A stretch of 64,000 nt of DNA from Alphaproteobacteria bacterium MarineAlpha12_Bin1 (GTDB taxonomy: Bacteria > Pseudomonadota > Alphaproteobacteria > UBA6615), in the NCBI GenBank assembly GCA_002937505.1, contig PTJY01000002.1, positions 124,001 through 188,000 of the forward strand, given 5' to 3'. The number at the start of each line of letters is the position of its first letter. Position 1 is the stretch's first letter. Positions 1 to 64,000 of this stretch are shown piece after piece. The notes under the pieces were generated by a model. That model did not search any database. It was not told where the DNA came from and saw only the letters and a list, made by a program, of their open reading frames with translations. A program made the translations under genes and the position numbers.

Positions 1-2
1 CT

Positions 3-983
3 AAAAGACTTACTCCTTGGAAGGAAGACACCTTGTGTGCCGTCTACTCAATAACAAAAAGTATATCTATATTATCTGTACATATATTGGCAGATAGAGG
101 ATTAGTTGATTTAGAAGCTCCTGTAGCAAAATATTGGCCTGGTTTTGCACAAAATGGTAAGGAGTCAATCAAGGTTCGTCACGTCCTTTCTCACTTTTGT
201 GGGATCTGCTTCAACGACACAGCGGAAGCCGGCGATATCTTCGATTATGACCAAATGATAAAAGTGATTGAATCTCAAGAACCAGCGTGGCCTCCAGAAA
301 CAAAAGGAGCCTACAATACTGTTAACATTGGCTATATGGCTGGTGAAATAGTACGCCGCGTTTCTGGGCTCTCAATTCGGGACTTCGTGCAAAAGAATAT
401 CTGTACTCCACTTAATGCCGAGTTCAAAATAGGTGTTGATAAAGAGGATCTAGACCGCGTAGCAGATATTTGTCCAAACTCAGCAGGCTTTTCTATGAAA
501 AGCGCTGCTACCCCAGGGACCCCATTAGCTCGCGCCTGGAAAGCAATGCCCAGCACTATGAATGCTGCTACTCACAATACAACTGATTTTCGTTTAGGAG
601 CTTTACCTTCCTTCGGAGGATTTGGAACAGCTAGAGGAATAGCACGTATTTATGCTGCTCTGGCGAATGGTGGTGAAATTGATGGAGTTCAATTAGCCAC
701 TAGCAAAACTATTAAAAAAGCCACCGAAGACCAATGGCACGACGAATCTGATGGCACAACGGGTCAAGAAATAAGAATGGGTATTGGGTTTTTTAAGAAC
801 ACAAATCACCTATTTGGCCCCAATGCCGACTCATTTGGTCATCATGGATCTGGAGGCACTCGTGCTCTCGCTGATCCTAGCGAGAATCTTTCTCTGGGTT
901 TTGTATCAAACCTAATGAGCGAAAAGTTAGGCACCGGCATCCGTACTGAGGCAATTGTTAAAGCAGCATACAGTAATTTATAG
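3..983 (+). CDS. Serine beta-lactamase-like hydrolase (class C/EstB type), 5' end missing
   Basis: The frame is open to the left edge of the window, so the N terminus lies outside. The visible part starts at the sequence preceding the active site. The S-x-x-K nucleophile/base pair is visible as SITK just after the edge. A Tyr-containing second motif (YNTVNIGY) fits the EstB-like esterase group, and the third motif is HHGSGG near the C terminus. Proteins of this family are esterases, D-aminopeptidases or beta-lactamases; the substrate cannot be read from the sequence. A TTG at 33 is only an internal codon, because it sits nine bases before the catalytic Tyr-Ser motif. The gene ends five bases before the convergent nadC stop codon. 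Confidence 0.85.
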   Translation, partial: KRLTPWKEDTLCAVYSITKSISILSVHILADRGLVDLEAPVAKYWPGFAQNGKESIKVRHVLSHFCGICFNDTAEAGDIFDYDQMIKVIESQEPAWPPETKGAYNTVNIGYMAGEIVRRVSGLSIRDFVQKNICTPLNAEFKIGVDKEDLDRVADICPNSAGFSMKSAATPGTPLARAWKAMPSTMNAATHNTTDFRLGALPSFGGFGTARGIARIYAALANGGEIDGVQLATSKTIKKATEDQWHDESDGTTGQEIRMGIGFFKNTNHLFGPNADSFGHHGSGGTRALADPSENLSLGFVSNLMSEKLGTGIRTEAIVKAAYSNL

Positions 984-987
984 AGTA

Positions 988-1857
988 TTATATCGGCTCA
1001 AAATCAAGACCAACGTCCCAGTTGTCAACACTATGGGTTAACCAACCAAGTGAAATAAGATCTACTCCAGATGCCGCAACATCAGTTATGTTAGTTGGTG
1101 TAATTCCGCCAGATGCCTCAGTTATTATTCGACCATCCACCATAGCGACAGCTTCATTTAATAACTCAATACTCATGTTGTCTAACAAGACAGCATCTAC
1201 ACCGAGCGTTAACGCTTCTTCTAATTCAGATAAAGTATCAACCTCTAACTCGACCTTAACCATATGACCGAGATTTTGCCTGACTAATTCAATTGCTGGC
1301 AAAACTCCTCCTGCCATTATACGGTGATTATCCTTGATTAAAACACCATCATTCAGTCCAAAGCGATGGTTAACCCCCCCTCCCACTTTTACTGAGTATT
1401 TATCAAGAACGCGCAACCCTGGGGCAGTTTTACGGGTACAAATTATTCGTGCAGAATAATCACGAATGGCAGCCACAAGATCCCTTGTCGCAGTTGCAAT
1501 GCCAGACATCCTTCCCAAAACATTCAAAGCAGTTCTTTCTGCTGTCAATATTGACCTAGCTGATCCAGATATAACTGCTAAAGCACTACCTGGAGAAACA
1601 TCATCGCCATCACTATATCTAGCCTGCACAGAAATACTTTCATCTATCATTGAAAATACATTGATTGCTACTTCTAGCCCAGAAACTTTACCCTCGTTAC
1701 GGGCTACAATACTAGCAGTAGCAAGTGATTTTGGATTAACTATAGCATCGGTAGTAATGTCTCCTGCCACTCCTAGGTCTTCTTCCAGAGCTCGTTCAAT
1801 AATTGTTTTATAAATAACTGGATATAGCATTTTTCGACTCTCTTTTTGTCCCATCAA
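988..1857 (-). CDS. nadC: Nicotinate-nucleotide diphosphorylase (quinolinate phosphoribosyltransferase)
   Basis: Converts quinolinate and PRPP to nicotinate mononucleotide, CO2 and pyrophosphate, the last step of de novo pyridine ring synthesis. The 289-residue length, the N-terminal ALEEDLG..GDITT signature, the CTRKTAPGLR loop and the late EASGGI motif are typical of NadC. It is the last gene of nadA-nadB-nadC and overlaps the end of nadB by 50 bp from this start. An in-frame ATG at 1830, preceded by AAAGAGAG, would shorten the overlap to 23 bp and is an equally possible start. Regulation is probably through the operator upstream of nadA. Confidence 0.95.
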   Translation of the reverse strand: MMGQKESRKMLYPVIYKTIIERALEEDLGVAGDITTDAIVNPKSLATASIVARNEGKVSGLEVAINVFSMIDESISVQARYSDGDDVSPGSALAVISGSARSILTAERTALNVLGRMSGIATATRDLVAAIRDYSARIICTRKTAPGLRVLDKYSVKVGGGVNHRFGLNDGVLIKDNHRIMAGGVLPAIELVRQNLGHMVKVELEVDTLSELEEALTLGVDAVLLDNMSIELLNEAVAMVDGRIITEASGGITPTNITDVAASGVDLISLGWLTHSVDNWDVGLDFEPI

Positions 1858-3508
1858 AGCTAGTTCCCTCAGAATCTGAATTTGTGTTTATGTCTTCATA
1901 TGTAAAGTACTTTCGGGTCGCAAGCCTGGGTTCAAGATTAGGAAAATCAGTTCGATAATGTGCACCACGACTCTCACATCTTTTCAAAGAAGCAATTGTG
2001 ACTAAGTGACCGACAAGGGCCAGATTACGGAGCTCACCCCATTTGCGAACTTGAACAAAAGTTGGAGATTTTTGTGATTTTCTAGCCTCAAGGTCATCAA
2101 TCTCATTTGCCAACTTCTCGTGTGATGCAATAGCTAACTCTAAACCCGAAGCGCTACGTCTTAATCCTACTTTTTCATACATCAATTTTCTTAACCCCTG
2201 AGTGAGCTTTTCTAAGGCTATTTTCTTACTAAGTTCTGGAATTATAGGAACATAAACTTCTGCATTATTTATTGAATAAGTTTGTTTTTGTGGGATATCC
2301 TCTGCCACCCGATGTCCAAAAACTACTCCTTCTAATAATGAGTTGCTAGCCAGGCGGTTGGCACCATGAGCTCCTGTGGAGGCCACCTCACCGCAGACCC
2401 AAAGGCCCTGAAGCGAGGTTCTGCCAGACTCATCTGCCGCTATACCTCCCATATGGTAGTGCGCAGCAGGCGCGACAGGAATCATTTCAGTTTTTGGATC
2501 AATTCCAGCTTCAACGCAGATAGACTGGACCGTTGGAAACCTGTTATTCAAGTTTTGTGACAACACCTCTCTAACATCCAAATAAACTTTTTCTCCTTCG
2601 ATGAGACGCTCCCAGATAGATCTGGCAACTATATCACGTGGTGCCAACTCCGCTTCTGGATGAACATCTTTCATAAATCTTTGACCTTTGCTGTTATGTA
2701 AAGTAGCTCCTTCCCCACGAAGAGCTTCTGTAATAAGCGGCATTGGCAAACCTTTTGACGTTCTCGACGATGAAAGAGCTGTTGGATGAAATTGTACAAA
2801 CTCGAGATCAGCAACCTTAAGTCCTGCCCTTATAGCCATAGCCAAACCATCTGCTGTTGCTTCACTGGGATTAGTGGTAGCTGAAAAAAGTTGCCCCGAT
2901 CCGCCGGTGGCTAGCACAACAAATGGTGCCTTGTGAAAAACCCAACCTTCTTTGTATTGATATACAAGCACACCACAAATATGGTTATTGCTGACAACCA
3001 GCTCCCAAGCAAATGCGGATTCTTTAACCTCAATTGAGGGGGTTTTACTGACTATATTTGATAACCACTTATGAATGTGATGGCCTGTCGAATCACCCCC
3101 AGCATGAACGATCCTTCTCTGTCCATGAGCTGCCTCGCGTCCAAGAATAATTTGACCTTTTTCATCTCGATCAAATGGAGCACCCATTGAGATAAGCTCA
3201 TTCAGTCTATCAGCACCTTCAGTAGTTAGCACTTCAACTGCTGAAGATACATTCAACCCTGCTCCTGCTAGTATCGTGTCAGAAGCGTGTTCTTGGGGTG
3301 AGTCAGTCAGACCAACTGCCCCAGCAATCCCTCCCTGAGCCCAGGCCGTAGAGCCTCCAGTCAAACTTGGAGTCTTTGTTAATAAAGTGACTTTTCGAGG
3401 CGCTAGGCGAAGGGCTGCAAACATGCCCGCTATACCGGAACCAATTACAATGATTTCAGAATATTTTATAACCCCTACTTTGGGCCGATTAGACCGTACA
3501 ACATTCAT
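1808..3508 (-). CDS. nadB: L-aspartate oxidase
   Basis: FAD enzyme that oxidises L-aspartate to iminoaspartate for NadA. The Rossmann GxGxxG motif (VIGSGIAGMFAAL) lies at about residues 22-34. The fumarate-reductase/succinate-dehydrogenase-like fold shows in GGSTAWAQGGIAG, in the substrate-site HPTAL region, and in MGGIAADESGRTSL near residue 350. The length of 566 residues is slightly above the usual ~540, with a Ser/Glu-rich tail. It begins 18 bp after the nadA stop, so the two are surely cotranscribed. Confidence 0.96.
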   Translation of the reverse strand: MNVVRSNRPKVGVIKYSEIIVIGSGIAGMFAALRLAPRKVTLLTKTPSLTGGSTAWAQGGIAGAVGLTDSPQEHASDTILAGAGLNVSSAVEVLTTEGADRLNELISMGAPFDRDEKGQIILGREAAHGQRRIVHAGGDSTGHHIHKWLSNIVSKTPSIEVKESAFAWELVVSNNHICGVLVYQYKEGWVFHKAPFVVLATGGSGQLFSATTNPSEATADGLAMAIRAGLKVADLEFVQFHPTALSSSRTSKGLPMPLITEALRGEGATLHNSKGQRFMKDVHPEAELAPRDIVARSIWERLIEGEKVYLDVREVLSQNLNNRFPTVQSICVEAGIDPKTEMIPVAPAAHYHMGGIAADESGRTSLQGLWVCGEVASTGAHGANRLASNSLLEGVVFGHRVAEDIPQKQTYSINNAEVYVPIIPELSKKIALEKLTQGLRKLMYEKVGLRRSASGLELAIASHEKLANEIDDLEARKSQKSPTFVQVRKWGELRNLALVGHLVTIASLKRCESRGAHYRTDFPNLEPRLATRKYFTYEDINTNSDSEGTSFDGTKRESKNAISSYL

Positions 3509-3526
3509 TATAAATTATTTAGGTAG

Positions 3527-4531
3527 TCACTTAATAGCCAACATTTTTTCTACGGTAATGGCTGCCCTCTCCGCAACACTTGGACTTACCTCAACAGTCG
3601 GTGACATATCTACCAAAGCCTCATAAATTTTGGGAAGGGTAATAAGTTTCATATGAGGACATAGGTTACAGGGCCTAATAAAGTTAACATTCGGGTGTTC
3701 CACTGCTACGTTATCACTCATTGAGCACTCGGTAACCAATAAAACCCTTTCAGGCTGGGCATCATCTACATAGTTTATCATATTTGCCGTTGAGCCAACG
3801 AAATCTGCCTCTTCTAAAACGTCCTGAGGACATTCCGGATGCGCTACAATAACTATATTTTCAAACTGCTGACGATATTCTCTTAATTCCTCTCCTGTGA
3901 AACGTTCGTGAACTTCACAACTCCCTTCCCAGTAAATAACTTCCACATCAGTTTGCCCTGCAATATATCTGGCAAGGTACTGGTCAGGTAAACAAATAAC
4001 GCGATCCACGCCCAATGATTCGACTATTTTGACAGCATTACCAGACGTACAACAAATATCAGATTCAGCCTTAACCTCTGCAGAGGTATTTACATATGTG
4101 ACCACAGGTACACCAGGGTATTTTTCACGCAAAAGACGAACATCCTTCCCAGTTATTGATGAGGCTAATGAACACCCAGCTTTCATGTCAGGCATTATTA
4201 CAGTTTTTTCAGGGCTTAATAATTTAGCTGTCTCGGCCATAAAATGAACACCAGCTAAAACTATTACCTCTGCATCTGTTTCCGATGCTTTCCGGGCTAA
4301 TGCTAAAGAGTCACCAACAATGTCAGCTACTCCATGAAATATCTCCGGCGTCATATAGTTATGCGCCAGAATAACTGCATTCCTCTCTTTCTTAAGACGG
4401 TTAATTCCCTCCACATAAGGCGCATGCGCTGGCCACTCAAAATCAGGAATAACGTCTCTAACGCGTTCATAAATATGTTTGGTCGCTAAAGCGACTTCTG
4501 GGGTGTATTCTAGTCCCGTAATATGGCTCAT
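3527..4531 (-). CDS. nadA: Quinolinate synthase
   Basis: Condenses iminoaspartate with dihydroxyacetone phosphate to quinolinate, using a 4Fe-4S cluster. The 334 residues carry the family motifs [24 protein letters not shown] and [11 protein letters not shown]. Cysteines in the contexts [15 protein letters not shown] and RPCNLCPHM match the three conserved cluster ligands. First gene of the nadABC operon. The 133-bp upstream gap contains a 19-bp imperfect palindrome and a second inverted repeat, both good places for NadQ control. Confidence 0.96.
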
Positions 4532-4565
4532 AGTTAGGCTCTCAAGTACTTCATTTTTAAATAAA

Positions 4566-4584
4566 TATACTCATAATGAGCATA
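4566..4584. promoter_or_regulatory. Candidate NadQ operator upstream of nadA
   Basis: TATACTCAT-A-ATGAGCATA is an odd-centred palindrome with 8 of 9 arm positions paired. It lies 35-53 bp upstream of the nadA start, in the gap between nadQ and nadA. The palindrome is directly visible. Assigning it to NadQ rests on the neighbouring regulator gene and is inference. Confidence 0.5.
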
Positions 4585-4598
4585 TATATATAATGCTC
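4578..4598. repeat. Inverted repeat GAGCAT-N9-ATGCTC overlapping the operator candidate
   Basis: Six-bp perfect arms flank a (AT)-rich 9-bp spacer. It shares its left arm with the palindrome at 4566-4584, so the two are mutually exclusive as hairpins, or could form a double operator. A further small palindrome, ACCTT-A-AAGGT, lies at 4607-4617. Confidence 0.4.
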
Positions 4599-4664
4599 TC
4601 ATAGTGACCTTAAAGGTGTCAAGGTAAATAGACGCTAGTAATAGCTAGTAATCAAATTAATTTT

Positions 4665-5726
4665 CTAAATTCTGGCTGCCGGTAATCCTACCCCAGAAGC
4701 GGTACGTTCACTTATAGCCTCTCTTCGAAACCTGAATAGCTCAGCTGGCCTTCCTCGGCTTAGACTGTCTCTCTGTCCCGTGGCTTCAACCAAACCTCCT
4801 GTAACAACTAAGCGTCGGAAATTTTGTTTGTGTAATCTAACGCCACCTAAGGCTTCAACTACGAGCTGTAACTGTAGAAGAGTGAATGTTGCAGGCAAGA
4901 GATCAAAAACTACAGGACGGTATTTCAGTTTGCCCCGAATACGGCCTAATGCTGTTGCCAAAATTCGACGATTATCTAGAGCCATAACTGTACCTAGGCT
5001 CTGAGCTATCTCAATACTCTTATCTTCAACAAATGGATTTGACCGCCCAGAAATAAAAGCTCTTATTTGTGAATCGCGAAGCGCTTCTCCGATCATTCCA
5101 GCTTCGTATAAAAGTTCATACCTTTCTAGCACTCTCTCAAAGTCCCATCCAGCTGACTCTATACCAAAGGCAATTGAATACCTTTCTCGATTGATTTCGC
5201 GTTCCTGACTATCGACTATCTGTTCAACCCAGCGCTTCAAATGAGGCTTGATAGTGCTATCTATTATAAGTGGACGACCCTCTCTCCAATCTTCCCAAGG
5301 AAAAAAGTCATACCAGTTCTGCCACTCAGCTTCCCCAGCACCAGACAAGGGAACCTGACGAACCAGAGCAATGTAACCAACGGAGACTAATCGAGGTCCT
5401 CCCGCTCTTTCAAACGGATCCCGATGTCGGTCGCCAAAAGTATAGAGTTGTTCAACATAATCAAGGTCTAAACCAGTTTGTTTTTCAACCCAGTTGTGTA
5501 AACCAAGTTCCAATGTACGGTGATTTTTTGGATCAAATGGACCAAAGGGAAGCGCAACTGTATCATCGATAATTGGTTTCATTTGATCTGAGGATAGAGG
5601 GCTCACGGGCAATTGACCCGTGTCGTAGACGGTAAGAATGCGGGGGACCTCATCGGTCACAGCTATGATTATCGCGTTCAACCCAATGACTGAAGATGTT
5701 TCTAACTCTCTGATGTTATCACTCAT
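4665..5726 (-). CDS. nadQ: NadQ-type transcriptional regulator of NAD synthesis (Nudix-like domain plus winged helix)
   Basis: The 353-residue protein has an N-terminal Nudix-fold sensor region. It includes TFGDRHRDPFERAGGPRLVS, which resembles the degenerate Nudix part of NrtR regulators, and a C-terminal winged helix (LLQLQLVVEALGG...KQNFRRLVVTGGLVEATG). Proteins of this COG4111-like group in alphaproteobacteria are known as NadQ, regulators of nadABC. Its place directly upstream of nadA on the same strand fits that role. The Nudix catalytic box is not recognisable, so it probably binds rather than cleaves a nucleotide. The effector is unknown from sequence. Confidence 0.8.
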   Translation of the reverse strand: MSDNIRELETSSVIGLNAIIIAVTDEVPRILTVYDTGQLPVSPLSSDQMKPIIDDTVALPFGPFDPKNHRTLELGLHNWVEKQTGLDLDYVEQLYTFGDRHRDPFERAGGPRLVSVGYIALVRQVPLSGAGEAEWQNWYDFFPWEDWREGRPLIIDSTIKPHLKRWVEQIVDSQEREINRERYSIAFGIESAGWDFERVLERYELLYEAGMIGEALRDSQIRAFISGRSNPFVEDKSIEIAQSLGTVMALDNRRILATALGRIRGKLKYRPVVFDLLPATFTLLQLQLVVEALGGVRLHKQNFRRLVVTGGLVEATGQRDSLSRGRPAELFRFRREAISERTASGVGLPAARI

Positions 5727-5801
5727 AAATTGACTAAATAAAATGAATCAAAAAATCTATTTCGTAAGTATCTATATAGAAGCCCATTAAACTTTCTTCT
5801 T

Positions 5802-6788
5802 TCATTGCGGTGAGTAGCAATCCGCAAGTCGAGCTTTTAGTTTGATCAGTGATAAAACACTATCTATCGTAGGGGTGGAAACTCCCACCAAGCGGGCTAA
5901 CTCCTGTACAGATACTATCAAAGCATCAATCTCCATTTGTCTACCAAGCTCCAAATCTTGTAGCATTGAAGTTTTGTGATCTCCAACTTCACGTGCCCCA
6001 TCTATTCGTTTGTCTACGTCTACAGCAAACTTTACCCCGAGAGACTCGCCAACCAATTGCGCTTCTGTCATAACTTTTCTGATTAATTCTCTCACTTCTT
6101 TATCATCTATCATTTGAGCCAACGTACCACCAGTTAGAACACTTATGGGGTTTAGGCTGACATTACCCCATAACTTTATCCACATCTCGTCACGTATTTT
6201 AGAGCGAATAGGTGCCCGCAATTCTGCTCCAGTTAACATCGATGATAGACTATTTATTCTTTCTGTTTTTTCTCCACTGGGCTCCCCCAAACTAAATCGA
6301 TTTCCATACTCATGCACGATAACGCCCGGCTTGGCTATATAAGAGGCTGGGTAAACGACACACCCTATAACACGTTCAGGACCAATATAGTCCCACTGCT
6401 TATTTCCAGGATCTACGGAAGTTAGTCTTTGGCCTTCGTGAGGACCTTCCAGCTTGTAAAAGTACCACCAGGGCACACCATTTTGGGCTGTAACAACAGA
6501 GGTATTAGGCCCTAATAAAGGAGTAATTTGCTCAGCCATCAAGGCTGTAGAATGGGCCTTCAATGTTATAACCACATAATCCTGTTTACCAATTTCAGCA
6601 GGATTATCGGTACAATTGACCTTAGCTGTCAGCTCTTTATCACCAATCTGAAGCTTTAATCCCTGAGAACGCATTGCTTCAAGATGTGGCCCCCTTGCAA
6701 TACAAGTAACTTCTGCACACTTATTTAATTCTAATTGGGCGGCCATATAGCCGCCTATGGCTCCTGCACCGTATATGCAAACTTTCAC
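5802..6788 (-). CDS. 2-dehydropantoate 2-reductase family protein (PanE/ApbA)
   Basis: The 328-residue protein has an N-terminal dinucleotide fold (CIYGAGAIGGYMA, residues 3-15), a VTLKAH-type conserved Lys segment (VVITLKAHS), and QNGVPWW. The C-terminal helical domain contains the conserved WIKLWGNVSLNPIS region. The family reduces ketopantoate to pantoate with NADPH, but many alphaproteobacterial paralogues are catabolic and their substrates are unknown. The next gene is an acyl-CoA ligase ending 18 bp upstream of this start on the same strand, so the pair may be cotranscribed and this copy may not serve pantothenate synthesis. I leave the symbol empty for that reason. Confidence 0.8.
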   Translation of the reverse strand: MKVCIYGAGAIGGYMAAQLELNKCAEVTCIARGPHLEAMRSQGLKLQIGDKELTAKVNCTDNPAEIGKQDYVVITLKAHSTALMAEQITPLLGPNTSVVTAQNGVPWWYFYKLEGPHEGQRLTSVDPGNKQWDYIGPERVIGCVVYPASYIAKPGVIVHEYGNRFSLGEPSGEKTERINSLSSMLTGAELRAPIRSKIRDEMWIKLWGNVSLNPISVLTGGTLAQMIDDKEVRELIRKVMTEAQLVGESLGVKFAVDVDKRIDGAREVGDHKTSMLQDLELGRQMEIDALIVSVQELARLVGVSTPTIDSVLSLIKLKARLADCYSPQ

Positions 6789-6806
6789 GTCATCACCTCA
6801 GTAACC

Positions 6807-8333
6807 TCATAAACCAAGCTTCTTGTGAAGGCCAATTCTCTGCATTTTACCAGTCGCTCCTTTTGGAATTTCATCTATAAAAACAACCTTTCGCGGAACC
6901 TTAAAATCCGACAGGCGCTCAGATACAAAATTCCTTATTTCATTTTCATTTATTTCGGCACCCTCATCAAGAACAATTGCAACACCAACTTCTTCTCCTA
7001 ATTTTTTATGAGGAAACCCGAAAGTTACCACTTGATCGACTAGAGGGTGATCAAGAAGGACCTCATCAACTTCTCGTGGAGAGATTTTTTCTCCTCCTCG
7101 ATTTATAATCTCCTTGAGTCTGCCAGTAATGCTTAAATAACCGTCCCCATCAAGAACTCCCTGATCTCCAGTCCTAAACCAACCGTTAACGAATGCCTCA
7201 CTATTTGCAGTAGGGTTGTTTTCATACCCGCTTGTAACGTTAGAGCCCCGAATGACAATTTCTCCTTCCGTTCCAAACGTCAAGAAGTCACCCTTATGAT
7301 CCATTATTCTAATTTCAGGTCCCGCTGCGAGCCCAACTGAACCTGGTTTTCTTATAGATGGTGGTAAGGGATTCGAAGCCATCTGATGGGCCGCCTCTGT
7401 CATACCATATGCCTCTATTACCGGGCAATGAAATGTCTCCTCAAGCTGAGCCATAACTTGTGGGGCCAAAGAAGAGGATGATGATCTGATTAGACGCAAT
7501 TTCATCTTTTCGAGAATATCCAAATTTCGATTAGCTCGTGATAAAATTGCCTGATGCATAGTAGGCACAGCGGTAAACCATGTGGGTTCTACGCTGGAAA
7601 ACCACTTAAAAATCTGAAGAGCATTAAATCCTGAAGAACAATATATGCTGGCACCCGCAGCTACAGTAGATAATATTGCAGCAATCAAGCCATGGATATG
7701 AAATAACGGCATTATATTTAGACACCTATCCTCAACTGAAAGGTCTAAGGAACTACTGATATTTTGTGCAGAGTTGCAAATATTCTGTTGCGTTAAAGGA
7801 ACTATTTTGGGCCTAGAAGTAGTGCCTGAAGTATGTAAAACCAAAGCAACATCTGACGACGCCGCATAATCTTTACCCTTTAGAAGTTGATTCTCAGTTT
7901 CGTCTTCAAACCCACTGATACTAAACATACCAGCAGGTGCTTCTTCATCAACCCAAATTTCATGAACCGGAACATCAAGGCTCTTAGCAACGTGTATAGC
8001 TTCGCTATCACTACCTTTCTCAACCAGAAGGACTCTTGCATTAAGGTCTTGCAGATAAAAGCTAAATTCTTCACTACGGTAATTAGGGTTTAAAGGGGCG
8101 GCCGTGGCACCTGCTGCCACAGATATAAAGGTGGTGGCCATTTCAGGTCCATTGGGTAATACTATGGCTACACGATCATTTCTGTTTATACCCATTTTCC
8201 GGAGAGAAGATACAGTTCTATGAACTAGCCTTCTCAGGTCTCCATAGTTTAATGGCGTTTGTCCAGACCCGGTTATCGCTGTATCGTCATCTCTTCCCTT
8301 TTTTATAAGGTCATCTATTGTCTGAGCATTCAT
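6807..8333 (-). CDS. Acyl-CoA synthetase (AMP-forming; ANL superfamily)
   Basis: Activates a carboxylic acid to its CoA thioester through an acyl-adenylate. The P-loop-like motif HTSGTTSRPK is at about residues 160-170. AYGMTEAAHQ and the GWFRTGDQG aspartate follow, with GRLKEIINRGGEKISP at the hinge and a C-terminal PKGATGKMQR carrying the catalytic Lys. The 508-residue form starts at ATG 8333; a longer frame to 8372 adds 13 residues outside the family start. The N-terminal region (LPNGPEMATTF, APLNPNYR) resembles medium/short-chain and oxalate-CoA-ligase-like members, but the substrate is not predictable. Its upstream region is shared with the divergent thiolase gene. Confidence 0.88.
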   Translation of the reverse strand: MNAQTIDDLIKKGRDDDTAITGSGQTPLNYGDLRRLVHRTVSSLRKMGINRNDRVAIVLPNGPEMATTFISVAAGATAAPLNPNYRSEEFSFYLQDLNARVLLVEKGSDSEAIHVAKSLDVPVHEIWVDEEAPAGMFSISGFEDETENQLLKGKDYAASSDVALVLHTSGTTSRPKIVPLTQQNICNSAQNISSSLDLSVEDRCLNIMPLFHIHGLIAAILSTVAAGASIYCSSGFNALQIFKWFSSVEPTWFTAVPTMHQAILSRANRNLDILEKMKLRLIRSSSSSLAPQVMAQLEETFHCPVIEAYGMTEAAHQMASNPLPPSIRKPGSVGLAAGPEIRIMDHKGDFLTFGTEGEIVIRGSNVTSGYENNPTANSEAFVNGWFRTGDQGVLDGDGYLSITGRLKEIINRGGEKISPREVDEVLLDHPLVDQVVTFGFPHKKLGEEVGVAIVLDEGAEINENEIRNFVSERLSDFKVPRKVVFIDEIPKGATGKMQRIGLHKKLGL

Positions 8334-8713
8334 TACTCGAACTCCCACTTGTAACTTTAATTGTGGCATCACGCGATTGGATATAGCCGAAAAGCATAAA
8401 ATTCAACAGGTTTTTTTCTAAAGCTTTGCCACAAAAAAACAAAGTAAACCCAGAAGAGTTAGTAAATATAATTTTAGTGGTAATTTACTCTAGTTTTTAT
8501 GTTAAACTGATTAATCTTGCGTTTGCATTAAGAAATGGTTATCGATCAATTTAATTGCCGATATAGTATATTAATCTGAGGACTAGATAACACAAGTCTG
8601 TTGACAGCCAGAACCACATAGTAATCATTATATACGGTGGAAAATAAAATTGATGCAGGTCGATAGACTTATTATTCCATAAAAAACTTTAACAATTATT
8701 TAAGGAGAGAGTC
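8334..8713. other. 380-bp divergent intergenic region between acyl-CoA ligase and thiolase
   Basis: No convincing coding frame. It is strongly AT-rich. It contains a 7-bp inverted repeat AGTAAAT-N15-ATTTACT at 8461-8489, a TTGACA hexamer at 8601, and a Shine-Dalgarno AAGGAGA at 8702 serving the thiolase. It probably holds promoters for both flanking genes. Confidence 0.6.
8601..8634 (+). promoter_or_regulatory. Possible sigma-70-type promoter for the thiolase gene
   Basis: A perfect -35 hexamer TTGACA (8601-8606) is followed at a somewhat long spacing by the AT-rich stretch TTATATAC (8628-8635). The -10 match is weak, so this is tentative. It lies about 80 bp upstream of the thiolase start. 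Confidence 0.3.
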
Positions 8714-9889
8714 ATGAGTGAAGTAGTTATTGCAGGAGCAGCCCGAACACCCGTCGGCTCTTTCAACGGAAGCTTAGCTAGTGTAAGTGCGGCTGAACTA
8801 GGAACTGCAGCAATTACAGAATCTCTACGCCGGGCAAATACTTCCCCTGAGGAGGTAGACGAAGTTATCATGGGACAAGTTCTTACCGCTGCAACTGGGA
8901 TGAATCCTGCCCGTCAAGCCTTATTAGCATCAGGCATACCACATGATCGTACAGCTTATTTAGTCAACCAAGTATGTGGTTCGGGCTTACGCTCAATTGC
9001 TCAGGGCTATCAAGCAATTAAAGTGGGAGAGGCAAATATACTAGTTACTGGCGGTCAAGAGAGCATGAGTCAAGCTCCACACTCTGCTCACATGCGAAAC
9101 GGCACAAAAATGGGTGATACCAAACTAGTGGATACCATGATAAAAGACGGACTGTGGTGCTCTTTAATGGGATACCATATGGGTAATACGGCTGAAAATG
9201 TTGCTGAAAAATGGCAAATAACTAGAGAAGAGCAAGACGCATTTGCAGCAAATTCGCAAAACAAAGCCGAAGAAGCCCAGAAAAATGGAAAATTTGTTGA
9301 TGAAATTGTATCAGTTCCTGTCATAAACCGAAAAGGTGAGACAGTTGTAGATATAGATGAATACCCGAGATCAGGTACAACCGTTGAAAGCCTCTCTAAG
9401 TTAAGACCTGCTTTCGATAAAAACGGCACAGTGACAGCGGGCAATGCCTCAGGAATTAATGATGGAGCAGCTGCTGTCGTACTAATGAACTCCGACAAAG
9501 CAAAGAAAAAAAACATAGATCCTCTGGCTCGTATTGTTTCATGGGCGACAGCTGGAGTAGAGCCAGCCGTGATGGGCAGTGGCCCCATACCCGCTTGTCG
9601 TAAAGCCTTAGAAAAAGCCGGTTGGGGTATTGAAGAAGTTGAACTCGTTGAAGCCAATGAAGCGTTCGCGGCACAAGCCATAGCAGTTAACCGTGATCTC
9701 GGATGGAACCCCGAAATTGTTAACGTGAATGGGGGAGCGATAGCTATCGGGCACCCAATCGGTGCATCCGGAACTCGAGTGCTGGTAACCCTACTTCATG
9801 AAATGCAACGCCGTAATATAAAAAAGGGAATGGCAACACTCTGTATTGGTGGAGGTATGGGTATAGCAATGTGTGTAGAAAGAGACTAA
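8714..9889 (+). CDS. Acetyl-CoA C-acetyltransferase (thiolase II)
   Basis: Condenses two acetyl-CoA to acetoacetyl-CoA, or cleaves 3-ketoacyl-CoA. The 391-residue length is standard. The acyl-accepting Cys is C88 in QVCGSGLRS, the catalytic His is H347 in GHPIGASG, and the second Cys is C377 in CIGGGMG. The N terminus [18 protein letters not shown] and [10 protein letters not shown] are typical of the PhaA/AtoB group. AAGGAGAGAGTC just before the ATG is a strong ribosome site. No phaB or phaC lies beside it, so a role in polyhydroxybutyrate versus fatty acid or amino acid metabolism is open. Confidence 0.95.
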
Positions 9890-10051
9890 GGCTGATGGGA
9901 GCTGGCTCACATCGAAAGGTACTGAAGGAGTATAAATTGGTTCTAAAGATGGACTAATAACTAGCAGTTTCTTCAATATTACTAGCTCTCTAATTAGCTA
10001 AGTTTATTAATAATCAACAACATATGTGAGGAAAAAGGATTTTTAGCCCAT

Positions 10052-10780
10052 ATGTTTGAATTGCTAACGGATCCATCAGTTTGGGCAAGTTTTTTAACAC
10101 TTTCCCTTCTAGAGATAGTGCTCGGAGTGGATAACGTTATATTTTTGTCAATCATTACGTCACGATTACCTGCTCATCAACAGCCAAAGGCTCGCCGGAT
10201 TGGTTTAATTCTGGCCCTAATAGGGAGAGTTGTTCTTTTGTTCGCGTTGAGCTGGATTATTAGCCTAAATGAACCATTATTTGAAATTATAGAAATAAAA
10301 ATTTCGTGCCGTGATCTAATTCTAGCTTCAGGCGGGTTGTTTCTAATTTATAAATCAATATCTGAAATCCATAAAATGATAGATGGAAACAAAGACGATC
10401 ATGGAAAACCAGGTGCTGCTATTTTTTTATCTGTTTTACTTCAAATATTTGTACTAGATTTTGTGTTTTCCCTGGATTCTGTTCTAACCGCTATTGGCAT
10501 GGCAGAGCACCTGTTAGTTATGATTGCTGCCATCATGGTGGCTGTATGTGTGATGTTAATAGCTGCTGAAACAATTAGTTCATTTGTTCTTAAGAGGCCT
10601 ACAATAAAAATGCTAGCTCTATCTTTTTTACTTCTAATAGGAATAACATTGATAGCGGATTCTGTAGATCTACATATACCCAGGGGGCTTATTTACTTTG
10701 GTATTGCTTTCGCCACATTTGTAGAATTATTAAATTTACTTGCTCGCAATAAAAAAACCAAGAAATATTTGGACTTATAA
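10052..10780 (+). CDS. TerC family integral membrane protein
   Basis: The 242-residue hydrophobic protein has about seven membrane segments. It carries the two TerC repeats, each with an acidic residue in the membrane: SLLEIVLGVDNVIFLS near residue 20, and FVLDFVFSLDSVLTAIGMAE near residue 135. TerC-family proteins (YgaP/Alx-like) are linked to tellurite resistance and to Mn2+ export. The exact cargo here is unknown. GAGGAAAAAGGA precedes the start. The next gene begins 2 bp after its stop. Confidence 0.88.
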   Translation: MFELLTDPSVWASFLTLSLLEIVLGVDNVIFLSIITSRLPAHQQPKARRIGLILALIGRVVLLFALSWIISLNEPLFEIIEIKISCRDLILASGGLFLIYKSISEIHKMIDGNKDDHGKPGAAIFLSVLLQIFVLDFVFSLDSVLTAIGMAEHLLVMIAAIMVAVCVMLIAAETISSFVLKRPTIKMLALSFLLLIGITLIADSVDLHIPRGLIYFGIAFATFVELLNLLARNKKTKKYLDL

Positions 10781-10782
10781 TA

Positions 10783-11274
10783 GTGACTAAATACCCAGAA
10801 CAACCAGTGCCAGGAGTAGGAGTAGTAGTCTTTAAAGAAAATAACGTGCTGGTAATAAAGCGCAGAAACCCCCCAAGAAAGGGCCAATGGAGTATACCTG
10901 GAGGCAAACAAAAACTTGGAGAAACTTGGCAAGATACAGCTAAAAGGGAAGTACGAGAAGAAACGGGAATTGAAATAAGGCTTATAGGACTAGTGGACGT
11001 GGTAGACGCAATTATAGAGGATGACAAGAAAAATAAGAATGGAAAGATAAATAGAGGCCCCCTTAGAAAAAAAACAAACGTCGCTTATCACTACACTTTA
11101 ATAGACTGTGCAGCATACTGGGAAAGTGGCTCGCTTATGGCTGGCAGCGATGCCACTGAAGCGGAATGGTGGCCTATAGATCGTTTGAAAGAACTACAAC
11201 TCTGGTCAGAAACGGAAAGGATTATTCAAAAGGCGAAAAGTTTGAGGAACAAAGAAATGAATGTAGAACGCTAA
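10783..11274 (+). CDS. Nudix hydrolase
   Basis: The Nudix box GGKQKLGETWQDTAKREVRE plus ETG is complete at about residues 41-64, including the REVREE metal-binding glutamates. The 163-residue size and GVGVVVFKENNVLVIKRRNPP start are typical of the MutT/ADP-ribose-type group. It uses a GTG start 2 bp after the terC-like stop, so it is translationally coupled. The substrate, a nucleoside diphosphate linked to another group, is not predictable. Confidence 0.9.
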   Translation: MTKYPEQPVPGVGVVVFKENNVLVIKRRNPPRKGQWSIPGGKQKLGETWQDTAKREVREETGIEIRLIGLVDVVDAIIEDDKKNKNGKINRGPLRKKTNVAYHYTLIDCAAYWESGSLMAGSDATEAEWWPIDRLKELQLWSETERIIQKAKSLRNKEMNVER

Positions 11275-11330
11275 ATTAAAATTAACATAATAAGTAAATC
11301 AGGCCTGGAATAACCCATCAATCAAAGTTA

Positions 11331-12362
11331 CTAATTAGCACACAGATTATTAAGGTGTTTACGATCCAACAGCTCAGCAATTTGCACTGTGTTTAAAGCT
11401 GCCCCCTTACGTAAATTATCGGACACCACCCATAAATTAAGTCCATTAGCTATTGTGGAATCATCTCTTACTCGACTTACAAAAACTAGGTCGTCTCCGG
11501 CGGCTTCAACAGGAGTAACATAACCTTCGTCCGCACGATGATCTATAAGAGACACTCCCTCTGATTCCCTTAACAACTTGCGCGCAGAATCAGTAGTAAT
11601 TTCTTTTTTGCATTCAATATTTATTGATTCGGCATGACCGATAAACACTGGCACACGAACGCATGTGGCTGTTATATCTATCTTTGCGTCAAGAATTTTT
11701 TTGGTTTCAACAACCATTTTCCATTCTTCTTTTGTAGAGCCATCTTCCATAAAGATATCTATCTGGGGGATAACATTAAATGCGATCTGCTTTGTAAACT
11801 CTTTTTTATCAAGTCGATCATTTACAAAGATTGCCCGCGTTTGATTAAACAATTCATCCATAGCCTCTTTTCCAGCTCCAGAAGTTGACTGGTAGGTAGA
11901 AACAACAACACGCTTTATGTCAAAAGCATCATGCAAAGGCTTTAAAGCAACAACCATTTGGATTGTAGAACAATTTGGATTTGAAATAATATTCCTATTA
12001 GAATAACCGCTAATAGCTTCCGGGTTAACCTCTGGGACAACAAGAGGAACATCTGATTCCATCCGAAATTGAGATGTATTGTCAATAACAACACACCCCT
12101 TGGACGCTGCTCGAGTGGCATGAATAGCAGAAACCTTAGCGCCTGGCGAAAACAATGCTATATCTGTGCCTTCAAAATCAAAATCTGATAGAGATCGGAC
12201 CTCAATAGGCTCATTCTCTCCAAAGGATACCTTACGACCGATTGATCGTTCACTAGCTAAAGCCACCACCTCATCAGCAGGGAATTTTCTCTCATACAAG
12301 GTTTGTAAAATTTCACGGCCTACATTTCCTGTAGCCCCGACTACGGCAACTTTATAACCCAT
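11331..12362 (-). CDS. asd: Aspartate-semialdehyde dehydrogenase
   Basis: NADPH-dependent reduction of aspartyl phosphate to aspartate semialdehyde, the branch point to lysine/DAP, threonine and methionine. It has the N-terminal Rossmann motif VVGATGNVGREIL, the catalytic Cys C131 in SNPNCSTIQ, and STYQSTSGAGKEAM. The length of 343 residues is usual. It closes the leuC-leuD-leuB-asd order conserved in many alphaproteobacteria, but is separated from leuB here by a small exported protein gene. Confidence 0.96.
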   Translation of the reverse strand: MGYKVAVVGATGNVGREILQTLYERKFPADEVVALASERSIGRKVSFGENEPIEVRSLSDFDFEGTDIALFSPGAKVSAIHATRAASKGCVVIDNTSQFRMESDVPLVVPEVNPEAISGYSNRNIISNPNCSTIQMVVALKPLHDAFDIKRVVVSTYQSTSGAGKEAMDELFNQTRAIFVNDRLDKKEFTKQIAFNVIPQIDIFMEDGSTKEEWKMVVETKKILDAKIDITATCVRVPVFIGHAESINIECKKEITTDSARKLLRESEGVSLIDHRADEGYVTPVEAAGDDLVFVSRVRDDSTIANGLNLWVVSDNLRKGAALNTVQIAELLDRKHLNNLCAN

Positions 12363-12509
12363 AATATTTCAATCCGATCTAGCTAGCTTAACGTTACTAT
12401 AATCTATCTATTGTTTAGGTTTAGACATCTTTAACTGTGATTTTTATTAATTTTAGTCCTTATCGCAAGCTAGACCCATCAATAAAAGAGTTATTAATCT
12501 AAGAAGTGA

Positions 12510-12800
12510 TTAATCATAGTACGCCAAATTACTCAAAAGTAATTTTGTACGCATGTCGATTTTAGGCTCTGATAGAGGTGATTTTAGAGCTTCCTCAATT
12601 ATGATTAATAATGCTGGTTTTACACTATCTATGTTTCTAACTCCCGTTAATTGAGCTGCCTTCGATAGAGGCTCATGTTTTGTACATTCAATATAAACGT
12701 TTTTTGAGATAGGCTTTTGAGCAAAGCCCCAAGCAAATGAAGGCAAGCTGACTTCTAAAACTATAACTACAGAGACGAAAACCGCGATTAACCTTATCAA
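12510..12800 (-). CDS. Small exported protein of unknown function
   Basis: A 96-residue protein with a clear signal peptide: MIR, a hydrophobic core IAVFVSVVIVLEV, then PSFA as a likely signal-peptidase I site near residue 23. The mature part is about 73 residues with a single Cys and a C-terminal helix-rich stretch. I do not recognise a family. It sits between asd and leuB on the same strand, about 150 bp before asd and 64 bp after leuB. The location, not the sequence, ties it to the leu operon. Confidence 0.6.
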   Translation of the reverse strand: MIRLIAVFVSVVIVLEVSLPSFAWGFAQKPISKNVYIECTKHEPLSKAAQLTGVRNIDSVKPALLIIIEEALKSPLSEPKIDMRTKLLLSNLAYYD

Positions 12801-12864
12801 TTTCTGCCTTTATTATTTTATCTAAACTGTGGCCTTATCTATATATAAAATAAGTTGATACAAT

Positions 12865-13980
12865 TCATTGAATAGACCGATCTAACTCTAGTAAAAGCTT
12901 TGATCCCATTTCTTCTGTGGATACTAGATGACAACCATCTTGCATTATATCACCTGTTCGAAACCCCTCATTGAGCACTTTTTGTACGACAGTCTCCACA
13001 CGATCAGCTTCTTCCGGCAAATCAAAAGAGTAACGGAGCATCATCGAAAAGCTTAAAAGCATGGCGAGAGGGTTTGCTTTTCCTTCCCCAGCGATATCTG
13101 GGGCAGACCCATGCACGGGCTCATACATGGCGTATCGTTTTCCCGTTATTGGATCAGGGTTACCTAAACTGGCTGATGGAAGCATTCCAAGAGAGCCGGT
13201 CATCATTGCAGCTTCATCAGATAGTATATCACCGAATAAATTATCTGTTACAATCACATCAAATTGATGCGGGTCTCGTAGTAATTGCATAGCACAATTG
13301 TCAGCTAGAATATGATGAAACTCAACATCAGGATATTCCTCCTCTGCGACCCTAGCAGAAATTTTCCGCCAGAAAACTCCCGTCTCCATTACATTAGATT
13401 TCTCCGCGCAATGAACTCTATTCTTTCGTTTTCGTGCTAGTTCAAAAGCAACACGGAGTATGCGAACTATTTCATCCTCAGTATATGCTTGGGTATCTAC
13501 CACCCTCTTTGTACCATCCTCCATTATCTGCTCGCCACGGGGTTCACCAAAATAGACACCAGAGGTAAGCTCCCGGAGAATAATTATATCTAATCCCTTA
13601 ACAACTTCAGATTTAAGGGTAGAAGCCTCAACCATAGCATCCAGTACTATTGCTGGTCTTAAATTTGCAAATAGATCAAGATCCTTCCTTAGTCGGAGCA
13701 AGCCCGCTTCGGGACGGTGCTCTCTGGGCACATCGTCCCATCTGGGGCCCCCAACAGCTCCAAAAAGCACTGCATCAGTTGAAACAGCTACTTCCATTGT
13801 TTCTTCGCGAATAGATACACCATGGCTATCGTAACACGCCCCACCTACTAGATCTTCAGTAACTTCAAATCTAACACTGCCCTTGTTGTCAAACCAATCA
13901 ATTACTCGCTGGACCTGCGCCATAACTTCAGGTCCGATACCATCTCCCGGTAGAACTAATATCTTTCTATTCGCAGCCAT
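12865..13980 (-). CDS. leuB: 3-isopropylmalate dehydrogenase
   Basis: Oxidative decarboxylation of 3-isopropylmalate to 2-oxoisocaproate in leucine synthesis. The family motifs are [26 protein letters not shown] with the substrate-discriminating Leu/Glu region, [14 protein letters not shown] and [18 protein letters not shown]. The ATG at 13980 has GAGGGGTGGAG ahead of it; a GTG at 13986 is in frame but less likely. The protein has 371 residues. It follows leuD by about 60 bp. Confidence 0.96.
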
Positions 13981-14042
13981 CTCCACCCCTCATCCTAAAT
14001 ACTGTCTAAATCTAACTCATAACTCTTAGAAGAACTGCTATA

Positions 14043-14654
14043 CTATTTATAATTCCAGGGTTGTCCAATACGCTGTTTGTCTTCAAAACTGGATATTTTC
14101 TCATCTTTTTGTAACGTTAACCCTATATCATCTAGGCCTTCTAACAGACACTGCTTCAAAAAGGGCTCTAAATCGAAACTATAGGACACACCGTTTGGAG
14201 CAAGTATTTCTTGTTTTTCCAAATCAATCGATAATTCAGGGTTCTCGGAATCATTTGCAACTGCCATAAGCTCATCAACCTGTTCCGGTGATAGCTGAAT
14301 TAATAACATTCCATTTTTAAAACTATTGTTATAAAAAATATCAGCATAAGAAGAAGAAATTACTACCTTGACACCAAAGTCTTGAAGAGCCCATGGAGCG
14401 TGCTCCCTTGATGAACCGCATCCAAAGTTAGGTCCGGCAATGATTATTTTAGCATTGTTATAAGGAGGTCGATCTAAAACAAACTCACCCGTATTCTTTC
14501 CCGAGGAATCAGTACGCAATTCATGAAACAAACCTTTCCCAAGGCCAGTTCGTTCTATCGTTTTTAAAAATTGTTTGGGAATAATTTTATCTGTATCAAT
14601 ATTAACCATAGGTAAGGGCGCAGCAACACCGGTAACTTTGGTAAATTTTTCCAT
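14043..14654 (-). CDS. leuD: 3-isopropylmalate dehydratase small subunit
   Basis: Swivelling domain partner of LeuC in isomerising 2- to 3-isopropylmalate. The length of 203 residues and the motifs [14 protein letters not shown] and [17 protein letters not shown] are diagnostic. It is separated from leuC by an RDD-family membrane protein gene, an insertion into an otherwise standard leuC-leuD-leuB order. Confidence 0.96.
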
Positions 14655-14665
14655 TTTCTTATGTC

Positions 14666-15109
14666 CTATCTTTTAAGCACTAAAGTACGTACTAGCTTGT
14701 CATGCAATGCCTGTTTTTGTTTGCTAAATGCCGAAGTAATAAAACCAATAAATAAAGTAAATATAGATAAATATTTCATCCAATAACGAAAACTAGCACG
14801 TCCAAAAGTCATTCGATCCCCATCAAGATCAGTAACATAAATACTCATTAATATTTTACCTAAGCTGGCCTGAGGTCTAGAACACTCCATAACCGAAAAA
14901 TATACCCATGCTGCTAATATTGCACTAAGCTCAAACAAGCGAAAATTAACAAAGTCTGCACCCGTGTGACTCGGCGCAGCAATGTTTACGTTAAAAGCCA
15001 AGCTTAGTAACCAAATAATGATTAGTAATATCGCCCCATCAATTACAGCCGCACATAGTCGAAGCCAAAACCCTGCATATCGTAAACCGGCCCCGGTATA
15101 GCTATCCAT
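14666..15109 (-). CDS. RDD family membrane protein
   Basis: A 147-residue protein from ATG 15109. A longer frame to 15148 would overlap leuC and lacks family support. It begins with the RDD-type segment [15 protein letters not shown], where the Arg and Asp of the first helix are visible. About three hydrophobic segments follow, and the later motif is [20 protein letters not shown] proteins are small membrane proteins of mostly unknown role; some are linked to ion antiport. The 7-bp gap to leuC and 11-bp gap to leuD make cotranscription with the leu genes near certain. Confidence 0.8.
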
Positions 15110-15116
15110 AATTCGA

Positions 15117-16532
15117 TTACCCTTCAAAAAAGTCACGAACGTCGGCAAGGTGCCCAGTTATAGCCGCAGCGGCTGCCATTGCTGGACTAACAAGATGTGT
15201 TCTCCCTTCTCTGCCCTGTCTTCCTTCGAAATTTCTATTTGAGGTAGAAGCACATCTCTCACCAGGATCAAGCCGGTCAGAATTCATAGCCAAACACATT
15301 GAGCACCCTGGTTCGCGCCATTCAAATCCAGCCTCAATAAATATCTTATCTAAACCTTCTTCCTCAGCTTGTATCTTAACCAAACCTGAGCCAGGCACTA
15401 TCATGGCGTTCACTGCTGAAGAAACTTTACGTCCTTCGGCAACTTGAGCAACCTCTCTTAGATCTTCTATGCGACCATTAGTACAGGAGCCTATAAAGAC
15501 TTTGTCGATTTTGATGTCAGTCATTGAAGTGCCCGGAGTAAGGTCCATATACTCTAACGATCTTTCCCATGCCAAGCGCTGATTATCGTCACGTGCGTCA
15601 TTTTCAGGGCTGGGAATAGAGCCAGTAATTGGAACTACGTTCTCTGGACTTGTCCCCCACGTCACTTGTGGTGAAATATCAACAGCAGAGAGATTTACTT
15701 CCTTTTCATAAAAGGCCCCATGATCTGATGGCAAAGATTTCCAGTAAGATAAAGCCTGTTGCCATGCGCCTGCCTTTGGCGACATTGGCCTACCCTCTAA
15801 ATAAGCGTAAGTAACATCATCTGGGGCTATAAGTCCTGCGCGGGCCCCACCCTCAATCGACATGTTGCAGACGGTCATACGTCCTTCCATTGAGAGATTT
15901 TTAACAGCCTCCCCAGCATATTCTATTACGTGACCGGTTCCACCTGCTGTGCCTATTTTACCGATCATTGCAAGTATCATATCTTTAGCCGTTACGCCGG
16001 GAAGTAGTGAGCCATCAACTGTAATTCGAAGATTTTTTGCTGGCCTTTGTAGCAAAGTCTGCGTTGCTAAAACGTGCTCAACTTCTGAAGTCCCTATGCC
16101 GAATGCAAGAGCACCAAAGGCTCCATGAGTTGCAGTATGGCTATCGCCGCAGACAATTGTTGCCCCTGGTTGTGTAAAGCCCTGCTCCGGACCTATTATA
16201 TGAACTATTCCTTGTCGAACGTCGTTCATTTCAAACAGTTGAATATCAAAATCCAAGCAATTTTGTGTTAGGGTGTCAACTTGTAGTAGGGATTCAGGAT
16301 CTTTTATACCAGATGACCGATCAGACGTCGGCACATTATGATCAGCCACGGCAAGAGTTGCATCGGGTCGACGAACTGCTCTGTTCGCCAGCCTCAAACC
16401 CTCGAAAGCTTGCGGGCTTGTAACCTCATGTACCAAATGACGATCAATATAAATTAGGCAAGTGCCATCATCTTGCTGATCAACAACATGAGATTCCCAG
16501 ATTTTATCAAATAAGGTAAGCGGTTTAGCCAT
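15117..16532 (-). CDS. leuC: 3-isopropylmalate dehydratase large subunit
   Basis: Aconitase-superfamily 4Fe-4S enzyme of leucine synthesis. The 471 residues contain [20 protein letters not shown] and the cluster cysteines in [13 protein letters not shown] and [11 protein letters not shown]. The C terminus has [10 protein letters not shown]. It is the first gene of the leu block, about 100 bp downstream of rplS-side sequence. That gap (16533-16634) is AT-rich and may hold its promoter. Confidence 0.97.
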
Positions 16533-16634
16533 GATGAAAATTCTCTATGTATAGCTAGTCTATATTACGGCCAAGTGAGGAATGTCTCGAATATAAGGGT
16601 TGTAGATTAAACAATTTCAAAAATTATGATCAGA

Positions 16635-17114
16635 CTAACTTTCATCAGTCTTGCTTGTAGTTTCAACCTCTTCGGATTCACTCTCTAATTTGTCCAATTC
16701 TACTTCTGGAGATGCATTTTTATTTTTGTCTTTTCCTGTAACCTGCAATCCATGGCCCGTCGTACGCTCAAATATTCGAGCTGCCTTGCCAGTTCTACCT
16801 CGCAAATAATAGAGTTTTGCACGGCGAACCTTTCCTCGACGGATAACCTCAATAGAGTCAACTCGAGGACCGTACAATGGAAACACTCTTTCAACTCCCT
16901 CTCCGAAACTAAGCTTACGTACTGTAAAGGAAGAATTAATGCCAGCGCTCTTTCGGGCAATGCAAACACCCTCATAGGCCTGTATTCGCTCGCGCTCTCC
17001 CTCTACAACCTTAACGTTAACGCGTATGGTGTCACCAGAATCAAAGTCAGGAATGTCTTTAGATTCAGATAATTTCGCAAGTTCTGCGGCCTCAAATTTT
17101 TGCAACGTGTTCAT
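16635..17114 (-). CDS. rplS: 50S ribosomal protein L19 with acidic C-terminal tail
   Basis: bL19 sits at the 30S-50S interface. The core (residues 1 to about 125) has the canonical [46 protein letters not shown] and [23 protein letters not shown]. About 30 extra residues follow, rich in Lys and then Glu/Ser ([17 protein letters not shown]). The usual bL19 is 115-130 residues. It is the last gene of the rpsP-rimM-trmD-rplS group, 30 bp after trmD. Confidence 0.96.
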
Positions 17115-17144
17115 GATATAATTCCTATTTTGGCCTTTATATAT

Positions 17145-17882
17145 TTATTTTGTTAAACGTTTTGCCCATAAATCAGGCCGACGATCTCGTGTTATCTCTT
17201 CAGATTTCTTTCTACGCCAATTTTTAATCTTACCATGATCTCCCGATGAAAGAATATCAGGTATACAATTTTTTTTACCCCTTAAATCGTACCATATTGC
17301 TGGCCGGGTGTAATGAGGGTATTCGAGCAAATTTTGTTCAAAGCTTTCTTCACTTAGCGATTCATTGTTTCCTACAACTCCAGGTAGTAGCCTTATTACC
17401 GAATCTAGAAGTGCTAAACTTGCTATTTCTCCTCCTGATAAAACAAAATCTCCCAAACTAACTTCTTCTATTTCTCTAGCTTCTATTACGCGTTGATCTA
17501 TTCCCTCATAACGACCACATATCAAGACAGCCCCAGGACCATCCGCTAGCTTTTTAATACGCGTTTGATCCAAAGGACGCCCGCGCGGGGTGAGATAAAT
17601 GATTGGAGCTGTGTCGTCAACTAATTTAGAGGCTGTTTCTAACGCCATATCAACTATATCAGGTCGCATTACCATGCCTGCACCGCCACCAAATGGCTCA
17701 TCATCAACTTTTCCAGCAGAATCTAGCGCAAAATCTCTATAATTCAGAACATCTAATCTCCAAATATCATCTTTTAAAGCCTTTCCAGCCAAACTAGAGT
17801 TTAAGGGGCCCGGAAAAATTTCTGGAAATAATGTCAATATGACAGCATGCCAATAAGCCTCAGAATTGTAATGCTTATTCAT
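17145..17882 (-). CDS. trmD: tRNA (guanine-37 N1) methyltransferase
   Basis: SAM-dependent m1G37 methylation of tRNAs reading CNN codons, which prevents +1 frameshifting. The SPOUT knot segments are visible: AVILTLFPEIFPG, DEPFGGGAGMVMRPD, YLTPRGRPLDQ, LICGRYEGIDQRV and SLGDFVLSGGEIASL. I choose ATG 17882 (245 residues), because the longer frame to 17927 would overlap rimM and adds residues outside the family. Confidence 0.95.
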   Translation of the reverse strand: MNKHYNSEAYWHAVILTLFPEIFPGPLNSSLAGKALKDDIWRLDVLNYRDFALDSAGKVDDEPFGGGAGMVMRPDIVDMALETASKLVDDTAPIIYLTPRGRPLDQTRIKKLADGPGAVLICGRYEGIDQRVIEAREIEEVSLGDFVLSGGEIASLALLDSVIRLLPGVVGNNESLSEESFEQNLLEYPHYTRPAIWYDLRGKKNCIPDILSSGDHGKIKNWRRKKSEEITRDRRPDLWAKRLTK

Positions 17883-17907
17883 AACTCCATTCCAGTTCTT
17901 ACTTAGG

Positions 17908-18447
17908 TTAAATTTCAAAAGCCTCAAAAAACTTTTCTTCTACCAGGATAAATTTGTTATTTAAATCAATCTTGGGTACTGCTTCCTTTGTAAAAGGGAC
18001 CATTAAAGGTACACCCTTTTTATCTAAACATTCTAGAACAGCGCCAGCGCCATAATCATGAACTGCTAAAACTTCACCCAAAGAATCGCCATTATTATTA
18101 ACTACTGATAATCCAATTATGTCCGCAAAATAAAACTCGTCTAAATCAGTGGACGGTAATTGACCCCTCTTAATGTATAAGTGCTGTCCCTTCAGGGTTT
18201 CTGCTTCATTACGATCGTTAACACCTAATACACGTGCAGCAATCTGACCTTTTCCGGTTCTATTAGCAACTTCAATCTCTAGCGTTCGACTACCATCTTC
18301 AATTTCTACAGGCCCATAAGCTGATACAGATTCGGGTATATCAGTAAAAGGCTTAATTCGAACTAGCCCTTTAAGCCCATGAACGCCTGTTATAACACCG
18401 ACACATATGCGTTCCCTATCAATAAACTTCATGTTTTTTTCGTTCAT
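17908..18447 (-). CDS. rimM: Ribosome maturation factor RimM
   Basis: Assists 16S rRNA processing and assembly of the 30S head, near uS19. The N-terminal RimM domain begins ICVGVITGVHGLKGLVRIKPFT, and the PRC-barrel domain has LDEFYFADIIGLSVVN and ...VPLMVPFTKEAVPKID. The 179-residue length is usual. Its position between rpsP and trmD is the standard order. Confidence 0.94.
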   Translation of the reverse strand: MNEKNMKFIDRERICVGVITGVHGLKGLVRIKPFTDIPESVSAYGPVEIEDGSRTLEIEVANRTGKGQIAARVLGVNDRNEAETLKGQHLYIKRGQLPSTDLDEFYFADIIGLSVVNNNGDSLGEVLAVHDYGAGAVLECLDKKGVPLMVPFTKEAVPKIDLNNKFILVEEKFFEAFEI

Positions 18448-18490
18448 GGATAAATTGTTACAACGCCTAAGATCTTATATTTACTTATGT

Positions 18491-19135
18491 TCAGCCTTTA
18501 TCGCCTTCAGTATCTTCAGATGATGTGACCTTTGGGTTTTTCCCATCTTCATTAGGCCCCTCTTCAGTAGATTCATCAGCAGATTCTGCTACCTCTTCTG
18601 CTGTGTCGACTTCAGTCACTTCCTCAGCTGCGGGTGTCTCATCTGCAGGAGCTTCTGCCGCTTCTGTTGCCGTGTCAGCTTCAGTCACTTCCTCAGCTGC
18701 GGGTGTCTCATCTGCAGGAGCTTCTGCCGCTTCTGTTGCCGTGTCTTGCTCTGAAGCAGGGGTTTGTTCTTTTTCCTGTTGAGCCTCTTTCTCAGCGTCA
18801 AGACGTTCTTGAGCTTTTTTCTTACGTTTATCTTTTTTGGTTTGGTTTTCCTCTTTATATTTTATTGTTTTAGTTTTAGGTAACTCATACAAATCCATAT
18901 CGGCTAAAAACCTACCCACACGATCGCTGGGTTTAGCGCCAACCCCAATCCAATGTTTGACACGGTCAGAATCAATAGTTATTCGCGAAGCGTCATGCTT
19001 TTCTAACATCGGATTGAAAGTGCCTATTTTTTCAATAAATCGCCCGTCTCTTGGACTACGCGAGTCTGCAACAACAATTCTATAGAAAGGACGTTTTTTT
19101 GAGCCCCCGCGTGAAAGTCTAATTCTTAGTGACAT
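18491..19135 (-). CDS. rpsP: 30S ribosomal protein S16 with a long repetitive acidic C-terminal extension
   Basis: The first ~80 residues are a normal bS16: [39 protein letters not shown] and [16 protein letters not shown] Lys-rich linker follows, then an Ala/Glu/Thr/Pro tail containing two nearly identical 23-residue units ([20 protein letters not shown]). Total length is 214 residues against the usual 80-110, although long low-complexity tails are common in alphaproteobacterial S16. The tail is probably disordered and solvent-exposed. It heads the rpsP-rimM-trmD-rplS set. Confidence 0.95.
18603..18740. repeat. Two tandem 69-bp direct repeats inside rpsP
   Basis: Units 18603-18671 and 18672-18740 differ at only two adjacent bases (GA versus AG), and a partial third copy of the unit start (GTGTC) follows at 18741. 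The unit is 23 codons, so the frame is kept. The near identity at the DNA level points to a recent duplication and a length-variable (VNTR-like) locus. Confidence 0.95.
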
Positions 19136-19152
19136 TGTTTTCCTTTATTTTT

Positions 19153-19530
19153 TTAATTCGTGATGTGGACAGCTTCAAGTTTGTGACCGTCTAGGTCACA
19201 TATGAAAGCTGCATAATAAGTATCTTTGTATTCAGGACGAAAACCGGGAGAGCCATCATCTGATGCTCCCGCTTTAATTGCCCTTGAGTGAAAATCATCT
19301 ACCTCCAAACAACTATTAGCTTGAAAGGCTATGTGGTTTCCACTGTCCTCGACTACAGATAAATTAGCTCTCTGGTTAATCCAAAAAGCTATTCCGTTTT
19401 CACTTTTTTTCCAAGATTCAGTTCCAGGCTTTGACATATATCGCCTATAGCCAAGCACAGAGAGAACAGAATCGTAGAACTTAGTGCTTTGAGATAAATC
19501 TCTAACTCCTATTGAAATATGATGCAACAT
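19153..19530 (-). CDS. VOC (glyoxalase/bleomycin resistance) superfamily protein
   Basis: A 125-residue single-domain protein with the paired beta-alpha-beta-beta-beta modules of this superfamily. It starts MLHHISIGVRDLSQSTKFYDSVL and ends FICDLDGHKLEAVHI. The likely metal ligands are His in HHISIG, His in GNHIAF and Glu in KLEAV. The substrate is unknown; relatives isomerise, dioxygenate or sequester small molecules. It lies between ffh and rpsP on the same strand, with gaps of 11 and 17 bp, so it is cotranscribed with housekeeping genes. Confidence 0.85.
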   Translation of the reverse strand: MLHHISIGVRDLSQSTKFYDSVLSVLGYRRYMSKPGTESWKKSENGIAFWINQRANLSVVEDSGNHIAFQANSCLEVDDFHSRAIKAGASDDGSPGFRPEYKDTYYAAFICDLDGHKLEAVHITN

Positions 19531-19541
19531 GACAAACCTGA

Positions 19542-20906
19542 TTAATGCCCGAAACCGGGGGGAAGCATTCCCCCTGGTCCGCCTCCTAATGAAGGCATAC
19601 GACCGCCAGTTTTTTTCATCTTTTTCATCATCGACTGCATTTGCTGAAACTGTTTAAGAAGTTTATTAATTTCTTGCACACTTGTTCCGGATCCCGCCGC
19701 TATTCTTCTTTTTCTTGATGCCTTTATCATCGCAGGCTTGTGTCGTTCATTTGGGGTCATGGACAGAATAATTGCCTCCTGACGCCCTATTAAGCCCTCA
19801 TCAATGTTGTGCTGAGACATTTGTTTTTGAATTTTCCCTACTCCTGGAAGCATTGACATAATGCCTCCCATTCCCCCCATTTTTTTAACCTGTCGGAGTT
19901 GATCGACCATATCTTCTAGATCAAACTCACCTTTTTGTAGTTTAGCCGCTGCTTTTTTTGCTTGGTCTTCATCCACCAACTCTTGAGCCTTTTCGACCAA
20001 ACCAACGACGTCACCCATTCCCAACATTCGGTTTACAATTCTATCAGGGTGAAACAGTTCTAAAGCGTCTAGTTGCTCACCAGTTCCCAGCAATTTAATT
20101 GGACATCCAGTGATGGCTCGCATTGAGAGAGCTGCTCCACCTCGAGCATCCCCATCAATTCGAGTTAAAATAATACCCGTAAGGCCTAATACCTCGTTAA
20201 ATGCTTTCCCAGTATTGACTGCGTCTTGTCCAGTCATTGAATCCGCTACCAATAAAACCTCAAGTGGGTTAGTTCTTTCTTTTATTAACCTCACTTCTTC
20301 CATCATCTCTTCATCAACTGACAAGCGACCTGCTGTATCTAATAAAACTGCTTCATAGCCCTCCAAGCGACCTTTCTCTAGGGCTCTTTCTGCAATGGCT
20401 AGAGGTGTTTCGCCAAACTTTATATCCAACGTAGGGATTAAAACTTGATCACCTAATACTCTGAGTTGTTCCTGAGCAGCAGGGCGTCTGACGTCTAGAG
20501 AGGCCATCATTATCTTTTTATTTTTCTTTTCGTATAAATGACGGGCTAGTTTTGCCGTTGTGGTAGTTTTTCCCGTTCCTTGCAAACCAACTAACATTAT
20601 AACTATTGGAGCGGGAGCATTAAGATTTATATCGACTGTTTCTGAACCTAAAAGGTCAATTAAATGATCATGAACTATTTTAATTACCATCTGTCCAGGA
20701 GTTATACTTTTAAGAACATCCTGCCCAACGGCTTTTTCTGATATAGTTGAAATCAAGTCTCTCACAACTGGCAAGGCAACATCAGCTTCAAGGAGTGCGA
20801 TGCGTACTTCACGTAAGGCAGCAGATACATCCTCTTCCCGAAGCGTACCTCGCCGCGTTAGTCCCTCTAAGGTCTCACCCAAACGTTCTGTTAGTGTTTC
20901 AAACAA
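19542..20906 (-). CDS. ffh: Signal recognition particle protein Ffh
   Basis: GTPase that binds signal sequences and SRP RNA, and docks to FtsY. The 454 residues contain the N domain, the G1 P-loop GLQGTGKTTTTAKLA (near residue 105), LDVRRPAAQEQL, DTAGRLSVDEEMM and TRIDGDARGGAALS. The Met-rich M domain has RRIAAGSGTSVQEINKLLK and a GGM-rich end. The receptor gene ftsY is only 2.5 kb away on the other side of the shared intergenic region. Confidence 0.97.
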   Translation of the reverse strand: MFETLTERLGETLEGLTRRGTLREEDVSAALREVRIALLEADVALPVVRDLISTISEKAVGQDVLKSITPGQMVIKIVHDHLIDLLGSETVDINLNAPAPIVIMLVGLQGTGKTTTTAKLARHLYEKKNKKIMMASLDVRRPAAQEQLRVLGDQVLIPTLDIKFGETPLAIAERALEKGRLEGYEAVLLDTAGRLSVDEEMMEEVRLIKERTNPLEVLLVADSMTGQDAVNTGKAFNEVLGLTGIILTRIDGDARGGAALSMRAITGCPIKLLGTGEQLDALELFHPDRIVNRMLGMGDVVGLVEKAQELVDEDQAKKAAAKLQKGEFDLEDMVDQLRQVKKMGGMGGIMSMLPGVGKIQKQMSQHNIDEGLIGRQEAIILSMTPNERHKPAMIKASRKRRIAAGSGTSVQEINKLLKQFQQMQSMMKKMKKTGGRMPSLGGGPGGMLPPGFGH

Positions 20907-21246
20907 ACTTTTCCTCTTTTATAACGAACAACCAATAGTTTCTATTTCACAAATGAGTGCTATACCAGCGCGCGAAACTCGCGGACTGGCAGAGCCCGCG
21001 CAAGTCTTAGCTTCGGGCACACCACGGAAGTAATTATGGATCAAGTGAAAACTATGCAAAGCTTGAGTTGCCGTCAAGTCGTAAAATTTTTAGAACACGC
21101 CTTGTATAACCAAAAATAATACTTTCGGTAGAAAGCTCTGATTTTAACAGATTTCACAACCAAATTGCTCTGCTAATATGAAATAGATTTATAAAGTTAG
21201 TGTCTTTTGGCTGGACGTGGGCACCATCTGGTCTTATATCGCCTTT
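20907..21246. other. 340-bp divergent intergenic region with a GC-rich structured patch
   Basis: Between the ffh and dapF starts. Most of it is AT-rich and without a credible gene. The stretch 20962-21030 is much more GC-rich than its surroundings and contains two adjacent hairpins (separate entry). I do not find the conserved SRP RNA tetraloop sequence in it. Confidence 0.55.
20965..21018. other. Two adjacent GC-rich hairpins between ffh and dapF (possible structured RNA)
   Basis: Hairpin 1 spans 20965-20989: CCAG/CTGG outer and CGCG/CGCG inner stems around the loop AAACT. Hairpin 2 spans 20994-21018: GCCCG, a 15-nt loop, CGGGC. They are symmetric, so they could form in the 5' leader of ffh (minus) or in a plus-strand RNA. 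There is no family assignment. Confidence 0.35.
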
Positions 21247-22104
21247 ATGGCAAATAGAAAATTCATAAAGATGCACGGACTGGGTAACGATTTCGTTATT
21301 ATAGACGCCCGCTCTGAACCTTTTAGTGTAGACGCGGTTAAAGCTCGCGCCCTAGCTAATCGTAATACAGGGATCGGATGTGACCAGCTAATAATTATGG
21401 AGCCATCCGATTGCGAAAATGCAATAATTTTCATGAAAATAATTAACTCAGATGGAACTGAAGTTTCGGCCTGTGGTAATGCAACAAGGTGCGTTGCTAG
21501 ACTTGTTGTAGAAGAAACTGGTTTAAGAGAAGTTTTTTTACAGACCAAAGCAGGGCTAATTAAAGCACACCCAACTGATGCCAATTCTAGTAATTATACA
21601 GTAGATATGGGGCCAGTAAATTATGGCTGGCAGAATGTACCCCTTGCTTATGAGTGTGACACAAATCACCTGCCGTTAAGTTTTGGTGAACTGCAGGATC
21701 CTTCTGCAGTTAATGTTGGAAATCCTCACATTGTTTTTTTTGTAGAAGATTTAGATGCAGTTAAGATTAGTCATGTTGGTCCAATTCTTGAACATAATTC
21801 ACTATTCCCTGAACGCACAAATGTAGGTTTTGCAAAAGTAATAGATAAAAATAATTTGATTCTTCGAGTTTGGGAACGAGGGGCAGGGCTAACTCAGGCA
21901 TGTGGGTCTGGGGCCTGTGCTGCTGTGGTCAATGCCCACAGACGAAATCTAACTGACAGAAAGGCAACTGTTAAATTAGATGGGGGCACCCTAGATATAG
22001 AGTGGCTTACTAACGATCATGTAACAATGACAGGACCAACAGAAATATCTTACAAAGGAAGCTTTGAAGAGACACAATTTGAGTTTGACCAAAACAATGA
22101 ATAA
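21247..22104 (+). CDS. dapF: Diaminopimelate epimerase
   Basis: Interconverts LL- and meso-diaminopimelate for lysine and peptidoglycan. The 285-residue form starts at ATG 21247 (MANRKFIKMHGLGNDFVIID). A GTG at 21217 adds ten residues of no family support. The two catalytic cysteines are in SACGNATRC and QACGSGACA. The stop overlaps the mtaB start by 8 bp. Confidence 0.96.
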   Translation: MANRKFIKMHGLGNDFVIIDARSEPFSVDAVKARALANRNTGIGCDQLIIMEPSDCENAIIFMKIINSDGTEVSACGNATRCVARLVVEETGLREVFLQTKAGLIKAHPTDANSSNYTVDMGPVNYGWQNVPLAYECDTNHLPLSFGELQDPSAVNVGNPHIVFFVEDLDAVKISHVGPILEHNSLFPERTNVGFAKVIDKNNLILRVWERGAGLTQACGSGACAAVVNAHRRNLTDRKATVKLDGGTLDIEWLTNDHVTMTGPTEISYKGSFEETQFEFDQNNE

Positions 22105-23359
22105 AGAACTAGCCGATCCTCACATTATAACTTTTGGTTGTCGTCTAAATGCGTATGAATCAGAAATCATTCGTAAATTGGCAAAAGAATCAAACCTGTC
22201 GAATACTATTATTATTAACACCTGCGCCGTAACATCAGAAGCAGAGCGCCAAGCTAGGCAGGCCATAAGGAAAGCACGCCGTAAAGAACCCAACGCCAAT
22301 ATTATTGTTACTGGATGCGCAGCACAGATCTCTCCAGAAACATTTTCATCTATGCCTGAGGTGGATAAAGTTTTAGGAAATGAAGAAAAGCTAATTGATA
22401 GTTATTACAGATTGGATGACAAAGCTAGAATAAATGTCGGCGACATTATGTCTGCTCAAAAAGCCGAAACACATATTATAGATTGCTTTGAAGAGCGAAC
22501 TAGAGCCTTTATTCAAGTCCAAACAGGCTGTGACCATAGATGCACTTTTTGTATTATACCATACGGGCGAGGAAAATCACGAAGTGTTCCCCTAGGGAAA
22601 ATCTTTGAACAAGTTAGAACGCTTGTCTCCAATGGTGTTAAGGAAATAGTTCTTAGCGGCGTTGACATAACTTCATATGGACCAGACCTACCCGGCAAAC
22701 CATCTCTAGGACAAATGGTTCGGCGCCTGCTCGCAGCAAGCCCTAGTTTACCCCGCCTTCGATTAAGCTCACTGGATCCAGCAGAAATAGACGATGACCT
22801 GATGCTTCTAATTGAAAATGAGCCAAGATTGATGCCCCATCTTCACCTTAGCCTGCAGGCCGGAGACGATCTGGTCTTAAAAAGAATGAAACGTCGACAC
22901 GATAGCGAACAAGCTATAAATCTAATTTCAAAACTACGCCATTTGCGTTCTGACCTCGTACTCGGGGCAGACTTTATAGCAGGTTTTCCCACCGAATCTG
23001 AGGAAATGTTTAAAAACACACTAAACTTCATTGATGAATGTGATCTAACATATTTGCATGTTTTTCCCTTCAGTGCTCGCCCCGAAACGCCAGCAGCACA
23101 CATGCCTCAAGTCCCCCACAAAGTGATTAAGGATCGCGCAGAACAACTACGAGAACGCGCTAGCAAAGCATTAGATAAACACCTTAACAAAGAGATTGGT
23201 AAAAACCGATCTGTATTAATAGAAAAAAACGACTTTGGCCGAACAGAGTATTTTACCCCCATAAAGGTACCTGGTGCAAAAGCCGGGCAACTTTTAGATG
23301 TCAGCATTACTGGACGAGATAGGAACTCCCACTTAGGCGTTCCATTAGGCGGCATATAA
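22097..23359 (+). CDS. mtaB: tRNA t6A37 methylthiotransferase MtaB (radical SAM)
   Basis: Adds a methylthio group to t6A37 of ANN-decoding tRNAs. The N-terminal cluster ligands are in FGCRLNAYES, NTCAVTSEAE and VTGCAAQ. The radical SAM CxxxCxxC is in GCDHRCTFC, and a short C-terminal TRAM-like region is present. I choose ATG 22097, which overlaps the dapF stop (ATGAATAA); the frame to 22064 lies inside dapF. The protein has 420 residues. The order dapF-mtaB-ftsY is common in alphaproteobacteria. Confidence 0.93.
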   Translation: MNKELADPHIITFGCRLNAYESEIIRKLAKESNLSNTIIINTCAVTSEAERQARQAIRKARRKEPNANIIVTGCAAQISPETFSSMPEVDKVLGNEEKLIDSYYRLDDKARINVGDIMSAQKAETHIIDCFEERTRAFIQVQTGCDHRCTFCIIPYGRGKSRSVPLGKIFEQVRTLVSNGVKEIVLSGVDITSYGPDLPGKPSLGQMVRRLLAASPSLPRLRLSSLDPAEIDDDLMLLIENEPRLMPHLHLSLQAGDDLVLKRMKRRHDSEQAINLISKLRHLRSDLVLGADFIAGFPTESEEMFKNTLNFIDECDLTYLHVFPFSARPETPAAHMPQVPHKVIKDRAEQLRERASKALDKHLNKEIGKNRSVLIEKNDFGRTEYFTPIKVPGAKAGQLLDVSITGRDRNSHLGVPLGGI

Positions 23360-24301
23360 ATGACAGGTAAATCTACTGGGTGGTTAGTTCGTTTACGCGA
23401 TGGTTTGAGCAAATCTTCAAGCCCATTGGTTGATGGAATTAGAGGCATCCTGTCAAATAAAAAGCTCGATTCATCAACTCTGCAGGAACTTGAAGACCTA
23501 CTAATTTCTTCAGATTTAGGAATAAAGACCGCCGAACAATTAACTCAAAGTATTTCAAATAAAAAATTTGAATCAAACATTTCTTCGAAAGACGTTCAAG
23601 AAAGTCTAGCCAACGATATCACGAATATCCTAGAACCTGTTGCCCAGAAACTAGAAACGATGAACCAGCCAGAAAATGGCCCACAAGTAATACTAGTTGT
23701 TGGAACAAACGGTTCGGGAAAAACTACTACCATCGGAAAACTTGCTCACAAACTTAATGCCGAAGGAAAATCAATTGTATTGGCCGCGGGTGACACTTTT
23801 CGTGCAGCAGCTATTGATCAATTAACAATGTGGGGTACTCGCACGGGGTCTAAAGTTATCTCTCAAGGTACAGGCGCAGACCCTGCTTCAGTAGCTTTTG
23901 AAGCATTTGAATTTGCGAAGAATTGTAATGCAGATACATTATTAATTGATACCGCGGGACGACTTCACAATAAATCCGATTTAATGGCAGAGCTGGAAAA
24001 AATTAATAGAGTAATAAGAAAAAGCAACCCCTCAGCCCCTCATGAAGTTTTATTAGTTATCGATGCAACTACGGGCCAAAACGCGATTATGCAGGTCAAA
24101 AAATTCAAAGAGATAATAAACATAACAGGACTAATTATCACTAAGCTTGACGGATCTGCAAAGGGAGGAATCATAGTATCCTTGGCCGATCTTTATGGCT
24201 TGCCCATCTTTGCTATAGGGGTAGGAGAGGGTCCAGATGACCTAAACCCTTTCACAGCCCGAACTTTTGCTAATAGTTTACTTAACCTACCTTCCGAATA
24301 A
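23360..24301 (+). CDS. ftsY: Signal recognition particle receptor FtsY
   Basis: Membrane-associated GTPase that receives the SRP-ribosome complex. It has the NG domain with P-loop GTNGSGKTTTIGKLA, AGDTFRAAAIDQL, DTAGRLHNKSDLM and TKLDGSAKGG. At 313 residues it lacks the long acidic A domain of E. coli FtsY, as is usual in this class. It starts on the base after the mtaB stop. Confidence 0.96.
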   Translation: MTGKSTGWLVRLRDGLSKSSSPLVDGIRGILSNKKLDSSTLQELEDLLISSDLGIKTAEQLTQSISNKKFESNISSKDVQESLANDITNILEPVAQKLETMNQPENGPQVILVVGTNGSGKTTTIGKLAHKLNAEGKSIVLAAGDTFRAAAIDQLTMWGTRTGSKVISQGTGADPASVAFEAFEFAKNCNADTLLIDTAGRLHNKSDLMAELEKINRVIRKSNPSAPHEVLLVIDATTGQNAIMQVKKFKEIINITGLIITKLDGSAKGGIIVSLADLYGLPIFAIGVGEGPDDLNPFTARTFANSLLNLPSE

Positions 24302-24343
24302 ATCACATAAACTTTGTTAAATTTCTAGATCAGGTAAAAAGCG

Positions 24344-24955
24344 ATGAAAAATTGGTTAAAGTTATTTATTGAAGCTGGCCCTTTGATTGTATTTTTTGTA
24401 ATTAACGGCCGCGGCGGTTTGCCAGAATTAAGGAACACTTGGTCCACAACTGAGCTCTCCGCAGTGGCCCAACAGCCTTTGTTCGAAGCCACTGGCGCCT
24501 TCATGTTAGCCACCATTATTGCTCTTATCGCTGGCTGGGTACTTGAACGTAGACTGCCAATGATGCCGTTAGTCAGCGGGGTTTTTGTAATTGTATTTGG
24601 GGGTCTAACGTTAATTCTAGCGGACGAAACTTTTATTAAAATTAAGCCCACTTTAGTAAATTGCCTTTTTGCTGTTGTACTAATAGGAGGCCTGGCTTTT
24701 AAAAAGTCGCTTTTAAAACCTCTCTTTGGATCAGCATTTCAACTTAGTGAAAAAGGTTGGAGATTGCTTACTTTAAGATGGGGAGGGTTTTTTATATTGC
24801 TTGCATTTCTTAATGAAGTTATTTGGAGAAACTTTTCAACTGATTTTTGGATTTCATTTAAGCTTTTTGGAATATTACCCCTTACGTTGATCTTCGCTGT
24901 TCTACAAACACCTCTAGTCATACGAGAACAAGATAAGGGTGAGGATGATTCCTAA
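24344..24955 (+). CDS. yciB: Inner-membrane septation/spanning protein YciB (septation protein A)
   Basis: The 203-residue polytopic protein has about five to six membrane helices. It shows the family signatures ADETFIKIKPT, LNEVIWRNFSTDFWISFKLFG and the N-terminal ..EAGPLIVFFVINGR. Its E. coli homologue contributes to cell-envelope integrity and division. It follows ftsY by 42 bp, an arrangement typical of alphaproteobacteria. Confidence 0.92.
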   Translation: MKNWLKLFIEAGPLIVFFVINGRGGLPELRNTWSTTELSAVAQQPLFEATGAFMLATIIALIAGWVLERRLPMMPLVSGVFVIVFGGLTLILADETFIKIKPTLVNCLFAVVLIGGLAFKKSLLKPLFGSAFQLSEKGWRLLTLRWGGFFILLAFLNEVIWRNFSTDFWISFKLFGILPLTLIFAVLQTPLVIREQDKGEDDS

Positions 24956-24970
24956 TTTCTAAATTAATAA

Positions 24971-25546
24971 TCAGATTTTATCTGCACTTTCGTTTTCAGG
25001 GTTTCCAAATAGTTTAAATGATTCTTGTCCCAGTACAGATCGATTTTGATGCAAGGCCCAATGCACTGTAGGAAAAGCTATTTCATCCCATGGAATTTCT
25101 TTCCAAGAAAATAGTCCCACCTCCAATGACTCTTCTCCAGCAGTGATATTAGGTGACAAAAGAGTAGCTTGATAAATTAATTGAACTTGAGACAATCTGG
25201 ATATGTTATAAACAGCCATCAAGCGGTCGATAGAAACTTTTGCTCTGGCCTCTTCCCAAGTCTCTCTTATAGCCCCTTCTTCAGTGGTTTCCTCTAGTTC
25301 TAAATATCCGGCTGGCAATGTCCAAAAACCCTTTCGTGGTTCTATTGCCCTTTTGCACAAAAGGATTTGTTCTCCATCTTCTTCTTTTTTTTCAGACCAA
25401 CGTGTCACTGTACCAACAACAATAATAGGATTTTGGTAATTTATAAAACCACAATCTTTACAAACCAAACGTTCACGGTTGTCACCTTCCGGAACAATTA
25501 TGTGAGTCGGGCCCGTAGCTTTATAATCCGTTGGCATTTTGCTCAT
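24971..25546 (-). CDS. Nudix hydrolase with N-terminal CxxC zinc-type motif
   Basis: A 191-residue protein with CKDCGFINYQNPIIVVGTV before the hydrolase fold, as in the ADP-ribose/NADH pyrophosphatase-like group. The Nudix box is GYLELEETTEEGAIRETW plus EEA, with all the glutamates present. Only one CxxC pair is visible, so a full four-Cys zinc ribbon is not shown. The substrate is unassigned. The gene is convergent with yciB with a 15-bp gap. Confidence 0.88.
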   Translation of the reverse strand: MSKMPTDYKATGPTHIIVPEGDNRERLVCKDCGFINYQNPIIVVGTVTRWSEKKEEDGEQILLCKRAIEPRKGFWTLPAGYLELEETTEEGAIRETWEEARAKVSIDRLMAVYNISRLSQVQLIYQATLLSPNITAGEESLEVGLFSWKEIPWDEIAFPTVHWALHQNRSVLGQESFKLFGNPENESADKI

Positions 25547-25610
25547 GAAACCTCTTTTTTCTATTTGTTTAGCCGTTCAGTTTACAGCTAGCCAAACTAG
25601 AAATCGATTC

Positions 25611-26804
25611 TTATCGAGTTAACACCTCAACACCTGGTAATGTTTTTCCTTCGAGCCACTCGAGAAACGCACCGCCTGCGAACGAGACATAACTAAAGAG
25701 GTCGGTGACACCAGATTGATTCAATGCTGCCACCGTATCGCCCCCACCAGCGATAGAACAAATATTTCCCTTTATAGAAAGGTCTCCTGTTAACTTTGAG
25801 AGTACACCTGTTCCGTGATCAAACGGTTTTATTTCAAAAGCACCAATAGGGCCGTTCCAAATTACTGTCTTCCCCCCCCGAATGATTTTACTCATGACCA
25901 TTAGGCTTTTAGGCCCCACATCTAAAACCATTTTATCTTGGGGTATTTCGTTTATATCTACAGTTTGGGCCAAACTTCCCGTTTCAAGCTTTTTAGAAAC
26001 AACAGCATCTATAGGTAAAACTATATTACACTCATTATCTCTGGCTGCTTCCATTATCTTTCTCGCAGTTGCAGCCATATCAGACTCACATAGAGATTTA
26101 CCTACGCTCACCCCTGTGGCATTAAGAAATGTGTTGGCCATACCTCCACCAATTATCAATGAATCAACTTTTTGCGATAAACTCACAAGCAGATCAATTT
26201 TAGTGGATATTTTTGAGCCGCCTATTATTGCTATTAAAGGTCTCTTGGGATCCATAAAAGCATTAGTCAATGAATCAAGTTCCAACTCCATAAGTCTACC
26301 TGCCGCTGAAGGTAAAAGATTGGCTATAGCTGCGGTAGATGCATGTGCTCGGTGAGAAACAGAAAAAGCGTCATTAACATAAAGGTCGCCATGCTTAGCC
26401 AGCGAACGAGCAAAATTGATATCATTATCTTCTTCCTCAGGGTAAAACCTTAAATTCTCTAGAACAACTATTTCGCCCTCATCAAGTTCAGAAACGATAG
26501 ACTTTGCTTCACTTCCTATACAGTCCGATGCAAATGATACTGGTTGACCTAAACATTCACTAAGAGCTAGTGACACAGGCTTTAGAGAGAGATCCCGCAC
26601 CACTTTACCTCCCGGACGCCCCAAGTGAGATAAAACACAAATTTTCGCTCTTCTATCTACTAGTTCTTTCAAAGTGGGGACTAAACTGGATAAACGAGAA
26701 TTATCAGTAACTTGACCATCACTCATTGGAACATTTAAGTCAGCCCTAACCAAAACTCGTCGTTCTGTCACATCAATATCATTAAGTGTTTTAAAATTAG
26801 GCAT
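25611..26804 (-). CDS. pgk: Phosphoglycerate kinase
   Basis: Transfers phosphate between 1,3-bisphosphoglycerate and ADP. The 397 residues contain RVLVRADLNVPMSDG, VLSHLGRPGGK, ENLRFYPEEE, GGSKISTKIDLL and the nucleotide site WNGPIGAFEI, with the terminal GGGDTVAAL. It is a single gene here, without gap or fba beside it. Confidence 0.97.
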   Translation of the reverse strand: MPNFKTLNDIDVTERRVLVRADLNVPMSDGQVTDNSRLSSLVPTLKELVDRRAKICVLSHLGRPGGKVVRDLSLKPVSLALSECLGQPVSFASDCIGSEAKSIVSELDEGEIVVLENLRFYPEEEDNDINFARSLAKHGDLYVNDAFSVSHRAHASTAAIANLLPSAAGRLMELELDSLTNAFMDPKRPLIAIIGGSKISTKIDLLVSLSQKVDSLIIGGGMANTFLNATGVSVGKSLCESDMAATARKIMEAARDNECNIVLPIDAVVSKKLETGSLAQTVDINEIPQDKMVLDVGPKSLMVMSKIIRGGKTVIWNGPIGAFEIKPFDHGTGVLSKLTGDLSIKGNICSIAGGGDTVAALNQSGVTDLFSYVSFAGGAFLEWLEGKTLPGVEVLTR

Positions 26805-26879
26805 ATTACTTCTTTTAATAAATTATTATTTTGTCCAACTTCATTAATTAATAGTCTCATATTTAAAGGTTATGAACCT

Positions 26880-28079
26880 TTAGGGTTCAATATTATTAAG
26901 CTCATTTGCGATTTCCAGAAGCAGTTCATCGCTTCCGTACCGTCCTATAACACCTAATCCTATAGGCAACCCTTTAACATTTCCCATCGGCAGACTGATC
27001 TGTGGCAGCTGACCCAAAGGAGCTATACAATTATATAGCTCATTTTTGTTTCGTAGATTATCATAAACCTTTTCCTGACTAGAAACAGGAGGTGCTGGAG
27101 TCGGCGCAGCTGGTACTACCATTATAATATTATCCGAAAGCAATTTATCCAAATAAGTTTTAATTATTTCTCTTTTATTCACGGCTTCGGTAATTTCATC
27201 CTGTGAATATAGCCCTCCGGATTCAAACCTTTCACGAAACCCCGGGCCCATATCCGGGTTAAATTCCTTAATCCAATCTAGCCGTGAAGCTGCTGCTTCG
27301 GAGCCACGCACAACCTGCATAACTTTTGCCCAATCACCGAGTTCTTGCATACCAGGTATAACACCAACATCTATTTCTTCTGGAGGCCCAACTAACTTAG
27401 CCAAAGAATCTATAGCAGCTGCAAGCGCTGATTTCGATTCCTCATCGAGAACAGAAAATGTGTCTCTGGCTAGGTAAAGGCCCGTTCCAACTCCAGGCTG
27501 TTTCCAATCAAGCGCAACCTCGCCCACTAGTTTCATTAACTCTGGGGTCCGAGCAAACCAACCACACGTATCCAAGCTAGGTGCTAAAGGCATGACCCCA
27601 TTTATAGGAACCCTTCCATGACTGGGTCGTAATCCATATATCCCACAGAATGATGCAGGTACTCGAACAGATCCCCCTGTGTCCGTGCCTAGAGCAAAAT
27701 CTACTTGTCCATTAGACACGACTGATGCTGAGCCGGAGGATGAGCCTCCTGGTATTCTCTCCGGCGCAGCTCCGTTCCTAGGTGTTCCATAATGAAAATT
27801 TTCACCTATCAGTCCATAAGCAAACTCTTCTGTTATAGTTTTACCCTCAAGATCTGCGCCCGCGTCCAATAACATTTGAACAATTTCCGCATTCTTTAAG
27901 GCCGGACTTCCTTCTTCAAAAAATTTAATATTCCCAGCACCCGTTACCGAGCCAGCCACATCAATTATATCCTTTACTGCAAAGGTCAATTTTTTTAACG
28001 GCCCATTATTAGCGCCTTTAATTTTTATATTTTCATGGCTACAAAAACCCGACACTATTTTTCTAAATAAGTCACCCAT
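26880..28079 (-). CDS. Amidase signature family hydrolase (downstream copy of a tandem pair)
   Basis: Hydrolyses a C-N amide bond with a Ser-cisSer-Lys triad: K36 in AVKDIID, S113 in GGSSSGSAS and S137 in TDTGGSVRVPASFCG. The spacing S113-S137 is the family's 24 residues. The 399-residue length is close to the plant AMI1-like/short amidases rather than GatA (~485). The physiological amide is unknown. It follows a homologous copy by 17 bp; the pair and the Lrp gene form one transcription unit. Confidence 0.9.
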   Translation of the reverse strand: MGDLFRKIVSGFCSHENIKIKGANNGPLKKLTFAVKDIIDVAGSVTGAGNIKFFEEGSPALKNAEIVQMLLDAGADLEGKTITEEFAYGLIGENFHYGTPRNGAAPERIPGGSSSGSASVVSNGQVDFALGTDTGGSVRVPASFCGIYGLRPSHGRVPINGVMPLAPSLDTCGWFARTPELMKLVGEVALDWKQPGVGTGLYLARDTFSVLDEESKSALAAAIDSLAKLVGPPEEIDVGVIPGMQELGDWAKVMQVVRGSEAAASRLDWIKEFNPDMGPGFRERFESGGLYSQDEITEAVNKREIIKTYLDKLLSDNIIMVVPAAPTPAPPVSSQEKVYDNLRNKNELYNCIAPLGQLPQISLPMGNVKGLPIGLGVIGRYGSDELLLEIANELNNIEP

Positions 28080-28096
28080 AAATGTTTTGCCTTTTA

Positions 28097-29311
28097 TTAT
28101 TTTATAGGGGGCGTGATGTTATTTTCTGCCATTGAAACGGCTAAATCTAGCAAAAGTTCATCGTTGCCAGGAGCAGCAGCGAGACCCAAACCAAGAGGAA
28201 CCCCTTCAAAACTTGTCAACGGCAAGCTGATTTGTGGTAAACCGGCTAAACCCGAGCTACAGCCAATAGGCTCATTGGCCTCTCTAAAAGGATCAATTTC
28301 TAGGTCACTTCCTCCAACTAATGGAGCAATACCAGGTGCAGCCGGCAAAGCAAGTATGTTCCCACCTGATAAAAGCTCCACAAGATGTTTAGAAATAACA
28401 TCCCTTTGTAAACGAGCAATCTCAATTTCACTTGCCGTAACTTTGGAGCGAGCGGTAAACCTAGCTGCAACGCCTGAGCCGAATCTAGGTTTCACCGAGC
28501 TAATCCATTCTTTGTGAACATCCCAAGCCTCACCACCCCATATAGCTCGAGTTACATTCACCCATTTATCTAGCCCAGGAATTCCTTCGAGGTCGGAAAC
28601 ACGAACTAACGTTGAGGGCCCGAGAAGCTTAGATGCAATATCAATGGCTTTCATCAATTCATCACGTACATTATTATCCAGTAATTCCATCACGTCCTCT
28701 GCTACCAAGAACTTCCCATGTGAAGGAGCAGGATTGAGTTGATCAAAAAGCACGGTTCCTATCTCCCTTAAAAGAATTGGATCACGAGAAAACCAGCCAA
28801 TAACATCAAAACTAGGGGCAAGCTTCATGACGCCTTGCATTGAAACACGACCATGAGTGGGACGTACTCCATAAATTCCACAAAAACTGGCAGGAGCACG
28901 GACCGAACCTCCTGTGTCAGAACCAAGAGAGAAGTCGACTAGACCCGCTGCCACTGCAGCAGCAGAGCCAGAAGATGACCCACCCGAAACCCGACCAGGA
29001 GCGTTGACATTAATTGGTGCACCATAATGAATATTTTCCCCTGTTAAACCAGTTGCAAGTTCTTCCGTTACTGTTTTACCAACTAGAGTAGCGCCAGCCT
29101 CTATAAGGCGCCTTATACAAGGTGCTGTTCGTAGGGCTTTTTCGTGAGTCCGCAACCAATCGGGATTTCCACATCCAGTGATATGACCCTCTACATCAAT
29201 TATATCTTTCGCAGCAAACGTCAGTCCTGAAAGAGCACCACTTTTTTTTCTGTTTTTATCTTCAATTATAAATTTTCCGTGGGGAACGAAAGCGCCAATA
29301 GGATCATCCAT
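28097..29311 (-). CDS. Amidase signature family hydrolase (upstream copy of a tandem pair)
   Basis: Paralogue of the next downstream gene, with triad K35 in AAKDIID, S112 in GGSSSGSAA and S136 in SDTGGSVRAPASFCG. Its 404 residues align throughout with the other copy (GENIHYGAPIN versus GENFHYGTPRN). Moderate divergence suggests an old duplication with separate substrates. Its ATG at 29311 directly follows the stop of the Lrp-type regulator gene. Confidence 0.9.
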   Translation of the reverse strand: MDDPIGAFVPHGKFIIEDKNRKKSGALSGLTFAAKDIIDVEGHITGCGNPDWLRTHEKALRTAPCIRRLIEAGATLVGKTVTEELATGLTGENIHYGAPINVNAPGRVSGGSSSGSAAAVAAGLVDFSLGSDTGGSVRAPASFCGIYGVRPTHGRVSMQGVMKLAPSFDVIGWFSRDPILLREIGTVLFDQLNPAPSHGKFLVAEDVMELLDNNVRDELMKAIDIASKLLGPSTLVRVSDLEGIPGLDKWVNVTRAIWGGEAWDVHKEWISSVKPRFGSGVAARFTARSKVTASEIEIARLQRDVISKHLVELLSGGNILALPAAPGIAPLVGGSDLEIDPFREANEPIGCSSGLAGLPQISLPLTSFEGVPLGLGLAAAPGNDELLLDLAVSMAENNITPPIK

Positions 29312-29827
29312 CTAAAAATCTTTCTCTTGAGAGTTTTTGTCTATATGTGAAAGAGGTAGGGCTGTTCGATAGCTCACCTGCTTTAGGGCAAAACTTGATT
29401 TTATACTCGCCACACCAGGCACACGTGTTAAATGTTCAAGTAAAAAACGCTGAAAAGATTCTATGTCCGGGGCAACAACCCTAAGCAAGTAATCAGAGTC
29501 ACCAGTCATAAGATAACATTCCATAACTTCTGTGTACTCAGAAATTTGTCTTTCAAATACATCTAAAGCTCCGTCAACTTGTTTTTCCAAGCTTACCTGA
29601 ACGAACACACTTACGGGCAACCCAATTGAGGCAGAATCGAGCAGAGACACATATCCCCTAACGTAACCTAATTCCTCTAAACGACGCACCCTACGGAGGC
29701 ATGGAGAAGGTGATAGATTAACTTTTTGTGCCAAGTCAACATTTGCTATGCGGGCGTCACTCTGTAGCACCTCGAGAATTCGTTGATCAGTCTTATCAAG
29801 ACCATATATCGAAATAATATGCCTCAT
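29312..29827 (-). CDS. Lrp/AsnC family transcriptional regulator
   Basis: The 171-residue protein starts with a winged HTH ([27 protein letters not shown] with [20 protein letters not shown]) and ends with the RAM ligand domain ([29 protein letters not shown]). Such regulators sense amino acids or 2-oxo acids. It is divergent from a 2-oxoacid dehydrogenase E1 gene and directly upstream of two amidases, so it likely controls both directions. Confidence 0.9.
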
Positions 29828-29946
29828 TAATGATTAATATTGATATAATATTGTTTTATATTGTTATATTAAGACCTAATTAGCAACACCGAAATTTAAA
29901 ATAAATGATAGTATTAGAGCTCTATATCTGAAAATAAGGCTCTAAA
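29828..29946. promoter_or_regulatory. Divergent control region between the Lrp-type regulator and the E1 gene
   Basis: A 119-bp, extremely AT-rich spacer with repeated ATATTG/ATATAATATTG elements at 29838-29866. A perfect 10-bp palindrome TAGAGCTCTA lies at 29915-29924, 22 bp before the E1 start. Lrp-type proteins prefer AT-rich, bendable sites. The binding assignment is inference. Confidence 0.45.
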
Positions 29947-32286
29947 ATGAGCTCAAAACAAAACAAGTCTAACAAACAATCTGAATCTTATGACGTCGAT
30001 TTAATCGAAGCGATTGAGCGTAAAGTGCTATGGCTATCAAGTTGGCTAATACATAACGCAAACCACATAAGACCTAATAGAGACGGGCTTAAGGTTGGAG
30101 GACACCAAGCGTCTTGTGCCTCTGCAGTAACTCTATTGACGGTGCTATACATGAGTGTACTCCGACCAGAAGACAGAATTGCTATAAAGCCACATGCCTC
30201 TCCAGTATTTCATGCGATCCAGTACATGTTCGGCCGACAATCGCTTGATCAATTAGAGAGATTTCGCGCACTTGGAGGAGCTCAATCCTATCCTTCAAGA
30301 ACAAAAGATTCGGATGATGTAGACTTCTCCACCGGATCTGTGGGCTTGGGTGTCGGCGCTACACTGTTTGGAGCCATGATTCGAGATTATGTTAAATTGC
30401 ATCATCAAAAACAAAATAAGGATACGGAAGGCCTTATAGTTGCCCTTTTAGGCGATGCAGAGCTAGATGAAGGTAATGTATTTGAAGCACTACTCGAAGG
30501 GTGGAAGCATGATGTAAGAAACCTTTGGTGGATCATAGATTATAATCGTCAGAGTCTCGATGGCATGGTCCAAGACAACCTATTTCAGATTATTAAAGAT
30601 TTTTTTGGAACCATGGGATGGAATGTTACCGAAATAAAGTACGGGAAGAGACTAGAAGAAGTCTTTAAAAAACCCTCCGGTGATATTCTCATGGATTGGA
30701 TAGACAATTGCCCTAACCAACTTTATTCGGCCTTAACGTTCCAAGGTGGCTCAGCATGGAGATCTCGCCTAAAAACAGACATAGGACAGGTAAAAGGAAT
30801 TAGAGCAATTCTAGATGATCATGATGACGCAGGCCTTCATCAGTTAATGACAAACTTAGGAGGCCACGACATCAGATCCACTTTGGAAGCATTTAACAGT
30901 GTCAAAGACGACACACCACAGTGCTTTGTCGCGTACACAATAAAGGGCTATAATACGCCCCTAGCAGGACACAAAGATAATCATTCAGGCTTGATGAACC
31001 TGGAACAAATGGAAGACTTTAAATCTGAGCATATGATTCGAGATGGACATGAGTGGGATATCACAGAAGGCCTACATATGGACAATAGCATTCTCGAAAA
31101 CTTTTTAAATAATGTCCCATTTAATCAACGCACTAGCAGCGTACAGGTAAAAAATATTCCAGTGCCATCTTTTAAAGTCCCTAGTGGAAAAGATCTTTCA
31201 ACTCAGGAGGCCTTTGGCCGAATCCTCAATGACCTCGGTAGGGAAAAATCCGAATTTTCTGATCGCATTGTCACAACAACCCCGGACGTTACTGTAACAA
31301 CAAACATGGCCGGATGGGTGAATCAAAGGGGCTTATTTCATCGCGAAGAAATGATGGACCTATTTCGTGAAGAAAAAGTTCCATCGGCCTTTAAATGGAC
31401 CATGAATCCCTCTGGACAACACATTGAGTTAGGAATTGCAGAAAACAACTTGTTTCTTCTACTTTCAGTTTTAGGGCTCTCAGATAGATTATTCGGCACT
31501 CGTCTTTTTCCTGTAAGCGCCCTCTACGACCCTTTCATATCCAGAGGTCTAGATTCCCTAAATTACGCTTGTTATCAAGATGCTCGGTTTCTTTTAGTGG
31601 CCACACCATCCGGTATATCATTAGCCCCGGAAGGAGGGGCGCACCAGTCGGTGTTCACTCCCTTGATAGGTATTGGACAGCCTGGACTAACCAGTTTTGA
31701 GCCAGCGTTTGCCGATGAACTAACAACAATTATGCAATGGTCATTTGAGCATATGCAAAAAATTGATGGAGGAGCAGTATATCTGCGTTTATCTACTCGA
31801 AATATTGACCAGTCTAATAGGTCTAATCTTGGCTTAAAGAAAGAAGAAATAGTTTCTGGTGCCTACTGGCTGAAAGAGCCCGACCCAGGATCAGAGCTAG
31901 CTATAATCTACTCTGGTGCAATAGCCCCAGAAGCTATTTTAGCGCATGATCAAATTTTAGAAGACATTCCTGGGGCAGGACTTCTTGCAATAACTTCACC
32001 AGATCTACTTTATAGAGATTGGAATTCTGGGGGCAGTCGGGCGGAAAGCTTACTATCTTTATTAGCGCCAGACGCAGCTCTAGTGACTGTTCTCGACGGG
32101 CACCCTGCTACTCTCTCTTGGTTGGGTGCAGTATTAAATCACACCACAACATCACTCGGTGTTGATCAGTTTGGACAGTCTGGAAACCTACCCGATTTAT
32201 ACAGAGAGTATAAAATTGATGCTGATGCAATAATTGAAGGAGCAGCAGAGTCTCTCACAAAAAAAATAAAGAGAAGCTTAAGCTAA
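29947..32286 (+). CDS. Homodimeric 2-oxoacid dehydrogenase E1 / transketolase-like protein (AceE/MdeB type)
   Basis: Thiamine diphosphate enzyme. The cofactor motif is GDAELDEGN at 169-177, followed by DYN at 198-200 (canonical GDG...N), and the C-terminal pyrimidine-binding half is present (IELGIAENNLFLLLSVLG). The length is 779 residues, against ~880 for pyruvate dehydrogenase AceE. The closest described relatives are AceE and the 2-oxobutyrate dehydrogenase E1 MdeB. No E2 or E3 gene is adjacent, so it may borrow the housekeeping complex. The neighbouring Lrp regulator supports amino-acid-derived 2-oxo acids as substrate. Confidence 0.8.
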   Translation: MSSKQNKSNKQSESYDVDLIEAIERKVLWLSSWLIHNANHIRPNRDGLKVGGHQASCASAVTLLTVLYMSVLRPEDRIAIKPHASPVFHAIQYMFGRQSLDQLERFRALGGAQSYPSRTKDSDDVDFSTGSVGLGVGATLFGAMIRDYVKLHHQKQNKDTEGLIVALLGDAELDEGNVFEALLEGWKHDVRNLWWIIDYNRQSLDGMVQDNLFQIIKDFFGTMGWNVTEIKYGKRLEEVFKKPSGDILMDWIDNCPNQLYSALTFQGGSAWRSRLKTDIGQVKGIRAILDDHDDAGLHQLMTNLGGHDIRSTLEAFNSVKDDTPQCFVAYTIKGYNTPLAGHKDNHSGLMNLEQMEDFKSEHMIRDGHEWDITEGLHMDNSILENFLNNVPFNQRTSSVQVKNIPVPSFKVPSGKDLSTQEAFGRILNDLGREKSEFSDRIVTTTPDVTVTTNMAGWVNQRGLFHREEMMDLFREEKVPSAFKWTMNPSGQHIELGIAENNLFLLLSVLGLSDRLFGTRLFPVSALYDPFISRGLDSLNYACYQDARFLLVATPSGISLAPEGGAHQSVFTPLIGIGQPGLTSFEPAFADELTTIMQWSFEHMQKIDGGAVYLRLSTRNIDQSNRSNLGLKKEEIVSGAYWLKEPDPGSELAIIYSGAIAPEAILAHDQILEDIPGAGLLAITSPDLLYRDWNSGGSRAESLLSLLAPDAALVTVLDGHPATLSWLGAVLNHTTTSLGVDQFGQSGNLPDLYREYKIDADAIIEGAAESLTKKIKRSLS

Positions 32287-32320
32287 AATAAAAAGTCACT
32301 AGCCAATATAGAATATCACT

Positions 32321-33217
32321 TTACGCTAATTCTCTTCTATTATCTCTGCCATCCACCCTGGCTATATAAGCAACAGCCCCAACAATTATTGCTCCTCCAA
32401 CCCAGGTCCAAATTGAGGGCTCTTCACCGAAGGCAAAAAAAGCAATGGTCGCTGTGAATATAAGCCTTGCATAATCAAAGGGAAGAACAGCAGATGCTTC
32501 TGCAGCCGCTAATGATCTGGTCAGACTCATATGGGCGCCAACACCAAATAAACCAAGAAGAAATATCCAAAAAAATCCCTCATAACTGGGAATAGACCAG
32601 ACAAACAATGCAGGAACTAGTGTTAAGGGCATAGAGAAAATTGAGAGCCAAGCAACTATCGAATTAGACGATTCTGTTGATGATAATGATTTAATCATTA
32701 AGTTTGATGCTGCAATGAATGCTGCGGCACCTACAGGTAGAATGAATAGTGGATCAACAACTTCTACTCCTGGCCTTAAAACAATCCAGACACCTGCGAG
32801 CCCCACAAACGTCGCCGCCCATCGTTGAAATTTAACTACCTCCTTTAAAAAAAGAACAGCCCCAATTATTGCAAAAAGAGGTGCCGCAAAGGTTAGCGCT
32901 GACACCTCTGCGAGAGTTAGTTTTGCCTGAGCTAAAACCAGAAGAATGAAGCCGGACATTGAAAAAACGGCCCTTATAGCGTGCTTAGAAAGAAAATTTG
33001 TCCTCATCGCTGTTTCACGATTCTTAACAATCCAGGGCAACATAATTAGGAAAACAAAAACAGACCTTATAAATGAAACCATAAGTGGGTCCGAATCCTG
33101 AGTTGCCATTCTAACAATAGGACCATGGAACGCAAAAAATAGTGCAGCCAAAAGCATCCACAGAGCCCCACGAATTTGAAATGGTAATCCATCAAAAATC
33201 TCTTTAATTTTTTTCAT
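32321..33217 (-). CDS. EamA/DMT family transporter
   Basis: The 298-residue protein has ten predicted membrane helices in two EamA repeats. The first repeat contains RGALWMLLAALFFAFHGPIVR and the second GAAAFIAASNLMIKSL. It has the family helix-5 end (GLAGVWIVLRPG) and a short charged C terminus. DMT members export or import amino acids and metabolites; the substrate is not predictable. It is convergent with the E1 gene. Confidence 0.85.
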   Translation of the reverse strand: MKKIKEIFDGLPFQIRGALWMLLAALFFAFHGPIVRMATQDSDPLMVSFIRSVFVFLIMLPWIVKNRETAMRTNFLSKHAIRAVFSMSGFILLVLAQAKLTLAEVSALTFAAPLFAIIGAVLFLKEVVKFQRWAATFVGLAGVWIVLRPGVEVVDPLFILPVGAAAFIAASNLMIKSLSSTESSNSIVAWLSIFSMPLTLVPALFVWSIPSYEGFFWIFLLGLFGVGAHMSLTRSLAAAEASAVLPFDYARLIFTATIAFFAFGEEPSIWTWVGGAIIVGAVAYIARVDGRDNRRELA

Positions 33218-33307
33218 CTATTTACCAGCTATATATAAGACACGGTAAGAAGCATGAAATAGGACTGAGCTTAGCCCCCCAATACTCGTCAGAAATATTT
33301 AACAAAC

Positions 33308-34276
33308 TCAAATAGCTCGATTAGGCACTTCTCGGCCAGATCTATACGCCTCAAATCCATCGAGTAACATCATGCCCATATTTTTTCTCGCACCAACGGC
33401 AGCACTGCCTATATGGGGCATCATAAATACGTTCTTAAGATTAAAATAACGAGGATCTATATTTGTGGGCTCACCATTAAAAACATCTAGTCCGGCTGCA
33501 GCTATCTCACCTGATTCCAAAGCATTAATAAGCGCATTATCATCTACTAAGTCGCCACGACCAATATTCACAATGATAGCCCCAGGAGGTAGTTTTTTGA
33601 TACTATCCTCGTTAATAAATTTTTGCGTCTGATGCGTTGAAGGTGCACTTAACAATAAAAATTTGCTCATCGACAGAAATTCTTCAACACTTTTAATATA
33701 CAAAGATTTTTCCTCCAACTCTGGCGTGAGACGTTTTCGGTTGTGATAGTGAATGCTCATTTCAAACCCTCTTGCCCTTCGAGCTACTGTTTGGCCAATT
33801 CTTCCCATACCATAAATTCCCAAACGATTTTTAGTGATTTCAACTCCAATAAACTGTCTGGGTGACCAAAGCTTCCAATTGCCCTCCCTCATATACTGGC
33901 TGGATGCGTGAGCAAGACGAGCTGCACCAAGAAGGAGCATCATCCCAATCTCTGCCGTAGCATCTGTAACAGCCCCGGGGGTAGTTAACACTGCTAAACC
34001 GCGTTCTTTAGCAGCATCTAAGTCAATGTGATCTGTTCCGACCGATAAAGTGAGAATGCAACTCACGCTTTCTGGTAAGAGTTCGATTGTTTCTTTTGTT
34101 AATGGCTCAGTAACACAAATAAATAACGCTTCCATTCCTTCCGATAGATCAATTATCTCATCGGCTGACATTATATGATCATCCTCATTCAAAATAATTT
34201 CATAGTCATTTTTTAACCGGGACTCAATTTCAACTAAATGACGTCGAGTAATAAGAATGCGGGCTTTATTGCTCAT
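33308..34276 (-). CDS. D-2-hydroxyacid dehydrogenase (glyoxylate/hydroxypyruvate reductase-like)
   Basis: NAD(P)-dependent reduction of a 2-oxo acid. The nucleotide motif is GIYGMGRIGQTVA near residue 158. The catalytic residues are Arg in VNIGRGDLVDD, Glu in NGEPTN and His in MPHIGSAA. The 322-residue length is normal. SVGTDHIDLDAAKERG is typical of the GRHPR branch. Neighbouring 2-oxoacid and hydroxyacid genes suggest a catabolic role. Confidence 0.88.
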   Translation of the reverse strand: MSNKARILITRRHLVEIESRLKNDYEIILNEDDHIMSADEIIDLSEGMEALFICVTEPLTKETIELLPESVSCILTLSVGTDHIDLDAAKERGLAVLTTPGAVTDATAEIGMMLLLGAARLAHASSQYMREGNWKLWSPRQFIGVEITKNRLGIYGMGRIGQTVARRARGFEMSIHYHNRKRLTPELEEKSLYIKSVEEFLSMSKFLLLSAPSTHQTQKFINEDSIKKLPPGAIIVNIGRGDLVDDNALINALESGEIAAAGLDVFNGEPTNIDPRYFNLKNVFMMPHIGSAAVGARKNMGMMLLDGFEAYRSGREVPNRAI

Positions 34277-34353
34277 AGACTATTCCCTTTAATTGAAACC
34301 ATTTACAATTCAACTAAATGATCAAAAAGTTTTTATATTGAGACTCAGAATTA

Positions 34354-35190
34354 TCATTTCGGATAGACCAATTCCGCTAGTTCTTGATGAGTAGTCATCC
34401 AAATCCAGTCAATATTTTTCACTATATCAATAGCCGCTTTGATTTCAATTGCGCCAAAAGGACGACCAAAAACGTGAGCATGAGCCGTTATATCAAGCAC
34501 CGCTGGCGGACTTCCTATTTCTGAGTAGTTCTCAACAATACGCCTGAGAGTTTTTGAAAACACCTCAGGAGGGTTTCCAAATCTCATATATAATGGAAGA
34601 TCGTTTACTTCCATTGTGAATGGGACAATAGCCAGCGGCCCTTTTGAAGTTTCCATTAAATATGGAAGGTCACTATTAAAGTGATCTATATGCCATTTAA
34701 AACCGTTTTCAACTAACAACTCACATGTATGAGCACTTGGAGTGCCTCTGGGACTGGCAAAGCCTTCTGGTTTCTTTCCTATAACATCCGCAAACATTTC
34801 GACACCACGCTTCAATTGCTCAGCTTCATCTTCTGGCTCCAGATACACCGGAAGAGTATTTTGCATCCATGAGTGAGCCCCTATAAAGTGCCCCTCTCTA
34901 TCAATACGTTTAAGTAACTCTGGCCATTTCTCAGCAATAATGCTACTCGCATATGTTCCACAAGGTACGCCGGCTTCACCAATTATGTCTAATAGTCTAT
35001 AGGCACCTAGATTCATGCCGTATTCGGCCCAAGATCGAGCCTGTGTGTCAAGGAATCCAGGTTTTAATGGATTTCCCATCGGCCCTATTCCTGGAGCAGC
35101 GTCGTCAGTCCATGCCTCACACATAATATTTACAGATACAGCAAGCTTTTTTCCTTTTGGCCAACCCACGGGTAATTCTTTTGCAAACAT
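34354..35190 (-). CDS. Polysaccharide deacetylase (NodB-fold) family protein, PuuE-like
   Basis: The 278-residue NodB-homology protein has no signal peptide, so it is probably cytoplasmic. GHFIGAHSWMQN replaces the usual H-x-x-x-H region, SPRGTPS fits motif 3, and DITAHAHVFGRP carries late histidines. Cytoplasmic members such as the PuuE allantoinase act on small amides rather than polysaccharide. A small-molecule amide or imide substrate is more likely than chitin, given the amidases and amidohydrolases nearby. The substrate is unknown. Confidence 0.75.
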   Translation of the reverse strand: MFAKELPVGWPKGKKLAVSVNIMCEAWTDDAAPGIGPMGNPLKPGFLDTQARSWAEYGMNLGAYRLLDIIGEAGVPCGTYASSIIAEKWPELLKRIDREGHFIGAHSWMQNTLPVYLEPEDEAEQLKRGVEMFADVIGKKPEGFASPRGTPSAHTCELLVENGFKWHIDHFNSDLPYLMETSKGPLAIVPFTMEVNDLPLYMRFGNPPEVFSKTLRRIVENYSEIGSPPAVLDITAHAHVFGRPFGAIEIKAAIDIVKNIDWIWMTTHQELAELVYPK

Positions 35191-35282
35191 AGTTCCTCTT
35201 TATGAAATTATTACATTATGTAAATCTATTAATGAAAATAACATTCAAAGCAACTAATGTAATAGGGCAAGAGGAGAAAATA

Positions 35283-36305
35283 ATGTTAAAAACCACCATT
35301 AGCGGTAGCTTGCCAAAGCCTTTTTGGTTGGCTGAACCTGAGGTGCTTTGGGCCAAGTGGTCCATTGAAGACGCCGCCCGACTAGAGGAAGCTAAAAGAG
35401 ACGCAGTAAGACTTGCTATTCGTGATCAAGAACAAGCTGGTATAGACATTGTTTCGGATGGTGAACAATCTCGTCAACATTTTGTTCACGGTATGCTAGA
35501 AAAAATTGAAGGGATTGATTTTCTAAATAAGCAGAGGATAGGAATTAGAAACGATAGGTATAAAGCAGATTGTCCTACAGTTACGTCGAAAATACAACGA
35601 ACCGGCCCCATTCATCAGAGTGAGGTAGCTTTTGCCAGAAGACAAACAAAAAGAGATCTAAAATTCACTATGCCGGGCCCTATGACCATAGTAGACACAT
35701 TAGCCGACAATCATTATGGAGACCGTGCTCAACTGGCTATGGCTTTTGCAGGTATTTTGAATTTAGAAGCTAAAGAGCTCGCTAAGGCAGGCGTAAACGT
35801 TATCCAGTTCGATGAACCTGCCTTCAATGTTTATTTAGATGAAGTTCCCACCTGGGGGGTTGAGGCACTAAATCTTGCAGTAGAAGGAGTTACATGCAAA
35901 ACAGCAGTTCACATCTGCTATGGATACGGAATAAAGGCAAATCTTGAATGGAAGGCTGGCTTAGGAGAGATATGGGATCAATATAGCAAAATTCTTCCAG
36001 CACTAGCCTCAAGTAACATAGACCAGATTTCACTGGAATTTGCTGGCTCCCGTGTCCCCTTCGAGGTCATCGAACTTCTTGAGGATAAAAAAGATTTGCT
36101 AGTAGGTGCCATTGACGTGACCACTCTGGAAGCCGAAACACCTGATCAAGTTGCTGACGTAATTCGTAAATCAATGAAATATATATCTCCAGAGAAAATT
36201 TATCCATGTACTAATTGCGGAATGGTACCTCTACCCAGAGAGGTATCCATGGGTAAGCTAACCTCTCTCGTAGAAGGTGCTAAGAAAGTTCGCTCAGAAA
36301 TATAA
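35283..36305 (+). CDS. Core methionine synthase-like protein (MetE C-terminal domain, MesD type)
   Basis: A 340-residue cobalamin-independent methyltransferase made of only the catalytic barrel. All zinc ligands of MetE are visible: His and Cys in AVHICYGYG, Glu in ISLEFAG and Cys in YPCTNCGM. TTISGSLPKPFWLAEPEVLW and DGEQSRQHFVHGM match, from memory, the MesD group of short methionine synthases. Those require the partner MesX (DUF1852), and no such gene is in the window. I choose ATG 35283, preceded by AAGAGGAGAAAATA; the frame to 35202 adds 27 unlikely residues. Confidence 0.75.
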   Translation: MLKTTISGSLPKPFWLAEPEVLWAKWSIEDAARLEEAKRDAVRLAIRDQEQAGIDIVSDGEQSRQHFVHGMLEKIEGIDFLNKQRIGIRNDRYKADCPTVTSKIQRTGPIHQSEVAFARRQTKRDLKFTMPGPMTIVDTLADNHYGDRAQLAMAFAGILNLEAKELAKAGVNVIQFDEPAFNVYLDEVPTWGVEALNLAVEGVTCKTAVHICYGYGIKANLEWKAGLGEIWDQYSKILPALASSNIDQISLEFAGSRVPFEVIELLEDKKDLLVGAIDVTTLEAETPDQVADVIRKSMKYISPEKIYPCTNCGMVPLPREVSMGKLTSLVEGAKKVRSEI

Positions 36306-36403
36306 ATCAAACTAATGGATTTAAGAAGATGTTAGTGGCTCAATCATATAGCCTCGCATTCCAGAAACCTTTTTTTTGCAAAATATCGTTTAGGAGGACG
36401 TAG

Positions 36404-37456
36404 ATGAGCGAAGGCATTAGAATAGTTAGCGACAATGCTCTTGTAGATTTTGCAACTAAAGTTTTTACCTCTTGCAATGTTACATCAGAAAATTCTGAGT
36501 TATGGGCTAAAATTTTAGTTTGGGCCAATTTACGTGGTGTGGACTCTCACGGAGTTTTGAGAATACCGAGATACGTTGAATCCTTAGAAAATGGAAATAT
36601 TAACCCTAGGCCAAATATTACATTAGAAAAGTCATCGGGGGCTATAGCTGTTATCGATTGTGATGCATCGCCTGGCCCAATAGGGATGGAACGCGCCATG
36701 AGAGAAGCTATTACGCGAGCTAAGAAAGTCAATATCGGTTGGTGTATCGCCAAAAACATAACACATACTGGAGCAATAGGTTATTACGCTCAAATCGCCG
36801 CCAAGTCTAATATGGCTGGCATAGTAATGATAGCCTCAAGACCTATGATGGCCTATCACGGAGCTCGAGTTGCCGGGCTATCAACGAACCCTCTGGCTAT
36901 CGCAGTACCCGGAAATAATCACTCCCCACTCGTGGTGGACATGTCAACATCAACTGTTTCTATGGGAAAAATTTTGGAAGCTCGTGATGCCGGTGAAACA
37001 ATTCCTAACAACTGGGCGATGGATCAAAATGGCGACATTACAACTGACCCTAACTCTGCTTCGATCCTCATGCCCCTTGGTGGAGCAAAGGGATCTAGTC
37101 TTTCTCTGTTATTTGAATGTCTTGTCAGTCTTATGGGAGACAACCCTCTTATAGCAAGATTGATCCAACCCGGTGGCGACCCTTCTGGTTTTCGACAAAA
37201 TGGACTGGCAGCCGCAATCAACATTTCAGCCTTCGTCGAAGTTGAAGAGTTTACTAACGAGGTTGACCTACTAGCTACCTCTATAAAAGCCCTACCAGTC
37301 GCAGAAGGTGTTAAGGAAATATACGCCCCCGGTGAGCGCGGGGACACTGTCCTTTCCGAAAGAAAGAAAAGTGGAATTCCTATACCTAAAGGAACCTGGG
37401 ACCGCCTTTCTGAGGTAGCAAAGTCACTTGGGATTGATATGCCGGAAACTTCTTAA
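36404..37456 (+). CDS. Ldh2 family malate/lactate/ureidoglycolate-type dehydrogenase
   Basis: A 350-residue NAD(P)-dependent dehydrogenase of the non-Rossmann Ldh2 fold. It has RGVDSHGVLRIPRYVESLENG, the catalytic-His region THTGAIGYYA, NPLAIAVP, VVDMSTSTVSMGK and PLGGAKGSSLSLLFE. Members oxidise malate, 2,3-diketogulonate, sulfolactate or ureidoglycolate. TTTAGGAGGACGTAG before the ATG is an ideal Shine-Dalgarno. The substrate cannot be assigned. Confidence 0.88.
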   Translation: MSEGIRIVSDNALVDFATKVFTSCNVTSENSELWAKILVWANLRGVDSHGVLRIPRYVESLENGNINPRPNITLEKSSGAIAVIDCDASPGPIGMERAMREAITRAKKVNIGWCIAKNITHTGAIGYYAQIAAKSNMAGIVMIASRPMMAYHGARVAGLSTNPLAIAVPGNNHSPLVVDMSTSTVSMGKILEARDAGETIPNNWAMDQNGDITTDPNSASILMPLGGAKGSSLSLLFECLVSLMGDNPLIARLIQPGGDPSGFRQNGLAAAINISAFVEVEEFTNEVDLLATSIKALPVAEGVKEIYAPGERGDTVLSERKKSGIPIPKGTWDRLSEVAKSLGIDMPETS

Positions 37457-37532
37457 ACGAAGCATTCAAAAACTTACTTAAAAGTACAATCCTAATTTAA
37501 CTTTTCAATCCCTGCTCCGCTTACTACAAAAA

Positions 37533-38612
37533 TTAGCCGTTAGGCGGATTAATTTTTAATAGCCTAGCGGCGTTAGCTCCCATGACTGTTGATTTTTCTT
37601 TATCACTGAGGCCTGAAGTACCATCAACAAATCCTACAGGATCAGTTTCGGCCATATCATAGGGATAATCAGTTCCCATCACTATATGATCAGCTCCCCA
37701 GGTGTCCACCAAGTACCTTAACTGGTGATCAGTGAAAACAACTGTATCAAAATATAGTTTCTTAACATAATAACTTGGTGGTTTTGAAATCACTTGGCGA
37801 CAATCATCACGAAGATTATAAGGGTGGTCAAATCTGCCAGAGTAAGTTGGCACATATCCCCCGCCATGAGCAATGCAGATTTTGATTCCCGGAAACTTTT
37901 CTAGATAACCATCAAAAACTAGATGCCCAACTGCCAATGCTGATTCTAATGGATGTCCAATAGTGTTGCGAAAATAATGATCTGTCATTCGCTCTTTATA
38001 GCTTGTTCCAATAGGATGCATAAAAATCATTACGTCCAACTCTTCCACTTTTGAAAAAAACTTTTCCAGACCTGCACGCGTTAGATCCTGCCCTCGTACA
38101 TTAGTAGATATCTCAACCCCTCTCATGCCATGCTGTTTAACGCACCTTTCTAACTCAGCTACCGCCATATCTGCATCCTGCAGTGGAACTGTGCAAAGAC
38201 CCACAAAACGGTCAGGGTTTCCTGAAACAATTCCCGCCATGTGATCATTCACAACTATTGAGGTCTCACGAGCAAATTCTGCTGGATAGGCATAATTGTA
38301 ATGGAACGGTGATGGAGATAATGCTTGAACATCAATTCCACACCTATCCATATCGGCTATACGCACTTTTGGATCAGTTAACTTAGGTAAAATATCTTTA
38401 TGTTGTTGACGGTTTATCTCGCCCGTTAATTCATTCGCTTCTTTATAAAGTTTTGCCTGATCTGCTACAGCAGGATCAGCTAGCATGGCATCAGCTTCAA
38501 GAACATGGACGTGACAATGCACATCTACAGTGAAGTGTTTGCTCCCATTATTTATGACCTCTGTATGACCATGATCGGTCGTGGGCGCTTTAGTTGCACA
38601 TCTAAATAACAT
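37533..38612 (-). CDS. Amidohydrolase, ACMSD-like family (downstream copy of a tandem pair)
   Basis: A metal-dependent TIM-barrel hydrolase or decarboxylase. The ligands visible are HxH in DVHCHVHVLE, His in MIFMHPIG, His in CIAHGGGYV and Asp in MGTDYPYDMAE. ATG 38612 with TTAGGAGATGAG before it is the start, giving 359 residues that begin like its neighbour (MLFRCATKAP); a TTG at 38627 is less likely. ACMSD decarboxylates 2-amino-3-carboxymuconate semialdehyde, but related enzymes act on other unsaturated acids. Confidence 0.88.
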   Translation of the reverse strand: MLFRCATKAPTTDHGHTEVINNGSKHFTVDVHCHVHVLEADAMLADPAVADQAKLYKEANELTGEINRQQHKDILPKLTDPKVRIADMDRCGIDVQALSPSPFHYNYAYPAEFARETSIVVNDHMAGIVSGNPDRFVGLCTVPLQDADMAVAELERCVKQHGMRGVEISTNVRGQDLTRAGLEKFFSKVEELDVMIFMHPIGTSYKERMTDHYFRNTIGHPLESALAVGHLVFDGYLEKFPGIKICIAHGGGYVPTYSGRFDHPYNLRDDCRQVISKPPSYYVKKLYFDTVVFTDHQLRYLVDTWGADHIVMGTDYPYDMAETDPVGFVDGTSGLSDKEKSTVMGANAARLLKINPPNG

Positions 38613-38658
38613 CTCATCTCCTAACAATTATGATTTAAACTAAAAGGTTGAATTAAAG

Positions 38659-39729
38659 TTAGTCTAGGGACAGAAGTTTAGCAGCGTTACCACCTATGAT
38701 TGCGGCTTTTTCGCCATCAGATAAATCAGCACTATTTACATGCCCCACGGGATCAACTTCAGCCATATCATAGGGATAGTCTGTTCCCATCAATATATGA
38801 TCAGATCCAAAAACTTTTACCAAGTACTCTAATTGATGGTCGGTAAAAACGACTGTATCAAAATAAAATCTCTTGAGATAATCTGTAGGAATTTTTCCTT
38901 TTGGAAGATGCCGCTGCATATCTGGTCTAAGCGGATGGGCATGGTCAATCCGCCCGGAATAGGAGGCCATGAAACCTCCTCCATGGGCAACACAGACTTT
39001 CAATCCTGGATGACGATCCATTACACCGTCAAAAATTAAATAATGCACAGCAACCGTTGATGCCAAAGGATTGGCAATAATATTACTAAAATAGTGATCC
39101 GCAAAACGAGCGCTCTCTGTAAAGCCACCTGGATGCATAAAGATTATAACTCCCAGCTCTTCAACTCTGGCAAAGAATCTATCTAGGCCAGCCCTAGATA
39201 ACTCTGTGCCACAAACGTCTGTTGAAATCTCAACTCCTCGCATGCCCAACTCATCTACGCAACGATTTAGCTCTGTAACCGCCATTTCTGGATCTTGCAG
39301 AGGAACTGTTCCAAGAGCAACGAATCTGTCTGGATTTCCACTAACCAGTTCAGCAAGAGAGTTATTAACGGTCTGTGCCACTTCACGCCCAAGATCTGGC
39401 TCTGCCCAATAACAGTAATGTCCCGGAGCCGTCGATACCGCCTGAACATCAACACCAGCTGCATCCATGTTGGCTATTCGTATTTCCACATCTGTCGCCA
39501 TTGGCATAATATCTTGCACATGCTTTTGCTGATAGGATCGTGTCTCATCACTAGCATAGTTAATGAGAGGCTCAAACTTGACATCAAATACGTCCTTAAC
39601 TATAGCGTCCACCTTTGGTACATGTAGGTGGCAATGTATATCCACAGACCTAACTTTTGTGTCATTCAACTGTATGCGCTGACCTGAAGAACCAGTCTCC
39701 GGTGCATTATGGGTGCACTTAAAAAGCAT
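38659..39729 (-). CDS. Amidohydrolase, ACMSD-like family (upstream copy of a tandem pair)
   Basis: A 356-residue paralogue of the next gene, with ligands HxH in DIHCHLHVPK, His in IIFMHPGG, His in CVAHGGGFM and Asp in MGTDYPYDMAE. TTGAGGAGAAATT precedes the ATG. It is divergent from the CoxL-like gene across a 202-bp region with a strong inverted repeat. The whole pair plus the divergent operon may form one regulon. Confidence 0.88.
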   Translation of the reverse strand: MLFKCTHNAPETGSSGQRIQLNDTKVRSVDIHCHLHVPKVDAIVKDVFDVKFEPLINYASDETRSYQQKHVQDIMPMATDVEIRIANMDAAGVDVQAVSTAPGHYCYWAEPDLGREVAQTVNNSLAELVSGNPDRFVALGTVPLQDPEMAVTELNRCVDELGMRGVEISTDVCGTELSRAGLDRFFARVEELGVIIFMHPGGFTESARFADHYFSNIIANPLASTVAVHYLIFDGVMDRHPGLKVCVAHGGGFMASYSGRIDHAHPLRPDMQRHLPKGKIPTDYLKRFYFDTVVFTDHQLEYLVKVFGSDHILMGTDYPYDMAEVDPVGHVNSADLSDGEKAAIIGGNAAKLLSLD

Positions 39730-39818
39730 AATTTCTCCTCAATTACAGAATCTAAAATAATTTAATCTTATCTAATTCATTAAAGCCCAATTATAAATCC
39801 CTTTTTTCATAACACTAT

Positions 39819-39841
39819 ATTCAAATACACGCGATTTGAAT
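39819..39841. promoter_or_regulatory. Perfect inverted repeat ATTCAAAT-N7-ATTTGAAT, operator candidate
   Basis: Eight-bp perfect arms separated by ACACGCG, ending five bases before a TATAAT hexamer (39846-39851) oriented toward the CoxL-like gene. The position across the -35 region is that of a repressor or activator site. No regulator gene is adjacent. Confidence 0.6.
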
Positions 39842-39845
39842 GTGA

Positions 39846-39851
39846 TATAAT
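39846..39851 (+). promoter_or_regulatory. -10 box TATAAT of the CoxL-like operon promoter
   Basis: Consensus -10 hexamer about 80 bp before the CoxL-like start. The expected -35 falls inside the inverted repeat and has no TTGACA match, so the promoter may need an activator. Confidence 0.45.
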
Positions 39852-39931
39852 ATCCCCCCTCGACTTGTAGACATAGCGTGTTAGATTAAATATCTGTTTA
39901 AGCATTATCTAATTTTAGGAGATTAGCAATT

Positions 39932-42274
39932 ATGTCAGCCGGAACTTTTGGTATTTCACAACACGTTCTACGTCGAGAAGATGAAAACTTGATTACTGGC
40001 GCTGGAAAATATACCGACGATAAATCTTTTAATAATCAAGCTTATGTCGCTTTCCTAAGAGCACCATTCGCTCATGCGCTACTTAAATCAATAGATACTA
40101 GTACAGCAAAGAACGCCCCTGGAGTTATTGCGGTATTTACTGGAGAAGATCTTCAAAATTCAAATATTGGGGATATCCCCAATATGACACCGTTCCCAAA
40201 CTATGATGGCTCTCCAATGGCTTTATCAATGAGACCAGCTTTGGCCCACGCAAAAGTGCGCCACGTTGGGGAAATCGTTGCAATGGTGATAGCTGAAAAC
40301 ATTTCATTAGCCACGGACGCTGTTGAGCTGATTGATATAGACTATGAACCCCTAGAGACTGTGGTAGACCTAGAACAAGCTGTAGCAGATGGCGCGCCTC
40401 AACTTTGGGAGAATATGCCCAATAATATTTGCCTGGATTTCCGAATTGGTAAAAAAGAAGATACTGACATCGCTTTTTCTAACGCGGATCACATAACTAA
40501 ATTAACTCTCAAAACGAATCGGATTGTGGCAGCCTCGATGGAGCCTCGTAGTGCAAACGCTACCTGGGATAAAGAAAAAGAAAGATATCAACTCTTCTCT
40601 GGGTCGCAAGGAGTAAACGCCATGCGCCGAATGCTAGCAGACGACATCTTTAAAATACCTCCTGAAAAAATTAATGTTGTCACCCAAGACGTGGGAGGTG
40701 GATTTGGGATGAAAACTCAGGCTTATCCTGAGTATGTGGCCTGCCTTTTCGCGGCGAAAGAAGTTGGTAGACCAGTAAAATGGCAAGGAAGTAGATCAGA
40801 AGCATTTTTAAGCGACAACCAAGCTAGGGATGGGGTAATCACAGGTGAATTAGCTTTGGACAAAAATGGAAAAATACTTGGTTTACGAGTGGATATGTTA
40901 GCGTCCATGGGCGGCTACTTGTCCTCTCATGGACCAGCTGCAGCTACTAGAAATGTCTGCAATTGTCTAACAGGTTGTTATGATAATCCATCGGTTCACT
41001 TTCGTGTGCGTTGTGTTTTAACAAATAATCTTCCAATAGGGCCCTACAGGGGGGCCGGGCGGCCCGAGGCGGCTTATATACTTGAAAGACTTATGGACCA
41101 AGCAGCAAGGGAAACTGGGCTGGACCGAGTTGAGATTAGACGCCGAAACTTTATTCACCCCACGAGTATGCCGTATACAACATCTTTGGAACAAGAATAT
41201 GATAGTGGAGAATTCGAGGCAGCGATGGATAAAGCATTGAAGCTATCAAACTGGGAAAGCTTTGAAGAACGCCGAAGTGAGGCCCAATCAAGGGGAAAAT
41301 TAAGAGGGATCGGGATGGCTTGTTTTGTAGAAACCGCAGGAGGTTACCTTGAAGAAGGGGCTAAGATTGAGTTTTCAGATGACGGGTTTGTCAATGCCTT
41401 TCTAGCCGTACAATCTAATGGCCAAGGCCATCAAACCTCTTTCGCTCAAGTCGTGTCAGAGTTGTTAGATGTGCCATTCGAAAAAGTGCGCATTATAGAA
41501 GGAAATAGTGATAACACACCAGCCACTGGGTTTGCCTCAGTGGCGTCCCGTTCTGCGGCTTTAGCGAGCGGAGCGTTGTCTGTGACAATAGACTCGGTCA
41601 TTGAAAAAGGGCGTAAGCTTGCAGGACACATTTTTGAAACTTCTGCTGCAGATATTGAATACTCCGGCGGTAATTTCCGGATTACCGGGACCGACAGGGC
41701 GATTAATATTTTTGAGTTAGCCACTAAGATCAAATTACTAAATAATCTTCCTAGTGATATACCTAAAAGTCTTGACTCAGAAGAGGACTTTACCTCTCCA
41801 GAACAAACCTATCCAAATGGTTGTCATATATGTGAAGTAGAAATCGACTCAGAGACTGGGGAAATAGAAGTTGTCGACTATACTGCCGTAGATGATTGTG
41901 GAACCGTGATAAATCCAATGATAGTTCACGGACAAGTTCATGGGGGGGTCGCACAAGGATTGGGTCAAGTGCTTGGAGAACACGCGGTTTATGATAAAGA
42001 TGGGCAGCTTCTGTCAGGTTCTTTTATGGACTATACGCTGCCTAGAGCAGATGACCTTCCTATGATGAAGTTAGGGTTTCACAGTGTGACTTGTACCACA
42101 AACCCAATTGGGGCAAAAGGAGCAGGTGAAGCAGGAACAACTGGAGCCTTGCCGGCTGGTATGAATGCGATCATTGATGCACTCTCCATACATAATATAA
42201 CCGAAATGGACATGCCAGCTACCTCTGAAAAATTATGGGCAGCTCTGAACAAAAATTCACAAAATTATGATTGA
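39932..42274 (+). CDS. Xanthine-dehydrogenase-family molybdenum subunit (CoxL-like, form II), without partner subunits
   Basis: The 780-residue large subunit binds molybdopterin cytosine dinucleotide in this family. The active-site segment is PYRGAGR at 371-377, the form II pattern (form I CO dehydrogenases have AYRCSFR). GGGFGMKTQ, GQGHQTSFAQ and the catalytic Glu E733 in GAKGAGEAG are present. CO oxidation is therefore unlikely; hydroxylation of a heterocycle or aldehyde is more plausible. No small 2Fe-2S (CoxS) or FAD (CoxM) subunit gene is nearby. TAGGAG precedes the ATG. Confidence 0.88.
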   Translation: MSAGTFGISQHVLRREDENLITGAGKYTDDKSFNNQAYVAFLRAPFAHALLKSIDTSTAKNAPGVIAVFTGEDLQNSNIGDIPNMTPFPNYDGSPMALSMRPALAHAKVRHVGEIVAMVIAENISLATDAVELIDIDYEPLETVVDLEQAVADGAPQLWENMPNNICLDFRIGKKEDTDIAFSNADHITKLTLKTNRIVAASMEPRSANATWDKEKERYQLFSGSQGVNAMRRMLADDIFKIPPEKINVVTQDVGGGFGMKTQAYPEYVACLFAAKEVGRPVKWQGSRSEAFLSDNQARDGVITGELALDKNGKILGLRVDMLASMGGYLSSHGPAAATRNVCNCLTGCYDNPSVHFRVRCVLTNNLPIGPYRGAGRPEAAYILERLMDQAARETGLDRVEIRRRNFIHPTSMPYTTSLEQEYDSGEFEAAMDKALKLSNWESFEERRSEAQSRGKLRGIGMACFVETAGGYLEEGAKIEFSDDGFVNAFLAVQSNGQGHQTSFAQVVSELLDVPFEKVRIIEGNSDNTPATGFASVASRSAALASGALSVTIDSVIEKGRKLAGHIFETSAADIEYSGGNFRITGTDRAINIFELATKIKLLNNLPSDIPKSLDSEEDFTSPEQTYPNGCHICEVEIDSETGEIEVVDYTAVDDCGTVINPMIVHGQVHGGVAQGLGQVLGEHAVYDKDGQLLSGSFMDYTLPRADDLPMMKLGFHSVTCTTNPIGAKGAGEAGTTGALPAGMNAIIDALSIHNITEMDMPATSEKLWAALNKNSQNYD

Positions 42275-42288
42275 GGGGACCATTATAA

Positions 42289-43281
42289 ATGCTTGCTACT
42301 TGGTATGAAAAACAGGGCCCTGCAAAAAGGGTTCTCAAAGTTGGTGAAATGGAAACACCAACAGCAGGGCCTGGCGAAGTCAGAGTCAGAGTCGCTTACT
42401 CTGGAATAAACCCTTCGGACACAAAACGAAGACAGGGTTTTCGTGGGCAAAAAATTAATTTTGAGCGAATAATACCTCATAGTGACGGAGCAGGAATTAT
42501 TGATCAGGTTGGTCGGGGAGTTTCTAAGTCACGCGTAGGTGAAAAAGTTTGGATATGGAACGGTCAGTGGAAAAGACCATTTGGAACTTGTGCAGAGTAT
42601 ATTAGCCTGCCTTCACGACAAGCGGTCAAAATGCCACATAAAACAGATCTATTACATGGGGCCTGTATTGCGATTCCTGTAATAACTGCTCATAGAGCAT
42701 TATTTTCTGATGGCCCAATAAAAGATAAGACTATATTGGTCACAGGAGGGGCCGGAGCCGTTGGAAATTATGCAATACAGTTAGCAAAATGGGGAGGGGC
42801 TAGGCAAGTTTTTGCGACCGTAAGCTCTCCATCTAAGGCACGTAAGGCAAAATTGGCAGGTGCAGACATAGTGATTAATTACAAAAAAAACGATGTTGCT
42901 CAACGTATAAATAAGGCTACGAAAGGTAACGGCGTAGATCATATTGTGGAGGTAGCCTTTGGTTCAAACCAGCCAACTATATCAAAAATAATTAAGGACC
43001 ATGCTACTATCGCCTGTTATGCCTCAGACAAAAAACCTGAGCCAGTATTAGACTTTTATGGGTTTATGATGAAAAATGCTATTTTGCGGTGGGTATTTAT
43101 GTATGAAATCCCAGATAAAGCATTCCGGCACGCAATAAGGGACATCGAAAATTGGCTTGATTCAGATTTTGTTTATCACTCAGTTGATAAGATCTTTCCT
43201 CTATCTGAAATAGCAAACGCACATCTTTACCTACAATCGGGAAAGGCTAGTGGAAATGTAATTATTTCCGTTAATGACTAG
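42289..43281 (+). CDS. NADPH:quinone oxidoreductase-like MDR protein
   Basis: The 330-residue medium-chain dehydrogenase has no structural zinc cysteines. The GroES-like domain includes GPGEVRVRVAYSGINPSDTK, and the Rossmann motif is VTGGAGAVGNYAIQLAKWGG near residue 150. It is typical of the zeta-crystallin/QOR branch that reduces quinones or enones with NADPH. It starts 14 bp after the CoxL-like gene with GAGGGGACC as ribosome site, so it belongs to the same operon. Confidence 0.88.
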   Translation: MLATWYEKQGPAKRVLKVGEMETPTAGPGEVRVRVAYSGINPSDTKRRQGFRGQKINFERIIPHSDGAGIIDQVGRGVSKSRVGEKVWIWNGQWKRPFGTCAEYISLPSRQAVKMPHKTDLLHGACIAIPVITAHRALFSDGPIKDKTILVTGGAGAVGNYAIQLAKWGGARQVFATVSSPSKARKAKLAGADIVINYKKNDVAQRINKATKGNGVDHIVEVAFGSNQPTISKIIKDHATIACYASDKKPEPVLDFYGFMMKNAILRWVFMYEIPDKAFRHAIRDIENWLDSDFVYHSVDKIFPLSEIANAHLYLQSGKASGNVIISVND

Positions 43282-43303
43282 ATTTTAAAAAAGGATAGCA
43301 GGA

Positions 43304-43864
43304 ATGAAGACTGTTGAAATTGGTCCTAATGGAATGGAAAAACATATTGTTCGTTTTAAGGATTTGAAACCAAAACAAGGTAATTATGAAAGTTTAGGCA
43401 TTCCCAACGAGGCATATGAAATGCTGACCGCAAAAACCCTATATTCACTTCTAGCTCCTAGTAATGCGGCAGGGTCTCATCAGTTTGCTAGTGCTATTGG
43501 GCCTGATAACCTATCACTTACAATTGCTGAGTGTCCTCCTGGTAATGGTCCCATGCTACATGCACATATGAAAACACACGAAATATTCTTCTGCTTAACA
43601 GGCGAATTTGAAATAAGTTGGGATAGTGAAGGTCAGCATAAATCAATATTAAAACCGTATGATTTGATTGATGTGCCTCTCGGCGTGACCAGGGCCTTCA
43701 AAAATGTGAGCAATCAAATAGGGCTTCTTTTTGTGATAATTCTGGGCAATGATCAGGCCGATGTTTCATATACTAAATCCATAGGAGAAAAGGTATCGTC
43801 GCTTTATGGTGAAAAGGTCAAAAACGCACTCGAGCAACATACAAGCATGAAGTTTACTGCATGA
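43304..43864 (+). CDS. Cupin domain protein
   Basis: A 186-residue single beta-barrel. The metal motif is HAHMKTHEIFFCLTGEFEI (H-x-H-x4-E type), followed by the second motif around DLIDVPLGVTRAF. The His of the second motif is not clearly present, so the metal site may be incomplete or the role non-catalytic. It is the last gene of the CoxL-like operon, 22 bp after the MDR gene. The function is unknown. Confidence 0.8.
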   Translation: MKTVEIGPNGMEKHIVRFKDLKPKQGNYESLGIPNEAYEMLTAKTLYSLLAPSNAAGSHQFASAIGPDNLSLTIAECPPGNGPMLHAHMKTHEIFFCLTGEFEISWDSEGQHKSILKPYDLIDVPLGVTRAFKNVSNQIGLLFVIILGNDQADVSYTKSIGEKVSSLYGEKVKNALEQHTSMKFTA

Positions 43865-43892
43865 AAGACTTACCAAGCACTTAGAGGTTTTA

Positions 43893-44912
43893 TCAAGCAG
43901 CATCTTTTTGGCTTTTAAGCCCAAATGCCTCTGCCAACAGTTGGTATGACCTTATCCGAGCCTCAAAATCATAGGTGATAGTTAAAATTACCAATTCTTC
44001 TGCTCCATGTGCTCTGGCCAGAGCTTTTAATTGATTTTTAATAAACTCAGGATCACCAACAAAACGATTCATCTTATTTTGTTCTATTATTGCTTTTTCA
44101 TGATCTGTATACGCGTAATCCAAGGCCTCTTGAGGAGAGGGGTATGGAAGATGTTGGCCCTGTCCTAACTTAAGGCGCCAAAAATCTCTACTCGACGCTA
44201 AATACTCAGCTTCCTCCATTGTGTCAGCACATATTACAAACACCCCAAGGTTTACCTTTGGTTTACTGTTTGCGGGAGACTTTCGAAAGTTTTCTTTATA
44301 ATGTTCAACGATAGCTTCACTGGAATACGGAGTTATAAAGTGAGCAAACGAGTAGGCAAGTCCAAAATGGGCCGCATAAGAAGCACTCTGATCGCTGGAC
44401 CCCAACAACCATAATTCTGGAAGTGAAGGAGACACTGGTGTAGCTCTCACGTTCTTGAAAGGCTCCGATAGGGGCGCCTTACCCGATAAAAATGCGGTCA
44501 TATCCGCAATTTTAGTTGGAAAATATTCAATGCCTAACTGATTTCCATAAGCTAACGCTGCGGCAGTTAAACCATCACTACCAGGCGCTCTTCCAATTCC
44601 AAGATCTATTCTGTCGGGGAACATATTTTCAAGAAGAGAAAAGTTTTCTGCTACTTTCAAAGGACTGTAGTGACTTAACATAACACCGCCAGACCCTACC
44701 CTTATTTGCTTAGTTGCAGCCGCAACTCGAGTCACCATAATTTCAGGTGAAGATCCTGCAAAACCATCAGTTCCATGATGTTCAGCCAACCAATACCTGT
44801 GATAACCTAAAGATTCGGCCTTTTGAGCTAATCTAATAGTTTCATCGATGGCCTGAGCAGCAGTTCCCCCTGAACGAACAGGCGATTGATCAAGTACGCT
44901 TAATTTAATCAT
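43893..44912 (-). CDS. LLM class flavin-dependent oxidoreductase (MsnO8/YhbW-like)
   Basis: The 339-residue luciferase-like TIM barrel starts with IKLSVLDQSPVRSGGTAAQA, then GYHRYWLAEHHG, GSGGVMLSHYSPLKVAENF and RIDLGIGRAPGSD, all characteristic of the MsnO8 branch. These enzymes use reduced FMN and O2, or F420 relatives. The flavin and substrate identities here are unknown. It is convergent with the cupin gene and divergent from selA. Confidence 0.88.
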   Translation of the reverse strand: MIKLSVLDQSPVRSGGTAAQAIDETIRLAQKAESLGYHRYWLAEHHGTDGFAGSSPEIMVTRVAAATKQIRVGSGGVMLSHYSPLKVAENFSLLENMFPDRIDLGIGRAPGSDGLTAAALAYGNQLGIEYFPTKIADMTAFLSGKAPLSEPFKNVRATPVSPSLPELWLLGSSDQSASYAAHFGLAYSFAHFITPYSSEAIVEHYKENFRKSPANSKPKVNLGVFVICADTMEEAEYLASSRDFWRLKLGQGQHLPYPSPQEALDYAYTDHEKAIIEQNKMNRFVGDPEFIKNQLKALARAHGAEELVILTITYDFEARIRSYQLLAEAFGLKSQKDAA

Positions 44913-44957
44913 AGCAGTCTCATAGCGTAGAGCCTTTTTCAGCTATTAGGTATATTA

Positions 44958-44976
44958 ATATTAGATCTTCTAATAT
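44958..44976. promoter_or_regulatory. Inverted repeat ATATTAGA-N3-TCTAATAT in the selA / LLM divergent region
   Basis: Perfect 8-bp arms with a 3-nt spacer, in the 151-bp gap between the LLM gene and selA. A second AGATCTT follows at 44981. It could be an operator for either side. Confidence 0.4.
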
Positions 44977-45063
44977 AAGCAGATCTTAACAGTTCACATT
45001 AGTACCAGTTAATAATAAATTTACGTAAATATAAAAAGAAAATTCATAACAACTACAGAGTCT

Positions 45064-46476
45064 ATGAAAAATAATATGCCAGATCTTTATAAACTACCCT
45101 CAGTAGATCGTTTACTTCGCTCGGAACCATTCATAGCACTCATTGAAGCATTCGGAAGAAAGGCAACTGTTGATGCGATCAGGTCAGTACTCAAGCACAT
45201 ACGCAAAGAGCTAAGCCTATCCAAAACCACAACTTTAGATTTTGAAGAAAACAAAATTTTATCTCTGGTTTCTGATTATCTCATTAGCGCTGACAAACCG
45301 ACATTAAAGCCAGTGTTAAACTTAACCGGTACAGTTTTACATACAAACCTGGGACGATCACCAATTGCCTTTGAAGCTATTGAAGCTATGAAAGTGGTTG
45401 CTTCTGGAACAACTAATTTAGAGTTCAATTTAGAAAGAGGTGAGAGAAGCGATCGAGATGTCCATATAGAAGATTTAATTTGTTCTCTTACCGGAGCTGA
45501 GGCTGCGACAGTAGTAAATAACAACGCTGCCGCAGTAATGTTAGTCCTTAATACTTTATCTAGAAGAAAGGAAGTACCCGTTTCGAGGGGCGAATTGGTT
45601 GAGATAGGGGGCTCATTCCGTATTCCAGATATCATGTCTAGATCGGATTGTCGCCTTGTCGAAGTAGGAACTACAAACAGAACTCATCTTTCTGATTTCG
45701 AAAAGGCTATTGGCCCAAAAACAGGTCTAATAATGGCTGTCCACACATCAAATTATGTTATTGAAGGTTTCACTAGTAACGCATCGGAATTTGAACTTGC
45801 AGATCTTGCTCACAAACATGAACTACCCTTTGTTGTTGACCTAGGAAGTGGAACTTTGGTGGATCTTGAAGATTATGGTCTACCGCATGAAAGGACTCCG
45901 CAGGAATCGATAAAAGATGGGGCTGATCTAGTGACCTTCTCAGGCGACAAGCTTTTGGGAGGGCCGCAAGCAGGGTTAATAGTTGGAAGATCTGACCTTA
46001 TCAAAAAACTAAAGAAAAATCCCCTTAAGCGCGCTCTTCGTTGTGACAAAATGACCATCGCCTGTTTGGCGGCAACACTGCGTCTTTACGACAATCCCGA
46101 TCGACTGATAAGACGTTTACCTGCTTTACGCATGTTAACTAGATCACCCGACGAAATAAAAGAAACAGCAGACAGAATAGCGACTGAACTCAGAAACAGT
46201 CTTGAAAATAGCTTTAATATCAACGTCTCCCCAACTCAAAGTCAGATTGGTAGTGGAGCTCTTCCTATAGAGAACCTTGATAGTTATGCTCTGGTAATTT
46301 CGCCAATAGTAGAAAGAGGACGTGGAGCGGCTCTTAAAGATTTATCAAAACGTTTAAGATCATTACCTGTTCCAATTATAGGTCGAATATTGAATGATTC
46401 TTATTGGTTAGATTTGAGGTGTCTTGAAGACGAAGAAGAACTAGTTTCTCAAATGTCTTTATTAAATTTGAAATGA
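45064..46476 (+). CDS. selA: L-seryl-tRNA(Sec) selenium transferase
   Basis: PLP enzyme that converts Ser-tRNA(Sec) to Sec-tRNA(Sec) with selenophosphate. The 470 residues contain the PLP Lys K296 in TFSGDKLLGGPQAG, close to E. coli K295. LNLTGTVLHTNLGRSP and VDLGSGTLVDLEDYGL are standard. The N-terminal domain (LPSVDRLLRSEPF) binds tRNA(Sec). Its stop overlaps the selB start by 4 bp (ATGA). Confidence 0.97.
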   Translation: MKNNMPDLYKLPSVDRLLRSEPFIALIEAFGRKATVDAIRSVLKHIRKELSLSKTTTLDFEENKILSLVSDYLISADKPTLKPVLNLTGTVLHTNLGRSPIAFEAIEAMKVVASGTTNLEFNLERGERSDRDVHIEDLICSLTGAEAATVVNNNAAAVMLVLNTLSRRKEVPVSRGELVEIGGSFRIPDIMSRSDCRLVEVGTTNRTHLSDFEKAIGPKTGLIMAVHTSNYVIEGFTSNASEFELADLAHKHELPFVVDLGSGTLVDLEDYGLPHERTPQESIKDGADLVTFSGDKLLGGPQAGLIVGRSDLIKKLKKNPLKRALRCDKMTIACLAATLRLYDNPDRLIRRLPALRMLTRSPDEIKETADRIATELRNSLENSFNINVSPTQSQIGSGALPIENLDSYALVISPIVERGRGAALKDLSKRLRSLPVPIIGRILNDSYWLDLRCLEDEEELVSQMSLLNLK

Positions 46477-48395
46477 TAATAGCCACTGCTGGACATATTG
46501 ATCATGGAAAAACACTCCTAGTTAAAGCAATAACCGGAGAAGATGCCGACCGCCTGCCCGAAGAAAAAAAACGTGGCATGACTATTGATCTAGGATTCGC
46601 GTATCAACAATATCAAGAGCAAAAAGTGATTGGCTTTGTCGACGTTCCGGGCCATGAAAGATTCATAGGAAACATGCTCGCTGGAGTAACTGGCATAGAT
46701 TACGCATTACTTGTAATCGCAAGCGACGATGGACCGATGCCACAAACTAAAGAGCATTTGGCAATATTGGATATACTGGGAATCAGTGAAGGAGCCGTAG
46801 CTCTTACAAAAATCGACAGGGTTGAATCAAGTAGAATAGAAGAAGTGACTAAGTCAACGACTAGTTTGTTGAGTTCCACTAACTTAAATAAATTCCCCAT
46901 CTTTCCTGTTTCTTCTGTTACTGGACAAGGAATAAAAACTCTCACAGATCACCTTTTACAAGTTACAGAAAACACAAAAGATAGAATGAAAAAAGGTGGG
47001 TTCAGATTAGCGATTGATAGAGCATTCATAAAACCTGGAGTGGGTCTAGTTGTTACCGGAACTATTTTCTCTGGTCAAATAAAAGTTGGAGATCAGGTGT
47101 ATTTAACAAATACAATGAGGTCAGCTCGTGTAAGAGACATCCGGGCCAATAATCAAAGTTCAGAAGACGGTTCTACTGGTCAACGTTGCGCCATAAACTT
47201 AACTGGGATTGATAAGGAACTGGTACGGCGAGGAGATTGGGTGGTTTCTAATCCTTTAATGAAAACGATAAAAAAAATAGATGTTAGCTTAAGAATCCTA
47301 GAAAACGAAAAACGACCTTTTAAACACTGGACATCCGTACATATACACCTTGGAGCTGCTGACGTAACAGGACGTGTAGCCCTTTTAAATAATGAAAAAA
47401 TTCCCCCTGGAGAAGCTTCCCTTGCACAATTAGTTCTTGATACCCCCATAGGAGCCGTAGCAGGAGACCGCTTTATTATTAGAGATCAATCCGCCCAGCG
47501 TACAGTCGGTGGAGGGCATGTAATTGACATTTTTTCTCCAAATCGCGGGCGTGCCCGCAAAGAAAGAGTCAAAATGCTGGAGGCCCTTAATAATAAAGAT
47601 GATTCTATCGCACTAGAAAAGGCTCTAAATTTATCGCCTTCAGGTTTAGATTTAGAGCTTTTTTCAATTACAAGAAATTTGCCTGTTCATCAGGCAACCA
47701 AATTAGCAATCGCCCTTGAAGCAATCATTATTAGCCCCAACCAACGAACAATTGCCCTGTCTAAGCCTATATGGGAAATTTTACGAGACGAAACACTATC
47801 AGCACTTGATAAATATCATTTAAATCATAGTAACAAAATCGGACCTAGCTTATTGCAGCTAAGCCAGAACCTAAAAAGAAAACTAATGGATGGTGTTTTT
47901 TCTGAAATAGTAAACTCTTTAGTAGATCAAAACATAATTTTATCTGATGGTATGTTCTTATACAGACCGAATCGTAAACCAGTTCTGGATCAGAAAGATT
48001 TAAATTTGTGGAAAGAGATCCAGCCCATCATAACAAAAACACCGTTTCAGCCACCTGTTATTCACGACTTAGCGAATGAAATAGGAAAATCACCTGAAAT
48101 GGTAATGACTACTTTGCGTCAGGCAGCTAAAACTGGCTTTGTTATTCAAGTCGGAAAAAACCGTTTTTTTGAAACAAGCGCAATAAAGAGTTTAGCAAAT
48201 ATTTTCTCTGATTTATCCCAAAGTGAAACACAAGGCGTAAGCCCCAGAGTGTTTAAAGATCAAACCAAAATTGGGCGTAACCTAACCATTGAAATATTGG
48301 AGTTTTTTGATCGCTCAGGACTTTCAAAACGCGAGGGCAACACCAGAAAACAGATACGCCCCGTTAATGAGGTTTTCCCTGGGCCTGAAAAATAA
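46473..48395 (+). CDS. selB: Selenocysteine-specific elongation factor SelB
   Basis: GTPase that delivers Sec-tRNA(Sec) to UGA codons marked by a SECIS hairpin. It has G1 [18 protein letters not shown]3 [12 protein letters not shown] and G4 LTKIDR. EF-Tu-like beta barrels follow, then C-terminal winged-helix repeats that bind SECIS RNA (e.g. [24 protein letters not shown] region). The 640-residue length matches bacterial SelB. Its presence implies at least one UGA-Sec gene, and one is found 5 kb away. Confidence 0.97.
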
Positions 48396-48426
48396 TGACA
48401 CTAAATAAGGAGCCATCATCAAAAAG

Positions 48427-48453
48427 TAAAATAAACAAAATATATTTATTTTA
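48427..48453. repeat. AT-only inverted repeat TAAAATAAA-N9-TTTATTTTA between convergent genes
   Basis: Perfect 9-bp arms, no G or C in the stem. It lies in the 67-bp gap between selB and the convergent dehydrogenase gene. It is too weak to be a standard Rho-independent terminator on base composition, though its position fits a bidirectional stop signal. Confidence 0.35.
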
Positions 48454-48462
48454 TATATGAGA

Positions 48463-49548
48463 TTATAGATTCATTAGAATTTGGTTCAAAATTTCTTTGG
48501 TTCCGTCATTTCCCCCAACCTCATAAGGAACAAGTTTCTTTTCCTGATATGCTTTACAGACAGCGTTATCTACTAATTTAGCCCCCTCATTAAAAGCTTC
48601 CCCAAACCCCTGATTAGACAACCACTCTAGTAATAAAACTAGAGATAAAATCATGGCAGTGGGGTTAGCTTTACCTCTTCCCGCAATGTCCGGTGCAGTC
48701 CCATGACTGGGCTGAAATACGGCGATTTTATCCCCAATATCTCCAGATGGAGCCATTCCCATGCCACCTATTAATCCTGCGCCAAGATCAGAAAGAATAT
48801 CTCCGAACATATTTTCTGTAACTATAACATCGTAATCCCAAGGCCTTAGCACTAGATTCAGAGCAGCAGCATCAACGTATTGCACTTCAGTTGTAATATT
48901 TGGAAAGAAAACAGATCTTTCCTCAAAAATTTTTCTGAAAAACGCCATTGACCTAAAGACATTTGCTTTGTCTATACAGGTTACTTTTCCTGGATATCCT
49001 AACTTTTTTCTATCTTCCGCAAGACTAAATGCAAAGTCAAAAACTCGTTCTGATGCTTCTCTGGTGATTTCCAATTTATCCTCAGCAAGCTGGTTGTTTT
49101 TAACTTTTCCTTCATTCATATGTGCGAATAGGCCTTCTGTAGATTCTCGAATAATTGTAAAATCAAGGTTTTTGGCGCGAACATCTGATAGAGGAGTAAG
49201 AGCTCCAGGCAGTAACCTAATTGGTCTAACACCGGCATAAAGAGAAAAAATTTTTCTCAATTCTATTTGAGGTATTATCTCTGTGCCACCTGGATACCGA
49301 ACGTTGGGCAAACCCATGGCACCGAGTAATACTCCGTCTGAATTACTTATACACTTAATCACTTCCTCAGAAAGAGCGGTTCCAGTTTGAAGATAAGAAG
49401 TCGCACCCGCATCCATTTGTAATATATCTATTTTTATATTTGATATTCTAGAGATCACCTTCTTCAACACAGACATGGCACAACGCATGACCTCAGGCCC
49501 AATGCCATCCCCAGCTAAAACAACGATACGAGGTTTTCTTTGTGCCAT
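48463..49548 (-). CDS. Isocitrate/isopropylmalate/tartrate dehydrogenase family protein
   Basis: A 361-residue beta-decarboxylating dehydrogenase. It has [15 protein letters not shown], the substrate loop [15 protein letters not shown], the catalytic Lys region [29 protein letters not shown] and [17 protein letters not shown]. The true leuB is at 12.9-14 kb, so this paralogue likely serves another substrate such as tartrate, malate or homoisocitrate. STEGLFAH differs from the LTSGVYFG of LeuB at the discriminating position. Confidence 0.85.
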
Positions 49549-49715
49549 ACTTTACTCTTTCCACATTTTTATCATATAGCTTGCCTAATTGAGTTTAATA
49601 TAGGTGCCTCATCTAATTACACCTAAAATGCAAAGAAAAACCATTATATTATTTAGAGAAGGCCCCTGTAAAAGGAGAAAGTTTTAAAAGAGTTTATTTA
49701 TGATTGGAATATTGA

Positions 49716-50534
49716 ATGACAGATAGAATAACTGTTACCCATATTAAAGATGTCAGTATTGAAAGAATGGAAAAAAAAGATGGTTGGGCAATTTCCGAGT
49801 TCCGTTTACCGATTACGGGTGCACAAGGAAGCTCCACAGCTGTTTTTCATTCCATTTTTAGATCTGGTTCAACCCATTCTAAACACTTACATAGTGAATG
49901 TGACGAAATAGCTATTTATCTCAAAGGTAACGGTGTAGTAGGTCAGGGCAACAGTCGTGCAAATGTTACCTCTGGCCATTGTAGGTTAATGCCTCGTGGA
50001 TCAGAACATTTCTTCTACAATGAAACAAAAGATGAGGCCGAAGTAATAGGATTTTACATTGGCGCTTCTTCTGTTCCTAACACAGGTTATAAATTTTGTG
50101 GCGATGCTTCTGCTGAAGATTTAAACTCCCCTCGTGATGGATTAAAAGAAGGTATCCTTATACGAATTGAGCAATCTCTAGTGATAGTTGAACCCAATAA
50201 CCCATGGAGATCAGAGCAGATAAGAGTACCAATAGGAAGCCATAACGGAAGCAAAAACGCATTAATTAATGTTTGTATTTCTGCAGGAATAAAGGGAGAT
50301 AGCTATTATAGTAATAAATGTGAGCAAGTTTATTATGTTTCTAATGGAAATGGATTAATTGGATCCAGGGACTTTCAAAAAGAAGTGAGTAAAGGGACTT
50401 TTGTTTATGTTCCTCGAAGAACTCCACATTGGATAGAAAACCTAGATGAAGAAAACGAACTAGAAATCTATAATGTTCTCACTGGGGCAGGTAGTCTAGA
50501 AGAGGCGAATTTCTTAATATCCAATGAACATTAA
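49716..50534 (+). CDS. Bicupin protein
   Basis: A 272-residue protein with two cupin repeats. Repeat 1 has HSKHLHSECDEIAIYLKGNG and later PRGSEHFFYN. Repeat 2 has KCEQVYYVSNGNGLIG and later VPRRTPHWIENL. Only repeat 1 keeps a convincing His/His/Glu set, so one barrel may be structural. The function is unknown. It is divergent from the dehydrogenase gene and may share a substrate pathway with it. Confidence 0.75.
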   Translation: MTDRITVTHIKDVSIERMEKKDGWAISEFRLPITGAQGSSTAVFHSIFRSGSTHSKHLHSECDEIAIYLKGNGVVGQGNSRANVTSGHCRLMPRGSEHFFYNETKDEAEVIGFYIGASSVPNTGYKFCGDASAEDLNSPRDGLKEGILIRIEQSLVIVEPNNPWRSEQIRVPIGSHNGSKNALINVCISAGIKGDSYYSNKCEQVYYVSNGNGLIGSRDFQKEVSKGTFVYVPRRTPHWIENLDEENELEIYNVLTGAGSLEEANFLISNEH

Positions 50535-50544
50535 GTTCTTTTAC

Positions 50545-50865
50545 CTAATTTCTGAGTTTATGCCAAAATCCGAAAACAACAAGAGCAGCGCCAAATCCTA
50601 TAGGCAGAGTAATAACCGTTGTTATAAGTGGTCGCCAATATAATACGAAGAGTTCTGGGCCTCCTATGATCAATGTCACAGCCACCGTCACTATGGCACC
50701 AATGACTAAGGATATATAGGCTTCACGCTGAGTATCAACCCAAGGAATATCACCCCTAAAGTCTTTATATCTATTTATCAATAGCACTAGAGTACAAATA
50801 AATATTACCGCTAAAGGCAGTGCAAAGAATTGTAATAAAACGCCGCCAATATCATCACTAGTCAT
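50545..50865 (-). CDS. Small membrane protein of unknown function
   Basis: A 106-residue protein with three hydrophobic segments: FFALPLAVIFICTLVLLI, YISLVIGAIVTVAVTLIIGG and LITTVITLPIGFGAALVVFG. A charged loop RYKDFRGDIPWVDTQREA separates the first two. ATG 50865 with CTGGGGG upstream is preferred to a TTG at 50913. No family is recognised. It is convergent with the bicupin gene, and its 5' end faces the tRNA-Sec gene. Confidence 0.6.
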   Translation of the reverse strand: MTSDDIGGVLLQFFALPLAVIFICTLVLLINRYKDFRGDIPWVDTQREAYISLVIGAIVTVAVTLIIGGPELFVLYWRPLITTVITLPIGFGAALVVFGFWHKLRN

Positions 50866-51052
50866 TTTTACCCCCAGATCAGGTAACTTTATCGCAAAAA
50901 TTACTCTACTCAATTAAATTCATTTTACCAAAAAAATATTGTATTCAACAAGCAACTTACTACTCTAAATCAAAAAAGCCAAATTGAACTATAAAAAATT
51001 CTTTCTTGTTAGAGGGCTTGTTTCACAAAGAAAAGAGAAGGAAAATGACCAC

Positions 51053-51148
51053 GGAAGAGAATCGCACCCCGGTGGGGCGCTCGGACTTCAAATCCGGTGA
51101 GGGGCGTCAGACGTGCCTGGTGGGTTCGACTCCCACTCTCTTCCGCCA
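51053..51148 (+). tRNA. selC: tRNA-Sec (anticodon TCA)
   Basis: A 96-nt tRNA including CCA. The eight-bp acceptor stem GGAAGAGA/TCTCTTCC, the discriminator G, the encoded CCA and the long variable arm (GGTGAGGGGCGTCAGACGTGCC) are diagnostic for tRNA(Sec). The anticodon loop is CTTCAAA, with anticodon TCA at 51088-51090 on a 5-bp stem. The T loop is GGTTCGACTCC. It ends 31 bp before selD. Confidence 0.97.
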
Positions 51149-51178
51149 AAATTAATTTCTATAATAATAAAGCTATTC

Positions 51179-53401
51179 ATGCATACTAATTCTGAACCGT
51201 TTCAAAAAGATATCGTTCTGGTCGGTGGCGGCCACAGTCATCTGTACGTATTAAAAAAGTTTGGCATGAAACCACAACCTGGAATGAGAATTACTTTAAT
51301 TTCACGTGACCTAGTAACTCCATATTCAGGAATGGTCCCAGGACTAATAGCGCAAAACTATAAAAAAGATGAAAGCCTCATAGATTTGCGGAAACTTAGC
51401 AATTTCGCAGGCTCAAGGTTTATTCACGCTTCAGCTACGAATCTAGACTTATCAAAAGGATTAATATCTCTCGATGGAAGGCCAGACGTTAGGTTCGACA
51501 TACTGTCACTTGACACTGGCAGTGTCCCTAAATCTTCCGACATAAGCGGAGCTGAAAACGCTTTACCCGTAAAGCCAATCAATCTTTTTTTAAAAGAACA
51601 GGCTAAAATTAATAAAGAAATCACGGATAAACCAGGTGATTATAATATTGTTATCATTGGGGGAGGAGCCGGTGGAGTGGAGTTAGGCTTATCACTAGAT
51701 CAACAATTACGAAGAAGCAATCATTCGTTAATTGAGCGACCAGAAAAATTATCAATCTTTATAATTGAGGGTTTTGGTACATTACTTCCAAACTTCAATA
51801 AAGCTGCTCGAAAAAAAATAATCAATATAATAAACAAACGACGAATTACGGCTATAACAAATTCAAAAATAGATCAAATTAACACTGATACTGTAACTCT
51901 TTCTGATGGAAAAATATTACCTGCTGACAGAACAATTTTGGTTACAAATGCCGAGGCTCCTTCCTGGCTTTCAAATACAGGATTAGCTCTAGATCGAAAC
52001 GGCTTTATTAGAATAGATCAAAATCTACGTTCAGTTTCGCATCCTATGGTTTATGCAACTGGTGATATAGCATCCCTAGAAAACTATGACTTGCCAAAGT
52101 CAGGGGTCTATGCAGTTCGTCAAGGGCCATACTTAGCAGAGAATTTAAGACGAGCAGCTATCGAACGCCCCTTAAAAAAATATAAACCTCAAAAACAAAC
52201 ACTGGCATTAATTACAACCGGGGATGGCGGAGCGATAGCAGCTCGTGGCTCTGTAATGCTGTCAGGAAAATGGGTTTGGCACTGGAAAGACTGGATAGAT
52301 CGTCGGTGGATAGAACAATACCGAGATTTGCCTCAGATGTCGGCCACAAACAAATCAGACAATGAAGATAATATTCTTGAGGAAATGCGCTGTGGCGGTT
52401 GTGGCGCTAAAGTTGCCTCACCAATTCTACATCAAGCATTGGATAGACTACCTGCGCAAACTAAACAGGGGTTGGAACAGGGTCTTGAATCACCGGATGA
52501 CGCTGCTGTAATAATACCACCGTCAGGAAAAGCATTGATTCAAAGCGTTGACCAATTTCGTAGTTTTATTGATGACCCCTATATATTTGCACAAATAGCT
52601 TCTAATCATTGTTTAGGAGACATTTTCGCTATGGGAGCTAAACCACACTCAGCGCTTGCTGCTATATTATTGCCCCATAATAATGAAAATATTATTTCAG
52701 ATGATCTTTATCAGTTATTGTTGGGAGCTACAAAAACCCTTAATGAAGCAGATGCAGTCCTAGCTGGAGGACATACCGGAGAAGGGGCTGAAATGGCATT
52801 TGGGCTAACTGTCAACGGTTACGTCGATCCAGAGAAAATAATGCGCAAAGGGGCTTTAAAGCCTCGAGACTTACTAATTTTAACCAAACCCTTAGGCACC
52901 GGAATACTATTTGCTGGCGACATGCTAGGTAAGTCTCGTGGAGAATGGATAGAACAAGCTATATCATCAATGCAGCGTTCATTAGGACCGCTTGTTCCTA
53001 TATTGCAAAAGTATAGAGTTGAAGCGTGTACTGATGTCACCGGCTTCGGTTTATTAGGGCATTTAGTAGAAATGCTGAATGCCTCCAAAGTAAGTGCCTC
53101 TCTAAATCTTAACTCGCTTCCGCTACTAGAAGGAGTTACAGAACTATCTAGGCAAGGAATTGAGAGTTCACTGAAAGAAGACAACCAAAATGCCATGGCT
53201 GATTACCACAAACCTGCAGTCCACCCCACCTATCCAATATTGTTTGACCCTCAAACCGCTGGAGGACTTTTATTCTCTGTTTCGGAGGACTTCGCTCAGG
53301 AATGTGTTGTTGAGTTGAATAAAACGTCTGCACCTGGTGCAACTATTATTGGTTCTGTCAACGAAATCAGAGGAACCATGCCATCGCTAGTATTTGAGTA
53401 A
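51179..53401 (+). CDS. selD: Fused NADH-dehydrogenase-like flavoprotein and selenide, water dikinase
   Basis: A 740-residue fusion. Residues 1 to about 395 are a pyridine-nucleotide-disulfide (Ndh2-like) flavoprotein with FAD motif LVGGGHSHLYVL, second dinucleotide motif IIGGGAGGVELGLS and YATGDIASLE. Residues 400-740 are SelD, which makes selenophosphate from selenide and ATP. Its catalytic pair is C408 and K411 in CGGCGAKVASP, followed by DDAAVIIP and AGGHTGEGAEM. The active site uses Cys, not Sec. ATG 51179 is chosen; an upstream frame to 51113 runs into the tRNA gene. Confidence 0.94.
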   Translation: MHTNSEPFQKDIVLVGGGHSHLYVLKKFGMKPQPGMRITLISRDLVTPYSGMVPGLIAQNYKKDESLIDLRKLSNFAGSRFIHASATNLDLSKGLISLDGRPDVRFDILSLDTGSVPKSSDISGAENALPVKPINLFLKEQAKINKEITDKPGDYNIVIIGGGAGGVELGLSLDQQLRRSNHSLIERPEKLSIFIIEGFGTLLPNFNKAARKKIINIINKRRITAITNSKIDQINTDTVTLSDGKILPADRTILVTNAEAPSWLSNTGLALDRNGFIRIDQNLRSVSHPMVYATGDIASLENYDLPKSGVYAVRQGPYLAENLRRAAIERPLKKYKPQKQTLALITTGDGGAIAARGSVMLSGKWVWHWKDWIDRRWIEQYRDLPQMSATNKSDNEDNILEEMRCGGCGAKVASPILHQALDRLPAQTKQGLEQGLESPDDAAVIIPPSGKALIQSVDQFRSFIDDPYIFAQIASNHCLGDIFAMGAKPHSALAAILLPHNNENIISDDLYQLLLGATKTLNEADAVLAGGHTGEGAEMAFGLTVNGYVDPEKIMRKGALKPRDLLILTKPLGTGILFAGDMLGKSRGEWIEQAISSMQRSLGPLVPILQKYRVEACTDVTGFGLLGHLVEMLNASKVSASLNLNSLPLLEGVTELSRQGIESSLKEDNQNAMADYHKPAVHPTYPILFDPQTAGGLLFSVSEDFAQECVVELNKTSAPGATIIGSVNEIRGTMPSLVFE

Positions 53402-53430
53402 TCAGTGGCGTAAAAAAAGTATCCTTATCA

Positions 53431-54663
53431 TTAACCATGCTTAGTTCGATGACGCTGATGACTCGGCACCATGGCTGTTACTGACAAGACTTTTAGTGAC
53501 GGTTCGTCGCATTCCATAGCATAATCACGTATAGCCAACAGCACCTTACCCAAGGTCGTTTCACCCCAAAGCCAGTTAGCTACATCAATATCGGTCGATT
53601 TTCTATCGGGACGAGCTATAGCTGCTTCTGTGTAAAAATAGCGCAAGTCATCTGCCATTCTTTTAAATCCGGTGCCTAGACTCTCGCCAACAATAGGTGG
53701 CTGCTGGTTTTCAGGCTCAACCAAAAGATCGGCAATAAATCTAACAATTTCATCTGTTGTCTTTCCCGAAATACCAAACGCTGACCGTTTATAGTTTTTT
53801 ACCGCTTCTTCATACCAAGGCCGCAAAAGGTTAGTCTCTTGTAATAAAGACTGATAGACTAAATCTGCATCATTCAGATCATCCATTGGCGGTGCAAAAT
53901 TAACTGGGCACGCCCAACCCTCTGAGCCTTCATTTTCATTAACGGAGAGCAATTCTGTAAAATCCTCGAGGACAGGGCCTGAATCTCTTTCAAGTAATTC
54001 GAGACAGTGATAAAGAACTTTCCTTTGTAGCTCGGCCTCATTAGGAGCCCCGAACGGTCTACCTAGTTCAAATGGAACTGCTAAAGCCCTTGGTGGTTTC
54101 ATCTTTTCAGTATGAAGTCGAACTAGGCTAATATGTGTGGTTGCTATTCCTTCGTTTTCTAAAATATGTGAGAGCCCGCCAACGGCACGCGTGCATTGAG
54201 GTCAGACTGGCACTAAAAGTACAGCATTTACTCTGTCTTCTTTAAGAAGTCCAGCAAGATCACGCGCAACAGTTTCCATTAAGTGAGGTGGCGTAGCCCC
54301 CATAAATGAATAATGGCGAGAGGCTACGGATCCTATAGCCCCTTCTTCGGCCAACTCATGTAGTCGATCAATGGGAAAAACAGTGTTGAGGTCTTGAAAA
54401 AATCCAGTTCGATCGAAATTGGTGGACAAATGGCTCATTACCAGATCATCCATATCCCATTCATCAGGAATAATTCTATAATCGCCAGCACCCGCAACAA
54501 AGGGAGAATCCTCACTGCGATGCAGACCTGCAGTACTAATTAAAGCAACCCTGCTTTCTTTAAGTGATTTTAAATCAGTCCACGGGGTGGATTCATAAAC
54601 AGGCAATTCTTGATTTATCAAAGCATTTGCCAAATGTTCGGGCATTTCACTTATGTGTACCAT
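53431..54663 (-). CDS. Selenoprotein of the GrdB-like (glycine/sarcosine/betaine reductase B) family, in-frame UGA
   Basis: One 410-residue gene read through TGA at 54202-54204. The frame continues directly past the stop as V-P-V-U-P-Q-C-T-R-A-V-G-G, giving Sec154 and Cys157 in a redox U-x-x-C motif, and joins the downstream open frame without a shift. The N-terminal part contains ALISTAGLHRSEDSPF and VASRHYSFMGAT, and the part after the UGA has ALAVPFELGRPFGAP, all fitting the GrdB/PrdB-like family. The Sec machinery is adjacent and convergent. The reaction is unknown; true glycine reductase partners are absent. Standard gene callers would split it at 54202. Confidence 0.9.
54180..54198 (-). 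promoter_or_regulatory. SECIS-like stem-loop just after the UGA codon
   Basis: Read on the minus strand, CAATG, a 9-nt loop CACGCGTGC, then CGTTG. It is a 5-bp stem (one U-G pair) starting three bases after the UGA, with GC-rich self-complementary loop bases. Bacterial SECIS elements lie inside the coding region right after UGA. This one is closer to the codon than the usual models allow, so a larger fold is possible. Confidence 0.45.
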
Positions 54664-54771
54664 TTTTTCTCCATCACCAATTTAGGGTTTTCTAGCAGGT
54701 GCGCTAATTGCCAACAACAACAAAACTAAAATTATTTCGGCCAGATAGTTTTATTTTTAGTAAATTATATT

Positions 54772-55494
54772 TTAGTAATCACGCATATCATCAGCGGTAG
54801 TGCCAGTACTTGTGTTAAAGGCATATTTAGACCAATTTTTAATTAGCTCACTTTTTTCTGATGATACCGCATTAACGGACGGTCGTAAGGACATTAACTG
54901 AAGCCAAGCATTTAGCAGTACGCATTCTTCAGGCATATAAAAATCCCTGTAATGTTCTAGAACACAAATGCGCTGCAGATGAGGCAAAAAGCTTAAATCA
55001 ACAAGTCCCATCTCTTCTCCAAGCCAATATGGCCCTGAAGAAGTTAAGCCCAAGCCATCATGCTCCATCATTAACAAAGCTTGGGTTAGTTTTTTAGCAT
55101 TAAAATTTTGCGCCTCAATATTCTGTGCCAACATTAATTTATATATATATGGAATAAGTCTTACATTAGAAAAATCAATCCATCTACGGGCTAAAGCCCT
55201 CTTGGCTGGCTCGAGCGGCAACAACGGTTTTTTGGGAAAAACTTCCTCTAAGTACTCGTTAATAATACTTGATTCAATAATGATATTGCTGTCGTGCTTT
55301 AATACTGGAACCTTACCGTATGGAGAAATTTTCTTAAACCAATCTGGCTTCTCTTCAAGATCAATCTCTATAAGCGCAAAGTCGATGTTTTTTTCCAAAA
55401 GCACCATCCTTGTCCTTTGCGCAAAAGGACATGTTGCAGAGCTAATGATCTCAATATCAGACACTAAGCCTTCACCAAATTTATTATCTTTCAA
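54772..55494 (-). CDS. Glutathione S-transferase family protein
   Basis: A 240-residue protein with an N-terminal thioredoxin-fold GST domain: active-site Cys in ATCPFAQRTRMVLLEK, cis-Pro in YGKVPVLK, and glutathione-binding ESSIINEYLEE. The helical C domain includes RWIDFSNVRLIPYIYKLM. The CPFAQR pattern is of the omega/Cys type, which favours thiol transfer or deglutathionylation over conjugation. It lies 108 bp upstream of the selenoprotein gene and 9 bp downstream of a molybdenum-subunit gene, so the four minus-strand genes 59.1-53.4 kb may be one operon. Confidence 0.88.
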   Translation of the reverse strand: MKDNKFGEGLVSDIEIISSATCPFAQRTRMVLLEKNIDFALIEIDLEEKPDWFKKISPYGKVPVLKHDSNIIIESSIINEYLEEVFPKKPLLPLEPAKRALARRWIDFSNVRLIPYIYKLMLAQNIEAQNFNAKKLTQALLMMEHDGLGLTSSGPYWLGEEMGLVDLSFLPHLQRICVLEHYRDFYMPEECVLLNAWLQLMSLRPSVNAVSSEKSELIKNWSKYAFNTSTGTTADDMRDY

Positions 55495-55503
55495 TTATTA
55501 AAT

Positions 55504-57897
55504 CTAAAATTTTCCCAAAGCAGATAAAATCTTCTGAGGTGTAATTGGTTGATGAGAAACACGTGTGTTAAAAGGCCTAATAGCATCATTGATCGCATTC
55601 ATAACTGCCGCTGGAGCTCCTGCAGTTCCTGCTTCTCCAGCCCCTTTAGCACCAAGTTCAGAATCAATTGTCGGTGTTTCTACATGCCCAACTTCAATAT
55701 CAGGCATCTCCATTGCCATAGGAACCAGGTAATCGGCCATATTTGCATTAACCATATTACCACCTTCGTCATAAACACATTCTTCAAGTAAAGCCCCCCC
55801 GAGGCCACAGATAACACCCCCCCGCACTTGCTCATCGACCAGGAGAGGGTTAATAACCGTGCCACAGTCTTCTACAACCCAATGTTTTAAAACTTTTACA
55901 AAACCTGTTTCAGGGTCTACCTCTACATGGCAAGCTTGAATTCCATTTGTAAAAGCAATGTTATATTCGCGAGGCACGAAATGACGGGTTGCCATTAACT
56001 CAGCTTGAAAATCTTTCGGGATTAAATCAGAACGAAAATAACCTATTCTTGCAACTTCAGTTAAAGGCATGCGCTCCGCGCCGTCCGACTTATTGACGAT
56101 AACACCCCCAACAATATCTATTGCTTCAGGTTCAGACTGCAATAACTGGCCAGCTAAATCGAGAACATTATTGCGCAAAGCTTTAGATGCGATTAGTACA
56201 GCCTCACCTCCTATACCAGCACCTCGAGAACCCCACGTTCCGCCGCCAGTGGGCACATTATCCGTATCTCCGCTAACCACTCGAACTTTGTCAATTTCAA
56301 TACCAAAGGCTGTTGCAGCTATTTGAGCCATTATAGCATCTGTCCCCTGACCCTGCTCTGTAACACTGTGATGGACAATAATTGAACCGCCAGAATCAAG
56401 TCGCACCTGTGCACCGTCTTGCGATGAAATACGTGCCCCCCCAACTCCATACATCAAAGCGCCTGGATTAGTCAGCTCTATCATTGCTGCAAATCCGATG
56501 CCTCGATAAACCCCTAATTCACGAAGCTTATCTCGGTCATTTTTTATTGCCTCATAATCCATCATTTCCATTAATGTCTCGAGGCTTTTCTGGTGAGACA
56601 ATGCCTCTAGAATTATCCCACTAGCTCCCTTAGTGGGATATGCATCATCGGGAATTAAATTTCGCCGTCGAATCTCAACTGGATCAATCTCCAACTGATG
56701 AGCACCCTTTTCTAGCAGACCCTCGGTGACAGCAAATGCGATTGGATGGCCGACAGCTCTATATTGGCACATAACATTTTTGTTTTGAAAAACAACTTTA
56801 GATTTAGCCCTGTAGTTTTCATGCTTATATGGACCACCAGTAAAGTTTAAGACCTGATTCGCTTCCATTGCGCTAGTGCGTGGATACATGGAGTAGGGAC
56901 CTATGCCAGTTAAAGCATCTATCTCAATGCCCAAAATCTCTCCCTCGGAAGAAAAAGCCATACGTCCATTAACCCTGTGGTGACGCGCATGAATATCAGT
57001 TACGAATGATTCGAGCCTGTCTGCCGTAAACTTAACAGGCCTGCCTAACAATTTAGAGATAGCTGCAGTAGCCATCTCATCAGCGTATATGTGTACTTTG
57101 ATACCAAACGACCCTCCCACATCCTGGCAGATAACTCGAACGTTGCCCTCAGGCACACTGATATGTTTAGCAAAAATATGTTGCATCATGTGAGGAGCCT
57201 GGAAAGACATATAAACAGTTAACTTGTCCTCAGTCTGATTGTAGTCGGATAGCATAACCCTAGGCTCAAGTGTGACGCCTGTGTGGCGTTCAAAAAGAAA
57301 GTTTTCCTCTACTATCAATGCGGCGTTACTAAATGCTGACTCAACATCACCAGCCTCGACAGAGTTTTCGAAAGCAATATTATCTCCCAGTTCGGGATGA
57401 ATAACATGAGTAGAAGGATCTGCTGCAGTTTCAGGCTCACAAACCACAGGTAGTTCGTCATATGTAACCTCAACCAAAGCGACTGCATCTTCTGCTTCTG
57501 CGCGACTATTGGCAACGACCGCAGCAACCGCTTCTCCTTGCCAACAAACATGATCAACCGCTAGCGGATACTGAGGAGCTGATTTCAATCCTTTGAAGTG
57601 GGTTAAAACTCCCACCCAAGGAGAACAATAAGATTCTAGATCTTTTGCAGTTATTACTTTGATAACCCCCGCACTATGTGAAGCCTCTTTCGTATCAATT
57701 CCTGTTATACGGGCATGTGCGTAAGGAGATCGAACAAATGCTACATGAACCATACGCTGAAGTTTTATATCATCAACAAACTGCCCCTGCCCCGCCATAA
57801 GTCTTTTTGCATTCGGGCGTGGTACACTTCGACCGATATACGAATTTGGTCGACCAAGAACACTTGCGTCTGGAGCTGTTATCGTTTCATTAACCAT
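55504..57897 (-). CDS. Xanthine-dehydrogenase-family molybdenum subunit with unusual active-site loop
   Basis: A 797-residue large subunit with GGSFGIKVHIYADE, GQGTDAIMAQIAA, GTWGSRGAG and the catalytic Glu E755 in GAKGAGEAG. The loop that is PYRGAGR in the 40-kb paralogue reads QYRAVGHP at 378-385 here, neither the form I nor the classic form II pattern. No CoxM or CoxS genes flank it. It lies 9 bp downstream of the acyl-CoA dehydrogenase gene, suggesting a common pathway on a CoA ester or its acid. Confidence 0.87.
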   Translation of the reverse strand: MVNETITAPDASVLGRPNSYIGRSVPRPNAKRLMAGQGQFVDDIKLQRMVHVAFVRSPYAHARITGIDTKEASHSAGVIKVITAKDLESYCSPWVGVLTHFKGLKSAPQYPLAVDHVCWQGEAVAAVVANSRAEAEDAVALVEVTYDELPVVCEPETAADPSTHVIHPELGDNIAFENSVEAGDVESAFSNAALIVEENFLFERHTGVTLEPRVMLSDYNQTEDKLTVYMSFQAPHMMQHIFAKHISVPEGNVRVICQDVGGSFGIKVHIYADEMATAAISKLLGRPVKFTADRLESFVTDIHARHHRVNGRMAFSSEGEILGIEIDALTGIGPYSMYPRTSAMEANQVLNFTGGPYKHENYRAKSKVVFQNKNVMCQYRAVGHPIAFAVTEGLLEKGAHQLEIDPVEIRRRNLIPDDAYPTKGASGIILEALSHQKSLETLMEMMDYEAIKNDRDKLRELGVYRGIGFAAMIELTNPGALMYGVGGARISSQDGAQVRLDSGGSIIVHHSVTEQGQGTDAIMAQIAATAFGIEIDKVRVVSGDTDNVPTGGGTWGSRGAGIGGEAVLIASKALRNNVLDLAGQLLQSEPEAIDIVGGVIVNKSDGAERMPLTEVARIGYFRSDLIPKDFQAELMATRHFVPREYNIAFTNGIQACHVEVDPETGFVKVLKHWVVEDCGTVINPLLVDEQVRGGVICGLGGALLEECVYDEGGNMVNANMADYLVPMAMEMPDIEVGHVETPTIDSELGAKGAGEAGTAGAPAAVMNAINDAIRPFNTRVSHQPITPQKILSALGKF

Positions 57898-57906
57898 TGA
57901 TTTCTC

Positions 57907-59100
57907 CTAATTGACCCGTAACCGATTTCTAACCGGGTGTCTGTTTGCATCCTTAATACCTAACTCATCTTCTGCTATCAAAATACGCTGCACGTTCGCT
58001 GTGCCCTCACCCACCGCTAGCATATTAACATATGAGGTTAATTTTTTAATTGGATATTCATCTGCAAGCGCATATCCAGCAAATATTTCTGCTGCGCAAG
58101 AAGCAGCATGTTTAGCTGCATTCACTGCTACGTATTTAGCCCGAGATGTAGCCCGAGTCGAAGGTTTTCCCTCGTCCATTAGCCAAGCAGTGCGATGCAC
58201 TAATAGCCTTGCAGCGTCGATATTTACAACCATATCAGCTATCAATTGTTGTACCATTTGATACTGCCCAATAGCATGACCACGAATGACCCTCTCATTA
58301 GCGTAGCGAACCGACTCATCCAAACAGGCTTGAGCTAATCCAACCGATCGCGAAGAAACTGTTAAACGTCCATATTCTAGCGCGTTCATCGCTATTTTAA
58401 ACCCCTCGCCCTCGTCTCCCAATCGATTTTCTACAGGAACAGTAAAATTATCCAGATATACTGCATTTGAACACAGAGCTTTCGATAATCCAGTCATGGG
58501 AATCGGAGAGGCCGAAAAGCCGTCATAACGTTTGGGTTCGACTATAAATGCCGTAATTCCCCTATGTCCTGCGTCTAGGTCTGTTTTGGCAAACAAAATG
58601 CCTGTATCACACGAATTAGCAAATGTTATCCATTGCTTTGAACCATTGATCTTATAAACGTCATCCCTTTTTGTTGCCTTAGTCTTCATAGAACCAGAGG
58701 CATCTGATCCTCCACCTGATTCTGTTAAAGCAAACATCCCTATTTTCTTACCTTTAATCAAATCTGGAACAAACCTATTAATCTGATCTTCATTCCCCCA
58801 GTTAAAAATTGTAAAGGGACAAGTCATAGCTTGCATATTCATTGCATAACCGAATTCAGGAGCCAGACGCGATATTTCTTCAGATATTACTGCTACCGCC
58901 AGAAATCCTGCAGCTGTTCCACCTAAGCTTTCCGGAAATGATGCACCAAATAAACCAATTTCTCCCATTTTTTGTATTATCTTATGTGGAAACTGGCCGG
59001 AAGCTTCCATTGAGTCAATATTTGGAAGGATTTCTGACTCAGTAAAACGTCTAGCAGATTGAGAAATTGCTTCAATTTCACTTGGGATATAAAAATTCAT
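57907..59100 (-). CDS. Acyl-CoA dehydrogenase
   Basis: FAD enzyme that introduces a 2,3-double bond in an acyl-CoA. The 397 residues contain MFALTESGGGSDASGSMKTKA, IDGSKQWITFA-type (INGSKQWITFANS), QYQMVQQLIADMVVNIDAARLLV and a C-terminal VGEGTANVQRILIAEDELG with the likely catalytic Glu. The chain-length preference is not predictable. First gene of the minus-strand set acyl-CoA dehydrogenase, molybdenum subunit, GST, selenoprotein. It is divergent from the CoA-transferase pair. Confidence 0.93.
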   Translation of the reverse strand: MNFYIPSEIEAISQSARRFTESEILPNIDSMEASGQFPHKIIQKMGEIGLFGASFPESLGGTAAGFLAVAVISEEISRLAPEFGYAMNMQAMTCPFTIFNWGNEDQINRFVPDLIKGKKIGMFALTESGGGSDASGSMKTKATKRDDVYKINGSKQWITFANSCDTGILFAKTDLDAGHRGITAFIVEPKRYDGFSASPIPMTGLSKALCSNAVYLDNFTVPVENRLGDEGEGFKIAMNALEYGRLTVSSRSVGLAQACLDESVRYANERVIRGHAIGQYQMVQQLIADMVVNIDAARLLVHRTAWLMDEGKPSTRATSRAKYVAVNAAKHAASCAAEIFAGYALADEYPIKKLTSYVNMLAVGEGTANVQRILIAEDELGIKDANRHPVRNRLRVN

Positions 59101-59168
59101 TTTTACTCCTGCACCTTTAAATTCCCCGTAGATCTATTTAACATCAGAAAGTACATATTTCACCAGGG

Positions 59169-59174
59169 TATAAT
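59169..59174 (+). promoter_or_regulatory. -10 box TATAAT of the CoA-transferase operon
   Basis: GGGTATAAT in the 93-bp divergent gap, 20 bp before the GTG start at 59194. Transcription from it would begin near 59181. That rules out starts further upstream for the CoA-transferase subunit A gene. No clear -35 is visible. Confidence 0.5.
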
Positions 59175-59193
59175 TACAGAAAGATTCTCAAAA

Positions 59194-60018
59194 GTGACAA
59201 AACATTTTGAAAAAGTAGAAACCCTAGTTTCAAATATTCCAGACAGTTCTAAAATTGCTTTAGCGCCTGACTACAGCGGCTGTCCAATGGAAGCGATTAG
59301 AGCACTTATCAAGCGAGGTGCAACTGGCCTGCACATAATAGGCGTGCCATCTGTAGGATTCCAAGGCGATATGTTAATAGGTGCTGGTTGCGTTGAAACC
59401 ATTGAAACTGCTGCAGTGACGATAGGAGAACACGGCCTAGCCCCGAGGTTTACTTCAGCTATTAAAAACGGAACCATAAACATAATTGATGGAACATGCC
59501 CAGCTATTCATGCAGGATTACAGGCTGCGCAGAAAGGAATACCGTTTATGCCTGTACGCGGCATACTAGGTTCTGATCTCTCAAAACACCGCCATGACTG
59601 GATTGAAGCAAGCAACCCATTTAGTGAAAATGAGGAACCACTAATTTTTGTAAAGGCAATTACACCGGACATAACCTTAATTCACGTACCGTTAGCTGAC
59701 AGTGATGGGAATGTCTGGGTGGGCGTGAGGCGAGAAATGATGGTCATGGCACACGCCTCTAAAAAAACGTTGGTGACATATGATAAATTGTTTGATGGAA
59801 ACCTTCTATCAGAAGAGAGCATGGCTCCAGGAACAATCCCTTCCCTTTACGTAGATGGCCTAGCACTAGCAGAAAACGGGGCCTGGCCAGTAGGGTTATT
59901 CGGTAACTATCCCCCAGATGAAAATCATTTAAAGATTTATCTGGATATGGCAAAAACTGAAGAAGGATTTAAAGAGTATATAAATGAGTATGTTTTTGAA
60001 CCGAAAGCTGCAGAATGA
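59194..60018 (+). CDS. CoA-transferase family I, subunit A (glutaconate CoA-transferase/IpdA-like)
   Basis: A 274-residue alpha subunit from GTG 59194, just after the promoter -10 box. It has KIALAPDYSGCPMEAIRALIKRG, GTCPAIHAGLQAAQKGIPFMPVRG and VPLADSDGNVWVGVRR. The frame open to 59059 overlaps the divergent acyl-CoA dehydrogenase gene and is not used. Relatives transfer CoA between organic acids; the IpdAB branch of steroid degradation instead hydrolyses a ring. It overlaps the subunit B gene by 4 bp. Confidence 0.85.
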   Translation: MTKHFEKVETLVSNIPDSSKIALAPDYSGCPMEAIRALIKRGATGLHIIGVPSVGFQGDMLIGAGCVETIETAAVTIGEHGLAPRFTSAIKNGTINIIDGTCPAIHAGLQAAQKGIPFMPVRGILGSDLSKHRHDWIEASNPFSENEEPLIFVKAITPDITLIHVPLADSDGNVWVGVRREMMVMAHASKKTLVTYDKLFDGNLLSEESMAPGTIPSLYVDGLALAENGAWPVGLFGNYPPDENHLKIYLDMAKTEEGFKEYINEYVFEPKAAE

Positions 60019-60746
60019 GTGAAGTTATAAAAAAGGAAGAAATGTTAATTTTTGTGATATCCGAAATGCTAAAAGGCATGAGGCACGTGGCTGTTGGAGC
60101 ATCATCCCCAATACCAGGAGGCGCAGCATTACTGGCTAGAGCCAATAGTTCCACTGACTTTCGCGTGTCTATGCTGGGCAGTGAAGAACATAATACTTTT
60201 ACTAATGGTGGAACAGAACTGTTCGACTGCGCGGCCCAAGGCAGAATAGACGCTTTTTTTCTTGGTGGAGGCCAAATTGATGGAAGCGCAAATATAAATT
60301 TAGTTGGGATCGGCGATTATCCAGATACAAAAGTTCGTTTTCCAGGGTCTTTTGGTTCCGCATATCTTTATTATCTCGTCCCTAGAGTGATTTTATTTAG
60401 GGAAGAGCATACTCCTCGGGCGTTGGTTCCCAAGGTAGACTTTATTAGTGCTCCTGGCACCAGCCCTGACAATGTTAATAGACCTGGGGGGCCTTACGCC
60501 TTAGTAACAGAAAGGTGTGTTTTTAGGTTTGATAAGAAGAAAGCACGTTTTCGTTTGGAATCAATTCATCCTGGACATTCTCTTGAAGAAATCATTGAGA
60601 TGACAGGGTTTGAATTCGACGAACCAAGCACTATTCGCGAAACTAAACCTCCAAGTTCTGATACGCTTAAACTAATCCGTGGTAAAATAGCTGATGAGAT
60701 TTCAGAAACCTATCCTGCTTTTTCCTCAAAAATTTTCGGATCTTGA
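60015..60746 (+). CDS. CoA-transferase family I, subunit B (IpdB/GctB-like)
   Basis: A 243-residue beta subunit with VGASSPIPGGAALLARA, SMLGSEEHNTFTNGGTELFD, GRIDAFFLGGGQIDGSANINLVGIGD and PGSFGSAYLYYLVPR. True transferases carry a catalytic Glu in an SENG-like motif; here the matching place appears to be GSEEHN, so catalysis by the classic mechanism is not certain. ATGA overlap with subunit A ensures coupled translation. Confidence 0.85.
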   Translation: MSEVIKKEEMLIFVISEMLKGMRHVAVGASSPIPGGAALLARANSSTDFRVSMLGSEEHNTFTNGGTELFDCAAQGRIDAFFLGGGQIDGSANINLVGIGDYPDTKVRFPGSFGSAYLYYLVPRVILFREEHTPRALVPKVDFISAPGTSPDNVNRPGGPYALVTERCVFRFDKKKARFRLESIHPGHSLEEIIEMTGFEFDEPSTIRETKPPSSDTLKLIRGKIADEISETYPAFSSKIFGS

Positions 60747-60844
60747 GGACGTTAATTTTTTTTAATTATGTTAACTACTCATAGAATATCAACTAATTTT
60801 TTTAAACTAACTCAGAAAACAATCTAATCTAAATGGAGCCTAAC

Positions 60845-61231
60845 ATGCCGTTCTTTAATATAAATGAGATGAAAACGAAAAGAGATAAAACAGCCCCAGG
60901 AATGGCTGCTTCAATAGCTGGTGAGTTTATGAAGGTGGGAGTCATGACTTACGAAGACGAAATAGGACCCCCTCCTCATTTTCATCCTAATGAAGAACAA
61001 TTTATTCTTGTTTTAGAAGGAAAACTCAGAATGGTTTTAGATGATGAAGTAAAAAACATCGGTCCAGGAGATTTAGTCCATGTCCCGAGAAATGTAGCGC
61101 ACACCGTTCGTGCTGTTAATGGACCTGCAAGGTTTTTTACTGCCAAACACCCAGTTGGAAATGGAGAGCTAAGTCAAGATTATAACCTAGCCCCTAACGC
61201 TGATGAATTGAAAGCTAAACTTGCTGGTTGA
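60845..61231 (+). CDS. Small cupin protein
   Basis: A 128-residue cupin with GPPPHFHPNEEQFILVLEG (H-x-H-x4-E-type motif 1) and GDLVHVPRNVAHTVRA (motif 2 His). It has full metal ligands, unlike the cupin at 43.3 kb. ATG 60845 has GGAGCC upstream; an ATG at 60833 is possible. The function is unknown, and it sits between two CoA-transferase-type genes. Confidence 0.8.
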   Translation: MPFFNINEMKTKRDKTAPGMAASIAGEFMKVGVMTYEDEIGPPPHFHPNEEQFILVLEGKLRMVLDDEVKNIGPGDLVHVPRNVAHTVRAVNGPARFFTAKHPVGNGELSQDYNLAPNADELKAKLAG

Positions 61232-61257
61232 AACGACATATTTATATGCAGGAAAAA

Positions 61258-61299
61258 GTTATCCCCATCATCATGAATTAGTAATAAAACTGGGATAAC
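61258..61299. repeat. Inverted repeat GTTATCCC-N26-GGGATAAC
   Basis: Perfect 8-bp arms in the 129-bp gap between the cupin and the CaiB-type gene. The spacing of 26 nt suits either a hairpin in the leader of the CaiB-type gene or a pair of half-sites. There is no T tract after it. Confidence 0.4.
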
Positions 61300-61360
61300 A
61301 GGCTAGGCTAATTTCAACATTAATTAAGACATATCAATTATAAAAAGAGATTTCCGAGTA

Positions 61361-62581
61361 ATGCACAACACAGAAGAAAATTGGCCAAATGGCGCGATGG
61401 ACGGTCTCAAAGTTGTAGATTTGAGTCGTGTTCTCGGCGGACCATATTGCACCCAGATTCTTGCAGACCATGGAGCAGAAGTTATTAAAGTTGAACCTCC
61501 GCAAGGAGACGAAACAAGAGACATGGGGCCTCCCTTCCACGAAGGAGATTCTTCATATTTTATAGGAATCAACAGGAATAAAAGATCCATTGGTCTCGAC
61601 TTAAGTAATATAGAGGGGCGGTCAACTTTATTACGTCTCCTTGAAGATGCTGATGTGTTGTTGGAAAATTTTAAGACCGGGACCATGGAAAAATGGGGGA
61701 TTGGATATGAGGATACTATTTCAAAACTTTTTCCTAACCTCATTTACTGTCGTATATCGGGCTTTGGAAGTGATGGTCCATTGGGTGGCTTACCCGGTTA
61801 TGACGGAGTAATACAAGCGATGGCCGGATGGATGTCAGTAAATGGAGGCAGTGATAAGGATCCAACTAGACTAGGTCTCGCAGCAGTTGATATGGGCACC
61901 GGGCTCTACACCTGCGTCGCTATATTAATGGCCCTGTTCGAGCGACAAGGCTCCAGAAAAGGACAATTTATTGACATGACATTATTTGATTGTGCTGTAG
62001 CGTTAATGCACCCTCACATACCAAATTTTTATTATTCAGAAGGCAAAATACCTGATATCTATGGAAATCAGCACGCAAATGTTGCTCCGTATGATAAATT
62101 CACCACAAAGACGGTAGAGGTATTCATTGCCGCTCTAAACAATCCTGCATTTAGAAGACTATGTACAGAGCTGGGACAGCCAGATCTTGCTAACGACCCA
62201 CGTTTTAAAACTAACCCTGATAGAGTCGCTAATATTAGTGAATTAAGTGATAAGCTTTCATCTTTGATGGTAGACATAGATGGAGAAGATTTGTGCCAGC
62301 GGCTTATGTTAAATGGAATTGCGGCAGGACCGGTATATAACACTGCGCAAGTAGTCGAACACCCTCACACCTCACATAGGGATATGTCCGTCAAATTAGA
62401 CTGGTATCAGGGTTCCGGAATTCCAATAAAATTTTCCAGAACACCCGGATCAATTCGTTCCACCCCTCCAAGGTTTAGTGAGCATGGAAGAGAAATATTA
62501 GCTCAACACGGCTTTAATGAGGATGAAATTGATTCCCTGGCTAAAAATCATGTGTTAGTTGAAGAACGTAAAAAACTCTGA
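61361..62581 (+). CDS. Family III (CaiB/BaiF) CoA transferase
   Basis: A 406-residue protein with GLKVVDLSRVLGGPYCTQILADHGAEVIKVEPP, which starts the family fold. It has NRNKRSIGLDLSN, the GFGSDGPLGGLPGYDG loop, and AAVDMGTGLYTCVAILMALFER. The catalytic Asp is expected in the DMGTG segment. These enzymes move CoA between carboxylates, for example succinyl-CoA to an aromatic or dicarboxylic acid. The substrate is unknown here. Confidence 0.92.
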   Translation: MHNTEENWPNGAMDGLKVVDLSRVLGGPYCTQILADHGAEVIKVEPPQGDETRDMGPPFHEGDSSYFIGINRNKRSIGLDLSNIEGRSTLLRLLEDADVLLENFKTGTMEKWGIGYEDTISKLFPNLIYCRISGFGSDGPLGGLPGYDGVIQAMAGWMSVNGGSDKDPTRLGLAAVDMGTGLYTCVAILMALFERQGSRKGQFIDMTLFDCAVALMHPHIPNFYYSEGKIPDIYGNQHANVAPYDKFTTKTVEVFIAALNNPAFRRLCTELGQPDLANDPRFKTNPDRVANISELSDKLSSLMVDIDGEDLCQRLMLNGIAAGPVYNTAQVVEHPHTSHRDMSVKLDWYQGSGIPIKFSRTPGSIRSTPPRFSEHGREILAQHGFNEDEIDSLAKNHVLVEERKKL

Positions 62582-62671
62582 TGGTTAAGGCTACACTGTT
62601 TGAAGAGGTCTACTCATTATTCTTCAATAGACAATGCTCACGGGAAATAATCCGAAATAAGGCTGCTTTTC

Positions 62672-63103
62672 ATGTTTAAAAACACCATTAAGATTCCAGT
62701 AGAATGGGGACACTGCGATCCCGCGCGTATTGTTTTTTATCCCAATTACTTCAGTTGGTTTGACCAAGCAACAAGGCATTTATTTGATAAGGCCGGCCTA
62801 AGTTATGACATTATGCATAACGAATATAAGACTCTGGGATTTCCACTTGTGGACGCACAAGCTGAATTCATTTCTCCTACTTTATTTGGAGATGAAATTG
62901 AGGTCACCAGTCATATAAGCAAGTGGTGGAGAAAAACAATAGAAGTTAGCCATGAAATCACCAATGACGGCAAAACGGCGGTTAAAGGCAAGGAAATTAG
63001 AGTTTGGGCAGTAACAGATCCAGATAATCCTCGTAAGTTAAAGACCAAATTAATTCCCGAAGAGTTTAAATTGAAATTTGAAAAGATAAACACCACCGTT
63101 TAG
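62672..63103 (+). CDS. Acyl-CoA thioesterase, hot-dog fold (4-hydroxybenzoyl-CoA thioesterase family)
   Basis: A 143-residue hot-dog protein. The catalytic motif WGHCDPARIVFYPNYFSWFDQA contains the active-site Asp of the 4HBT family in the form H-C-D-P-A-R-I-V, and ATRHLFDKAGLSY follows. It cleaves a CoA thioester, possibly aromatic. It lies 90 bp after the CaiB-type gene and before a 2Fe-2S reductase, and may close the pathway encoded from 59.2 kb. Confidence 0.9.
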   Translation: MFKNTIKIPVEWGHCDPARIVFYPNYFSWFDQATRHLFDKAGLSYDIMHNEYKTLGFPLVDAQAEFISPTLFGDEIEVTSHISKWWRKTIEVSHEITNDGKTAVKGKEIRVWAVTDPDNPRKLKTKLIPEEFKLKFEKINTTV

Positions 63104-63263
63104 GAACACTTACTCTTTTCTCAAAATTAAATGTTATTCTAAAATTATTTCGTAAAGAACAGTACGCCTTTTCAATAAAAAAAAGAGGATTTAATTATTT
63201 AAGGATCATAAACAAGCCAAAATCTACTATTAAGAGATAGCGTTTTATAGGAAGAGAGTTTTA

Positions 63264-64000
63264 ATGAGTTTCTCTGTTAATATCAGGCAATTTAAGACCT
63301 CAATCGACGTTGAAATGGGGGAAACCATCTTAAGCGCAGCCTTAAAATCGGGAGTTCAGTTCCCTCATGGCTGCCAGTCGGGAAATTGCGGTGCCTGCAA
63401 GTCCCGCCTTTTTTCGGGAGACATTCAAATGTCGCCATACTCAGATTTTGCGCTCACAAAAGAAGAAAAAGAGTCTGGTTTAATACTTGCTTGTCGTTCG
63501 GTCCCCTGGAGTGATTGTGATCTAGCATATCTGGAACAAGATGATCTAGTTACTTTTCCGATCCGTAAACTAAATTGCACAGTCAAAGAAATACAACAAT
63601 TCACCCATGATATAGTTCGGATCTTTCTTGGTATAGATAGTGGTGGTCCATTTAACTTCGCTGCTGGTCAATATGCTAAAGTTTCTTTTGATAAATTTCC
63701 TCCACGGGATTATTCTATGGCTAGTTTACCAGCAGATGATTTTCTTGAATTTCATATCCGTCAGATTTCAGGGGGATTAACGAGTACACATGCTAATAAA
63801 AAATTAATCGTAGGTGAAACGGTTAGTTTGGAAGGCCCATTCGGGGTTTCCTACTTTAGGGAAAACCATACTGGTCCGTTAATAGCAATAGGTGGTGGCT
63901 CAGGCCTGGCACCAATAAAGTCGATCGTGGAAACAGCTCTTGAAAAAAATCGGAAACAACCAATACATCTTTATTTTGGAGCAAGAGACACCAGAGATGT
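63264..64000 (+). CDS. 2Fe-2S ferredoxin/flavin oxidoreductase, 3' end beyond the window
   Basis: The frame opens at ATG 63264 (upstream GGAAGAGAG) and remains open to the edge, giving 245 visible residues. The plant-type ferredoxin domain has cysteines C37, C42, C45 and C77 (HGCQSGNCGACKSRL, CX4CX2C then CX31C). A ferredoxin-reductase-like FAD domain follows (PRDYSMASLPAD) and an NAD domain begins (GPLIAIGGGSGLAPIKSIVE). This layout matches electron-transfer components of multicomponent oxygenases or similar reductases. An oxygenase partner may lie beyond the window. Confidence 0.88.
   Translation, partial: MSFSVNIRQFKTSIDVEMGETILSAALKSGVQFPHGCQSGNCGACKSRLFSGDIQMSPYSDFALTKEEKESGLILACRSVPWSDCDLAYLEQDDLVTFPIRKLNCTVKEIQQFTHDIVRIFLGIDSGGPFNFAAGQYAKVSFDKFPPRDYSMASLPADDFLEFHIRQISGGLTSTHANKKLIVGETVSLEGPFGVSYFRENHTGPLIAIGGGSGLAPIKSIVETALEKNRKQPIHLYFGARDTRD

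Follow-up and report, generated by a model that had tools for sequence, protein, structure and literature searches.

Proline and glycine reductases need a partner subunit of the PF09338 family, which is pyruvoyl-bearing in both PrdA and GrdE. Their selenoproteins are PrdB in D-proline reductase and GrdB, the selenoprotein B of glycine/sarcosine/betaine reductase. UxxC proteins under the name "proline reductase PrdB" are abundant in the sea and have been reported since 2005 (PMC1088965, PMC2398784); in the Sargasso Sea they rank third among known selenoprotein families, with 42 Sec genes and 1 Cys homologue (PMC1088965), the GOS data contain 235 Sec genes and 110 Cys homologues (PMC2398784), and a later survey of marine data assigns 6.4% of selenoprotein genes to "proline reductase" (PMC9402790). 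Cleavage of the C-F bond of fluoroacetate, a compound unable to form a Schiff base, has also been linked to a GrdB-like selenoprotein (PMC10838667).

The selenoprotein described here is of a kind already known, namely the UxxC "proline reductase PrdB" of seawater. It is encoded in the window, the whole 64,000-nucleotide stretch of DNA analysed from Alphaproteobacteria bacterium MarineAlpha12_Bin1 (Table 1). The frame runs unchanged from an ATG at 54663 to a TAA at 53433-53431, and its sole interruption is the TGA at 54204-54202, exactly where the initial annotation had placed it; translation of 54663-53431 with Sec gives LLVPVUPQCTRAVGG around the UGA, which bears out the V-P-V-U-P-Q-C reading. 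It had also been foreseen that ordinary annotation would report two fragments or a pseudogene, and a mechanical ORF list does yield exactly two pieces, 54663-54202 and 54102-53431. The chance of a 256-codon open run behind a random nonsense mutation is approximately 5e-6, assuming uniform codons.

Table 1. Features of the selenoprotein locus, in window coordinates
Feature	Position	Strand	Basis
SelA	45064..46476	plus	TIGR00474, 592 bits vs cut-off 268
SelB	46473..48395	plus	TIGR00475, 465 bits vs cut-off 242
tRNA-Sec, UCA anticodon	51053..51148	plus	RF01852, 72 bits
Oxidoreductase-SelD fusion (pyridine nucleotide-disulfide oxidoreductase + SelD)	51113..53401	plus	over TIGR00476 SelD cut-off
Selenoprotein gene, 410 aa, ATG to TAA, one UGA inside	53431..54663	minus	ORF and homologue comparison
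Residues 246-410, helical C-terminal domain, absent from PrdB	53434..53928	minus	AlphaFold model, pLDDT 91
Residues 1-230, Rossmann-like catalytic domain homologous to PrdB/GrdB	53974..54663	minus	profile, alignment, model
Putative SECIS hairpin, GC.YGC(CGUKN)GCG.GC, beginning 11 nt past the UGA	54174..54190	minus	comparative evidence
In-frame UGA, Sec154 (U154-P-Q-C157)	54202..54204	minus	homologue column, 48/51 TGA and 3 Cys codons
Glutathione S-transferase (GST)-like gene, upstream of the selenoprotein	54772..55494	minus	conserved neighbour within the taxonomic family
Molybdopterin hydroxylase large subunit (CO/xanthine dehydrogenase type)	55504..57897	minus	probable same operon
Acyl-CoA dehydrogenase, first gene of probable operon	57907..59100	minus	gene order

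Full-length homologues with a single internal TGA are numerous among the genomes searched, which comprised 40 close relatives and 385 members of the same class. Among 51 distinct near-full-length copies, 48 have TGA at the column of residue 154 and the other three (L040, L043 and L052) have a Cys codon there, no other residue being represented; the TGA copies include independent assemblies, such as L002, which is 91% identical to the window protein. The motif U/C-P-x-C is displayed by all 51 homologues, with P155, C157 and T158 invariant, and the alignment passes the UGA in one frame; neither of the outcomes named in advance as signs of a true nonsense mutation occurred. A SelB scoring above cut-off is encoded by 35 of 37 genomes having the Sec-form gene, compared to none of three Cys-form genomes and two of 12 genomes without the gene (Fisher p 1.6e-8 for the combined table, 35/37 vs 2/15). 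In comparison to the 91%-identical relative, dN/dS amounts to 0.04 upstream of the UGA and 0.13 downstream, indicating purifying selection on the part that follows the UGA.

The splitting of the frame by a TGA, and with it the two-fragment ORF listing, could reflect a gene broken by nonsense mutation or an assembly error; this is extremely improbable, as 48 homologues share the TGA, the only exceptions carry Cys, selection persists downstream and the Sec genes adjoin. The residue-154 column, the tracking by SelB and the dN/dS after the UGA are therefore considered to exclude a nonsense mutation, and the same comparative evidence strongly supports the identification of a PrdB/GrdB-superfamily selenoprotein gene, the UGA of which is predicted to be read through. 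Broken copies do occur elsewhere: in L018 (G007:C1:300264-301494) and L093 (G018:C17) the gene is spread across frames, and these are either assembly errors or decaying copies. At two other loci, L044:2399-4879 and L045:4213-6699, two full-length copies stand in tandem, both containing a UGA, one within U-P-Q-C and the other within U-P-S/A-C; this arrangement points to duplication and perhaps to a heteromeric enzyme.

All parts of the Sec machinery that had been reported within 10 kb of the gene are located there, namely SelA, SelB, tRNA-Sec and the SelD fusion. The fusion retains the Cys-form SelD motif CGGCGAK; its translation more probably begins at the ATG at 51179 than at the listed GTG, which overlaps the tRNA-Sec.

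A putative SECIS hairpin lies downstream of the UGA. Codons 158-161 show synonymous freezing in the Sec copies, with ACG in 44/48, CGC in 44/45, GCC in 47/47 (Ala160) and GTG in 42/48; when codon homozygosity is ranked over 79 conserved positions with degenerate codons, residue 160 is 1st (1.00), 159 2nd (0.96), 158 4th (0.84) and 161 6th (0.77), whereas other positions average 0.43. Cys copies do not retain the frozen codons downstream of column 154. The covariation score of the hairpin, 0.079, is reached by 0 of 500 shuffles and every slid register scores lower; covariation is modest, with compensatory changes at two pairs and double changes in three cells only. Folded as a single sequence the window's own hairpin is no more stable than shuffles (z +0.82), so the SECIS assignment is drawn from comparison between copies. 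No SECIS family of Rfam matches the region around the UGA, even with the threshold relaxed to E 10.

The initial annotation described the protein as GrdB-like, which holds in kind: residues 27-151 match PF07355 GRDB at 36.3 bits (gathering cut-off 22), a match covering the C-terminal part of the Pfam model only, and Sec stands at the place corresponding to that of GrdB. The nearer relative is PrdB, however, as TIGR04483 PrdB is the best NCBIfam model (4e-34), whereas the Grd models are weaker (4e-15 to 3e-12). Against two clostridial PrdB references, from Terrisporobacter (L094:2200-2925) and Peptoclostridium (L064:8013-8726), residues 20-230 align throughout at 32-33% identity; in this alignment with PrdB, which had been proposed as a check on residue 154, Sec falls on Sec and Cys on Cys, and H48, R63, H78, D84, H117, E169, R192 and Q213 are shared. 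The window protein differs from PrdB in scoring 118 bits, under the TIGR04483 equivalog cut-off of 300, and in its helical residues 246-410, which have no counterpart there. Both PrdB references display U-G-T-C, as does GrdB, whereas the window family has U-P-x-C.

The partner subunits PrdA and GrdE are also missing. PF09338 is absent from the organism's own genome, which is 100% complete, while the same search matches two clostridial plasmids as positive controls; 43 of the 44 related genomes likewise lack it. The earlier statement that no other reductase components are present holds genome-wide for PF09338; for GrdA, PF04723 gives no match in the genome, which is consistent with that statement, although this search matched no control genome either. 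TIGR04480 PrdA has no match in the genome in a search run without a positive control for that model. The protein is unlikely to be a proline or glycine reductase, since the partner subunit required by such enzymes is missing here and in nearly all related genomes.

In G014, the sole PF09338-positive relative, a separate U-G-T-C GrdB-like gene adjoins the PF09338 gene; this alphaproteobacterial pair lies at L103 (G014:C131, near 13383-15925), and the U-P-Q-C selenoprotein is encoded elsewhere in G014. Shorter relatives within the class display U/C-P-V-C-H-Q or U/C-P-L-D-H-Q, and their genomes are also without PF09338. Four of these PF07355-like proteins (L057, L058, L060 and L061, approximately 280-310 aa) belong to the U-P-L-D-H-Q type, in which Asp takes the place of the resolving Cys though Sec is retained; in L061, Cys replaces Sec. 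In every case examined U-G-T-C occurs with a PF09338 partner and U-P without one, the U-G-T-C side being a small sample of three sequences.

AlphaFold models the whole protein at pLDDT 90 with a Rossmann-like N-terminal part, in which Sec154 is predicted to sit shortly behind a β-strand and directly ahead of a helix starting at residue 155. The C-terminal domain of approximately 165 residues is all-helical in the model; Pfam finds nothing in this domain of the window protein and nothing consistent across 45 homologues, and PDB structure comparisons with the domain alone identify no known fold, although it may have one (Foldseek E 1.6 and VIA Z 4.0 at best). For the 410-aa model Foldseek gives nothing below E 0.05, and VIA returns generic Rossmann-like rows only, with Z up to 7.9, which are uninformative on function; a PDB sequence search finds no relative. 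Plasmid matches are mostly genuine Firmicutes PrdB and none covers 80% of the query, the viral contigs searched contain no relative, and PADLOC finds nothing.

Gaps of approximately 10 nt separate the molybdopterin hydroxylase gene from both of its same-strand neighbors. The order of molybdopterin hydroxylase, GST-like gene and selenoprotein recurs on the same strand in this taxonomic family, is headed by acyl-CoA dehydrogenase in the nearest relatives, and is convergent with the oxidoreductase-SelD fusion. CO/xanthine dehydrogenase-type large subunits adjoin the selenoprotein in the taxonomic family, often in more than one copy. Outside the taxonomic family the only neighbors recurring in several lineages are the Sec genes (SelA, SelB and the SelD fusion), and the neighborhood therefore names no substrate. 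The organism had been considered aerobic and marine; a haem-copper oxidase gene encoded in the genome supports the former, and a 91%-identical copy of the protein in an ALOHA MAG the latter.

Based on the restriction of column 154 to Sec or Cys, the invariant C157, the homology to PrdB and the absence of PF09338, it is tentatively proposed, as the favored function and at somewhat below even likelihood, that the protein may be a pyruvoyl-independent selenol reductase with a substrate for which no Schiff-base activation is required. The selenolate of Sec154 would attack an already electrophilic substrate, displacing a leaving group that does not need such activation; Cys157 would then release the product by forming an Se-S bond, to be reduced by cellular thiols (glutathione or thioredoxin). 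The pocket may be formed by H48, R63, H78, D84, H117 and R192, all shared with PrdB, and the added helical domain may shape the choice of substrate or partner. Quaternary ammonium or sulfonium osmolytes and halogenated acids fit the chemistry, none being singled out. A precedent is the FarB/FarE fluoroacetate reductase, likened here by description, which shares a GrdB-superfamily selenoprotein and a proposed C-X attack without a Schiff base but differs in belonging to anaerobic Synergistota, where a radical SAM gene and a partner resembling GrdE accompany it (PMC10838667). Against a selenol reductase, no recurring enzyme partner across the class points to a substrate, and a protein outside PF09338 could supply the pyruvoyl function.

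The U-x-x-C motif is equally compatible with plain thiol-disulfide exchange, being a classic redox pair. A thiol-disulfide or peroxide oxidoreductase, cycling between selenol/thiol and Se-S and working alongside the GST-like neighbor to reduce mixed disulfides of glutathione or oxidised metabolites, would suit both the position of that gene, directly upstream and kept in the taxonomic family, and an organism with a haem-copper oxidase; redox roles are assumed for most uncharacterised selenoproteins in reviews (PMC13188914). This function is nevertheless rather unlikely, though well worth considering: the domain is homologous to PrdB/GrdB, no thioredoxin appears among the PDB matches listed for the AlphaFold model, the residues kept in common with PrdB point to a small carboxylate or amine substrate, and the GST-like neighbor is not seen outside the taxonomic family. 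The protein could also be a genuine B component of D-proline or glycine/sarcosine/betaine reductase whose partner has diverged beyond recognition; the PrdB homology across residues 20-230 is in line with this, as is the label "proline reductase PrdB" given to such sequences (PMC2398784, PMC9402790). The low score under the PrdB equivalog model, the missing PF09338 and PrdA matches, the U-P-x-C motif in place of U-G-T-C, the 165-residue extra domain and the aerobic genome make a hidden-partner reductase improbable. The probability left by these three functions falls to other chemistry.

The "PrdB" proteins of the Sargasso Sea and GOS surveys, which those surveys name proline reductase, are likened to the window protein by motif class and description; they share its UxxC class and marine origin, as well as pfam07355 in GOS (PMC1088965, PMC2398784), and are probably of the same subfamily. 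The open-licence literature yielded no description of an orphan PrdB without PrdA in aerobes, and the absent pyruvoyl partner, the U-P-x-C motif and the extra domain appear undescribed there for such proteins. It is considered reasonably probable that a large branch of marine "proline reductase" represents another selenoenzyme of aerobes, one that is pyruvoyl-independent and features U-P-x-C and a helical domain with no known relatives. The combination of a partner-subunit test with U-P-x-C versus U-G-T-C makes mislabelling checkable in existing data. If these proteins are not proline reductases, marine selenium surveys wrongly credit aerobes with a step of anaerobic amino-acid fermentation, and a widespread selenium-dependent reaction is still to be identified.
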